Assembly: GCA_036971615.1 (NCBI GenBank)
Contig: JAYKKR010000006.1
Coordinates: 1,674,001-1,738,000 of the forward strand
From: Amyloporia xantha
Lineage: Eukaryota > Basidiomycota > Agaricomycetes > Polyporales > Adustoporiaceae
Length of the DNA: 64,000 bases
Direction of reading: 5' to 3'
Shown here: in pieces, positions 1 to 64,000 of the stretch
Numbering within the stretch: position 1 is the stretch's first letter
Layout of the letters: the number at the start of each line of letters is the position of its first letter
Position numbers and translations under genes: made by a program
The notes under the pieces: model-generated
What the model was told of the DNA's origin: nothing
What the model saw: the letters and a program-made list of their open reading frames with translations, nothing else
Database searches by the model: none

Positions 1-1473
1 TCCGATCCGCTCAAGGTCCCGCCACTCCCCGCGCAACACGTCGCGCTTGCCGTACATGTCCCTCGCCCACTGCGGCACCCGTTCTTCCACACCCGCAAAC
101 GCATGCAGCTCGTCGCGGTAATCGTACTGCTCCCCAGGCGCGAACACATGCCACCGAGACGCAATGTGCAAGTCGCTGTCTCCGACGCGCGTACGCAGCT
201 CCTCGTACCGCGAGATGACCCCGACCGCCTCCCGCGTCGGATCCAGGATTTCCGGCTCCGCGAAGGCCTTGATGACCGCGCGCATCTGGGCCTCCATCAG
301 CGGCAGCGGGGCGACGCCCTTCAGGACGCCGAGGAATGCGAGTCGCGTGGGTGGGAAAGAGAGCGATAGCGGGAATAGGTGTCTCGTGAGAGGGAACACG
401 TGGTACGAGGAGTTGTACAGCATCGAAGGGAGCGGCGGCACGGGCGGTGGAACCACAAGCCGCAGGAGGTGAGGTGGGAAGAAGGGGAGGTGGTGCTGGT
501 AGCCTGTGGCGAGGATGCAGTGGTCGATCCCTGTCTCGACGGTCCCGTCTTGGAAGAGCACGCGGCCCTCCTCTACATCCAGGAATTCGGCGAGACGGCC
601 GCGTCGCTTCAGCTTTCCACCGTCGATGTCCTCTGGGACACCGGCAGAAACGGAGTGTATGATGACGCTTGCGGCGCCGCGCATTTCGTTCGAGATGTCT
701 TGGCCGCTCGGACCGCCTCCGACGACAAGCACGGTGTTGCCCATGTGCGTGGGGCGCCGATACCATGCAGAGTGCGTAGCCTTTCCTTTCGCAAGCCATG
801 CACCCACGCCTGGCGTGGTGGGGTACCGTGGCAGCCTATAGTGCCCATTAGCCACGATGAGCAGGTCATAATCGTCCTCCTCGTCCCCGGTGACGCGCAC
901 TTTCCACTTCGAGATCGCGGGGTTCCAGTCGACCGCAAGGACCACGGTTTTCAGCCGTATATGCGGTTCTAGCTTGTAATGGGAGACGTAGTCGTTGAGG
1001 TATTTCTCCACGGTGGCCGCCGGAGGAAAGAGCGGCGTAGATGGAGGGAAGAGGAACGATTCGTAACACATAAGCGGGTGGGGAAGATTAGTCGTGAGCG
1101 AATCGTACAGTGGTGTGATAGGAGGATCGTCGACTGGCGGTGCAGGCACCCTTCGGGGAGGTGCAGTTAGCTATTGAGAACGCATACTCGTGTAAGACAT
1201 GGAACAGCATGCTCACCAAACACCGCCCGCCTTGTCGCGCTCCTCGAATGCTGTTGGTATCCACTGTCCATTCTTGTACTGGGGTGTATCCATGATCAAC
1301 TTGAGAGCAGCCAGACCGCCCGGACCTCCCCCGACGATGCATATCTTCTTGACGGCCTCCTTCTCATCGAGTCGTAACGACTCTATCGCGGCATCTAGAG
1401 GTTGAACACGTCAATATACATAAATCAGACACAGAGAGAGAGCACTGCACTATGTACTCGGAAGTAGATCCAT
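1..1473 (-). CDS. Flavin-containing monooxygenase, 3' end outside window
   Basis: NAD(P)H-dependent flavin monooxygenase of the fungal FMO type, expected to oxygenate N, S or carbonyl centres of small molecules; the substrate cannot be told. My model has three exons: 1458-1473 (16 nt), 1217-1394 and 1150 down to the window edge, with introns of 63 and 66 nt. The FAD site GGGPGG lies near residue 25 and is followed by a GGVW motif that is split by the second intron. A second Rossmann site GGGPSG, the FMO fingerprint GxxxHxxxY (GKATHSAWY) and an ATGY motif follow in order. The frame stays open to base 1, so the C-terminus is missing. The only in-frame Met that keeps the FAD fold intact requires the tiny first exon, so the start is inferred. 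It lies in tandem with the second FMO gene at 3608-5320, same strand, and probably arose by duplication. Confidence 0.85.
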
Positions 1474-3607
1474 GATCGATGGAGGCTGCGATTGGCGGAC
1501 TTCAAGTTGAAACGCTGCACAGGCCTATATAGCGATACGAATGTTCCCTCGTAATTGAACTGGATATACAAGCTCAAATGCTCTGGACGAGTTGCTTGCC
1601 CTGCCGCACAAAGTCCAATAGAGTCGAGGTCAATTGGGGTTTACGTGATAGAACATCATATTCGCGCCAACGGCCGGACCCTCTCTAGAGTATGCATCAG
1701 ATAAAGGCTAGGACGGTCTGGGAAGTAATCTTCTACTCGTACCAGTCGAGTCTTGACTGTCTTTCCTGCCAGATGCTGAGAGACGAGGTAGTCGTTGTAG
1801 TCATGAGTGACGACGGCGGAGGACAGCAAGATGAATTTGCACGATCTAATCACACAGCCGTGCACGACAACCACTGGCTCTACTGTATGACCCGGCCGCT
1901 CCAGTTTTATCACGATCTCAAGCTCTGCAGTGTCGCAAATAGACCTAGGGCCTAGGACAGCACCATCTGGCCCGCTGACTGATATCTAGAAGAGAACTAG
2001 CCCACTATGTGATTTCTGAACAGGCGAGACCCTCTCTAGTGCGTTTTCTCTGGCAAACCAACGTCTGACTGGAATTATACCATTGAATTTGACAGTGTTC
2101 TGAAGGGCAAACATCATCACACCTAACGTGAGTGTGTACAAGTACTATTCATGTACATGGTGTTTCCTGGGTGTCAGTAATGTCCGAGGTATGCCCCTAA
2201 CATTTGCGTAGACAGCGACAGGCTGATCAGTAAACGGCGTATATGATCCTATGTGTGTGGCCCAATGGATTACATTGGCCCACATACGCAGGATCAAATA
2301 CCCAATTTATCTACCCGTGGCTACAGAAGCACTAAATTTATATCGATACGGAATCATTCTGGATCACGCCTGACAGAACTACGAGCTTCGCAGAGCGTCC
2401 TGGACCGTCTTGTAACCTATCATGCTGCATGACACAGCTGGTTGTGGCCCAGAAATGTACGTCGCCGATATAATGTCGTGGTTCTCCTCTATCCCTGTGC
2501 CATGTGGGCCCTGGATCCGTATGGTACTGTTCCCGTCGATTTATCGAGAGCACACGATATCTCCGCGCCTGTATGCAGTATTCAAATTTCAAAAGTCACC
2601 GCAGTCCGACTGTTGTCGCATTTTTATAAGACTGTGAACATCGGTCCAGCTCTCAGGTGGCAGAGTTCACAAATGTCTATATTTGGAGCTTCCATGTCCC
2701 GATCAAGCAACTCTCCTGATACGTCAGGGTACATCCGGCGAACTATCACGATTGTGACAACCGATATTTGCAATTGGTTGTGCCTCCATGATTCAAACTC
2801 CATAATGAAAATTGCGTACGTCCAAGCTGCTGACAGTAGGCAGCGTCAGCGTCAGCATAAAGCTGAGGCTGACTGTTAGCTTGAACTTGGACAGATAGTC
2901 TGAACTCAAACTACAGTTGACTTAAATAACAGGGCGAATGCCCCCGACAGGCCTACACATCTCTCTTTCGCATTCCCATCATCCCTCTCTTCCCTTCCCT
3001 TTCCATTTCCCAATCTCGAGCGAGCGGAGGGGGTCTGGTGGCTCTTCCTCCATGATCATCCCACTATGCCTTCTACCCTTGAGCCCCTGCCTTCTTCGCT
3101 CGCTCTCACCCTATCTCGCAAAAAAAGAAGAAGAAAAAGGAAAAACGGTGGCTGACGAGCGTTAGCCTCGAGGAGATAGGGTCGGCCTCCCTTTCTTAAT
3201 CACTTCCATATCCTATCACTTCTATATCCTCTTGTCTCCTTCGAGCTTCCTTGGATCCTTGGCTTGTGTTACACCGACAGTCATGTGCGCCCGTGCAGCC
3301 TGTTTCTCGAGGGCGGGTGAGCATCAAGCGATGTTCATCCGGGTGCGGACCTTTTCGTGGTCCTCGGGATAAGTACCTCTTGCTTCTCGGGATGCAATTG
3401 GGAAACCAACACGCGCCGAACACTTGTTCGTGATAATGTTGTAGTAGGAATAGTTTCTGCGTAGTGAATGTTGCCTTACCAGCATTCACGTTGCCTGATT
3501 TCATCGGTCCTCAGTCATGACAAAAAAAAAGCTGTGCCCTCAGCTTCGATAGTGACCAATGGGAAATCATACCAAGAAATGCTAAACAAGTGTGATGCGG
3601 CTCAACT
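1474..3607. other. Intergenic region between the two FMO genes
   Basis: No convincing gene. The stretch holds the upstream region of the first FMO gene, an imperfect hairpin at 2245-2295, a GTCAGC-rich patch near 2845-2875 and a pyrimidine-rich block at about 2955-3120. The open frames are short, without recognisable motifs and overlap each other on both strands. Confidence 0.5.
2245..2295. repeat. Imperfect inverted repeat (stem-loop)
   Basis: Two 23-nt arms (2245-2267 and 2273-2295) match in 19 of 23 positions and flank a 5-nt spacer. Both outer ends read GATCCT/AGGATC and the inner ends CCAATG/CATTGG. It could form a cruciform or RNA hairpin. No function can be assigned. Confidence 0.55.
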
Positions 3608-5320
3608 TCACTCCACATCAAAATCGAGAGCAATCGCGCTCTGCCCATGCTCCTTCTCCCACGCTGTTTGCCAGTCCGCCAACCGTACCATCACATCAGC
3701 CCACTCAGCCTCGGTCTCAACGCCATCCAGCCACCGGTGTTCCTCTCCCAACGCCTGCACTCTCTTCCACCCTCTCGCGAGCAGCATCGAGTTGGGCCGC
3801 GCCCAGCGCCGCCAGGGCTCGACGTACTTCTTCCCGTCATTCGGGAGCACGCCCTGCTCCTTGAGATACTCCACCAGGTTGTCCTGGTAGTCCTGCGACT
3901 CCGTATCGCCGCCGACGAGCCGGTGGCCCACGAAGTACGGATCGAAGCCCTTCGCGCGCAGACTGTCCTCGCGCGCGACGAGCTCGCTCAGCATGTCCTC
4001 GCGGGACGGCAGGATGGACGCGTTCGCGATGGCGTGCGCGACGAGGAGGCTCTGCGCGATGTCCGAGGGGCAGTTCGCGATGAGCACGGGCAGCCCGATG
4101 AACGCGAGTGCAGTGGGCGGGAGGTTCGGCGCTAGGCTGAATATGTGCCGGTGAAGAGGGAATATGTAGCGGAGGTTGTTCGTGAGCGTCTCTGCGGACG
4201 TCGAGTTGGCGGTGGTGGACGGGTCGGTGAGGAGCGTCGACGCGTGCGGCGTGCTGAGGAACGGCACGCGTTCCTCGTAGCCCGTGCCGAGGAGAACGGA
4301 GTCGATGTCCGTGAGTGAGGTGCCATCCTCGAAGACGATCGCGTTGTCAGTGAAATGGGAGATACGTGGCTTCGGGACGACCTTTGCACCTGGGGTAGGC
4401 TCCTTGTCTGCGCTGATGGATTGATACGCCTGGTACGGACATCAACGTGAAGAGAGAGCCGTGCGAGCATACTGGTAAGGACTTACCACCTGCGCCAGGG
4501 GCCCCACTTGCAGAGCAATGTCGCGCCCACTTGCGCCCGCGCCGACAATGAGGACGCTTTGGTTCGCGAACCGTTCGGGCTCGCGGTAGTAAAGAGAGTG
4601 CAAGATGAGCCGTTGCGGACGACCCTCGGGTGTGTTCGCTAGCCACTCCTCCGTGCCCTCCCACGTCGGCACGTACGGGTAGTGATTGTGGCCGTTCGCC
4701 ACGACGAGGTGGTCGAACGTCCGCTTGATCACGTCTTGCTCGCCCGAGTCGCCAGGGTAGGCATGCACCTCGACGTGCCAGTCGCCCTCGACACCGCGCG
4801 CATGCCACTGCGCGGAGACGACGGTGTGGTTCAGGCGGATATGCGACGTGAGGTTGTAGTGTTCCGCAAAGTCGGCGTGATACTGTTGCAGGGCTTCCCA
4901 CCCCGGGAAGAGGGCCGTGCCGGGCGGGAACGTGAAGCCCGGATAAGACATGGTCGGGTGAGGCGTGTTGACGTGCAGCAGGGGATACGTCGGGGTCTCT
5001 GGAAGCTCGGGCGGGCTGGGGCTGTAGTTCGGTGGATCTGGGAGCCAGACCCCTCCGACGTCCCGTCGCTGTTCGTAGAGAATGATCTCCCAGCCGGCGC
5101 GTGTCTCCTCGGGAAGGCTCAGGATGGTCTTGAGCGCGGCCAGTCCTCCGCTGCCCGCACCCACTATGGCTATCGACTTGCTCGGACGGACCGGTGAGCT
5201 CTCAGCGGAGTGAAATCCTCCGTGGAGATCCCCGTCCTGCTGGACTGTGAAAGGAGTCCCCCATTTGTCCCAAAGAGACAGCGGGAGCAGCGACAGCACG
5301 AATTGTCCTAGGCGAACCAT
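3608..5320 (-). CDS. Flavin-containing monooxygenase
   Basis: Second FMO-type flavoprotein of the window. Two exons, 4487-5320 and 3608-4429, flank one 57-nt intron with GTAAGT donor and CCAG acceptor; the sum is 552 codons, giving 551 residues, normal for fungal FMOs. The N-terminus is hydrophobic (about residues 5-18) and may be a membrane anchor or signal. The FAD motif GAGSGG is near residue 54, GGVW near residue 88 and the NADPH motif GAGASG near residue 264, just before the intron. The C-terminal half has the GTGY motif (a variant of ATGY) and the RYIFPLHRHIFS segment common in these enzymes. The first Met is used because the frame has no earlier one. It shares strand, intron style and domain order with the gene at 1-1473. 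The substrate is unknown. Confidence 0.9.
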
Positions 5321-6099
5321 TGCAATTGCAAGTGGAAGACGATGTGAAGGTCAATCCAGGGAAGTCGTCAAGGTGCAAAGACCCATTTGTATGCATATGA
5401 GAACATGCCGCGACGGCGGCCACCTACAGCCTATGTTCCAGGCATGATAACTGAATAAGATTTGAATGGCTCCAGATCTCTCTTCTTCGGAGTGATATGG
5501 CGCAATCGCCCTTTTGATCTACACCATTACGACAAATGGTGAGCTCGAGCCTTGTCGACGCCGTCCGTCCGTCATGAAACTAGACAAGTCCTCCTGCATT
5601 CCTATTCGCGGATAAAGGGTTGTGGTCGAGATCAACATGAGGATTCAGAGCGGCGGTGGTGTGTAGCTATATAGACTTACCTGAATGGCTTGAGAAGGAA
5701 CTTCCTTACGGCAGCCCCCGAGGCGCTTCCCTGTGAACGCAATTCACATAATTTGAAATCGGGAGCAACTGACTGGTCGGACGCGTACATCCTGTCGGAT
5801 GAAATGCGGACGAACCTATACTACATACTGCTATGGCGAATATTCTTCGCATGGCGACAAACTCCCGGTGAAGCAGCTCACTACAAGGGCTCAGGCTGAC
5901 TCAGTGCTACGACATGAAGAACTTTACGTATGTTGTCTATATCTAAGAAACCTGTAGAGAGAAAGTAATAGATATATAGCAGTACTTGCGGCCGCTCGCC
6001 ATGCCGACTCCTTTCACCAGTCGGACCAGTCCTTCAGAGGAAGCTCACTGTAAGAGGCTCTTGGGAATTGTCATGGGCGTTTTGTCGGAGATTTCCAGA

Positions 6100-6315
6100 C
6101 CGGTTTGCAATGGTTTGTAATGGCACTCAACGTCTAAGTGTTTTCGGCTCGATTGCAATTCATCACAATCACTGTGACGCCGTTGCAATGCCATTGCAAT
6201 GCCATTGTAATGACCGTGATGACTTTATAAGGCAATTGTAATGGAAATTCGTGCTCAAAATGAGTCACAATGTCACTCAATGTTATCGCAATATTTCGAG
6301 ATTGCAATTGACGCA
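6100..6315. repeat. Cluster of TTGCAAT/ATTGTAAT words
   Basis: At least eight copies of TTGCAAT, ATTGCAA or the one-base variant TTGTAAT occur within about 215 bases, including a run of three directly adjacent imperfect units near 6180-6215. Such density is not expected by chance in a sequence of this composition. It may be a decayed short tandem repeat or clustered CCAAT-like protein-binding sites. Confidence 0.5.
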
Positions 6316-6831
6316 GGAAACTTCCGACATTGTTACCCCGCATTACGCGTTACCATTTAGTCAACTCACCACGCTTGATTAAGCGCTCGTATCTAACGGG
6401 CTCTTTCGTCCGTCAGCGCGTGAACGCCGAATCGATGCACAGGATGGTTGTTTGTTAAATTGTTTCAATCGCAAATGCAGAGCCCACTCGAATTAAGTTT
6501 TACGCAATTGGGAAGTCGCATTTATATCCGCTACAACTTCTATAGCAATATTCATCCCGACACGTTTTTACTTGTAATTTAACGTCATATATTGAACGTT
6601 ACTTGAATGCTTTGGGTAGTCCATGACCGACGAATATCGAACCGTTCTTCTCTGGACCTGTGAGAAAGTCAGCCACGCCTTTCCGAGCGCGTTGATGACA
6701 GTGATGACGTACTGACGTTTTCGCGTTCCTTCCTTTTCTAGTAGGCCTCCTTCCCGTTTCAGCACATCCCCTTCGACAAGGATTCACGATTCAAACTCAA
6801 CTGGATCTTCTGTCGATCCCGCTGGGCGCGG

Positions 6832-6839
6832 TATATAAA
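6832..6839 (+). promoter_or_regulatory. TATA box without an obvious gene
   Basis: TATATAAA stands in a GC-rich context (GCGGTATATAAAGAGC) and is followed by a pyrimidine-rich leader and an ATG 83 bases downstream at 6922. This is the layout seen before real genes in this window, for example the alcohol dehydrogenase gene. The frame from that ATG is only 22 codons and ends at 6990. The transcript may be a very short or spliced gene that I could not resolve, or a non-coding RNA. Confidence 0.5.
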
Positions 6840-6921
6840 GAGCCCCCAACGAGCTCGTCATCTATATATCTTTCCCATCTTCCACATCCTTCCGGGGAAG
6901 CTTTCAGACCTCATCCTAGTC

Positions 6922-6990
6922 ATGGTGCAGGAAAGGGTCCCGCCATTCGCTTTAGAGAATGGACCGTATAGAAGGGGTCGCACGCAATGA
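6922..6990 (+). CDS. Possible 22-residue ORF behind a TATA box
   Basis: Short frame MVQERVPPF... of 22 residues ending in TGA at 6988-6990. The only support is the well-placed TATA box and leader before it. I found no confident splice site that would extend it into a longer protein, and I do not recognise the peptide. Confidence 0.2.
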   Translation: MVQERVPPFALENGPYRRGRTQ

Positions 6991-8268
6991 GAAACGAGCG
7001 TCTCGGTGAGATATTAGGTTTTTGAGCGGCCTGAACCCAAAGTTAAAACTTCTGCATTTCTCCTGCCACCATGCATTCATGATGGGATCGATGAGGCGCG
7101 GCCTGTCCAAGCATCCGTCGCTCGTCATTCTCTTTGCCACCTCGGACAATGGCAGATGTCTCTGCGTGTGCGACACGATCGGGCCCAGCCTCCATATTTC
7201 TGGACCTGGGTCGCGGCGACTGACCCCCTCCGCTGTTGCCTGCCCTGCATACACGGGCCTTCATGCGTTCCGTGGGATGGGCATGTCAACCCCCGTAGCC
7301 CTGATATGAGCGTCGCATTGCGCAAGGAGGATGCTTATCGTGAGGGACAAAGCCAGAGAAGTATTTGATCTATATAGGTGAGCACGCCAAACAGGAGGGC
7401 ATGACGGACGAGGAAATTCATCATGGCGGAAAACCCCTGTAGCAGTGAGAACGACGATGACATGTTCGAGCGCCAGAATCATCCGCGGACGGCGCATCGG
7501 CTGTTAGCCAACACACAAGACTGCAGGCACAACGTACACAGATGCGGTACAGAAAGACACACACTAGTAACAAAGTAAAGGTGCGCTTATTGGTAGCGGA
7601 TTGCAGCGTGAGGACAGACGTCATTGCGCAAGTACGTTTGCAGCGAAAAGCTGTGCACGGAGTTAACGACAAGAGGGAACAGCCGACTGTTCGGTTCTGG
7701 GAACGATATGGTGCGAGCTTAGTAGTCTGAAAGATGCGCGACGGGGATTGAAAAGAATCTCGCATCTCTGCCTCGAGGCGAGAGGTATTATTAGTCGTGG
7801 CCGGAGATGGTGTAGTAAGTCCCCTTCAGCGATATGGGAATGGCAGTTACTTTGACGTTGGTGTAAAGTACTCGGCTGGCAGGCGGAGAGGGTGAGCATG
7901 CGAGGGGGCGGGCGGCGGGCGCAGCACACACCGTCACCGGTCGCGGGCGCTGTGGTGTGGCGTCAATGGATGATGCGTGACGTCGGTGCCTTGGAGCTAT
8001 GCCCAAAACGGCAACCAGACTGCATCGGACTTCGCTCGCGGCCACTTGCAACTCTGCGCGTGGATTGGGGCCGTCATTTTTGCTCGCGACGCTGTCAAAG
8101 GCGCCAGCATCCGTTCCTTACCGTGGATACTTTTCAAGGTCATTTTAAAACAGCTCTGCTCCTTCATACGCTTATCTTGTTTTTGACCAGTTCCCACACC
8201 CGCTCCTCCTTTTCTTCAAGTTCACGACCTGGTCACGATCGCAACACCTCTGGCGACAGTCGCCCATC

Positions 8269-11200
8269 ATGTTAGTATACTTGACTAACGTTGTGTCTGG
8301 CTTCAGTCTGAGCAGCACACTCTTGAGCAGGTCGAGTTCCGGCATATCAGATGCATCCAGTTACTCTACCGCCACTTTTGTCACCGCCATCGTCTTCAAC
8401 TCGGCTGTTTTCGGTGGCGAACTCGCTGCCTTCACACTCCTTAGACCCTACTTCCCCGCAATATACCAACCGCGCACGTATGTTCCGCCAGAAAAGTGAG
8501 TGATTACTCTATTTTCGACCACCCCTTGTTGTGAAGACCGGTGTCGTGGACTGAGGTGTTTCTGCATTCGCGAGGAGGACGACCGATGCACTGGCTGAAT
8601 CGCTTGCTGACCCCTTTTCCCTACAGACAACGCGCGTCCATCCTCACACACAACATTTTCCTATGGCCCTACGCCGTCTTCATGTCAGACTATCGCGCCA
8701 TCAAAGATGTCAACGGTCTCGATGCGTACTTTTACGTGCGTTTCCTGCGGATGATGATCCGTGTCCTCATCCCTATCTGGCTCATATCGTGGGTCATCCT
8801 CCTGCCCGTCGATTCCGTCGGGACAACATCAGGCACCAGCGATGGTCTGACCCAGTTTGAGTTCGGCAACATCGGCAAAGGGCAGCAAGCACGCCTATGG
8901 GCTCACCTTGTTCTCGCGTGGTTGTTCACTGGTGCGTCTGCTCACACGTTGTGTGGGTCGTAAAGCTGACCCGACTGGGATAGCGTGGTTATGCTACAAC
9001 ATCCGCCACGAGATGTCCCACTTTCGTCACAACACGCCAGCGCTGGCTAATCGATCCTGCGAACGCGTCTTCAGCACAGGCTAACACCATTTTGGTTACG
9101 GGCGTGCCCCAGCGATACCTGACAGAGGCTGCGCTTACAGCCCTCTTCTCGCATCTTCCCGGCGGCGTGGTGAAAGTTTGGCTGAACCGGTGAGTAATTG
9201 AGGATCATATCAGTCGTGGACGTAACCGAGACAATCTGGGCGAATAGTGATCTGAAGGAGATGCCGGACCTGCACGAACGTCGTGTGGCGGCCTGCAAGG
9301 TGCTTGAATCCGCCGAGACTACGCTCATGAACACAGCCATCAAGCGCCGCAACAAGCAGCAGAAGAAAGCAGCAAAGGCAGCCAAGAAAGCCGCCAAGCA
9401 CGGCGGCGGAGACGGGCTCGGTGACAGAGAGCGTAACTACTCGAGTGATGGACGGCCGCTGACCGATCCCAGTCTCGTGGATGCGGAGCGCGGCGACATC
9501 ACACTTGCAGAAACGCTCGTCCCGCGAGAGAAGCGGCCGACTCGCCGCCTTCCTCTGCTCTCCTTCTTGCCGTCGCTCCCGCTGGTGGGCAAACAGGTCG
9601 ACGCCATCGACTGGGCCCGCGAGGAGATCGTCACGACGAACGCAGCACTACGAGAGAGTCGACGCCGGCTAGCGCGCGAGGTCTTCCGCACGACCTCGCG
9701 GGCCACCAACGGTCGGACGCAGGAGGAGAACTACAACGCGGACCATCCGGACACGATGAAGCCGGACCCGGACAGCCTGCAGACGTACCCGCCGCTGAAC
9801 TCGGCGTTCGTGCTGTTCGACCAGCAGATCGCGGCGCACCTGGCGGCGCAGTCGCTGACGCACCACGCGCCGTACCGGATGGCGGAGAAGCAGATTGGCG
9901 TGGCGCCGGACGATATCATTTGGGGGAACCTGAACATGAACCCGTACGAGGCGAAGGTGCGCACGGCGATCGGGTGGGGGATGACGCTTGGCTTGATCAT
10001 CCTGTGGGCTTTCCCTGGTACGTGTTATTTGTGTCGCGCCTCACGCCGAGTGCTGACTAAATTTGGTGGATAGTCGCCTTCATCGGTATCGTGAGCAACA
10101 TCCACTCGCTCTGCGCGACATACACTTGGCTCGCGTGGATCTGCAAGCTGCCCCCCGTGATCGTCGGCATCATTTCCGGTATCCTTCCTCCGGCCCTGCT
10201 GGCGGTCCTCATGATGCTCCTCCCGATCGTGTTGAGGCTAATGGCACGGTTCGAGGGCATGACGACGCGGTCGGAAGTTGAGCTCAGTCTCATGACGCGC
10301 TATTTCCTGTTCCAGGTCATCGTAAGTCGCTCCTTCGCTGCTACTCATGATAACGGGGATAACTGGGCTGATAATGTTTCTAGCACTCATTCTTGATTGT
10401 CACGCTGAGTTCAGGTCTCATCGCTGCGCTGCCGCAGCTGCTCGAAAACACGAGTCAAATTCCCTCGATCCTCGCGGATAATTTGCCCAAAGCATCGACT
10501 TTCTTCCTTACGTGCGTCGTTCTTGCTTGAGTGTTGATGGCGATGATATTGACGTACTGTTTGCAGCTACATCCTCTTACAAGGACTGTCCGGGACCGCC
10601 TCGGGTTTCCTTGCGATCGTGCCTCTTGCGATCTACTACGTCAAGCTTTACCTGTCAGGTAGCACGCCGCGCTCGATCTACAAGATCAAGTACACCCTTC
10701 GGTCCGTGCAATGGGGAACGACGTTCCCCGCCACTACGCTTTTGGTCGTTATCAGTACGTCTCTCATGTTGAGTCTCCATCTATTGTCGCGCTAATTCAA
10801 TCGTCTTCCCAGCTCTGGCGTACAGCATAATCTCGCCCATCATCAATGGTCTCGCCGTCGCGTCGTTCTTCCTCTTCTACCAGATGTGGAAGTATCATTT
10901 CCTGTGGCAGCTCGGCCAGCCACGCGCGACCGAGACGGGTGGGCGGTTTTTCCCGATGGCCATGCAGCATATCTTTGTCGGGATATACCTGCAACTGGTC
11001 TGTCTTGCGGCACTGTTTTTCCTTGCTCAAGGAGAGGATGGGAAGGCCAGTGCCGTGCCGCAGGGTGCGCTGATGGTGGTTTTGATTGCATTTACTGTGC
11101 GTGTGATTGTAGTCTCAATGTTGGGATATACGCTGAAGGCTCCTCCGTGCCTAACAGATCTTTTTCCATATCATCGTCAACAATTCGTATGATCCCCTGA

Positions 11201-11667
11201 TTAAGTACCTCCCATTAACGCTGGCGGAACAAGACATCGAGATCAATGACCCCACACGCGAAGGAACGGAGCAGGCGTTGGCCGATAATGCATCTGCCAA
11301 CAGCGCGGAGGAGGCGCAGCAGGAGAAGCGTAACGGAAAAGCTCCGCGCTCAAGATCGCAAAGTATCAATACAGGGAAGGGGCGGGTGGTCAACACTGAG
11401 GATGTGGAGATGGGCACTGTGGAGGGTGCGGCGGACGAGACGGAAGACAGCATCCGGGGAGTGGACGAGGAGGCGGGGCCGAAGGACTTTTATCATCCGG
11501 CGAGTGTGGAACCGCAGCCGACGATCTGGATGCCACAAGACCCATTGGGTCTCTCCGAGGCTGAGGCGGCGGCGAACAAGGAGAGAGGTATCAAGGTGTC
11601 GCTCGCGGATGCGGTGATGGACGACAAGGGGCACGTTGACATTACGGGAGCGCCTCCAGAGGACTAG
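8269..11667 (+). pseudogene. CSC1/OSCA-type (DUF221, RSN1_7TM) channel gene with +1 frameshift
   Basis: Encodes a calcium-permeable, osmotically or mechanically gated channel of the OSCA/TMEM63/CSC1 family in a cell membrane. Nine exons join with correct phases: 8269-8495, 8627-8931, 8984-9189, 9248-10017, 10074-10321, 10384-10511, 10567-10754, 10813-11096 and 11158-11667. Order: N-terminal membrane segment with the late exocytosis-type region, long cytosolic loop with a Lys/Ala-rich coiled stretch, the 7TM core and an acidic hydrophilic C-tail. In exon 3 the conserved stretch RHEMSHF is in one frame and TTRQRWLIDP in the next; the TTT at 9022-9024 carries one base too many. The summed exons are 2866 nt, one more than 955 codons. 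Everything else is intact, so a sequencing error or a very young null allele are both possible; the pseudogene label is provisional. Confidence 0.85.
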
Positions 11668-12556
11668 GCAGCGGTCCTTATGGGCGTGTCTGTGTGTGGA
11701 CGAGAGGTGAGGCGGCTCTCTCGCGTGTGGGTTGCGCTTTCTTGTCTGCTTTCTTTTCTTTTGCTTTGATCATTGATAGAGGCTCGAGACTGATATATTG
11801 GGCCACAAGGAGACGTATCCGTTGTGTATTAATGCCTGCTTGACTCTACTGGATTCTTTCTCCTTCCTCCCTGCATATGCACCTCTCGATACCCTTACCT
11901 AGTTCAGCACACTCGCTACGTACCGTACTATTGCAATCCGCGTGCGCAGGATTCTCCTTTCATATGTAATTGTACTGCTGCTAGTTATCAGCATCGTCAT
12001 CCGTGTAATCGTCGTTAGCAAAATATACCCTTTCTATCTTCCCCTGCGTGGTATCGAAACGTGCGCAATACGTCCCTATAGCTAGAGTCTACGTGTGCAT
12101 GCTTTTGGAATTCTTGCATCCTCAGCTGGAAAACGTTCAACCGGTTGTATAAAGCATTCCCCGCGAGCTTTTCTTGGGGCATCCTGAGTAGCAGCATAAG
12201 CCACTTATGGAGGTGATTCAAGAGGACAACCAGTCTGCACCGCTATGCGCGCCTTATACACCTGCCAGCCGAAAGACTGCGCGGTGCCTCGGTACTGCCC
12301 CATGGAACCTACTCGAAACCGCCACAAGCTGACTGTACAACGCCGAAGCTTAAGGGCGTCCAGCTATTCCCGAACTCCCCCAAACTTATCTCACCATTCA
12401 AATATTCACGATCCATAACCATCTGCAGCAATTGGTATATTGGACCACCACCAGGCCCTCGAGCTCCTCCTTCCCTCCTGCCGCCACCGCCACTACCGCC
12501 TTCTTCGCCCGTCACCGAGTCACGCCTCGAGCCCCCGCCAGCACTGAGTATCGAGC
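11668..12556. other. 3' region of the CSC1-like gene and promoter of the FYVE-RING gene
   Basis: Holds the T-rich 3' flank of the channel gene (about 11740-11770) and a C/T-rich 5' leader before 12557. I saw no further gene. Confidence 0.5.
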
Positions 12557-14437
12557 ATGTCCACCGGAGGCCTGCCCCTGCTCAGCGGGCCGCCGCCACC
12601 CGAGTACAACGAGAGCGACCAGTCGTGCCGCAAGTGCGATAAGGAGTTCAACATCCTCTTCGCGCGCGCGCGGAAGTGTAACCATTGCGGTGCGTCCTGG
12701 GCGTGGCCGTGGCAGCGTCAAATGTGAATCGTGGTGGACATTGAACTCGGTCGTTCGACAGGCTATCAGTACTGCCATTCGTGCACGGACTTCCAGGCCC
12801 TGCTGCCCCGTACGGGGACGGAGTCGGGATACGACGTCGTCCCCGTGTGCGCGTTCTGCATTGATAATTTGACGAGTGAGTGGGCCGCAGCGTGTGGGCT
12901 TGCGGGCTGTATTCTTCCGTCGCACTGGGTGGCTCATGATGCTAGCGTCCAGTCACGGCGGGAGGCAAGGGCCATCTCAGATCGCTCCCGCTGGCGAGGC
13001 TGAAAAAATACGCCAATGCATATAACATCAAAGTCAGCGGAGTCTTTGAAAAGGACGACCTGATCGACACCCTCATAGCAGCCAGGGTGAGTCGAATCTG
13101 CCGTGGTCCGCATGCCAATGAGCCTGATGTGAGTGTTAGGGGCGTAATGGCTGTTTGCCCCGCGCGAATGAGGTATGTCTTCGTGGCAGACGTCTCACCA
13201 TAGCATTCACACAATACGCGCCACACAGGACTTCTACAGAAAGTACTCCGTACCGAACCGACGCAGCAATCGCCCGCGAGGGATCTTCACCCGCGCAAGA
13301 GGCCCCGAGCGTCCCCCGCACCAGCCCCCTCCTCCACAACAGCAACAACAGTACCAGGCCCGCCAACGCACGACATCTGGTCCCAGCAGCTTCCCAAGGC
13401 CAGATCTCGATCCGCAGAGGCTGCGTCGGCAACAGCAACAGCAGCAGCAGCAGCAGCAGTCTCGCTACGCCTACCCGCCACCGCCACCACCACCACGAGC
13501 GCCCCAGCCTGAATACCGACCACGCCCCTCGCAGCCACCGCCAGCCAATCCGGTGCACCTGAATGTTCCTGGCGGGGGCGCACAGGGACGCGGACGCGCG
13601 CGGGCAGCGTCGGCTGGTTCGTCGCCGCGTATGACGTCGCCCGCGCCGCCGGTCCCGACGCTCGACGAGCTGCTGCAGATGTCCGACGACGAGGTGGCGC
13701 ATTTGTCGATTGGGGCGCTGAAGGCGGTGTTGTTCCAGAACCATGTGAACGCGCGGCTGGTGGTGGAGAAGGGGGAGCTGGTGGCGAAGGTGCGGACGCT
13801 GCTGGAGGAGGAGCGGCGGGAGCGCGAGCGGCATGCGTGGGAGGCGGAGGAGGAGCGGGAGGTGGAGGAGGCGGCGAGGAGGGAGGTGGAGGAGGCGGTG
13901 AGGCGGTCGAGAGAGGAGGCGGAGGAGAACGAGAGGCGGGCGCAGGATGTGATGGAAGTCGACACGGATACGGACGATGCTGGACGGCAAGGGGACGCGG
14001 AGCAGGAGTTCCTGCATGTGGACGAGGACGAGGGCGCAGAAGGCTCTCACCCTGAGGTGCAGGCTGATGTGCATATGCAGACGCACGAGGGCGTGACTCA
14101 TGAAGCCTCGCCGCCGCCTCCCCCTCCAAAGCGGGCTCCTTCGCCTCCTCCTAAGGAGCTCACACCCAAGGCTCAGGCGATGGCATCCCGCCTCGAGCGC
14201 ACCGGACTGTGCGTGATATGCCAGGACGAAGAGGCCAATATCGCCATCGTCGATTGCGGGTGAGTGAATCTGTCATTGGCTGCCATGACGGATGCTGATG
14301 TGCTCACCGTGGCATTTAGACATCTGTGCTTGTGCCGGCCGTGCTCAGAGCTGATCATGAAGGGCTCGCGAGAATGCCCACTGTGCCGAACGCGCATCGT
14401 CACCGAGCAACGCCTGTTGCGGATCTTCAGGACGTGA
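12557..14437 (+). CDS. FYVE-like / SAP / RING finger E3 ubiquitin ligase
   Basis: Predicted membrane-associated E3 ubiquitin ligase with the domain order of animal rififylin/CARP proteins. Exons 12557-12689, 12762-12875, 12953-13086, 13140-13172, 13229-14259 and 14320-14437 sum to 521 codons (520 residues). Residues 24-80 form a FYVE-type zinc finger with CxxC pairs, though the basic signature is ARKCNHCG rather than the canonical RRHHCR, so lipid binding is uncertain. A SAP-like helix pair follows (LPLARLKKYANAYNI). Next is a low-complexity region with polyGln (13433-13460) and polyPro runs, then a second SAP-like unit before a Glu/Arg-rich coiled coil. The C-terminus is a C3HC4 RING (CVIC, CGHLCLC, CPLC). 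The purine-rich coiled-coil exon creates long open frames on the opposite strand, which I regard as shadows. Confidence 0.88.
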
Positions 14438-16601
14438 CGCTCGCGGGCTGCCTCACCTTTTTCGTTGTCTTGGTCTTGGGTCGATGCTGATATCCTGCAG
14501 GCTGACGGTGCTCTGATTGTTGTACTCGTGTGTAACGCAATGTATTCCGTACTAATGTTAATCCAGACAGATTTTGTATGCCATACTGATTGCCTTACCC
14601 TCTGCCCTGCTAGCTCTGGATCATGTTGTTGGTTTCACTCCTGGACGCCAGTCTTCCTGGGTGCCAGTTTCCAGATATCAACAACAGTATTCAGAATGAT
14701 AGGCGATGACCAGCGCCCCAAAAAGAGTGCAGGTAACGTTGGAAAGGTCGTCGAGTTGATGACGTTGATCATAGCACAGGCGAGAGAGCGGCGGTCTCAG
14801 GCAGAAGACGGGGTGAGATGGAGGATTTAAAGAGGGGAAAAGTTGGCTCAACTCGAAGGCGCGAGCTCGAGGGCGCCCTTTTATATGTTGACAGAAGCAT
14901 GGGCGCCATGCCGTCGAGAGTACGACAGGAATTGAATTTGACAACCATACGCAAATGGAAGAGATGCTGCTATATGCGGCAATCACTGGCGCTGTGGGGT
15001 TGTCTCTGCGGGCTCGTGGACGCCCCGACGTCCTATTTGCTGCCCATGGGTCCCGCCGCCCGAGGTTAGTCCTTTCTGGCTATAGAGAGAGCTAGAGAAA
15101 AGGAAATTTCCGTCTTCTCGACGTGCCCCATGCGCTTCCCCGATCGAGAGGCTAGAACTGTCTCTGCTGAATTTCTACTTACGGTAACTCGACTACCGGA
15201 TTTGGAGCAAACTCGCAGGGGATTGCAGTCATTTATGACGGCGATATTAAGTACATCGCGTTAAAGCACTGGTCATTGTCGTCAAAGGACTTGGACGATT
15301 GTATGCACTCTACTGCATTCCTGACGCCGCTCCGTTTCACCGCAAGGATCACGAGAACGCTTCTGAATTTTGCCTCTGTGTAAGTTGGCAGACACAGCAG
15401 GCTGACAAAGACCAGTACGATGCCGACTCATTCCAAACGATGATTTCATAGCTGCATCGTCTCCACCCGTCTCGCTGTGGATCCAAGCCGTCACCAACCC
15501 GCGCCCACGGGGACGAAGACACGCAAACAAAATAACCGCGATCAATCTTTGTCAGTCCTCGATCGAATGATGTCAAATTCGCGGCGTGCGTTCGGAATCA
15601 TGCGTTAATCATGGGTGGAGTTGAGTCTGTCATCCGTCTATCTCAAGACTCGAGAATACAGCTGCTTAGTGATCCATGTTCGGTGCCGTGTGGTCCCGAG
15701 TGTAGCATCCCGCCAGAGACTTCGCTAGAGGGATTCAAGCTGTACTGAACGATCATCCAGAGGAGACTTGACGGACGTTACTAATAAATGCACCTACTTA
15801 CAGTACTTCAGGCCTGGCACCCTCATCACGTATGACGTTGAAGGAAGGGTTGCAGCTGGGATTCTCTACCTCCGCCTCCGTCGCCTCCTCCGTTACCGTC
15901 CGTCGATGGCCAGGACCTTGGCCGGGTTGCGGCGGGGCGTGGCGGCAAGAGTTCTCGAGCTCCAACTGCAGACGTCAGTCGTCCAGGAACAACGGAACTA
16001 CCTACATGACCCAGCCTTGCGATAGCTCCTGCCGATGGCTGGTGTGCGAGACTTCCGAGATGCGCTATTCCGCGTCCCTACGATAGCATCTACGGTTTTC
16101 AAGCTCGCAGAAAGACTCGGTTGTGAAAGAGGTACGGTAGAGCAGAACGATGCAATCAATGTTGCGCGCAAGTTGCGCGCCTCGCGCAAAGTGATTCAAT
16201 AGAAGTCACGTGGATTTCCAAATTCAGGAGTTTCAAGATGAGGTGGATGCCCCCCAGACTTTCTCTGTCATTTCAGGCTTAGTGAACGTGTCTGCTGTCG
16301 AGAGCTCTGCCGTGCATACAACATTCAAGTCTAGTCATCTTCATAGTTATCCTCAAGGTGCAGTCTCGAGACCCGTCGTCGAGGCCACCGACATAGGGGT
16401 TCCTGAGGCCAGAAGGGCCTACTCTGGCAGGTGGTCCAACGCGCAGCGTCAATTGCAGCTCTCGCCCTGCCTGGCCTTCTATCCGTCTTCAGGGATTGGA
16501 CGATTGCGGGCAAGATCCTCTGCTAAGAACAAGATATGCTACGGGACGTAAGAGCGCATGAGCGAGGCTCGGCCAGGCAGGCGGCGAGGTCTTCCGCATG
16601 A

Positions 16602-16645
16602 AGATTTGAATTACTCCAGAGCGAGATTTGAATTGCTCCAGAGCC
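16602..16645 (+). repeat. Tandem duplication in the ADH promoter
   Basis: The unit GATTTGAATT(A/G)CTCCAGAG occurs twice in direct succession, with one internal difference, about 145-185 bases upstream of the TATA box of the alcohol dehydrogenase gene. It may be a duplicated regulatory site or simple slippage. Confidence 0.6.
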
Positions 16646-16786
16646 GCATGCCGTGTTCTCTCGTCGAAAATACGCCCCATCGGGAGACCCGGATTGACTG
16701 GCAACTCCGACCGCTGAAGCCTTGCATCACGCTTTCCCAGATGCTCCTCCGGATGCAGGGCGGCAAAACTGCGCCCCGCCCACGGG

Positions 16787-16792
16787 TATAAA
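16787..16792 (+). promoter_or_regulatory. TATA box of the alcohol dehydrogenase gene
   Basis: TATAAA in the context CACGGGTATAAAGG, 100 bases before the ATG at 16892, followed by a C/A-rich leader. Confidence 0.7.
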
Positions 16793-16891
16793 GGTCACAG
16801 CGGACGCTGCACCTCTTCCCCCATAAATTCCACACATACACACACCGCATTCTACAACTCATCACTACACACTCGCCTCTTCTCTACGATC

Positions 16892-18272
16892 ATGTCTCCC
16901 CACTTCAAGATCCCCAAGACCCAGAAGGCCGCCATCGTCGAGTCCACCGACGCGCCCCTCAAGGTCGTGGACGACCACCCCGTCCGGCAGCCGTCCGAGC
17001 TCAAGCCCGGCGAGTGTCTCGTCCGCCTCGAATGCAGCGGCGTGTGCCACACGGACCTGCATGCGCGGAAAGGTGACTGGCCTTCGCCCGCAAAGCTCCC
17101 TCTTATCGGCGGTCATGAGGTGTGTCGGTGGTGCATCCCCAGTTCTCTCCGCGTCCCCTGACCTCGCCCCTCGCACCCGCACAGGGCGTCGGCCGCGTCG
17201 TCGCGATCGGCGAGCACACGCAGACCGGCAACATCAAGCTCGGCGACCGTGTGGGCATCAAGTGGCTCGCGTACTCGTGCTTGGACTGCGAGCAGTGCAG
17301 GAAGGGCGTCGAGCAGAGTAAGCGCCTGTGACGTCATGTGTCGGTGGTCACGTTTCTCAATTCCACCCTTAGGCTGTACCAAGGGACTGACGAGTGGCTT
17401 CACCACCGATGGTACCTTCTGTCAGTATGCCGTCTCGTGGACCACCCATGTGACCCCCATCCCCGAGAGCATGGACAGCTTCGAGGCTGCCTCTATCCTG
17501 TGTGCTGTGAGTATCTCCTAACCACTATCTACTCTCGGACGGCGTGACTGACATCAATACAGGGACTCACTGTCTACCGTGCGCTCAAGTACTCACAAGC
17601 GCATATCGGTGACTGGGTGGCTCTTCCCGGTGCTGGCGGAGGTCTTGGTCACCTTGCCGTCCAGTACGCCGTCGCCATGGGCCTTCGAGTCCTCGCGATC
17701 GGTACGCATCTCCCCTTACCGCTACGTACGTGCTCTCAACGAACATATCCACAGACACGGGCAAGGAGAAGAAGGATCTGGTGATGAAGCTCGGCGCCGA
17801 GCGCTGGATCGACTTCCGCGAGACCAAGGATCTCGTGAAGGACATCATCGACGCGACCGGCGGCCAGGGCCCTCACACTGCCGTCGTCACCGCCGCCACC
17901 GGGGCTGCCTACGCACAGGCCATCGACTACCTCCGCCCGGGAGGCACCCTCATGGTCGTCGGTCTCCCCGCGCACGCATCCCTCAGCGCCGACATCTTCT
18001 TTACCGTCACGAAGAGCATCAGCATCCTCGGCTCGTACGTAGGGTGAGCAGCTTTTGATTTTGATTTTCTTGTCCTGAACAGCATGTGCTCATTGGGACA
18101 TGTGCTCGCTAGCAACCGCCAAGACGCACGGGAGTCGCTCGAGATCGCGGCGGCCGGCAAGGTCAAATGCTTCTACCAGCGCCGGCCGTTGTCCGCGCTC
18201 GCCGAGACGTATGAGGGTCTCGAGAAGGGCGAGGTCGTCGGGCGTGTTGTCCTCGACATGCAGACCGAATAG
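16892..18272 (+). CDS. Zinc-dependent alcohol dehydrogenase (ADH1-like)
   Basis: Cytosolic medium-chain alcohol dehydrogenase interconverting primary alcohols and aldehydes, probably ethanol/acetaldehyde. Six exons, 16892-17119, 17185-17317, 17373-17506, 17563-17701, 17755-18043 and 18113-18272, sum to 361 codons (360 residues, about the usual length). Catalytic zinc ligands are visible in [15 protein letters not shown] and GHE; the structural zinc cysteines are in [15 protein letters not shown]. The cofactor site is GAGGGLG, and the acidic residue after the second strand (LAIDTG) suggests NAD rather than NADP. A strong TATA box lies 100 bases upstream, consistent with high expression. No neighbour points to a special pathway. 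Confidence 0.93.
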
Positions 18273-18978
18273 GCGAAGCGACGAAAATCAGGCTTCGGTG
18301 CTGTGTAATTGTATCCGCGCGCACGTGCAATTAATTCTGTAGCATCAGACCCCTCGGACTTGTACACTACGAAAAACCCGCTGTCCCATCACTCCTGTAC
18401 CGTGACGTCGTAGACGCATTGTAGATGCCCATGCCTAGTGCGATGGGCTAGCAGCAAGCTGTTACGAATAAATCCGCTTATAATTCTCTTTCTGTGTGGT
18501 GACGCTGCTTGAGCTTGACTGGATCGTTTGCCTCCTTCATTTGAGATGGGGTCTTGCATCGGGCAGGAACCGATCTCCTTTTGGAGGCCGCAGCAGTCAC
18601 ACACATGTTTGCTATGCATAGCCCTCGTGTGAGGCAGTTTGAAGACCTACATTTTAGTTTCGTACGACACCCAGCCAGTGCACATGATGGCGGGGTACAC
18701 ATACTACGATACCTCCTACCGCTATCCAAAGCCGCACTGGCAGCTGTGAGCACAGGGTCGTCATGACCATGCATAGTGAAGAAACATATTTGATTGCTAA
18801 GAGGACGTTCATATCTGATACCGGACAGGGCATTACATATACAGCGTGCTACTCAGGACTATCCAGATTACATAGATAGCTGCCGTCCGTTCACAGCCAG
18901 GGACATACTATACTGTGGACACATAAATCAGTCCTCGCCTACATATTCCTATTCCTGCAACAAAAAACATACCGTCGT
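18273..18978. other. Convergent intergenic region
   Basis: AT-rich 3' flanks of the alcohol dehydrogenase and F-box genes, which point towards each other. No gene seen. Confidence 0.5.
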
Positions 18979-20633
18979 CTACCGTGCTACAGTGCTGGCA
19001 GGCGGGATATCCGGATTCGAGGACAGGAGACTTGTCACCTGGTCCCAGTTTTCCTTGAATTTCGCATTATGGACGATGCCGATGGAGCGGAGATTGGGCA
19101 TCAGATCGAGCAGAAACGCAGCCACGTACTGCGGCTTCTCAGCAATGGACGAGCGACCCACTCTCAGAACCTCGACGTTGAAATTACGCTGACCATAGCC
19201 CGGTTCTTCCTCCGAACGCGACGTACGAGACTCTGTCTGTGAAGCGTCGATCTCCAAGTCTATATCCGTCAGGTCGGGACAGTTCCTGGTGAGGTGGGCG
19301 ACGCCCAGGAGGGTGACGGTAGGGTGGAAGAACGGCGTTCTGCTGCTGTTCGGACCTTTGATTGAAAAAGTCTGCAGCCGAGGCCACGCCAGGGCGATGC
19401 CCTTGAGATCCTTATCCTCAAGCAGTATATTATAGCCCACGTCGATGGAGAACTCCTGCATATTAATGAAGGAATGCAAGGGCCACAAAGATATTGACAG
19501 CGGGTCTGGGCTGGACTCTTCCACTGTAATCTGTACGGAAACCAGCGTGTCGTGAGAACAACTCCCTTCGAGAGCCTCCAGAAGTTCTGGGAATGAATCC
19601 CGCGACCCTTGCAAAGGGTCGATCTTGACCCTGCGTAATTTATTGAAGCGGGATGTTCGGAGAATCGCGGCGCCGGTTTGCATATGTTCGAGGTCCAACG
19701 ACAGGTATGTCAGAGCACCAAAGGCAAGAGGAGCAGTCGTAAACATTGGATCCGGGAACACCTCGGTCTCTAAGCTATCTACGCCCATGAGCGATAGGCA
19801 GGCCAGAAGAGGCAAGTCCACTAGTTCTTCCAGGAGCTGAGAGAGCGTAGCCGTGCTACATACACAGGCGAACGAAACGAGGTCGCTCAGACCTCGCAGC
19901 ATCCCGGCCGGTACGGGGAGCACACTGTCGCCAAATCGAGTGGCCAGGTTGAAGTTGAGCGCGAGGTTCCGCACGCGGGGGATGAGGCGCGGCAATTGCG
20001 TCATGAGGAGATTGGCAGATGGGTCGTTCACGGGTGGGGACAACGTCACGTCTGTCAGTCTAGGCGAGAGCAGCATGGCGGTGCTGAGGGCGAAGTCGGC
20101 ATACCGAACATGGTCCCAGTGCCATTTGAGCATACGAAGATTAGGTAGCAGGTGTGGGGTCGACCGATACGCGCTAAGTGCTATGTAAACCTCACCTGTC
20201 AATTCGACATCATTGGTCCCATTGAGTCGTGCCGGGACATCAAAATCTAGGTATCGAATGCGAGGTGCATATACGTTGAAGCGGTCCCAGTCTTTCGGGC
20301 TTATTCGTCTTCTGATAACCTGGAAGGAGACAGAAATGCTTTCAGAAGCTGCGGCGGTCAACACGATTGATGACCTTTCACCAGATACCGGGCACTCCAT
20401 GGCACACCATTATGATACCTCACCTCCCATAATTCAGAGGGCATACACTTGACGAGATTGCACAGTCCATTCTGATGCTCCCAAAGGATATCAAGGGCAT
20501 GGCAATGAAACACACGGCTTGTCCTTGCAAGAGCAGCTACAGAGGCGTATTGTAGACTAAGCTCCCCGCCATCGAGAAAGACTTGGTCGACGATGGGTCG
20601 AACAAGCTCAGAGATGAGTAGAGCCCGGTGCAT
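18979..20633 (-). CDS. F-box protein with LRR-like C-terminal region
   Basis: Likely substrate adaptor of an SCF ubiquitin ligase. Exons 20424-20633 and 18979-20319 flank a 104-nt intron and sum to 517 codons (516 residues). The N-terminus (LISELVRPIVDQV... LAALARTSRVFH... LDILWEHQNGLCNLVKCMP) is the F-box-like opening seen in many Agaricomycete paralogs. The exon junction gives ELWEVIRRRISPKDWDRF, which also fits that family. The remainder has irregular leucine-rich strands (LTDVTLSPP, LRRVKIDP, LTDIDLEID) expected of a curved LRR-like scaffold. The target cannot be inferred. The frame at 18979-20400 by itself starts inside the intron. Confidence 0.82.
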
Positions 20634-20984
20634 AGAGGACAGACTATCGGAAAGACGTGTAGAACGAATGTTACCAGCTTCCTGTTATGCAGTTCACCGA
20701 CCCACCTATCACTTTGAAAATATTGTTCCTGTTCCTTACAGTCGACCACAGGGAATGATTGAAGATGGTTGACTGCAGACAGAGATGGCTGTCGAAATGG
20801 AAAAGAGACAACTTGAGACAACGCCACTCGCGACGAGACGCGTCGTCTAGTCACGTGCCACGCGTAGGCATGTCTCGACACAAGATAGCCACAACCAGAT
20901 AGTCTGTTTCCTGTGGACATCCTGCGAAGTGAGTGATGATTTTTAGTGATAGCGTGTGGTATTGAACTAGGAAGCATGATACTA
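20634..20984. other. Short intergenic region
   Basis: Upstream region of the F-box gene and 3' flank of the kinase-fold gene, both on the minus strand. Nothing else seen. Confidence 0.45.
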
Positions 20985-22884
20985 TCAAACGAGGTAGTAA
21001 GAGTGCGCGCCCTCGTAGAAGGGGAAAGGACCTTTCATCGCCGTCTCGTCCCAATCCCGTCGGCAGCGCTCCATCTTCTCCATCGCGCTCTCATACTGCT
21101 CGGGCCTGACGGACCCGTCGTTCAGGCACCCGACCTCGTCGTAGAGTCTGTTCACATTGCGCTCATACTCCGCCTGAGCGTCGGCTTCCTCATAGTGCGC
21201 CGTGATTTCCTCCGAGGTGAACTCGATGGGACATGGGCCGTCCGCGATGACACCCCAGCTCTCCTGCAGCCCGACCAAGAGGCCACGGAGATCCAGCGGG
21301 CCGTCGGCGACGCAGCGCGTGATATACGGCACCAAGAACTCGAGCGCCGTGCACTGAGGGAGGGCCCACACGTCGCCCCGCAATGGGTCCCGCGAGGGAC
21401 TCTTGAGGACGTACATCCTGTGTCGACACGCGTAGCGATGCTGGACACGGATGTATTCTTGCTCCTCCGGCGACATCGCGTCGAAATTGACGGGCCATGG
21501 CGGCATCGAGCCGTCTGCCGGTATCGGAACCACCCCCTCCGTGTACGCCACTGCTGTGGGGACGCCGCACTGCATGCAGTACGGGGAGATAGCCGCGCCT
21601 TGCCAGTCGATCACATGGTGGACATAAGCGCGACCCTCGGGCGGGACGATGAGGTTGTTCAGTGCGAGGTCGGGGTGATTAAGCACTGGGGCTGTTATGG
21701 CCGGGTCGGGGGGGATGATGAGCGGTGCGATGCGGATGCATGTGTTCAGAAGGCGGCGCAGCAGAGGGATGTCAGGGGGCTTCGACTTGACGTGCGGGGA
21801 AGAGAAGTCGACGACGGTGTCCATTGCGCGCAGCTGAAACGCCGCCGCACTCTTGATCATGGTCTGCATGTCCGGCCCTGTGCGATGCATGTCAGAACTT
21901 TCGCACTGGTGGTAGAGCCGGGGAACGCACATGGCCCGCGGTCAGCATCCACACGGCCGTAGCCCGCCCGCCACCATTCTCGATTCGCAGTTGGCCCGAT
22001 TCGGTATTTGGCAGCCAGTTGCCGGTTCAGCTCTGCGGGATAACAGTCATCGTCTGCATAAAGAGGACGGCTGCGCTCGTCGCCGTCCGGCGCATCTTCT
22101 GCAAAATACAGAGACCCGTGGTGAGAGAATGTCTGGCGGAGCAACATCCACTCTAGCTCAGCGATGCTCTGCAGCGCTGCTCCGGCAGTCTCTGCCTGGA
22201 TTGCAGGCCACCGGGTAAACAGCGGGATGCCTGGTGCGTACTCCAGGATGATGTACGGTGTCTGCGCGGGATTCTTGTATGACGTGTTCCACGCCAGAAC
22301 TTTGGGAGGAAGGGGCACATTGCGAGAGCGATTATTGATCCACCTCTCGCAAACATAGCACATTGTGGCAACCTCGCTGGCTATGGTCCGCTCAATATTG
22401 CCTATGACCGGCATGGGGATGCGGACGACTGCGTCCACTCCGCTGTCAAAATGGAGCAAGAAGATTCTGTTGAAGGAGCCTAGGGACAAATTAGGTGAGA
22501 CGCCATTGACTGGCCAGTAAGGCAGCGTACCTTCTCCTATTTTAGTCCATGATGTACAGTGTTGAGCACCCACACTGTCGCAAGCTGCACGTTCGAGAGC
22601 GTCGGGGTTGAACGGAGCATACCGAACTTTGTACTCTACGACGTTATGAGGAGGGGTAGCATATATCAATGTAAGGACTAACACATACGCAGTTCGTCGT
22701 TGCAGAGCCAACGACTCGACGAGCAGGTGAACAGCGTCTCGGCGTCGGGGCGCGACGAGGTCGTGAGATGGAGGCCACGAAGGCGGGTGCCGGGACGGAA
22801 ACTAAGCTGATATGTGAACTGCCAGAGACGTCTACTAGAGATGGATACTGCTTTATGGAATCGGCGGGCGCGGGTGGCCAGCAT
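20985..22884 (-). CDS. AIM9-like aminoglycoside-phosphotransferase-fold protein
   Basis: Protein-kinase-like/APH-fold protein resembling altered inheritance of mitochondria protein 9 (AIM9/FMP29), a family expanded in basidiomycetes. Exons 22689-22884, 22531-22635, 21931-22479 and 20985-21877 sum to 581 codons (580 residues). The first exon is basic and hydroxylated (MLATRARRFHKAVSISSRR), as in mitochondrial presequences, which supports the start at 22884. Next come WLCNDEL, FNPDALERAAC, a glycine loop IGEGSFNR, VRIPMP with a hydrophobic strand, YIILEYAPG, the catalytic HPDLALNN and the metal-binding IDWQ. A long C-terminal helical part follows. The substrate of these proteins is not known. 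The plus-strand frame across 20946-21962 is a GC shadow. Confidence 0.85.
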
Positions 22885-23820
22885 GTCAACAAAACGAAGT
22901 GACTGAGATCAGCCTGAGATCTTCCTGGGCGTTGAAGTGCTCGACCTCCAAATTGAGACTGGAAGACACAATCATCACGATGAAAGACTTAGAGTATCAG
23001 TTCCCAGCACGTTGATATATATCAACAGGACGATGAAAGTGCTGAGCGTAAAACTCAGCGGCATGCGCAATAGACATGGGATAGCTCCCGTACAGACCAA
23101 TCAGACCGTCCCGTTGGTCGCTAAAAGCGGGAATTCATGATGCCATATGAGGTTGCAAAGACGCTGATATCCTGCTGCATTACCGCTGCAATCTGCATCC
23201 TAACGCAGTGATATAAACGCACGACGTATCCGCCTATCAGAGTGGGTATGCATCGACGTCTATGTTGTTCATATCTAAAAACGCCTATCAGAAAAAGGTG
23301 CGTTCTCATCTCACGCCTGTGCCAATATTATCATCGCTTTCATGCAAATGTACTAGTATGATCAATTCGATGGTACACCTCAGACTTCATGTCATCATGG
23401 TAAATTGATAGAGCGTCAACGCCCGTACTTAGCGAGAGTAGACATTGCCATACTACTGTGGCCCTTGACTTTTTGCGGTCTTCGCCCATTCCGCAGTGAT
23501 CCTTGAAACATACCTATCCAGTCAGAGACGAGGCCAAACTTCGGACGATAAGGGCTGGAGAAGGCGGTCAAGTGGCGACGGAGGCCTTCTTGCATGGCCC
23601 TGCTCCCACCGTCAGACAAGGTTCGTCCACGTTCATTTCAAACTCCAAAATCTTATCTTTGTCGATGCCGTCACGTACGTATAGTCCACCAGCCTGCACG
23701 CCTCTATATCTCCGAAGGGGTGTCGACGGAACCCCTCTCTGAGCGGCTACGAGAAAAGCGAAGTTTTTAAAAAGGTGCAATCTCCCCCATGACTGAACTG
23801 CTCCCACTAGACTGATCACA
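22885..23820. other. Divergent promoter region
   Basis: Lies between the starts of the AIM9-like gene (minus) and the MFS gene (plus). No gene is recognisable. Short frames at 23.4-23.75 kb overlap on both strands without motifs. Confidence 0.5.
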
Positions 23821-25525
23821 ATGGCCACCGCAGGAGTCGCCCACCATGACCTCGTCCCGGGCACTGTCCACTTGGTCGATGTTGCAGGCGAGGGACACGA
23901 CGTCAAACATGCTATTGATCGGCGGGACATTGTACTAGTACCGCGGCCCAGCGCCGATCCTGAAGATCCTCTCAATTGGTCGCGTAGACGCAAGCTTATG
24001 GCCATGAGCATGGTCTATCTATATGCAGGTGTGGGCATCGGCATTTCTACCACTCTGCAATACAGTGTCTTGGCCGACATCACGAAAGACACGGGAATCA
24101 CGACCGCCCAGCTCGTCCAGGGCACGGGCCTCATGTTCCTCTTCCTCGGCTGGGCTTGTCTCATATGGCAGCCTATTGCGCTCACGTATGGTCGTCGCGG
24201 AATCTACGTCCTCTCGTGCCTTTTCACTGTCCCGATGATGGTTTGGACTGCGTACTCCACCTCTGCAGGCGAGTGGTACGCGCATCGTATCATACTCGGG
24301 ATAATCGCGTCGCCGAGCGAGTCTCTGCCTGAAGTGACTGTCCCTGACCTCTTCTTCGCACATGAGCGTGGCACATACATGGCACTGTACGCCTTCACCA
24401 TATTTGGATCGAACTTCGTCTCGCCTCTCGTAGCGGGCTGGTTCAATGATGCGTATGGCTGGCGCTGGACAATGCAGTTTGGTGCGATCGTCAGCGCCGT
24501 GACCGCATTGATCTTGTTCTTCTTCATGGAAGAGACCATCTACTTCCGCAGCACGGTGGAAGGGGAGGAACTAGAGATCGCAGAGCGCAAAGACAGCATC
24601 GACCGCATTGACGAAGTACAGTTCGAAGAGAAGGAGACCAAATCAAACGCGAGTTCTTCCCCCATCCCCGCTCCCATCCCTGTCTTTCCACCGCCTCGCA
24701 CCTACTTGCAGAAGCTTTCCTTATTCGTCAGGGCCCCGGGGCGCCCGAGCAACAAACAGATGTTCACGATGATGTACCGGCCACTGCTGATCATGCTGTG
24801 GTTCCCCTGTACGGATTGGTCCGGATTCCTTTACGGGATCAACCTGTCTTGGTACAACGTCCTAAATGGCACCGCGTCCCCGGTCCTGTCTGCGCCCCCT
24901 TACAATTGGTCCTCCGCGTTGATAGGATCAGCCTATACCGCTCCCATCATCGGCGCTGCCCTCGCCACCGTCTGGTCCGGCCTCGTTGCGGACAAGTTCA
25001 CGATCTACCTCGCGCGGCGAAACAAGGGCGTGCGCGAGCCAGAGCAGCGGCTGTGGTCTCTCGTTCTCTCCGGAATTACGACCACCGCCGGGCTGATTAC
25101 ATGGGGCGTAGGAGCCTATTACGGCATAAGCTGGGTGGGACTGTGCTTCGGGCTAGGGATGTTGACGTTTGGCGTCGTCACCGGCGCGTCGATCACCATT
25201 TCATATAACGTCGATTGCTTCAAGGAACTGGGTGGAGAGTCGATGATAAGCGTGATTATCATTCGCAAGTACGTGTTTCCTTCGGAGGCAATGTGCGAGT
25301 ATAGGCTGACCTCCTTGAAGCACCCTTGGCTTTGGCTTCAGTTACGCCATCACACCATGGTACACCAACCAGGGTTTGAAAAACTGCTTCATCACCGCAG
25401 GATTCGTGTCGTTAGCTTGCACGGCGACGTTCTTGATCATTATGGTGTATGGAAAGAGTCTGCGAAGGTTCTCAAGGAACAAATATTGGGAGTATGTCGC
25501 TACTAGCGCCGTGGGTAGTCACTAA
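23821..25525 (+). CDS. MFS transporter, DHA1-like
   Basis: Plasma-membrane proton antiporter of the major facilitator superfamily, DHA1-like (relatives of HOL1/SVOP-type fungal carriers). Exons 23821-25268 and 25321-25525 flank a 52-nt intron and sum to 551 codons (550 residues). The N-terminal PRPSADPEDPLNW followed by a basic SRRRK stretch is the hallmark opening of fungal DHA1 carriers. About twelve hydrophobic segments are present. The loop between the two halves is charged (residues about 240-300). The second half has YNWSSALIGSAYTAP and a final GFGFSYAITPWYTNQGLKN. Without the intron the frame would end in an unrelated peptide. The substrate (drug, polyamine or metabolite) is unknown. 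Confidence 0.9.
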
Positions 25526-25971
25526 GAGCAGAACTCGCTCCTGTACACACATTTTCTTGGATGTATATGATGTGAAAAAATGAACAGGGCCCATGTCCGG
25601 AGAATTCAGTCTGATGTAACGTGTTTGGTGAAATACGTCCGTCTTACTCAGGCAAGGGTAATAATTGCCTATTTATTGCCTTGCAGTCAGCCTGTCCAGA
25701 GGTTTGGCGTTGCCGGGTCATCCTATCAAACATTCCTGTATGTCGAAACAGTGTCTATTATCAGAGTGTACGTTTAACGATATAGATCCTATGTGTGGCG
25801 GGGTCGTTGGTTTAGTGGATAATGATACATGGCTGGGATAATATCATATTCTGTGTGTTCGTAGATGGTAGATAGTCAGGAACGTTCCCAATCAACAGAT
25901 AAAATAGGCAGTGAAGGTACAGAGTCAAGAGCGCGAAGAAAGATGTGGAGCGCTATGTGCAGCTGGTCCGT
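25526..25971. other. Convergent 3' region
   Basis: 3' flanks of the MFS gene and of the sugar transporter, which converge. AT-rich with no gene. Confidence 0.5.
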
Positions 25972-28123
25972 CTAGGCCTTCTCGCCGGACAGTATCTCCT
26001 GGCCAGATCCTTCAGAGAGCTTCATGTCGTAGTCCTTGTGGTCATTACGCACTTCATCCGCGTCGACGTTAGCAACCACATGCTTGCTGATATCTTCACC
26101 ATCGAAAAGCGCTGCCGTCTCCTCCAGAGTGCGGTTCTTGGTCTCGACGATCATGAAGTAGAGGAACACGAACTCGAAGGCAAGCCAGCAACAGTACACG
26201 ATCTACAAAATTTGTCATGAAGATGCGCGATAAATGTCTTGAGAGAGCACATACGTAGTACTTCCAGGCCAGCTTCTGGAGAGCGATTGGGTTGACATAT
26301 TGATTGAAGATTAGGGCGAGTGAGACAACCAAGTTGAATATGTTGAATCCCTTCGCACGGAGAGAGTAGGGTAAAATTTCCACAGAGTACGAGACGATGA
26401 GTGGCGTGAATGCGATACTACACGTTTGGAAGGTGTGTATCAGCAAACGACGTCTATATTCAGTCTCGGTGGTTCACACTTACTCATAAGCAGCGTAAAA
26501 CAGGAAGATGAATGCGATCACGGCGTGTGCCGCAGCCGGGTTCCCATGCATAGCGAATTGAGCCGAACACACGGTTTGCATGCTGAAGAACACGACCATG
26601 CCAGCAGCGGAGGTCAGGAAGAGGACACGGCGACCAGCACGGTCGACAAAGAAAGAGGACAGCACAGCCCAGAATAAATTCCAGATGGCAAGAATTCTGG
26701 ATTTTAGGTCAGTACAGCGACATAAAGTCATAAAGAGGTAGCGTACCCAGTGATGAGCAGTTGAGTGGTGCTATCAGTGATTCCTATGGTGTCGAAGACC
26801 TTGTTCAGGTAGAATGACACGAGCCCATTGCCAGACCATTGCGAGAACCATGCGATGGCAATGATGATGATGATTCGCTTTCTGTTACCGGGGGTTCTGA
26901 CGAGAGACCTCCAGCCCACAGTGTTGGCACCTGTTATGTAGACACAGCTTAGTGACTGATCTGCCCAACCGGAGAATTATCATCGTACTTTGTCTGTCGA
27001 GGTCAATAGCAGCCTTGATCTCTTGGAACTCGTACTGCACGAGGGGATCTTGCTCGTCGCCGTCGGCGTGATAGTAGGCAAGTGTCTTCAGTGCCTGAGC
27101 GTCCTTTCCCTTCGAGATCAGCCAACGAGGACTCTCCGGCGCGAAAAGCACCAAACAGAACTGGAAAGCGGACGGAAGACCTTGCAAGAGGGAGGGTATC
27201 CGCCATGACCATGTGCTGGCAATGTTTGACGTTCCAAAGGTCGTCCAGGACGCACTGAACAACGAACAAGGTCACCGCTGGCCACTGAACAGGAGACAGG
27301 ACGGCTCTTACATGATGTTACCGGTGTACCAGAGGGAATTGTACAGCGATGTGAGAGGCGCACGGTACGTCGGATAGGCGACCTCCGTCACCAACATGGG
27401 TGCTGCGTTGGCTGGGAGCAAGACTCAGCCATTTCGTCAGAAAATATATCAAGTTTGACTGACCCGCGAATGTCAGGCCAAAGCCAATAAGAAACCTATA
27501 CCGCAAATGTAAGCTCTGCTAGAAATACACTCCGGTAGTGGCTTGACTCGCCTTGCCCCAATGAACATGCCGAGTGTGCGCGACGCTGTTTGGATAGCGA
27601 CTCCAACCAACATGAGAGTCGCCCCAATCCATATTGCCGTGCGACGACCAACACCGTCAGAGACGTACGGCGCGAAAGGGTATCCAGCCAAGGAGCCAAT
27701 GTTCTAGAGGAGATGGTCAAGACTATGGCTTTCGGTCAATGTCGAAGAACTTACCTGGATCGCATTCAACAGACCGAGCTTGCCGTCTTGCGGGTTACCG
27801 AAGTAGTCCTCCCATTGGCTCAGCGACTGGAAACTGTTCATCAAACTGTTGTCGAACCCATTCGTAGATGATGTGATGAGCCTGGTAGCACGGGCACAGA
27901 ATTTAGAAACTGCTACTGAGGGAGTTAAGACATGGACTTACAGAAGGAGGATCCAGAAGTGAAGGAATATGAGGCTTAAGGTTCCGACGTGTCAGCACTC
28001 GAAAGGGAGGATACAAGATAGGCAAGGCACGTACCGCCGATTGTTGTACCACTTCCTGTTCGGGTCGACAAGATGAGCGAAGTTCGCGTCCGAACCTGTC
28101 GCAGCGACGGCGCCAGCAGCCAT
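25972..28123 (-). CDS. MFS sugar transporter, lactose-permease (LAC12) type
   Basis: Proton-coupled sugar uptake carrier of the plasma membrane. The gene is cut into about eleven exons by short introns. The start MAAGAVAATGSDANFAHLV at 28123 joins through LIFLHFWILLL to NGFDNSLMNSFQSLSQWEDYF, which is typical of the lactose/disaccharide permease branch (NGYDGSMMNG). Family signatures follow in order: SDGVGRR, ESPRWL, a central loop EFQEIKAAIDLDRQ, FFVDRAGRR, and VETKNRTLEE (the PETKGRTLE motif) near the C-terminus. The C-tail is acidic and hydrophilic. Length is about 520 residues, normal for the family. I did not fix every intron boundary. Upstream on the minus strand is a 1.6-kb gap that holds its promoter and a GC-rich island. 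The precise sugar is not predictable. Confidence 0.88.
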
Positions 28124-29739
28124 GGTGTATCAGGAGGATGTACTGGGTTTGAGATGACTTGCGGGAAAATGACGGAGGAAAACGAGCGTGTAGGTTTTAT
28201 AGATTCCAGAGGAATGTTGTCAGACTGTCTCCCGCATGCGTCCCGGTGGTAGTTGGTCACACCGCAGGTCCAGGCGCCCGCGTCTCGGTGGCAGACCTTC
28301 CAGAGGATCTTCTGTCGCGTAATTTCCCCGCATACCCTCCGGGCTTCCTCGGCACCCCATTGGCTTCGTGCTCATTGAGCAGTCAGATCCAATAGAGATA
28401 GCTTGATGCGTGTCCAGGCACAGAAAGCATGTGCCCATTAGGATCTTATGCACCACTCTACGACACACATTGGATTTGGACTCTTACTGCAGTGGTTTCA
28501 AACTGTGAGTTAGTTGAGATCAGAGCGATGGGTAGGAAGGCTGGTTTCATTTTGGGCTCACCTGGTGCTCTCGGTCGGCCGTCGTCCGTCGGTACATGCT
28601 CCAGATTTTGGCCTGAGAGGTACAAGTCCCAGGAATGGCAGGTAGAGGCATCACCGAAAAATGACACTAAAGCGCGGTAAGCCACTGACGCCCTCCTGGA
28701 TAAACATTTTGTCCCGAGGCTGGCCCCTGGCTCCCTGGTACGAGACCAACATCGGACCATCGCTAAGTAGTTGAATTACAACGACTTTCAGGATCCATTC
28801 AAGTCTTCAAGAGGAGATTGATACCCTTCTATCGAATTTTTGAGTTGTAGCGGTATAAAATACATCTAGACATTTTTCCCCTCGGGGCCCCGGGTGCGGC
28901 ATGCGGGTCCAACGTGGGGTTAGCGTGGGGGAATGCGGTGCCCCACAACACATCAGATAAGATTTACTGCAAGCCGACGCGGGGTGACCAAGAGTGACTG
29001 ATATTTCTCCGAGTACATGAAGTCACCTGCCGGTGCTTCATTGCCCTGTGGTTTCCCACTCGAGGAAGGGGACTCCAATGTGTTGATTACCAGAGAAGCT
29101 GGCCCGCAGTGAGAATATCGTTGTAAGACTGACCTGTGAGAATTCAACAAAGAAATGGCCCCCAGCGGCGCTAACAATTACTTGACCTGTCGGTGATCGG
29201 GAGGTGAGTATACCTTCTATCCAGATATAGAGACCACGTCGTGGAACAGCTGACAGCAAGCTGACAGAGCGCACTCGACTCGGAACGCAACGTCCGCATT
29301 GGAGATTTCAATAGCTACTGAATTGAGCGGATCAATTGCTCTAAGATGGGTTAGTCATATACGTCTATTGAGTTGTGCTTATGACGCCTGCCATTTACAA
29401 CTACTACCGGTCGCACTGAAACATGCTGCAAGTAGCATCACATCTACTCATAGTCCTGGCTAAAGAGCAGCTCCACTGCACGCACTTTATAGAGTTTTAA
29501 CCCGTTGCTCAAGCCGCCGAGGAGTAATTCCACTAAGTTTCACATATGTCTAACAATTATATTTACCCGACACAGGAAATATGACGGCAGGATGTAATGA
29601 ATGTATATCAACCCTAATGATCGTATAGTCTCACAGATTAGTGAAGTCAGTGGAAGCAGCGGTGACAATCATGCAAATATCATACTAGAAATACAAAAAG
29701 ATACCCGTCCGAATAAGGAGATATAGACAAATGCAACTT
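28124..29739. other. Promoter region of the sugar transporter and 3' flank of ATG11
   Basis: No gene seen. A striking GC-rich island (28877-28950) with several GGGG/CCCC runs interrupts AT-rich DNA. Frames on both strands are short and motif-free. Confidence 0.5.
28877..28950. promoter_or_regulatory. GC-rich island with G-runs
   Basis: About 75 bases with the palindrome CGGGGCCCCG and repeated GTGGGG/GGGG words inside AT-rich intergenic DNA, about 750 bases upstream of the sugar transporter start. G-runs of this type resemble Cre1/CreA-like carbon-repressor sites (SYGGRG), but this is only a motif match. Confidence 0.25.
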
Positions 29740-32700
29740 TCAGCTTGGAGAAGTCGAAGGCGACTGTGACCTAGCAAGCATGCTCTCCATAACATTACTG
29801 GGGCTGATAGGATTTGGCGTCGCAGGAGCCTCGGTGGGACTAATTGCATTACCCTCCGAAATCTCGGCTCGTTTCCTGCGACCGAAGGCGACGCCCCAAC
29901 TACTGGCTAGGCTGGCAAGTCGGCTACTTGCAGTGTAGCCAGGCCCGGCAGTTGCGCCGCCGCCAGCGCCGAAGAACGGACTAGATGCGTTCAGCGTCGT
30001 TGATAATGCGATGGCAGGGTTGCGCGGTGAAACATGATACGAAGTTGTCCGACGCCTATGTGTCATCAAACTGGACATGCCATCGGTGGGTGAGCCTTCA
30101 GGTGAAGGAACAGACGAGTCGTGTGATGTCGTGGGTGGGAGGTCGACCATGTCAGTGGATGGCGAAGCGGTGGCGATAGCTTGCTCAGATATTGCGGTTG
30201 TAGCGACCGCTTTGGCTGCCCCTGACACCCCTCCGAAAGGAACACGACCTCCAGAAAAACGCGATGAGCTAGACACCCGTGATGCTCTCGAAACTGGTCG
30301 AAGGGAAGAAGGGCCATGAGGAGTTGGAGCCTGAGGCACGGATACCGTATGAGTTGGGGACGGTGCTGGGCGTGGGGACGACGCCGGAGAAGGTGTCTTT
30401 GGTTGTGACGGGGGAATCGGCTCGAGTGACAATTCGGAAGGGGGTGCCTGGGCCAACAAGCGGGATAGAGAAGACGGACCTGCTGTCGGTGAAGAATTCG
30501 AACGAGTGCGGACCGGGAAGAGTCGAGAGGTCGGCGGGCGTGTAGCACTGAACGAGTCTTCGACTTCGTTCTCGGGAGGCCCGGGTGGCAAGGTACCTGT
30601 TTCTTGGATCGGTGGGCTGGGAATGGGGGGACTCGTCGACAACTTAATTTCCGTCGATTTCCTCGCAGATTCTCTCCGTTTCGTCGGGTATGCTGGTTGC
30701 GTCCAATCTTCCACTTCCAGCATATAGTATTTTACGCCGTCTCCCAGACCGTAAGGATTAGTGGCTGGATCCTAACGGCAGCAGAGACAGTTTCAGCCGT
30801 CAGTAGTCGAACTCGGGCCTTGCCTCAAGGCGTACGCACTTTGTGGTCTACCACGCGCTCAGTTATTGATGTTATTCTAGCAACAATCCACTCCCGCGTC
30901 TTCAATTGCTCCGCAAGATGGCCAGTTGCCTGTAAGAAATAATGTGGGAAAGACACTGGTGTGGTCGCAATAAAGGAGAATCCTCGGAGATCAGTGCCTG
31001 AATGCTCCACAGGGGAACTAGATTTACCGTTGAATGCAGCCCACGGCTTCGAGACCGAATTTCGAGTCGGCAAGAAAAGTGCGAGGTCACCCTTGGCGAA
31101 GTTCCTGAAAGAGATCTTCCCTTTCGCGCGCTCACGATACTCCTTGCACTGTTTCTGCCACTTGCGTATGGTGGAACCGGCCTTATTGATCGCCTCCGAG
31201 AAGTGATCATGGTCAAATGCACGGAGCGCCTCCAGGGCGGCTGCTGGATCAGACGGGTCGATAGGCGCAGGCTCGCCGGACTGAGTTATGATACCATGCC
31301 GCCCAGGGCTGACCGCAGAGTCCGAGAGGTTGGGGTTGTTTGAGGCTTTGTTGGCGGCCGGATGGGAGGACATGGCTTGGGCAGCCATGAGGGCCTTGAC
31401 ATGGGAGTCCCTGAACGCGAGGGCAACGTCAAGGATCTGGGCTATGAGACGGCTGCTATTCTCCAGACGCAGCTCGTAGTCTGATTGAGACGCCCTTCCG
31501 TCTCTGAGATCGTCGCGTAGCACTCGCTCAACGTGCTGAGCCTCGCGAAGCTGATGCTCAATTCGCTGAAGCTCCTCGCGCAGTCCGACAGTATCTGCCA
31601 GCGCCATCTCTGACTGTGCAAGTGCATCCTTGAGCTGACGCTCAGTGTCTTCCAGTGCTGCCTTCAGCTCGGAAAACTGATGCTCCAGTACGGCTCGATC
31701 GCCATCGGCTTCAGCGATATGGTCTCGCATGACCCGATCATGCTCGGATGCCTGGGCACGCAGGAGTCGGTCTTTCTCTTTGGCCGCTTCGGCCAATGCG
31801 CGCTTCACATCTTCACCCTCGGTCCGAGCTGTCCTGATCTGCGTCTCCAGGTCTTCTCCACGGGAACGAGCCTCCTCTAATCGTGTCAAGGTAAGTGCCT
31901 GCTCCTCGAGCAAGGACGCTACTTTGTCGGCGTTCCGCTTCTCGATCGCCTTGACGTGCTTGAATTCTGCACGGACCTGGGCAAGTTCCTGCCGTAGTAT
32001 CTCCGCAGCTTTCGTCTGTTCGGTCGCCTCCGAGAGCGCGCGAGAAAGTGACGCTCTGTGTCCATCAGCATCGGCGGATAGCTCAGCATTCCTCTCTTCG
32101 CATATGCGCCTGGACGTGCACTCGCTTTCCAGCTGAGCCCGGACAGAGTGCAGTTCTCGTTCTAGTTGATCGCGGGCCGCCTGTTCTGCCTGGAAAGAGC
32201 TCCTAAGCTGAGTTAGCTCGTCTTCGAGGGCACTGCGCTCGCTCTGATGAGCTGCATCTTGGTCTGCCTGAGCTTGGCGTAATTCTTGGACCTGTAGTTC
32301 CAACTCGATGTCGTCCTCTGTGGCTGGAGCAAAATTCGTACCTCAGCGCAAATATTAAGATCCACGACATTACGAATACTCACGACGCCGTCTGTGAGTC
32401 ATCAAACGGGAAGCGGACAGCACTGTTAATTGGGAAATATGTTTAGCATCTCTCAAGGAACTTGTTGCAGAAACTCACAAGAGCGCTCCGCAATCTTGTC
32501 GAAACCCGACTCCAGACTATCCATTTTGCCGATCAACTTCTCTAACCCAGTCCGTGCTTCCCTTACTGAAGCCAGCGCAACTTGATCCTGAGAACTCCGT
32601 GCAAAGTGTTCAAGGTCATCCAAGCCCTTCAGCAGTTCTGCAAACAAGACATTAGTCAGGAAGGGTCCTGTGAGGGAATCTGGAAGTAAGTACGGACCCT

Positions 32701-34683
32701 GAATGTCGCCACGCTCGAGTGAATACGGGAGCTCGGAGGAACCAGTCGGTGAGAAATCAATACTGGGTACGGAGTCGTCCATGCCACTAGCCTCGAAGGG
32801 TAGGAGTCCGTGTACGTCCCCACGGTATACCTGGCGCCGCTTCCTTTCACTGGCACTGGAGGGAGATCAGGAGGTGGCCTTAGCAATAACGATGAAATCA
32901 TTTGTTCACTCACGATAGTTTTGCCATGACTTCCAGTATACTCTGCGCGCGCTGGTAGAAGAATCGTGCTGGACTCTGTGTTATAGCCATCTTTCAAGAC
33001 CTGCGCAACCACAGGTACTTACCGAACTCTTTCCGCCTGACGATCTCGACCACCGTTGCACCATAAGCATAGAGCATATTATGCAGTCTTTGAATATGCG
33101 AGAAGCTTGACTTTGTCTTCAGGCACGCTTGCAAAGAGCTCAAAGATGGTGCCAGCTCGACCAGATCATTGTTCAGGGTACTGATACGTCGTAGAGTAGC
33201 TATACCCTGTTCGGTATACGAATTCTGCAGAACGCCGTAATATTTCTGGTGAATGAACAGACTAATAATTCGTACGAAGATCGGACGCACTTTAACCTGC
33301 GTAATGAATTGCACTTCACTGCGTAGTGTGGTGTCGAACAGGCGAAATTCTGCAGAGGAAATGTCAATAAAATACGAGTGCGAATTTTGGGACAAGACCT
33401 TGGAGAAGTTTCTCAGGGGTACGAATGGACTCTGTTCGCCGTGTCAAGGGAATATTTCAAACGAGAGCAAGATACTATGACTCACTCTCGGCCACTGCAT
33501 TGAGGTCTGAAATCTTGTCAAACACTTCCTGCGATCGGCGTAAACATTCCTCTGAGTCCTCCAGCAAGCTGGCAATCATCAGTACTCTCCACTAGCCTCC
33601 TACCAATGTGGCGCGAACTGACCTCTCGTTATTGACAAACGCCCTCACTTCGTCTGTGCCTTGGTTCAGTCTCGACATAGCCTCCTGTGTCTGGAGGAAC
33701 CTTGCCTGGAGCTCCTCTGCACATTCCGACATCATTTCGCTGAGTCACGCCCGCCCACCGAAGCCCACTCACCGTGGGTCTTGACACAGCTGTCTGCCAC
33801 CTGCCGCATCTTCACTCTGCTCACGTAATCCCCTAGTGTACGGGCACGATCTCCTGCTTCCATCGCCCTCCGCACTTTCTCGCTCAAGAACTCCTTGTGT
33901 ACCGTCACCCGTCCGACGATTTCCAAGTCCCCATCCAGCCCTGAGAGCAGCCCCGCCTGCCTGTCAAGTTCACGTTGTGTCGTAGATGCGATCCCATCAA
34001 AGACGTCTGCAATTGCAAGGACGTGCAGATCGAGCGCGCTAGATGCAATACGGAGGGCTGAGTGTTGGTAGCGGAGGGAGAGTAGCGTCTGCTTTATGGA
34101 CTCGTGATGAGCGTGTGCGGCATGCACGTAAGAATCTGCAAGCTGTGAAATCCGAAATGGCGGTGTCGAGGCAATCATATCTATGTAGAAGCATTGAAGG
34201 GGTCGCGCACAGTCAGTGGAACATAGTTACGAACCTTCTACAGGCGGTTGTAGCGCCGGCTCTAGTCGTAGCTCGTTGAGCACCTGATCCACGTCGAGAT
34301 CTAGATATCGCTTGTTAAATACATAGATAGTCTGAGACGGCTACAGATGAGCACTTTGAAAGCAAGATGATTGATGAAATACCTGGTCCTGAACTCCCGC
34401 AAGATCACGTATGTTGTCGCTCCTCAGTCGCCTTCCGTCCGAGACATAAGCAAGAACATGGTCATGATATACTCCTGTCTTCTCCTCGAGGAAGACCTCC
34501 AGGTTTCCCGCCCTGCAAGGTCTCAGCCTACGGATCGAACAGATTAGTTATAGTCACACACCTCTCGAGGTCCCATAGCGAGATATTAAGCTGTAAGTAA
34601 CATCAGACAGCTGTAAATAGTGAGAGATTGCATTCTCTGACCTCAACAACTTGTCCATCCTCCGCACGACATATCTGTATCAT
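29740..34683 (-). CDS. ATG11: Autophagy scaffold protein ATG11
   Basis: Scaffold of selective autophagy that links cargo receptors with the ATG1 kinase complex at the pre-autophagosomal site. I place the start at 34683 (MIQICRAEDGQVVE). Short exons with a ubiquitin-like opening follow (ISLWDLER, VFLEEKTGVYHDHVLAYVSDGRRL, TIYVFNKRYLD). Next is an ATG17-like helical region (32.6-34.2 kb, about six exons) and a long coiled coil encoded by one big exon from about 32.3 kb down to 30840. The ATG11 C-terminal domain is clear: ISFRNFAKGDLALFLPTR, WAAFN, HYFL, REWIVARI and, across the last intron (30772-30839), NPYGLGDGVKYYMLEVEDW. The final exon adds a Ser/Pro-rich tail of about 330 residues ending at 29740. 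Interior exon borders were not all fixed; the protein should be about 1300-1400 residues. Confidence 0.9.
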
Positions 34684-36054
34684 TTCTGAGGCCGGAAGAT
34701 GACAGTTTAGGCCAGGTTGGGCTACCGCAGCGTTGCGTGCCCCTACAGCATTAGGCGCCCCTGTCGATCGCGAGGTTGTCACGTGTATATTGGCGCCGGA
34801 TATACTGAGCGCTAAATCTGTTGAACATAATCTGATACTCACCAGTGCTCGCTGCTCAGCGCAGCAGCATGTTGACCAGAATGAACTTAGCCTTGAGCCC
34901 TACTTCACCTGACCGCGGGTAGCTTCATGTTATTTGAATCTAGCTTGAGTCAAATCGCCATAGAGGAAAGGTGTCATGTTCCTCCCCAGCTTGTCGCCCC
35001 GATGCCGTGAACGGTGACTGCGTCAATTTGCTACTTCTGCGCTGTGACACTGACACTCATATGCGATCCCGGTGAGGATTGAATTTTTGGTAACCCCAAG
35101 CCATCGGTGCTGCTAAATCTAATACCTACAATCCCGATCACGTCTCGGTCTCCCATGCTTCCGGTCAAATTCAACATGCGAATTCGTATTCAAGGATATC
35201 AATGAACCTCAACCTTCCAGACCCTCGGAGCTCGACGCCGTCTACCCTGCTCGGCGACTTACAACCCACAAGATGCTTCTGCCCTTCCCTTCTCACTGTC
35301 GACCTGTCCGCGGAATCCCCTTTATTGGCTGGCCAACGAGCGCGCGTCTCGTGCTGTACCGGGGTACAGTGTAACAGTGCCCCAGAAGGATCAACGTCGG
35401 AAAATGTCCATCTCTAGAGCGCTCTGCATCGAATCCGTGCTCAGTGTGCTGCTGTTACGTCGTGCCCACTGCACAAGCTCAAGTCAGTCTACTTCCCTGC
35501 CCAATTGGGCTGCCTATCTGCCATGACGCGCGGCGCGAGCTCTCATATATCAAGCTCGTGTCGTGCAATCCGAGGCATACCAGCAACTAGCTCACCCCGC
35601 TATCTGGGCCTATCCAGAGTCGGCTCCGAGCCCGAGTCCGTGAGTGTGGAGTGCACCTCGGGTCGGGAAGCTCGAGAAACATGTACGTTTCTGTTCACAT
35701 CGTTCCGTGTGTGATGTGCACCACTCGTGATCGGACTGAAGTGTCCAGGATGTTTGCACCCCAGAGATGCCATGAAGAGGGGGGCGAGCTGTCTTCGGCG
35801 CCGCGCTGGACACTCCTATCTATCTGAATGCTCACCCTTGATACCATGGCAGATGTCTGCGAAGTAGTCAAGCAGATGGACAGCGTCCCGGCGAACGATC
35901 CTTCCCTGTACCGGCCCCTTTTTCGCGCAGCCAATCGAGAGCTGTAAATTTAGTCAAGACGAGCGTCTCATTGGTCCAGGGAAGGCAGAACGTCTGCTAA
36001 CTCGCAGTCAGGCATACTCATGCGCCTGCACGACATCGCCAGAGCATAAAGCCG

Positions 36055-36568
36055 GTTTACATAGGACCCCGGCGAATCCCCCAAGAGCCTCGATCCCAAA
36101 TCGTCCTTCGTTCGGACCTCGCCCGACGCCCAATTCGGACTTTGGGCACATAACCTCGCGGCAAAATGCATAATTTCGGCCCCAAATGGGATCGAACCTC
36201 TTAAAATCGCTAAAGCCTCGCAAAAAAGGCCTATCTGCTCATCGGGCGGTGCTGGAATTGTTCGGCGCCGTCTGCACGCCATCTGGATCACGGAAGCGCA
36301 TTTGGCAGGGGACCGAAGAGGCGTCTGAGGCGATGCCCGTCGGCTCGACCGGCCTGTCCATTTCCGCGCCAGGACTGGCCGGATTTCGGCCCTGATAGGA
36401 TCGGACATGCGGGCTGAGGGGTACATTTCGGACCATTATGGCACCGAACATTTCGACCTACGCCCCCCAAATTCGGCCTTTTGGATCGAACATTTTCGAA
36501 ATTTTGGCCAGTTTTCGGACCAAATGGGATCGAGGCTCTTGGGGGATTCGCCGGGGTCCTGTTTACAT
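36055..36568. mobile_element. MITE with 8-bp target duplication, hAT-like
   Basis: Non-autonomous DNA transposon of 498 bp (36063-36560). Its ends are a perfect 36-bp inverted repeat beginning AGGACCCC. It is bounded on both sides by the direct repeat GTTTACAT (36055-36062 and 36561-36568), an exact 8-bp target-site duplication as made by hAT transposases. The interior holds repeated TGGGATCGA words next to the ends and no transposase frame. The perfect ends and duplication indicate a fairly recent insertion. A frame at 36186-36395 inside it is not a gene. Confidence 0.88.
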
Positions 36569-38860
36569 GTCGCTGGTGTGATAGGCGCCTCGACCTTGAT
36601 TGAATGATTGACCTCTTCGTAACCTATATAACTGCACAACCGCTGCAAGGTAATGGCCGGGCGAGAGCGCTCATCTTGCATTTGATAGCAGCTGGAATAC
36701 AGGGCTCGCGGAACAGGACACATACACTCAGAGACACTCAGAGACGGCAATCACCTTCAATCGCAGTCTGACATGCCCAGCTGGGACCTCCTGTGTGGCA
36801 GATTAGGCTGATGGTTGGAAATTGCAACAAGAGCCCTATTCCCCAATCAGTCCCGAACGTCACGTCGCTGTCTTTCAAGTATACCTTCTCGCTGACGATC
36901 TACGTGCGCAAGGGATGGGATATCTGAGAGACGATATGGTCCAGAATGCCTAACTGGAATGAAATTCTGCAGCGAGCTGTACACTAAAGTCACTCAAAGA
37001 ACGGCAAGGTTTGAGGGGACCGCTGTTTGCGCAGACGAGACGCCCGGGGAACTTCTGTGGTTGTTGCGAACACCTGTCGGAGGACAGCGGCAAGGATATC
37101 GCCGACTGCCCTTCACCCATTTGAGCGTCGAGAACATCCTCTGAGGTTCCCGTGAACGATGCTCCGATCAGAGTGAGTCATTTAATATCCTGGTGGGCCG
37201 CCGGGAGGTAAGCTAGAAACCATCGAAGTTTCACGCAGCGCTGTGTGTCTCGAGTCAAATATCTTCTCGCCCGGGCGCCGCCACTTACCATGACAGCTCA
37301 CCAGGGTGGATTCGTATCTCCATGAGCCAGTCTGACTGCGTCGACTCCGAGGCTCGAACCGATGTAGTGAAATGATAACGTCGACGTTCGAGCCCTCCGA
37401 TTGGCTACGAACCCGACAGTGCACCCGGGGTTGACGCAGAGGCCGTGGGTGGTGTCAGTGGGACCCACGTTCGGCCGAAGTCTGTAGAGGTCTAGACTGG
37501 GGAAAACCTGGGGCACAAAACACCATCGTATACGACGGCTAACAGACAATGCCTTTCTGCTGGCTGCCCGGTGCATCGAGGTCGCTTGATGACGAGCGTG
37601 GACATGAAACGGCGGGCCAAGCACAATCGAAGCGGGAATGAGGCATGGGCTTGCAAATGTCACACACGTAACGCCCGCGCCCATGCGCTCCAGGAAGAGA
37701 GAGTAGACGAAGACTTACTGCCAATGCATATGATACCGCCGTTGTCTAGATTGCAGATGATGCGGAGTACGAGCACGCCACGCGACCTCGGGAGAGATTG
37801 CCAGGCCGATTTCGTCGACTCCACGACACACCACCTCGCTGCGGAACAATTCGAGCACCACACCCCCAAGGGTCTCGACCTCGAGACCGCCGCCTTCCCA
37901 AAAGGCGCCACTACGCCCCGCGTGTTGCATGCGATCAAAACCCAATGATCTGGGACCCACAGCGAAGCGCTGCAGATGAGACCCCCGTTTCCCCCACGCT
38001 CAAAGGCATCAAAGAAGGGACTGATAGCGTCTGTGAATTTGGCAGCTGAATCCTCTTCGGAAGGGGGCAGCCACCCCCTATATACTCATTTGCCAAGATA
38101 TTTGGCTTCTCCACAAATTGCGAGCTCGAGGGAGTTTTCGGGAGGTTGGCGCTAACGCTTTTCAGATCGGAGAAACCGTTTCTTGAGAGCTCGGAAAAGT
38201 AATAAACGCAAGATAAAGCGGGCCAGCGGGTGAAACGGAAAACCTCACGAAACGCCACAATTATTCAATGGGCGGTCTAGACGGCTATTCGGGTAGCAGT
38301 TTTGACCTCGATCGGGTGCACACAACCGACGGCGGGCCTCACCTTGGCCTCGCGCCCTTCGATTTGATGCTGCGCAAACGGCCACGAAAATAGGGATGTG
38401 GGTGTTATTGTAACGTGACAGAATAAAGCTGAATTGAGCGGCGATGTTGAGCCTCCTGGTACGTCGGGTGAGGGTGAATGACCACGGAGAGTCTCCCGTC
38501 GAGCCGTTGGCAGCGTGGGCGCGTTATCGATTTCTGCCATCGTCCGAATTCATCCCGGAGCACAATCTCGATGTCCGGCACCTTCCCGAACTCCGACATG
38601 TGTCGGATTGGCTGAGTCCAAGCGGGGATTGAATAACGATATCGCGCTGGCCAACCAGCGATGGAGCGGAGATTGAAGGTGGGGCTGCGGTGGACGTCAT
38701 GGGGATCAGGGAAGCGTTATGTCATGGCGGCCACCCACAAGGGCAAAACCATCGAATTACCATCCTCCGGCGCCTTTTACCGCCCCGCTATAAATCGCGA
38801 CCCTCCTAGTTACCATGCCTTGCCGATAGGAACAGCCTCACCACCCCCCTTCCCTCTCCC

Positions 38861-38867
38861 TTTATAA
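38861..38867 (+). promoter_or_regulatory. TATA box of the CBM-like gene
   Basis: TTTATAA about 90 bases upstream of the ATG at 38956, after a C/T-rich stretch. A second possible TATA (GCTATAAATC at 38787-38796) lies farther up. Confidence 0.5.
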
Positions 38868-38955
38868 TCCACGCCACCAAAGGCGGACGTGCTTCATTCT
38901 TCATTCATCCTTCCAATCACTATATCCATACCCACCTCCTCTAACATTCACCAAT

Positions 38956-39254
38956 ATGCCCGGCCTGGTCAGCGACGCGACACGCATTTGGGAGCTCAAC
39001 ATATACTGGGCTCTCCACACGCAATGTGGGGTGTGGGATCCGAAGGGGAAGGGTGTCGACATTTGGGAATGCATCAGACCTCGTGCGTCGTTTGTTCTGC
39101 CTTTCACGAATGTCCTTGACCGACGCGTATCTGCCATAGACAATTCCACTCCTGGTACTCAGGTATGTTGACGCGTCCGATGTCGAGGTCGTGTCTCATT
39201 CTTCAATGGCAGCCACCAAATTCCACATACTGGCGTTATGTCGCGCGTCGATGA
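38956..39254 (+). CDS. Small single-domain CBM5/12-like (chitin-binding type 3 fold) protein
   Basis: Three exons, 38956-39082, 39140-39162 (23 nt) and 39213-39254, sum to 64 codons (63 residues); introns are 57 and 50 nt. The spliced product ends in HNSTPGTQPPNSTYWRYV, which fits the CBM5/12 consensus with its HxSxxGxxP core and the closing aromatic YWxxV. The upstream part (IWELNIYWALHTQCG, DIWECI) supplies the opening Trp and the YxC strand. Small one-domain proteins with this fold are known in wood-decay basidiomycetes and may bind chitin or other polysaccharides. There is no signal peptide, so its location is unclear. Read without splicing, the frame runs to 39171 and loses the motif. 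After the UGA stop the same frame continues as Ser/Thr/Pro-rich sequence, see findings. Confidence 0.6.
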
Positions 39255-42200
39255 CGACGCTGCTATGGGCTTGCACGTCCACTGTGTCCCTACGACTCGA
39301 CGACTGTCCTCGGTCCCACATCGGTGCCACCCTCGACGACCGTCCAATCCTACGCACCGTTCGCGCCGCTGCCGACGCCGATACTATGCCATTCACCCCA
39401 ATAGCCGCGCGCGCACCCGCAGCTACCCATTGCTGTGTTGCAGTGCACTCCGACACACGCATTCACGGCAGCCTATCTCCCGAGCGCGCCCGGGACGCTG
39501 CGCAGGCGCTGCACGAACCGGATGACAGGCGCGATCAATCAGTTTCCAACGGGGTTTGATGCAATGCGAGCCATAGCAACCCTCTTTTTTTCACGACGTT
39601 CAGCATCATCTGGTCTATGGATTTTATTGCATATTTTTTCTTTTGCTAGTCTCATGATATCTTGCTTATCTGCCAATCGCGGTTCCTTATGTATTTGGGT
39701 TCGTTTCCTCTTCCCTTACCCCCTTGGCCCTTGGCGGGCGATCGTGTCCCTCATCGGCCGGAGCATAGTGATAGTAATGTGCTAGTGTGTATATCTCCCG
39801 CTCGTCTCACGGTCTCGTGGCTCCTGTTTTACTTACCACTCGCATTCCTCGCATTCGTAGTATACAATCGGTACTACTGTAGTAGCCATAACCTACCTCA
39901 TCGAATCATATCGTATCTAACAGATTTGTGGATTTGTGGGCTCCCTTCTGGCCGCCTGATCAGGTCTCCTGTCATACATGACATCTGTGCTTATCTGCAT
40001 GCTTCTAGCCTGTTGGCAACCGCCGGACTTCCCCACACTTGCGAGTCCGCCCCAGCCTGCAACGTCATTTCTAATACCGACAATCACTTGACCCGTGCTG
40101 CAGCCAAGGTGATCAGGACCCAAGACGTGAAGCCAGGGAGTCTATGATTCATCGCCAGGTCGTACTGCGCCGTGCTCCCAGGTCAGGCTCAGGCACTCGG
40201 TGAATCGATGGCTCTGATAGAGCGCGAAACGTAATGACCCTCGTCAGTGCACGAAGTACGACACGGTGCACCTGATGTATATGTATCTTGACGCGGAATC
40301 CTAGACCCGCAGGCACGGCGGTTCTGGCATCGCGAACGGACCGCGGTGCGCTGCCTACGTCTCTCGTACGTACGGCACGCGCTTCCCCCTGCGGCTTCCG
40401 ATCCCTGGCACTGACACTGAAACCGACACTGTCGAAGCGAGGTCTGTCAGCCCATTCGCACCCCCGGAACGTTCACTGCACCCCCGCGCGCTTCCCCGCA
40501 CAGCCTGTCCGTCCTGCGTCCTGGAGGACGGCGCACTAGTGCCAGACGCGTCCGGTGCGCGGCCCTCGCCAAGGGCAAAGTTCGCAGGAGCCCGCTGCTG
40601 ATGGCGATCGGTGCCCGAGTAGAAGGTAACGCGGCACCGCGGCAGCTTTTGGGGGTGGGCCTCTCGGTGTCTATCCTGGCCTTTGTGCACACGTTCATGA
40701 TTCTGGATTAGACTCTTTGAATTGCGCCACGAATTGAATTGAATTGACGATGCGCGGATTCAGGGGCCAGGTGGGGAGGTGGGGAGGTCCAAGCCGCTCT
40801 GGACGTCTTCACCCTGACGAGATCATGTGGATGGCTGTGTTGGACCGGAGCCAAACTGCGTCAGATTGAGCTCGGCGCGCTAGGAGGAAGACATGAAACG
40901 AATCAGCGGCGCAGCAAGCGTGAGTGGGCGAGACGAGAAGCCCAAGTCTGGCGAGCTATCATCCGTTACCCCATGGAGATTTCTGCATCCGTGCATTATC
41001 GCGCTCGGCGTTTACGAATCGGCGCAAGCGTGCTGCGCGTGTCATTTCAGACGATGAGGAGCCGTCATCGCGTAAGTCGAGGAGTACACCCCTCCGACTT
41101 ATGACATATGCAGCGCTTGATGCAGAATCTAGAGCCTCCGTGCGAAGCTATCCCGTAAGTCAGGGAGCAGGGAATAGTGTCAGCGCCCACTTCTCAGCAA
41201 CTCTTCAAGCAAGCAAATAGACTCAGCGCTACGCGTTGACAGCCATCATCTTCACAGACTTGCGAAGGTGCAAGCTAAGCCCAGGGTGACGGAGATTAAT
41301 AGCTTGTGTAGACACAGTGAACGCCCAGCTGATCGTGACGGGGTGTAGCAGCGAGATGATGATTGGCAGAGCAGCAGAAAATAGCGAGCATGAGACATCA
41401 TCGTGCACGGCGATAGCCCGAGTACGTCTTCCTCGCACGGAACTTATGAATGCCGTACACCGAATGAGTTCGGAGATTAACTCGCGTCTACATCAATCTA
41501 CACACCGATGTCTCCAATCGCCGAGGTTGCTCGTTTTCGAAAGTGTCTGCTAGAAAAAGTACCCGATCGTGATCGAACGCCGTCCACGGCCGAATCGCGA
41601 GCGCATATGGGATCGATCACCTGAGGCCCCCAGTGGCCAGTGCGCATGGTTCTGGTCTAGACATGGTCCGCAGAGCAGGATCCGACTCTGAAGCATCCAA
41701 GAATATGCGCCCTGCAAGAAGTCGAGGACCGCCGGCGCCGCTCCGCCAGTCGGAATGGCGCGCGTTCAACAACAGCCCAGATGAGCCAACGCTCGGATCG
41801 CGCGCTCTGAGACCGGATGCAGAAAGTCAGCACGGGCATACTCGTGAGTCTACGGAACGAATACCTATCGTGCAAGACGGATCGCGAGTAATACGACGTG
41901 ATAGCGCGTGAGACTCTTCAGCCGGTTCGTATTCTTCGTCGACCTGCGATCAGCCAGCAGGCCCAGCGCGGAAGATAGAACCCGCTGTGTGCGAGAAAAA
42001 AGGCAGCCATCTTTTCTTCGTGCGGCTAGACCTGGCCACCGTCGGACGCTCCCTTCCACGTGTTGACAGGGAAGACCAAGAAGCCAAGAATTTCAATGAC
42101 GTAGAGCATCGCCATGAGCAGAAACGAGGAAGTCCACGTCGCACAAGCTTTCAGGATTGGCAAAATGGGCTGACATTTGCAATCAAGGGATGGGCTCAGA

Positions 42201-43768
42201 AATCCTGCCTTCAATAACATATCGGATAAGAACATTCAGGCAAAATTATGATCGCTACCATGTTTGTGGTCAGACAAATGCTGTGGCATGTGTGCTGTTA
42301 CTCACCTATGTGAAGAGAAGAGGGTCTAAGCTTCGTGATCAGCACAGAGCGATTGTCGTTGTATTAATCATCGGTTGGTGTTAGTTTCCGAAACCCACAT
42401 TGACATCTCAAGAGTCGGCGCCCAAGATACGACTGGATGTCTTCGGCAAGTCGTGAGACCTAAAGATAGCATTGAAGCAGGCTGAATATTTGTGACATTC
42501 TGCTTATGTGTAACTTCTGACAATAGACAGAACAGCGAATTGGCACGATCTGCAATAGCTTCGTTACAGCGGGGAAGGGGAGCGTTTTGGACGGATGGAC
42601 CTACGTCTAGTGCGTGAGTTCGGATTCTCAGAAGTCGAAGGAGTTGTAGTTTCTGGCCTTCCTAGCGGGGTTACAGTAGCAAATACAACAACGTAACGCA
42701 CGGCCTCAGTGCGCTGGTTCTGCCACTTGTTAGGAACATGTTCCTAGGAGAGGAGGTCAAGCTAGCATCAGGATAATGACGAATAGTATGACGAATGACC
42801 CATAGAAGCGCCACGTCAAACGCCTTGCACCAAGGTCCAAGGAGGACAAGCACCATGTCAGATGCACGACAGTACTACAACTGGACATATCGTGCGGGAA
42901 CTTGCCACTCCGACACCTTCGAGCCTTCTTGGTGGGGAGATACTACAGTATGGGAAGATAGAAGCGGCCTGAGTGATGATGCGGGCTGGCACCTGGCGCT
43001 TGACAAATTATATTGGCAGATGATTCACGGCGGAAAGCTGTGGAGGTTATGTTGTGCAATAGCACGGAAGGCGGAACCTAGCTGATACACGCTCGTAATG
43101 ATAAGCCAAGCTACCAGAAGCCGCTCTCGTTTCGATACGGAAATGAGTTCCTCAGGGCCAAGGTGTCGAAAATCGATTCGGAACCGCCGACGGAGTTGAC
43201 ACGAGGTAGTGGTAAATTTCCTTGGTGTATGGATAGCTAGAGAGCAAACAGTCATACCAAAAACATAGTCTCAGGGAAGCTGTCTGGCACCGGAAGCACT
43301 GTGAGAGTCGTCCCCTCGTTCCCTGTACATCTCAAATCGAGAAGCTCGACACAGGTTCAGCATGTCAAAATGGGGTCGCAAAGCTTACCATAGACCAGAC
43401 CAGGATGGGTATAATGTCCTGTGTCGAACATCTGCATCTGTCAACATCTTCAAACTGTATCAGGAAAAGATAGATAATCTGTGGATGCACAAAGGTGTCC
43501 GTGATACGAGCCAACAGGCGATACGCCCAATGCACCACTTCTTATGCCGGGTCTATTGTACCATCAGCAGTCCGTTGAGGCCTTGCAAGCGTCGCTGTTT
43601 GTCGTAGAAAAGCGATACTGTCTTGTCAACGGCCAAGATCCAACGGATATAATGTGTAGGACATAAGTAATGAATTAAATGGAAGCGGCTGCAAGCGCTT
43701 GTCTTCCCGTACCAATGAACCGGGGTTTGCCGAGCAACACGTCGTTAACCGTTAACGTCTGTTTCGTC
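39255..43768. other. Gene-poor region
   Basis: 4.5 kb without an assignable gene. Directly behind the CBM-like gene (to about 39560) the DNA stays GC-rich and open in more than one frame. GC-rich pieces at 40290-40700 and a basic/acidic frame at 40924-41220 (with RRKRAARVISDDEEPSS) look protein-like but could not be joined into a gene. Minus frames near 42.03-42.23 and 42.67-42.86 kb are hydrophobic. The region could be decayed coding DNA. Confidence 0.45.
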
Positions 43769-44255
43769 ATGAACACCCCAAAGACGATGGTGAGTATGTT
43801 CCTTGTACAATCGTCGCGTCCTGATCACACAATATCTACTATATGTTGCATCTGAACGATATCCTGGCCGACGGTAAATTTGGTGCCATCGTTCTATTGC
43901 GGCGTACAGGCCCTTGGCTGGGGAAGTTTGATTGTCGCAGCAGGAGTTAGCTATTACTACGCGAGGCAGAATATAAATGAGCGCAGGAAGTTACAGGAGG
44001 CAGCTGGGCAGAGGCCATCGGAAAAGCTTGACTGTGAGTGGTTCTCTTCATCCGCTGTCTTAGCCGATCCCCCCCCAGTCGATATCGTGCAGCCATGAGC
44101 TGTTTACTGCTTGTGAGGGGACGGACCATCAAACTTGGTCACTGATAATTGATCCGGTAGGGCGTGCGAGGGTTGCACAACAGGACAGGGTGCATGATGA
44201 AGCAGAAAGCAATACGCCGTCTGTTCCTAGCGACAGCGGTCAGGCCGGCTCATGA
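43769..44255 (+). CDS. Small DUF4748-like mitochondrial membrane protein
   Basis: 79-residue protein encoded by three short exons, 43769-43789 (21 nt), 43910-44033 and 44161-44255, split by introns of 120 and 127 nt, longer than most in the window. The exons sum to 80 codons. The spliced product reads MNTPKTMALGWGSLIVAAG followed by VSYYYARQNINERRKLQEA, then GQRPSEKLDWRARVAQQD and a Ser/Asp-rich tail. A single transmembrane helix, the basic NxRR stretch and the RPxEKLDW motif match the small fungal DUF4748 family, thought to sit in mitochondria. The conserved LDWRAR appears only when the second intron is removed, which strongly supports the model. The exact role of the family is not known. 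Confidence 0.85.
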
Positions 44256-45001
44256 TGATATATTCTATCTCTGTTATTCCTTGACAGTTGTCAAGTCACA
44301 GAGCTTCGACAGTGCTTTTGCAAGGCCGATGCAATATCTTCACACATTGGTCAAGTCTCATCTCCCGCTGTTCAACGCTCAATACTATCGGCAAACGTAT
44401 TTCCAGAATATCTGCTTAGTCAGATCACGAACTTTGTCGGTCGCTGCCTAGGGTGTACCCGACTTCTGGAAGTTCTCCAGCAGAGCGGTATACCGCAGGC
44501 AGTGTATGACAGTTAATGATCAATCTGACAGCCGTCGTTTGACTGTCATTGAAGAAATGATCGTCGACGCCGCCGCATGACTGCGTGATAAATGCCGCAG
44601 GAACTGATATGAGTTGTGTTCTCAGGTCGCAATGGTATATGAACACCCAGGTTGGCTACTGCAGTGTCATACTGGAGAGCCAGTTCGCATGCTTTCAGGC
44701 CTAGATTGTGCTCCAGCACTTGCCATCCTTCTAATGAAGGACATGAATGGCTCGAAGTGGAAAGTCAGTGTAACATGATATCATGCCGTAAGACCTGTGG
44801 CATTCGCCATCTATTTTACTCAGCCTGAATAGTCGGTTCTATCATATCAGATACCAATCTAGTGATTGCCCACATTGCGGTCTTGCATAAGAGGCTTGTG
44901 ATAATGCCCATGGCGTTGGCTTTCTCGGACTCTTAGTTTCTTTCACCTGATAGTTCCAGAGGTACTAACGAACTTCACGTCTGCCGGTACAGGCTTGAGT
45001 T
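44256..45001. other. Intergenic region before the DUF6533 array
   Basis: AT-rich, no gene seen; promoter of the first DUF6533 gene lies here, without a clear TATA box. Confidence 0.45.
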
Positions 45002-46558
45002 ATGTCCGTCGCACCTGCTAACATTATTCGTGAAAGGTGAGACTTATGCATTTCTTTCAGCGACCGGAGGATTGGTTTCAATGCGGGATTTGATTTTGCT
45101 CCAGCCGTCTCGGAAATTGCTTTTATTTTGGGGCCACAGGTCTGACGCAGTTATGCATTTGCTTAGCTGCATGTACTGAATTCCCTTTAAGCTCTGTGCT
45201 GCTACGATCATTGCTTAAACTTTGATCGTGAAGTTCGATTCATCTGGCGAGGCAGGCTGTCTTTCGGCAGTATATTGTTCTATTGCTTTCGTTATGTCGC
45301 GCTCCTCAACACAATTCCTGTCATATTGGCTTATGGTCAATGGCCTGGCTGGCAATCCACAGAGGTCAGTCTCTCCTTTCTTCGTTCCTATGAAGTATTC
45401 AAATCCCCATTTTTGCCAGAGGTCAGAATTTGGTTTGATGTGACGCATATGTCCAGTTAACATTGCTACAGCTGTATAGCTGTCATCATATTACAGATGG
45501 TTGGTGACATTTTGATTCTAACGAGCGCTGCAGGTAAGTTAACAGTCATTTATGTATCATCATAGAGCATTGTGATACCTACGAAGCAGTTTTTACAGCG
45601 GTGCGGGTCTACGCTATATCTGATTCGAGCAAGTGGCTCTTCGGGTTAGTGTTGGTGCTGGGATTGATCAATCCAGTTGTATCTATTGTGAGCCCAACTT
45701 TCTCGTGAAAACGAATTTCGTGATCATGCTCAACTTTTCGTATAGTATACATTCGTTCAATCTTCCCCTATTCTTGCTGTTATCCCTCGGGCGTATCAGG
45801 CCTGCATTATTACTGCCACCTTCACCACGAGCAGGTACAACGAATGAAATTACTTTCTGAGAATGTATTACTGAGCAGCTTTCTCCGTAGCTGTGAGTTA
45901 CGCCATCCTCATACGGCTAGATTTATTTAGATGCGATGCTTATTAGGGATTACTGCTGCGAGACTGTCGTCCTTGGTTACCGACGGCGTCGTTACAATTG
46001 TAACCTGGTCCAAGACGAGGCATATCGGTCCATGTAATGATCCTTATTCGAGATCGTCTATGCAGGCCATTCTTATGAGAGATAGTACGTGTCTTTCCTC
46101 ATATGCGTTTTATACTACTCATAATTTTCGCATTTCGCACGCTCAGCCGTGATATATTTTGGGTAAGTGTGCTAATAACGTGTCATGCATATGCATCAAT
46201 AATGAATGATGAAGGCTCCTCCTGATTGTTAACGTGCTTGGAGTAGCAATGGAGCATCTTGCGGCAAGTGTCTGCGTATACAACGAGGAAGATGGCTTAT
46301 GCTAATCCATCATCCGTGTATATAGTTCATTGACGCTGTCTCGACATGGATAGCAATGTGAGTCGCATTCAATTCGAGACAGTGCTTCGTCTCACTCAAC
46401 ATGCCACTGATAGACTTACGTCTGTCCTCCTCTCACGCCTGATGCTGGACCTTCGGGAACACACTAAGCGAGCTGGAGAAACCGAAATTTCTCAATATAT
46501 GAGTACAGACGTTTTTATTACAGAAGGTGGAAACCAAGGCGACGAAGACCTAGAATAG
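45002..46558 (+). CDS. DUF6533-type multipass membrane protein, copy 1
   Basis: First of three tandem paralogs of the Agaricomycete DUF6533 family (seven-helix-like membrane proteins of unknown role). Exons: 45002-45036, 45105-45139, 45192-45364, 45420-45421, 45472-45533, 45590-45687, 45746-45834, 45891-45892, 45947-46084, 46147-46162, 46215-46275, 46326-46357 and 46414-46558. They sum to 296 codons (295 residues) without a stop. The signature is CYDHCLNFDREVRFIWRGRL, then a conserved Ser-Cys, LRVYA-like VRVYAISDSSKW, LVTDGVVTIVTWSKT and LTSVLLSRLMLDLRE. Two exons are only 2 nt long and one 16 nt. The first intron is GT-AG, unlike copies 2 and 3. It is the most diverged copy but fully open. 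Confidence 0.85.
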
Positions 46559-47962
46559 TCCCGAAGCCCCGCCCCCGCGGTATAATAGGTTGAAGCCAAG
46601 CACCCGTGAGCCCCCACAGACATTCTGTGTAATTGAAACCATATAAATTATTATAAATTATGTACTCTGTCCTTCTCGAGAAAGCGAATTGGGGGATTTT
46701 GAACCCAAAAAAGTAAAGCGTGATCCTAGTATCCGGCATACGCTGACTTTCCCAGAGCATTATGTTGGATTTCTTCTTTGATGTCCACCTACAGCGGACA
46801 CAGCACGACCACTTGCGCCTTAGCTGAGATGATTTACTTACCTCCGTCCCCGACTCATTACATCAGATTGAGGGTGAGTACATCTCTAAGATTTGAGTCT
46901 ACGCGATGTTATTAATCGTTGATTTACAGTACTGGGGCATTCAAGTTATATACAGTCACTGTGGGCTATTGGACTGGCAGAGGTCTTGCCTAGGTTACGA
47001 AAGCTTATCTCTTTTTAAGCAGGACTGTCGAGATGTTGACTTTTCTGGCTATCTTCAATAGGGAATGAGCGTACATGCTCTTGCAGAGCGTTAAGTCATC
47101 ATTGACGAAGCGGAACGTCGACGGTTTATGTGATCAACATTGCACCGCGGCGGACAGCTGTTGGAATCTTCGCGTGCACCATGGTACATTGATCGCGGTG
47201 CTACCGTTATGAGAATGTTAACCACAGCATCTCGGAAAATTTGCTGTATCCATGGTATCTTGTGACATCTATGTCCGCTGTCTTGGGGAAGCATTGATCA
47301 CGTCTAATTATCGAGTTATTGCGTAAACCCGAGGTGTCGACAAGGCCTGCTCTCTTGAACGCTGCCTAGACCTGGTCGACACAGCACTTCAAAACAAACT
47401 GATGTAATTGCTGTCATTAATATAACGCTTCATAATGGTATGCAGTTCGCGACTCTATCCAGGAATGCTTGATTGATCAAAGCGTTCAGGTAGTTTCCCA
47501 CGATTGATACAAATCGTGTATGCTATGCTACGCATTGGCGTCCAACATCAAGATGAACTGCTGATTATGATCACGCACTTTCTCACGTCTCCACGTCTAA
47601 CACCCATATCTTACCAGCGTAAATAACAGCCCGTCCACAACCCTAGGTGAGTGCAGAGTGGGACAACAGGCATCACATTGCCGTCGAGTAGTCCAGGAAA
47701 CGCACTGGCTGCCCAGCGATACGGTGCGCCTGTTGTGATGCAACTGCCCCTGTATCATGAACTTAAACGTTACAGATAGATGGTATATAAAGAGCTTCTG
47801 CGCAGGTATCTTGATCACCCAACGGTTGTCGTGACCGCGAGAAGTCTCCAAGGAATCGCAGGGGTTTCATTGTACTTGTTGCGTATAAAGTCTGGGAATG
47901 GCGCAGACTCTGTGTCCAGACTAGGTACTCAATCGCAAATCGGACACAAAACAGCTTACAGA
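46559..47962. other. Spacer between DUF6533 copies 1 and 2
   Basis: 1.4 kb without a recognised gene. A TATA box (47784-47791) precedes copy 2. Minus frames at 46518-46760 and 47597-47851 have no motif. Confidence 0.45.
47784..47791 (+). promoter_or_regulatory. TATA box of DUF6533 copy 2
   Basis: TATATAAA in the context GGTATATAAAGAGC, about 175 bases before the ATG at 47963. The same 14-base context surrounds the TATA box at 6832. Confidence 0.5.
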
Positions 47963-49576
47963 ATGGATCAGTCGAGCTCACAGGAGCGCACCAACAGGCG
48001 AGTGAAGGCTAATTGTTTGTTATGCACAAGGCTGACTCGGAGCCGTTCAGCAGGTTCCTCCAAATCTACCTAACCTTCGAGAATTACATGTACTTCTCGG
48101 TCACAAGTCAGACTTCCGCGGTTAATCCATATTCTAGTCTGTACTGAATTGATATTCATAGCGTTGTGCTGTTATGATTACTGCCTAAATCTTCATCGTG
48201 AAATTGCGCTCATTTGGAAGGGCGAACTTTCAACTACTATTATCGTGTTTTATATGATCAGATATCCAGCATTACTGAACCTCATTGTTGAATTACTCGC
48301 GCGGATATCTTGGCCAAGTTGGCAATCCAATGAGGTGAGTACATCTATATTACTACTAAACATACAGCTGACGTCGATACAGAGGTGCTGTATATGTGTA
48401 CTGCATCAACCCGTCTTCTGCGGCTGATTTTACAGCTAGTTGTGGTGTAGTTTTGAGAGTTCAAATGGTCCTGGATCTCCTGGTTCTCTTTAATGCAGCC
48501 AGTGAGTTTCCCTTCTGCTAGATGTCGTCCGTTCCGTATCGAATATTATCCCCCACAGTCTTTGCAGCACTGCGTGTATATGCTGTCTTTGGACGTAACT
48601 GGTGGCTTTTCATGATCACCTTGCTGTCAGGTCTTGTCAATCCCATTATATCAATTGTACGTTTGTCGTTACTTGAAGTAAAAACATCATTCAGCAGAGC
48701 TTGCAGTATCTTTTCACAAGAACCTCGCCAAAGATCCATGCTGTGCAACAGTTTCAGGATTGCGACGCAACAATCATAGGGCAACGCTCTAGCTATGAAT
48801 AGTGATTATATCGATTCTCATTTGCTCATCTGATATCTCTCACACATTGGAAAATTACAGTTGTACGTGATATCATTATGAAAAGCAAAATACGCGGTGA
48901 TCAAGTGTTATGGACTCTAGGGATGATAGGTGCAAGGGCTGCCTCCTCGTTCTCGGACGGACTGGTTCTATGCCTAACTTGTATGAAGACCTTGCAAATG
49001 ACGAAGAGAATCGACAGTGCCACAAAATCCATCAGCATGATACTGCTGAGAGAAAGTAAGTGTTCATATTGTATCGGGCCCCATGTACGCTCAGCGGTCG
49101 GTGGATGATAGCGGGCATGTATTTCAGGTAAGTCACGGGAAAGCTCGCTTTGAATACTGTCAACTTCGGAAACAGTCTCCTTCTTATCCTCAATTTGGTC
49201 GGAATTGGTACCGGTCGTCTCACTGAGGTGAGGATCAAAGTATTGCTTGAATAGGGCCCTGAGTCACACCGCTATCAAGTTCATCGAAATTTTCATCGCT
49301 TGGACTACAATGTGAGTGAGCCACCTCTTCATCATTTAATACAAAGCAAATTGTTGCCTTCGCAGCCTCACCTCAGTGCTAGTGTCGCGTTTCATACTGA
49401 ATTTGCGCGAAATCAAAATTCAGGAACAAGAATTGACGTACCTCAGCACAAGTCTCACGACCGACGTTCTGTCCATGAGCGTTTCAGACGTCCTGGATAG
49501 CGCTGCACAGCTTGAGGAGGCGCTAGGAGAAGCGTATCTTCGGCGTACAGATCTGTATGATGTTGACTCCGCATGA
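47963..49576 (+). CDS. DUF6533-type multipass membrane protein, copy 2
   Basis: Exons: 47963-47997, 48054-48106, 48162-48334, 48383-48384, 48440-48501, 48559-48656, 48707-48801, 48861-48862, 48921-49055, 49112-49127, 49176-49227, 49280-49311 and 49366-49576; total 322 codons (321 residues). Landmarks are CCYDYCLNLHREIALIW (residues 32-48), Ser88-Cys89, LRVYAVFGRNWW (113-124), a probable outer loop 142-172, RAASSFSDGLVLCLTCMKT, LLLILNLVGIG and SVLVSRFILNLREI, then a soluble tail of about 50 residues. The 2-nt exons supply two bases of the codons for Ser88 and Tyr173/Trp174. The first intron (47998-48053) uses a GC donor (GCGAGT). Without the second 2-nt exon the frame stops at a TAG at 48800. 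The function of the family is unknown; the fold suggests a receptor or channel-like membrane protein. Confidence 0.88.
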
Positions 49577-51552
49577 AGAAATTTTTGATGAGAGGGTGAA
49601 CTGGTTTTACTACACTTGTATAACTGGAAGTTTGTGCGTTTCGAGGTCTAATTCTCCTATAGTCATGACGGTTATGCAGGCTGCAGTTATAAGTATGGAT
49701 ATTTGACTCAACGTACATGCAGTTGGGAATTCGGATGTTTTCCCCTTCCAGAGGATCGGAGGGCACATTTGCCAATCTCGGTGCCATCATGCATCTGTTC
49801 TTTCATTATTAGGTGCCAAATTCCCGCAAAGAAATGTTCAAAGACCCACGCAGATGCAATCGTTCGATGAAGGAATGAATTTGACCGAGACTTCTTGCGA
49901 TAATCAACTAGACTAGCCTGTCATATTCGTCATAGATGATAGAGAAACGTTACATTCAGCACGAGCACACATCGTATATTATTCCAATTCCGCGGGCAGG
50001 AAGGAGCGGAGTTTTAATGAGAACAAATCTCTTTTCGACATTGTTTTCTGCACCAAAAGGCTCCATTCATTATTTGGTATATACCTCGCCTGCCTTTCCA
50101 GCCAACGAAAAAACGATAGACGTTTCGCACACTATCGAAGATATCTCTCCGGCCGACGGCACACATCCGGCAGACGGGCCAGCAGCCACAGCAGCCACAG
50201 CCCAGCCACAATGAGCCACAATGCTCAGTGGCTGAGCAAACATCACGTGACGGAAACGGACAGAATTTGCTCCGAGAGCCTCGGGCTTACCGTCTGAGGT
50301 ATCGAGTGCGTCATACCCTCACCTCGTCGGCCGCCCTCCTGCCCTAAAAGGCCTAGCTGCCGTGTGGCTGAGAGACATCATTTGACGAAGGGCAAAACGT
50401 CTATCGTTTTTTCGTTGGCTGTCATTGTATCCAGCGCCTTGAATCTCGGCCACACCATCCATGCCACCTCACATGTCACAGCCGAGCAGGCCCCCTACGA
50501 CTGAATATTCAAAATGACTTGACAGATAATGCGGCATAAGCAAGATAAGTACTACAATTGAATTGAATGTTATCCCTATTTCCGCGATGCCTCTGCTTTT
50601 GGGCCTTTCATCAAGTGCAATCCACGCAAGGATACACGCGCGATTTACCGGTTCTTGAAGGAGATCATTCGTGAGATGCATAATGCATTGCAGTCATCGG
50701 CCCTCTGCAGTCCCTCGTGTGACGTAAAGCATCTTTGTGCTGGGAATATGGCGTGTATTCGCGCCCAACACTCTGATGAACTGCGATGCCGCCGCGAATG
50801 ATGGGCTGTTCGGTATCTTTTCTCTCTTCTGGACTTTGCTCATGATCCGACGTCATGTTGAGTCCCGGGCAATACGATAATATCGATACGGTTTGGCGTC
50901 CTAAATAAATGGTAAATGCGTTTCTATCCCTTCACAGTATGTAGCGCCAAGCTCTCGAAACCCCTGCATCTTGATACTCGCGTCATGGTGATTCGATGCT
51001 TTCCAGCCGATATCTTCCTATGCCGTCCATGGGGTTGAATTTGGTTCCTTCAGCCGAATTGGTGCTCGAAGGACTACGCCTGAGTACCCTATTGACCAGA
51101 GCGTTCCGATGTTTTCATGCGATGAGCAGTGACCTCCTATGACACGGCGTCCGATGTCGTGATGCAACGTTTATTTTTCCATGTTGGCCGTCACTTTCGG
51201 ATGCATATTCTTGGGATTTTGATGACCTAGCCTTAACTTGAATGAAATTCAACCCGAATTAGCGATACAATGCCCTGCCTTAGTACAATGGGTGCCGCTG
51301 GCACGGTCTCACCCACGGATGTATTCTGATGCTGTTCACCGGCTGTGATGTGTTCCGGCTGCACGATGAACTCAAACATCGCAGATCAATCACGTCTCCT
51401 CTATTTAATGGCGTCGTGGTGTCGAAGTCTCTTCGGAGAAGACCAGTCTTTTCGATCGTAGTGTATACGAAGGTAGGAAATTCATCGATCCTGTGTTCTG
51501 ACAGTTCAGCCTGGCAGGGACCTAGCGTACTCGACTAAAAACAACTTACCAA
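49577..51552. other. Spacer between DUF6533 copies 2 and 3, with one MITE-like element
   Basis: 2 kb without a recognised gene. It holds the inverted-repeat element at 50099-50421. The rest is AT-rich, with frames that lack motifs. Confidence 0.45.
50099..50421. mobile_element. MITE-like inverted-repeat element
   Basis: 323-bp segment whose ends are inverted repeats beginning CAGCCAACG; the first 27 bases are identical and 29 of 30 match. The interior is short, has no transposase and includes a run of GCCACA-type words (about 50185-50225) and a small inner palindrome (CTCAGTGGCTGAG). A target duplication beyond a possible TC dinucleotide on both sides is not visible, so the superfamily is open. 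Confidence 0.65.
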
Positions 51553-53182
51553 ATGAATGCGCAGGAGGCTGTCAGGCAAGTCAATGATCGTTCTTAAACA
51601 TAATTTACCACTGAGCTTTTGGGCAGACTATATCTAACCTTCGAGAACTACATGTACTTCTCCGTTACAGGTTAGCGCGGTCCGTGGTTTAAAGCTCAAG
51701 CGTGAACTAAAGAAATCTACAGCACTATACTCTTACGATTACTGCCTGAATTTTGCTCGTGAAATTGAGCTGATGTGGAAAGCCGAGCTTTCAATCACCA
51801 CAGCCCTGTTCTACATCATTAGATACCCTGCCTTACTCAACTTGATCATCGAAGTGCTAACACGGACGTCGTGGCCAAGTTGGCAGTCCAAACAGGTGAA
51901 TATCTTCGTGTTACCTAGGTGCTCTGTAGCTGATGTCAGTAAATAGAGGTTAGATCGCCCTTGTTTCTCTTTTCTTCAATTGTCACTAAATTTGCATCTG
52001 TGCTATTCGTTACTAGTTGTGGTGTGGTCCTCAGAGTTCAGATGGCCCTGGACCTCGTAGTCCTGCTCAGCGCAGCTGGTTCGGTGCCATATAACTTGTA
52101 TGTCTACCATATACTGACCGGCATGCCTCCAGTCTTTGCTGCCATACGAGTCTTTGCTATCTTTGGACGAAGCTGGTGGTTGTTCATGTTCACCCTCTTA
52201 TCGGGTCTAGTCAATCCCTCTATATCCGTCGTACGTCGGTCATTCAAAGCTAAAGCCGTTCTTTCATTGTAACGATTCTAGTATATTTTCACCAGATCTT
52301 CCCCGAGCCTTGATAGCGTGATAACTTTTCAAACTTGCGCTACAGCAATTATAGGAAGTAGGTCTGGCTACGAAAGGTGATTCAATTCGATCACTTGTGT
52401 ACACTATACTTCCTGCTGAGCATCATGTGTATAGTTGTACGTGATACTACTGCTTCTCCGAAGCGGATTCGTCCCGTTCGGGGCTGCTGTTTATCCTATA
52501 TTTTAGGGATGATGAGCGCTCGGGCCGCTTCCTCGTTCTCTGACGGACTAGTTCTTTGTCTTACGTGTGTGAAGACATTGAAGATGACACAGAGAACTAG
52601 TCATGCCTTCAGTTCCCAAATACCCCTCAAGACGGTCTTGTTGAGGGACAGTGAGTATTGCATGTTATGCCGTACTGTCGGCACGATGCTCACCGGTTTA
52701 TGGGTGACAGCGGCCCTGTACTTCAGGTGAGTCACCACAAAGTCGCGTTTCAAATACTATCAACCCGGTACATAGCATTCTTCTCACTCTCAATGTCATT
52801 GGCATCGGCACTGGTCGCCTAACCGAGGTGAGCATCAACGTATTGCTGTAATGAAGCGCCGCGTCATACTCTGATCAAGTTCATCGAAGTATGGACTACT
52901 TGGACGACAATGTGAGCGAGTCAGTCGTTCTTACATTTCATCAATGTAATTGCGTTAATTCTTCGCAGCCTCACTTCTATGCTTGTATCACGCTTGATCA
53001 TGAACGTGCGCGAAATCAAAGTGCGGGAGCAAGAAGCAACGATTTCGAGCGCATCCCTTATGACGGGTGACGTCCCGTCCATAAGCGTTGCAGGTGTTTT
53101 GGACAGTGCAGCAGAACTTGAGGACACGCTAGACGAAGCATACGCTCTGCGCACAATCCTCAGTGATGCTGTTTCCATATAA
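51553..53182 (+). CDS. DUF6533-type multipass membrane protein, copy 3
   Basis: Exons: 51553-51575, 51627-51670, 51723-51895, 51947-51948, 52017-52078, 52133-52230, 52282-52376, 52435-52436, 52507-52650, 52711-52726, 52776-52827, 52880-52911 and 52969-53182; total 319 codons (318 residues). Seven interior exons have exactly the lengths found in copy 2 (173, 2, 62, 98, 95, 2, 16 nt) and so do the next 52- and 32-nt exons. Landmarks are SYDYCLNFAREIELMW, Ser-Cys, IRVFAIFGRSWWLF, RAASSFSDGLVLCLTCVKT and SMLVSRLIMNVREI. The first intron (51576-51626) again has a GC donor (GCAAGT). It is closest to copy 2 and probably the product of a later duplication. Confidence 0.88.
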
Positions 53183-53289
53183 ACGATTCCTTGCTGCCGG
53201 GTGTTGTCGCCATGTGAAGTCAAATTTAATTTCATGTTATACAAGTATCATGTGGGTTGAGGTGCAATCTCAATCATCCGGAATACTGA

Positions 53290-53515
53290 CTTTTATAATG
53301 CAATCGTTGCAAGCGCCGCCAACCTGACGGACATGGCTGTCGCCGAGGGCCAGTCGGCGGTCCCGTCTGCACCGCACTATCCGAACTATGCTATATACAG
53401 CACGCCGCTTTCTGAGATATGGGGGACATCGTTGTCTGTGCTCACCACGCTGAAGGAAACGTACGATCCGAATGATGTGATGGGCTTAGCAGGCGGATGG
53501 AAAGTGCCAACGTGA
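53290..53515 (+). pseudogene. C-terminal fragment of a berberine-bridge-type FAD oxidoreductase
   Basis: About 75 codons ending at a TGA (53513-53515). HYPNYAIYSTPLSEIWG, LKETYDPNDVM and LAGGWKV match the extreme C-terminus (BBE region) of FAD-linked oxidoreductases. The FAD domain and everything upstream are missing, because DUF6533 copy 3 ends only about 110 bases before. It is best read as the relic of a truncated gene, perhaps left by the rearrangement that built the array. An ATG at 53333 lies inside it but gives no complete domain. Confidence 0.75.
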
Positions 53516-53893
53516 CACCGCTGGGGAGAGCGGAGCGAGCGACGTTGGGAACATACCACAGTTGATTCTGTTCCGTCGTAGGCTACTTTGGTACATGGAT
53601 GTATGTTTGACAGACACGATTAATGATTTCTGTAATTCAGCGGTCTGTTGGAGATGTTCTTATAGACTCCGAATGTGTGTAGGCTCGCCCGTGACATCGC
53701 CTACATCAATAATATTGCCCCCGCGGCAGCTCTGTGGGCTTACAAAGGTGCTAAGGGGAGGTGCAGTATCAATGGGATGTGCTGTAGCAGCGAACCACAA
53801 TAACTTACATTGTATTGACGAGCATGTTCGAGACCCCTATCGCCTACTTGTTCGGGGCAATCGTATCCGTATCTGACAATGACGTCGAAATTG
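53516..53893. other. Intergenic region
   Basis: 3' flank of the oxidoreductase relic and of the minus-strand gene that follows. No gene seen. Confidence 0.4.
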
Positions 53894-55284
53894 TCAACAT
53901 TCAAACAAGTGGTCTGTGCAGTATACCCACTTGCAATTAGCCGTGATTGGTTCTACGGGCACGGACAGCTTAACTATCAGGTTGCCTCTCACAAAAAGGA
54001 GCAACTTACCTCGTTTGCAATTGAGCCACCAGAAGGGTAATGTGTCTCTGAAGAGATTCCCGATGCAGTCTAGGCAAATCCAATCCTCTCTGGACCATTC
54101 ATGATATGGATCATCTTTGCTATCAAACATCTCGTTTAGCAGTGTGGAATAGTCCATCTCCTGAAGCGCCTGATATAGGCCCTTTTCAGTTTGGTTCTGA
54201 ATAAGTTTCCTATTGACATATAGATCAAAATCGAGCCCTATAATTCCTTTTAAATAATCCCAATCTTCACAAGCCACGAGTTAGCCATCTTACACGCACT
54301 ATAAGGAAAACATGTATACTGGTTCTGTTCCAAAGATTGACTCCCTGCTTCATTCCAGGGAAGGGCTCGTAGACAGAGTGACATTTCGAACCTAGAGAAG
54401 GGAGCGGTCAGAGGTCACACGCATCCTGATTCGAGTGATTGCATTCGTACATCGGTCATTCTTTCCATTGACATGGTCGAGGATGGTTTCAACTATATCG
54501 ACATCGCGCGTCTGAAGAATTTCCTTTAGCGGCTTGAAGAGAAACCCGGCGTATGGTCCATCATCAAGGAGGTATCCTCCAGCAAACAACGGATCGAGGC
54601 ATATTTCTTCATAACATCGCAAGATGACACGTGGCCCTGCAAATAGATAGAGGGCATTCCAATCGTCTAAACAACCCAGTACTCGTGAGCCACAGAGACG
54701 AATCATGGAAAACCGACTTACAAGTTTCAATGTTGGAACTGATTCGACGACTTGTTTCGGCACCGGCAACCCACATGGCAGTGTCCCTCAGGAAGAAGAC
54801 TACTCTCCTCATCTGGAGCAACTCAGTGGAATCGATTGGCTGAAGAAAATCCCTTTGTCTTGCTATTGAATGGGATCCATCGTCGTCTACGTCAGGCATA
54901 CTATCCAAGCCGTAGAGGTGCGATAGGAACCAAATCCGATACATCGCACGCTGGAACCGGAAGGATTCAATGAAGGACAATTTGCTTTCCCGCGAAGTCC
55001 GATCCTTATTCCTTTGGAATTGCTGATCACTAGATGATGTACTGATAAGTACGAGTAACTGACCTCCAACTGAAAAGATCCTCCAGGGCAAGCACGACAC
55101 TCGCGTTCAGCGTCATGATACGCTCTTCGTCACGGGTGATCTCCTTGTTGACGACGTTCTGCTCGGTAGGCAGCGCCTCGATAGGTTCGCGAAGATTCAG
55201 CGATTGACATCTGGCGAGCCGGAGAGCATAGGGCAATGATGGACCAATTTGACTATAGGGTGGCTGGATTTCTCGACGGTTCAT
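53894..55284 (-). CDS. Conserved basidiomycete protein, function unknown
   Basis: Five exons, 55064-55284, 54722-55011, 54451-54666, 54010-54264 and 53894-53952, with correct phases and a sum of 347 codons (346 residues). The third intron is long (186 nt) and ends in an unusual GAAG acceptor, so that junction is the least certain. Recognisable pieces are RFQRAMYRIWFLSHLYG, a middle part ending DIVETILDHVNG, then EDWICLDCIGNLFRDTL with a WWLNCKR stretch, and a Cys-containing tail (NCKWVYC). This order is shared by a large Agaricomycete family often annotated as hypothetical or F-box-like, but I see no F-box here. The CxxC and tail cysteines could bind a metal ion. Confidence 0.7.
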
Positions 55285-58260
55285 GTTGGAGAGAGTGAAC
55301 GTGGATACTGGGACGAAGCAACGTGCTGGTAGAAGTAGTCCATGAGCAGAAGCGCGCGCTCAGGGGTGCTTCTTGAGCGTGCTTCTGAAAGTCACGCCGT
55401 AGAGTAATATTGCCACTCATAAAGACGAAGTAAACCCAGTAGTCTCTAATTGAAGAAAATTAGGGTGGAGGCACGGGCAATACTCATCAGAAAATCCTCG
55501 CTTTCTCACTCTGTTGACGCAGTAGAAAATTGGTAGTCATCGAGGGAAACGCTGTAGTCTGCTGTTGACTTCCACAGAGCCGATGTAAATGACACTGCCG
55601 CGGCAGAAAGAAGATATAGAAAAATCTACGGGACATGATGGAAGCTTGGGTGAGAGGCCACCACGTTCACGGTCCACATTGCTATCGAGATCATCCACGT
55701 GCACCAACGATGACGGTGAACTCGAACGGGCTTCGGCTTTCGACGCTGTACTTACATAAAGTTGCGCAGCAATGATGCTTTGTTCATCGCTCCGTCTCGT
55801 TGCTCCTGTGCTACAGATGTCACGCATATCCTTCGTTTCCTGCCGCTTCCTCGCTACATCGATTTTCGCAGACGAGATATCGTCGATGAAGAGCCTGTCA
55901 AAGACCGGTGAGCAGCCTTGTTCCCCTGGCTAGTCGTGTCATTGTTTCCTTAAAGAAACTTGCACACGCAAGAAGGGTGGCATATAAATAATTGGCTACA
56001 CTGACGGCCGACGACGTCCAGCCACTATGCCCCTCCTTCGCCATGCTTGTGTTCTCGCCGGCGCCCATACATGTCTTTTCCTGCCCCCGTCTAGGCTCAA
56101 GTTCGACTCCACGGCGAAAGACCACGAACCATTTTCCAGAGTGTTAGCTTTGAAGCACTGTACCACCGAGAAAGGAGACCCTGCTATGATAGCTCTCGAG
56201 TAGCGAGTGTAGCAACAAGATGCATAGAGAAGAATGTCGGAGATCTGGTCCTGTTGGAAACACCCGATCATAATGACTTACGCACCGGGCAATCCTTGCA
56301 TGGCGTGCGCACGTTGTACATTGACATCCTAGCTGGGATGGAGCTCGATCGAAAACGGGTGCGTCTATGCGCCCAACGTTGCACTATGTTCATTCGCGCT
56401 TAGTAGGTTTTACAGCAATGTGCATAACGATGCGGAAACGCGAATTTCGTCGCAGGGCCTCGGATACCGGCCCCAATGGCCGGAAGGGGCAAACCGGCTT
56501 CCGGAAAATAGGCGCCTTTTTAATGCAACCCTTATCTGTAATAGTTTTTGTATGAAAAGTGACGCTTTCCCATCAGCTAAGTCTTGAGTAATTTGAGTTC
56601 CCCGTCTGTATTGCGCATAAATATGAGCATCTTCGTGATCAAAATCCTGGTATCTTTCATGATGCATGACGGTGAAGGGAAAAAAATCTCTTGATAGCTT
56701 CTGGTAGTATAGCAAGTCAAACTGAGGACTATATAACATAGGAAATCAAAAAGCTGGGTAAAATTATTTTGGTAGGAAGGAGCACAATCCTGTCGCATTG
56801 TTGCAGAATTCATCGGACACGTGACCGTGTTACACCGGTTTCTTCCTTCCGGAATCACAAGGGCCGGTGCCCGAGGCCCTGCGACGAAATTCGCGTTTCC
56901 GCATCGTTATGCACATTGCTGTAAATCGAAAAGCATCCTATCTTCTATTATTATCCGTCTCTTTTGAAAATAGAAATTCTTGGAACCTCCCGAGGTATGT
57001 GCTCACAGAGGCGCTGTCTTGTCTACGACTGGGTTCGGACAACTACACTGTCCATTGATGTCCAAAATGATGTCAATTCCCGTTGTTTCCCGCCTTCATA
57101 TTACATTCAGATCTCTATCGGTGGGCCTCAGTCCATCAGTCCTTCTTGCAGGAGAACAAAGAGTGTCGCTTAGTGGCGGAATGACGTTTGCGGGACGCTC
57201 TGTGTAGAGCCGAACGACTGGTTCGGACGATATTGGTCAGTAAGCTGAGCCTTTCTCGGCTGCTGTTATGTCTACCATCGTTCTTTTTCCCGTGCACTCG
57301 CAGTAGTTGCGCGATGATGTGCTCGTTCCTGCTCATTGTCATTCCTTTAGTCGTATCTGTTCCCCACTGCTCCTAATTCTGCTTTCATTCTCTTGTGTTC
57401 TAACCGGCCCATGAATGTACAGGTCTGCCTGCCGTCCGGCCTCCTCGTTCAAACAAACTACTTCTCGTATGCACACGCCTATGGCCTGTTTGGTCTATCA
57501 ATTTACCCAGGAGCTCTCAATTATTATCCACATGCGTGTTGTTCTTTCCGTCGAACGTGTTTGAAGACGCACACAGTCCATATATACAATTCTCGGTCAT
57601 CCTCCATGTGTTTCATCGCCAAATTTTGGATCTCTTCTATAAGATTTACCAATTTATTTGGGTACAGATGCTTAATTCATGATGAAATTGATTTTTAGGA
57701 CCACGATTCGGACAGACACGAGAAGGGCGTGCTATCAGAAGCATAGTATTGGCGCCGGCGTCTAATGTGGTCCACAACCGCATGCATGAACATGAATCAA
57801 AGCTTAATGCGCAAGCCATTCTATCTTCCGAGATTTCTCACATGTAATGAGAGTGGAAGATCATCCCATTTCCAGATGTATTATTATATCTGTGTCTGTG
57901 GGTATGGTGGTCGAGCTGTTCCTGCGACCGCCGATCGACACACACCTGTACTAAGCAGACAGGTTGGATGTCTCATCCACATAATGTGTCCAGACAGCAG
58001 CGGAGCAAAAGCGACAGGCGGCGACTCCGACGGAAGGCCTGCGATCATTTGGTGTGGTTATTCGTGCGTGTAGGTGGTACCGCTTTGTTTCACCGTTCGA
58101 TTGGACTGATACCTCCCTTCTGAGTGTTCACTTCCTGCTTCTTCAGCGCTTCACGCAGCCATATATTGCCGTATGAACGGGTCTCTTGCGGACGCTGTGG
58201 GTTTGCCCTCATTGCAAACAGTCAAGCCATATTTACCCTTCATACCGACCCTTACGAACC
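55285..58260. other. Intergenic region containing a MITE
   Basis: 3 kb with no recognised gene. It holds the 509-bp MITE (56413-56921) and the leader of the DUF6535 gene. Frames at 55537-55827 (minus) and 57393-57698 (plus) have no motif. Confidence 0.5.
56411..56923. mobile_element. MITE with 51-bp terminal inverted repeats and TA duplication
   Basis: Element of 509 bp (56413-56921). The terminal inverted repeat starts CAGCAATGTG, is perfect for 51 bases and continues with a two-base mismatch to about 60. TA stands immediately outside each end (56411-56412, 56922-56923), as left by Tc1/mariner-type transposases. The interior is AT-rich without a transposase frame. The perfect arms imply recent activity or strong hairpin maintenance. 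Confidence 0.85.
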
Positions 58261-61200
58261 ATGTCGAACAGACGGCGACGAAATCGTGGTCCACGATCTA
58301 GGCCGGCGCGAACTGATCAATCGCCGCGGCATGTCGAGGAGTTTGAGTCATCCTGGGATGGAGCACCCCCCAGCGACCCCGATTACGACTTCGCAGGTCC
58401 TCCTGACCCTGACTCTGATTCCCAGTTTGCAGGTCCTCCTTACCCCCTGGAAGACGTTCAGGTTGTGCCGAGATTCCACGTAAGTACATGCAGGACGATG
58501 CGACGAAGGTGCCCTGGACTTACTCACTGATAAACAGGGTGCGAGAAACAGCGTACCGATGGGTAGGTTTGACGGTCCCGCGCCGGTATGCGTTAAAGGA
58601 GACATGCTCAACGTCTACTGTGCTAATTATACTCTTAAAATAGCCGGATGATATGCTGGAGGCGATGGATCATGCCCCTCCTGGCATGGCAACAAAGCCC
58701 GCTCGAGAATTTGGGGCTGCTTCTTATGCACCAGGCAAGACCCATCCAGGTCCGAAATCAGGCGCGGACGGGAAATCGGGAGCAGACAAGAAAGGGTCTA
58801 GCAAGACACCTGATTATGAGTCCTCTCATCTTGCATGGTCGGCATGCGCGACAGCAGTGTGGGCCCACGAAGAAGCGCTGGTGGAGAAGTGGAAAGAGGA
58901 TCTTAACTACCTTCTTCTATTTGTGAGTATCATGTTTTCGCATGCCCACGTCACGGCCTGCATTCCTACCACGATGGGCCGGAGATGGCGATCGGGTTTT
59001 CGGGGTCGCGATTTCTTAGTGAGCGCACAATGCTTATCATGTACTTCCAGGCTGGTCTCTTCTCTACTGTGCTCACTGGGTTTATTGTCCCATTTTATAT
59101 GCTGCTCGAGCCGGATACGACCACACAAATGCTCATGGTCATATCCTCGCAGCTGAGCGGCATCGCCGAGAGTCTCGCAAATGCCAATCCGACGCAGCCT
59201 GCCAGCCCTGTTCCCGCCGTCCCATCTTCCTCTCAACAACCCTCGGCACCCACTATATCTACCAACGCATTCTGGTTCGCTGCGCTAGTCTTCAGTCTGA
59301 GCGCTGCCTCCATCGCTATGTCTGTCAGCCAATGGCTGCATCACTATGTCGATCGGACCTCAAAGCAGTCACGCCAGAGTGTTCGTATCTGGTATTTCCG
59401 CCGCTCCGGACTCACAAAATGGCAGGTGGAAGGAATCATCAATACATTACCGTTGCTGTTGCAAATCTCCTTGATTTTGTTTCTCATCGGGCTCGCGCAA
59501 TTGCTGTGGCAGTTGGACAGGACTATTGCTATTGTTGTCATCGTTCTGGTCATAGTTTTCTTCCTCCCATCCATGTTCACTGTGGTTATCCCCACCATAG
59601 CACCGGACTGTCCCTTCAAGTCTCCACAAGCATGGTGGTTGTTTTGCATCTCACGGTTTATCAGAAATCCGCCGCTCCACATCGCCAATCGAAAGCTTTC
59701 ACTGCAAGCTTTCTGGCAGTTTATCAAATCCCTTCCCGTCACCGCTGTTACGGTTTTACAAGTGGGGGCTTCACATCTTGCCTTGGGCTATAACACATGC
59801 TGGAACATTTTCAATTCACCGTTGAACGAGAAGACTCGGAGGTGGTTGAAAATCGCCAGTTGGGGAGAGCTTGACGAGTACTCTCTTCATGCGAACACCA
59901 AAACTGAGCTCGAGATGCTTATAGAGGCTGACAATGCCATTATGGATGACTCGGCAGACACTGTGGCAGCCTTGCGGGATTGTCTGCAGCAGACGGATCT
60001 CAATATAGCCCTTCCGGCATTCTACCACATCTTGGAGCATAGAGCGGATGAAGTGGATTTGTCTACAAACCCACCAAGGCTGCAATGGTTTCCGGCCAGT
60101 GCGAAACACGATACTACAGTCCTCATAGTACTGGGACACATGTGTGTCGACATTCTCTTCAAGACCGCTTCCAGTTTTACTGGTGAATCACAACGCGAGT
60201 CTCCTCATGCCAGTGGTATCCTGAATTCAAACCAAATCCGTCATGACGATGATCCACCCAGTCCCATAACTCACGTCTCAAATATTCTGAGAAATATTCT
60301 GACTGCCCTACCGTGCGAAGAGCGCGAAGTCTACTATCGAATCTGTGATGCAGTTTTAGAGCAGGAGACAGACGGTGCCTCTAATGTTCTACCTACTTTG
60401 CAAAATCTAGTACGTGACTTCTACGAACACTTCGAAGCTGAGCATGACGGTGAGCTGATGCTACTAGTACTCTTGCCAACTTTGTCTCATCAGCTTTGTG
60501 CAGTCACATTTCTGCAGCATACCGTCAGAGCACTCATCCAAAGCTCTGACCTGGTTGTTGCACTTCAAAAATTTACTGACATCCATCGATCTCAAAGATT
60601 ATTTCACCTCGATGAAGACGATAAAAGCGAATGGATGTGGTTTTGCATGTGGTCCGTTTCTATGGCGCACACTGCCATCGATATATTTGCTCGGATCAGC
60701 CCTGAGTCGGTCACTGATCATACCAAACGTCAATGGGACATGCTCTGCGACCTAGAGTCCCTGATGCCAGTGATACCTTTCCCCGAACATGTTGTCTTTG
60801 GCCGCCTCATCGGCCTGTTGAAGAACAGCGGCCTTTCCGATAAGGTTTACAGCAAGATCGCTGATGTATTGCGTCAACAGTCATCAGGCGAAAAGATGAC
60901 CCGTAAATGGTCTGAACTTGATGGTACGCACCTTCAAGTTCTCTCATCTCTGACTCATGAGCCCACTTCACTTCTCTCGTCGTATACAGAAACGCTTTCA
61001 TTTATCTCGCACTTGCCAGCGCGGTATACGAGCCTCCCTCCACGCACTTGTTTGATCCTTTCATCTACCGCTCTGATGCTATGTCAGGACATACCCGATT
61101 CTGACTCTGAACGAATTCGAAGTACCATACCGGATGCACTAGCCTTTATCTCAGTCAAATGCTCCGACCCATTAGGTGCGGAAGCACTGGCACGAAGTCT

Positions 61201-61591
61201 TGACGAAGGCGACCAGTGGAACACGTTCCGCACGTTCGTTGATAGATGTATTGACCTCACAAGTTTAGATGCATCTCTGGTCACGTCTAATACTGTAGAC
61301 ACTTTGAAGCACTGCGCCTCCCGAAGTCGTCTCGGTCGGGGAAACGATGACCTTCAATGGGCAATGCAGTCATTGCATTCCCTACGGGAGGTGGTTCATC
61401 GGCCGAATAGGCAAGGTGTAGGTAGCAACTCGTTTTGTGGCTCATCTACCGCTAACTCGTCTTGCAGACTTGAACAATCACCTGCAATCGCGTACGCCAC
61501 TCAAATCCCGGAAGCCTCAAGAGTCAGAGAGTCTGAGACTAATGTTCCTCATTCAGATGTAAATGACACGTACATACATGCGCACCTATGA
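58261..61591 (+). CDS. DUF6535 domain membrane protein
   Basis: Large protein of an Agaricomycete-specific DUF6535 family of unknown role. Exons 58261-58479, 58538-58585 (48 nt), 58644-58922 and 59051-61591 sum to 1029 codons (1028 residues). The N-terminal 180 residues are hydrophilic, Pro/Gly/Asp-rich with an FAGPP repeat. The DUF6535 core begins with WAHEEALVEKWKEDL and crosses the third intron into LLLFAGLFSTVLTGF and MLLEPD; a second group of transmembrane helices lies at about residues 285-420 (ISLILFLIGLAQLLW and a long Ile/Val-rich segment). The remaining 600 residues are soluble and helical without a recognised domain. The start follows a pyrimidine-rich leader. Confidence 0.87.
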
Positions 61592-62921
61592 GATTGTCTG
61601 TCGTCCGAACTTCTTCCCGATGTTTCCAGCCTGTGTACATGTAACGTAGCTGTCGCCTCATACTCATGGATGAAGATATGCTCCAGTGTGTTAGCCTGTC
61701 CAGGCTTTGTTCGCAAGGGTTATTAGCGTCCAATGAGCAACAACATGCAAATGCATTAGGATGAGCGCTTTACATTTGATTCATGAACGCATGAGAAAAC
61801 TATCGCCTCGTCTGGATTGTTGCTCTTCAGTTGTGCAGAGCTGTTGTAAACATGGAATATCTCGGCGGGCACCATGTCATCTGACGGGAAATATAACCTA
61901 CGTTGCACGCCGTTGGAATGCCGATGTCTGACCAGGACGACAGTCTCAGACTCTGCTGGGAAAACATCCCGAGCACTTTGTAACCTGACGAGCTACAGGA
62001 AGTCGGCCCACTCAGATCATGATCATAAAGCGGAAGCTGTCCCTTACCGTGATACAGGAGTATGTAGAAAAAACTACTCGACAATTCAGTTTGTTTCAGC
62101 CGTCGATTCCCATTGAGTCATATAGATCTCAACGAATGAGAGCAATGTCGATGTTTGTCAAGAATCGAAAATGTAAAAGAGCACAAATGTGAAGAGCGCA
62201 TGAATCAGAAAAGACATCCCCACGTGCTGAAGATTGTGCACAACCAAGAGAACGCGGGGTAGTAGAGATGCGATCCAGCACATGTTATCTGGTATAATAT
62301 GGTATACCTGTAGCCAAGGAGCTTGAAATGGCAAACAAAAAAGGAGTCTCCCTCCGGGAAGAGCTAGCCTGAGCGTTGACGTTACTGTCAATGAGGACCA
62401 GGGAATCAAAACCCTGTTCCTCACGGAACAAGCTGAGTCTCATGTATTTGTATGTAGCAGGTGCGACTGAATCGTTTGGAGTAGGCAATACCGTGAGCAG
62501 AAGGAGCGGTCGTTTCCCGCCTAAGATGATTTATGTATAGGCCTCAGAGCAGTACGACAACAATTGGAATGCAGGACCCAGGCCGCCGCGTGTATCGCCA
62601 GAGACAGCAAATATGATGATGAATCACAAAGAGGCACTGAAAACCCGAGACGAGCCAGAGCAGTCATTATATATGATCGAGAGTCCGAAGAGGACTTTGA
62701 GACACGAGATGGCATTATATAATGGGATTATGACAGCCAACGTTCAGCGCTGCCTAGCGTTCAGGATGTCTCTGCCACCAAGCGACAACAAGTGAAAACA
62801 ACGCGTACCGCGTAATTGAGCGCGTCTGCTTCCCCTATACTGGAAGCCTAATTCTCCCGTTGTTGCTTCGTTCTGTATATCGCTCTCTCATACGCATCAC
62901 ATAATTCGCAGAGATAGTACG
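61592..62921. other. Intergenic region
   Basis: 3' flank of the DUF6535 gene and promoter of the MSH6-like gene. No gene seen. Confidence 0.45.
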
Positions 62922-64000
62922 ATGGCTCCGGAAAAGGCGCAGAGCTCTGACAAGCTCAAACAAAAAAGCCTCATGTCGTTCTTTGGCAAACCATCGACAG
63001 TCAAATCTGGTGCCTCGAGAGGCAGCAAGAACAAGATTCTGGCTGAGAAGGTGACACCATCTCACAAGACGAAAGAAATACCAAACGCGCTTCACGATGA
63101 CACGTCATCCTCAGACCCTGTTGGACCTGTCGTGCATACTCCGCTCTCCAAAGGCAATTCGCAGTCGTCTGGAATCACCAGTGCCACGTATACAAGGAGT
63201 TCGGATGGCGGATGGAGTGGTAAGGATACTCCGCCGACAAGTGATCCTATTGACATCGACATGATGTCTGATGGAGACGATGGGTTGAGTGTCAAAAGTG
63301 TTACAAAGACTGTTGGTATTCGTTTCCCCCAATGCCGCTTCTCCCTCACTGAACACATTACCTCCAGCCGGCTCTACGGCAAAAGCGGAGAATTGTCCTT
63401 GATGAATCCGATGAAGAAGGGGAGCAGATAGATGCAACGGCGTATAAGAAAGGCTTATCCGCTCGAAAACGCTCCCCTGTACCTGTCGTCAGGAGCAGTC
63501 ACAAGAAGCCCCGCGTCTCAACATTGGCCACTGACGACGAAAACGGCTCTGATGATGAAGATGGATCTCGGACACGGTCTTTCACACAACGGCTTGCTAA
63601 ATACGAACAATCGTCGGCAAAGAGTAAGTCGAAGAATGGTCAGTGTATGTTATTGCTCCTGTTAACTACATTCCTGACGTTTTTGTGCGCATACAAGAGG
63701 GCCGGACCGCTGCATACGATGACGACGGCTTCATTGTACCTGATGATGTTGACGACGAATTCGAGGACGAAGATGAGGATGCCCGACGATCCTCTTCCCG
63801 TGCGTCATCTCGTGCGTCTGCCTCGTCATCATCGCGTCCTTCGTCGCGTCTGTCCGCATATGCGCACTCCTCCGCTGCGTCTGAGCCCGAATCCGATTCC
63901 TTAGTTCAGTCCAAGGCAATCAAGAAGACGACGCAGCGCCCAGTCCTCACCAAAGAACAGACCTCCAAAGGAGGGAATGCGTTCCTGACGGCTGCCGAGC
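62922..64000 (+). CDS. DNA mismatch repair protein MSH6-like, 5' part
   Basis: N-terminal region of a probable MSH6 homolog, the MutS-alpha subunit that recognises base mismatches in the nucleus. The PCNA-interacting box QKSLMSFF at residues 14-21 followed by a Lys/Ser-rich linker is the standard MSH6 beginning. After an intron (about 63316 to 63370; the GTTGGT donor is weak) the frame continues RRIVLDESDEEGEQ and KRSPVPVVRSSHKKPR. A second intron at 63639-63697 leads to YDDDGFIVPDDVDDEFEDEDE and a Ser/Arg-rich stretch, then ALTKEQ-like sequence to the window edge. All of this is the disordered arm; the MutS domains lie beyond base 64000, so the name rests on motif order and composition. Confidence 0.72.

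Follow-up and report, generated by a model that had tools for sequence, protein, structure and literature searches.

A conserved pair of putative 2-nt coding exons in the DUF6533 genes of the basidiomycete Amyloporia xantha

Introduction

An exon of one or two nucleotides is far shorter than the stretch that U2AF and U1 cover at its ends, and its recognition is therefore a puzzle. Exons of a single nucleotide are known in plants and in Fusarium, and the cases of 1–2 nt that we found in print concern single genes or one orthologue group. According to the accessible part of the report, the single-nucleotide exon of CYP621A in Fusarium was described from 20 orthologues (24 sequences in its discussion) with RNA reads, and its two short flanking introns are given as 139 nt where the median F. 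graminearum intron is 56 nt; the same source gives an 8-nt exon of a Phanerochaete P450 gene as an example (PMC12940212). In plants, the gene VPS55 has a 1-nt exon, and some species also have transcripts without it; the string '2-nt' is absent from the accessible text of that paper (PMC8831610).

The DUF6533 family has been described as basidiomycete-specific. Its member SNB1 (Snowball) of Coprinopsis cinerea is a membrane protein with seven predicted helices that is required for fruiting-body patterning; the available portion of that paper does not discuss small exons ('intron' does not occur, 'exon' occurs twice) (PMC10949477). Among titles and the opening lines of abstracts in the open literature, a scope outside which most subscription papers lie, we found no 2-nt exon in the DUF6533 family, nor did the open literature yield a conserved pair of 2-nt exons running through a large family. 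Here, we analyze three tandem DUF6533 genes in a 64,000-nt stretch of the Amyloporia xantha genome (hereafter, the window), together with their relatives in the same genome.

Results

The exons of the three window genes were rebuilt both manually and with a profile-based spliced aligner (Table 1). Each gene has 12 introns, 11 of which share their aligned position and phase in all copies; the first intron lies in the variable N-terminus, and its phase is common to all three. With both microexons included, the coding sequences contain no inner stops. The first-pass annotation had summed them to 888, 966, and 957 nt; the lengths of copies 2 and 3 were recovered exactly, but that of copy 1 was not reproduced, our first model giving 867 nt and the use of a better acceptor, ending at 45589, giving 876 nt. 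The proteins are identical at 209/314 positions between copies 2 and 3, 118/289 between copies 1 and 3, and 122/289 between copies 1 and 2. All three exceed the Pfam PF20151 (DUF6533) gathering cut-off of 24.1 bits (54.3, 38.6, and 41.7 bits for copies 1, 2, and 3), and the Pfam model spans only 46 residues, all ahead of microexon 1. A crude hydropathy scan over 19-residue segments yielded no clear number of transmembrane helices.

Table 1. Features of the three tandem DUF6533 genes (window coordinates).
Feature	Positions	Strand	Remarks
DUF6533 gene copy 1	45002..46558	+	13 exons, two of them 2-nt; 876 nt coding in the rebuilt model
Microexon 1, copy 1	45420..45421	+	AG; phase 0 in, phase 2 out; Ser codon ahead of conserved Cys
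Microexon 2, copy 1	45891..45892	+	CT; phase 2 in, phase 1 out; 14-nt rival exon 45879-45892 possible taking copy 1 alone
16-nt exon, copy 1	46147..46162	+	conserved 215/220 intron pair
DUF6533 gene copy 2	47963..49576	+	13 exons; 966 nt coding
Microexon 1, copy 2	48383..48384	+	AG
Microexon 2, copy 2	48861..48862	+	TT
16-nt exon, copy 2	49112..49127	+	same 215/220 intron pair
DUF6533 gene copy 3	51553..53182	+	13 exons; 957 nt coding
Microexon 1, copy 3	51947..51948	+	AG
Microexon 2, copy 3	52435..52436	+	TT
16-nt exon, copy 3	52711..52726	+	same 215/220 intron pair

Each copy also holds a third short exon, of 16 nt, whose intron pair (215 phase 1 and 220 phase 2) was called in most paralogs. 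GC-AG introns occur at 47998 (GCGAGT), 51576 (GCAAGT), and 46264 (GCAAGT). Between copies 2 and 3, positions 50099-50421 carry a small, MITE-like inverted repeat of 30 nt, with arms that are 97% complementary and 263 nt apart.

The coordinates, letters, and flanks of the six 2-nt exons all agree with the first-pass annotation, as do the GT-AG introns of 48–70 nt around each of them. In copies 1, 2, and 3, the introns on either side of the microexon measure 55/50, 48/55, and 51/68 nt at site 1 and 56/54, 59/58, and 58/70 nt at site 2. Skipping any one microexon leads to an early stop in all three genes at both sites, with the stop codon at 93 or 195 in copy 1, 105 or 173 in copy 2, and 144 or 178 in copy 3. 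The frame had been thought to break in copies 1 and 3 at both sites and in copy 2 at the second only; the breaks named are there, but direct joining breaks copy 2 at site 1 as well, and it is the retention of the first (48-nt) of the two introns there that leaves the frame open (locus L026). At site 2 of copy 1, the rival in-frame reading consists of a 44-nt intron (45835-45878) followed by the 14-nt exon of Table 1; this reading or a near variant was favoured by the spliced aligner in two runs, and the site is ambiguous by itself.

Could the pattern have arisen by chance? Its conservation in the three diverged copies had been taken to argue against this, and we extended the argument to the family with tests of motif, spacing, and alignment, each set against controls. 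The genome (46.8 Mb, 60 contigs) contains at least 126 DUF6533 (PF20151) matches, of which 69 loci of this one genome were surveyed, namely the three window copies and 66 others. These loci form 40 groups at <50% identity, and the locus counts are not independent events because the paralogs are related. Three pairs of matches have the same score (C41:58613/C50:98614, C12:185096/C12:52184, and C22:232451/C22:267851), which suggests that they are recent duplicates or haplotypes left unmerged by the assembly.

In the motif test, AG-NN-GT was sought 44–80 nt upstream of the acceptor of exon 4 (site 1) or exon 7 (site 2), without use of the microexon itself. Once loci lacking an anchor (6/69 and 5/69) were dropped, the motif stood one intron length before the following exon in 62/63 loci at site 1 and 62/64 at site 2, compared with 28/305 other acceptors (five per gene, same genes) and 322/2495 random AGs. 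The anchors were picked by the analyst, and a first site-2 anchor, which failed (6/69 loci), was replaced by another. The single exception at site 1, L047, reads AG/AG/GCGAGC, with a GC donor; those at site 2 are L016, which is misanchored and read as TC by the aligner, and L071, with an 8-nt exon.

The spacing test covered 67 loci and counted, in merged intron regions set by the aligner, every AG-N{k}-GT with an intron of 40–95 nt on either side; it omitted the broken-looking L041, loci where the aligner called no intron close by (7 and 5 for sites 1 and 2, including L041), and merged regions outside 90–150 nt (4 and 4). The counts peak at k=2, with 55 of 56 genes at site 1 and 56 of 58 at site 2, while shuffled interiors gave means of 5.8 and 5.3 and maxima of 11 and 13 in 200 shuffles. 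Site 2 also rises at k=6 (29/58), as expected from GTNNGT donors.

Furthermore, when the profile was neutralised at the three codon columns of the microexons and single introns of up to 160 nt were permitted, the aligner called a 2-nt exon in 52/66 loci at site 1 and 48/66 at site 2, as against 12/159 and 8/168 shuffled merged introns; this comparison is not fully blind because the profile was trained on first-pass alignments begun from the window models. L041 was also left out of this test, of the site-1 anchored test, and of the tree. The final aligner run placed a 2-nt exon in 52 loci per site, with both exons in only 41 of the 69 (43 in the union of two runs), a lower yield than that of the anchored motif test. 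An intron-free copy would have confirmed the joined frame; one locus, L100, was considered as such a copy across site 2 and rejected, since the stretch holds AG/AC/GTGATA...ACAG and is better read as another 2-nt exon; L097, which aligns poorly and was not used, may be uninterrupted there. One scan of viral contigs for orthologues gave no match.

These results indicate that the putative pattern is larger than first noted: it is family-wide rather than confined to three genes, and it appears in most of the relatives examined in the same genome. It is this family comparison, and not the frame in three genes, that decides in favour of the candidate 2-nt exons, and we hold with high confidence that they are real at the level of sequence. 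They have what marks a putative coding microexon, being very short, flanked by canonical introns, needed for the frame, and conserved beyond chance.

Microexon 1 is preceded by a phase-0 intron and followed by a phase-2 intron, and its two letters open a codon that is mostly AGC or AGT (Ser). For microexon 2, the preceding intron is in phase 2 and the following one in phase 1; its first letter completes one codon and its second letter begins the next. Among the 55 loci called at site 1 in the union of two runs, the letters are AG in 45, AT, AA, and AC in 2 each, and CC, CT, CG, and GC in 1 each, and the codon is Ser in 42 and Arg in 4, with Ile, Asn, Thr, Pro, Leu, and Ala making up the remainder. 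At site 2 (53 loci), the letters are AT (15), AG (9), CT (8), TT, GT, and AC (5 each), TG and TC (2 each), and AA and GA (1 each), and the second codon is Leu (25), Trp (8), Val (6), Phe (6), or others. The microexon letters thus drift like coding bases, while the flanking AG and GT are constant. Three loci, L071, L073, and L075, have a site-2 exon of 8 nt (AGCTGATC, GGCTGACT, and AGGTTATC, respectively), with two more codons and the same phases; they form one clade with a support of 0.99 in a tree without an outside root.

The earlier statement that microexon 1 supplies two bases of a Ser codon ahead of a conserved Cys holds in the window copies and in most paralogs. In copy 3, this residue is Cys82, whose column is invariant in an alignment of 16 rows; microexon 2 comes 13 residues after the nearly invariant Cys153. 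In L059, L061, L055, L049, and L077, the Cys sits, by eye, before microexon 1. The Cys82/Cys153 pair presumably recalls the TM3-ECL2 disulfide of GPCRs.

The introns flanking both microexons have median lengths of 55–58 nt, like the other introns of the family. A CTRAY branch-like motif occurs at frequencies of 0.50, 0.31, 0.56, and 0.42 in the four flanking introns, compared with 0.14–0.16 in shuffles and 0.32–0.52 in other introns. At site 1, the donor of the intron before the microexon (donor a) is GC in 4/52 loci, and the donor that follows the microexon (donor b) is weak in its intronic part, where GTRNGT or the GC version of it stands in 17%.

The strength of donor b varies with the microexon letters. 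For zero, one, and two letters matching AG, the mean intronic match to RAGT was 3.0 (n=3), 2.57 (n=7), and 1.69 (n=45) at site 1 and 2.9 (n=21), 2.48 (n=23), and 2.0 (n=9) at site 2. The exonic match to AG and the intronic donor match are negatively correlated at both sites (Spearman rho −0.42, n=55, p 0.0015, and −0.53, n=53, p 4e-5), and they stay so in representatives of <50% identity (−0.56, n=33, at site 1 and −0.42, n=28, p 0.026, at site 2), a thinning that removes kinship among loci only in part. By comparison, rho was −0.13 over 406 introns elsewhere, and no significant trade-off appeared at donor a of either site (rho −0.11 and −0.13). The two nucleotides would thus act as the exonic part of a genuine 5′ splice site, and we infer from the trade-off that U1 may pair across the 2-nt exon, with positions −2 and −1 matching AG.

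Discussion

The reading that we prefer, with a probability of roughly 0.92, is that each of these DUF6533 genes has two constitutive 2-nt coding exons that would be spliced in two successive, intron-defined steps. Could the outer exons instead be joined at other splice sites, with a single intron whose donor or acceptor is displaced or with one of the two introns retained, and with no 2-nt exon at all? Frame alone is weak evidence in any one gene because another GT near donor a often keeps it: a GT within 45 nt of that donor does so in 41/55 genes at site 1 and 33/53 at site 2. Retention is locally open for the first intron in 2/55 and 1/53 genes and for the second in 9/55 and 4/53, and copy 1 permits its in-frame 14-nt exon at site 2. 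However, these frame-keeping alternatives vary from gene to gene, whereas almost every anchored locus has AG-NN-GT; among the 54 called cases of exon 4, 52 have a length of 62 nt, and the microexon letters co-vary with the donor. We consider such a use of other splice sites very improbable.

In a recursive-splicing or stwintron reading, the element would be a ratchet point or the junction of nested introns, and the mRNA would retain none of its bases; stwintrons are known in ascomycete fungi, as the accessible part of one paper describes (PMC12403724). The AG/GT of such a zero-length exon is found at site 1 in 46/56 loci, a high count because AG-AG-GT contains AG-GT, but at site 2 in only 18/58. 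Moreover, a stwintron would leave no base between its exons and a ratchet point has zero length, yet none of the three window genes keeps its frame at either site without the two nucleotides. Neither class therefore fits; zero-length use would be excluded by the frame and not by the motif, and we judge it exceedingly unlikely. That the genes are relics, with a pattern merely inherited through copying, might be suggested by the damaged look of some loci (frameshifts were called in L041, L073, and L088). On the other hand, in the 16-row alignment, whose proteins are 24–51% identical to copy 3, columns of E, W, R, C, D, V, F, and L are invariant, and the readings of 32 chosen copies contain no stop, though the aligner penalises stops. 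The chance that these are relics seems to us practically negligible.

How would constitutive 2-nt exons be spliced? With 2 nt separating acceptor a from donor b, spliceosomes could hardly bind the two introns simultaneously. Under intron definition, the two flanking introns would be excised one after another, the first excision joining the 2 nt to one neighbouring exon and the second intron being cut afterwards; introns of ~55 nt would fit such stepwise definition. If the second intron were excised first, the first would have to use the first AG of AGAG. Inclusion would be the default, with skipping leading to an early stop. For the 1-nt exon of APC11, Guo and Liu argue, in the accessible part of their paper, that intron definition with stepwise removal is plausible, and they point to a 9-nt exon of potato at which the second intron is removed before the first (PMC4674806).

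A bolder proposal is that the pair is ancestral to all basidiomycete DUF6533 genes, with hundreds of such exons per genome, and that inclusion serves as a frame gate choosing which receptor-like copy is made. We regard this as unlikely; if true, a message would be aborted unless two delicate splicing steps succeed.

With 55 candidates called at site 1 and 53 at site 2, one genome offers more than 100 candidate 2-nt exons, which would rank with the smallest on record. These differ in letters, donors, and intron lengths, with a trade-off between letters and donor, so that recognition becomes testable with reads and minigenes. The automatic gene models of the family are probably wrong from about residue 80 onward, and this is perhaps why the Pfam DUF6533 model stops before microexon 1.

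The comparison with known systems, drawn from the accessible parts of the cited papers, places these genes as follows. SNB1 and the window proteins have DUF6533 in common, the seven helices being reported for SNB1 only (PMC10949477). Like the Phanerochaete P450 genes, the window genes are basidiomycete genes with very short coding exons and short introns (45–55 bp in Phanerochaete), but the shortest exon listed there is 6 bp and such exons are scattered over families, whereas the DUF6533 genes appear to have one conserved pair (PMC1184071). The 1-nt exons of plant APC11 and VPS55 are likewise conserved, shorter than a codon, and missed by annotation, a miss that is presumed for DUF6533; they are 1 nt long, lie in single genes, and were established with constructs and RNA-seq, whereas the 2-nt exons are predicted from sequence (PMC4674806, PMC8831610). 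In CYP621A, too, a sub-codon exon between two short introns is required for the frame and was found by family comparison. That exon is 1 nt long, occupies one site per gene in one orthologue group, and has RNA reads, while the putative DUF6533 exons, read from DNA, are 2 nt long, occupy two sites, and recur in many paralogs of one genome (PMC12940212).
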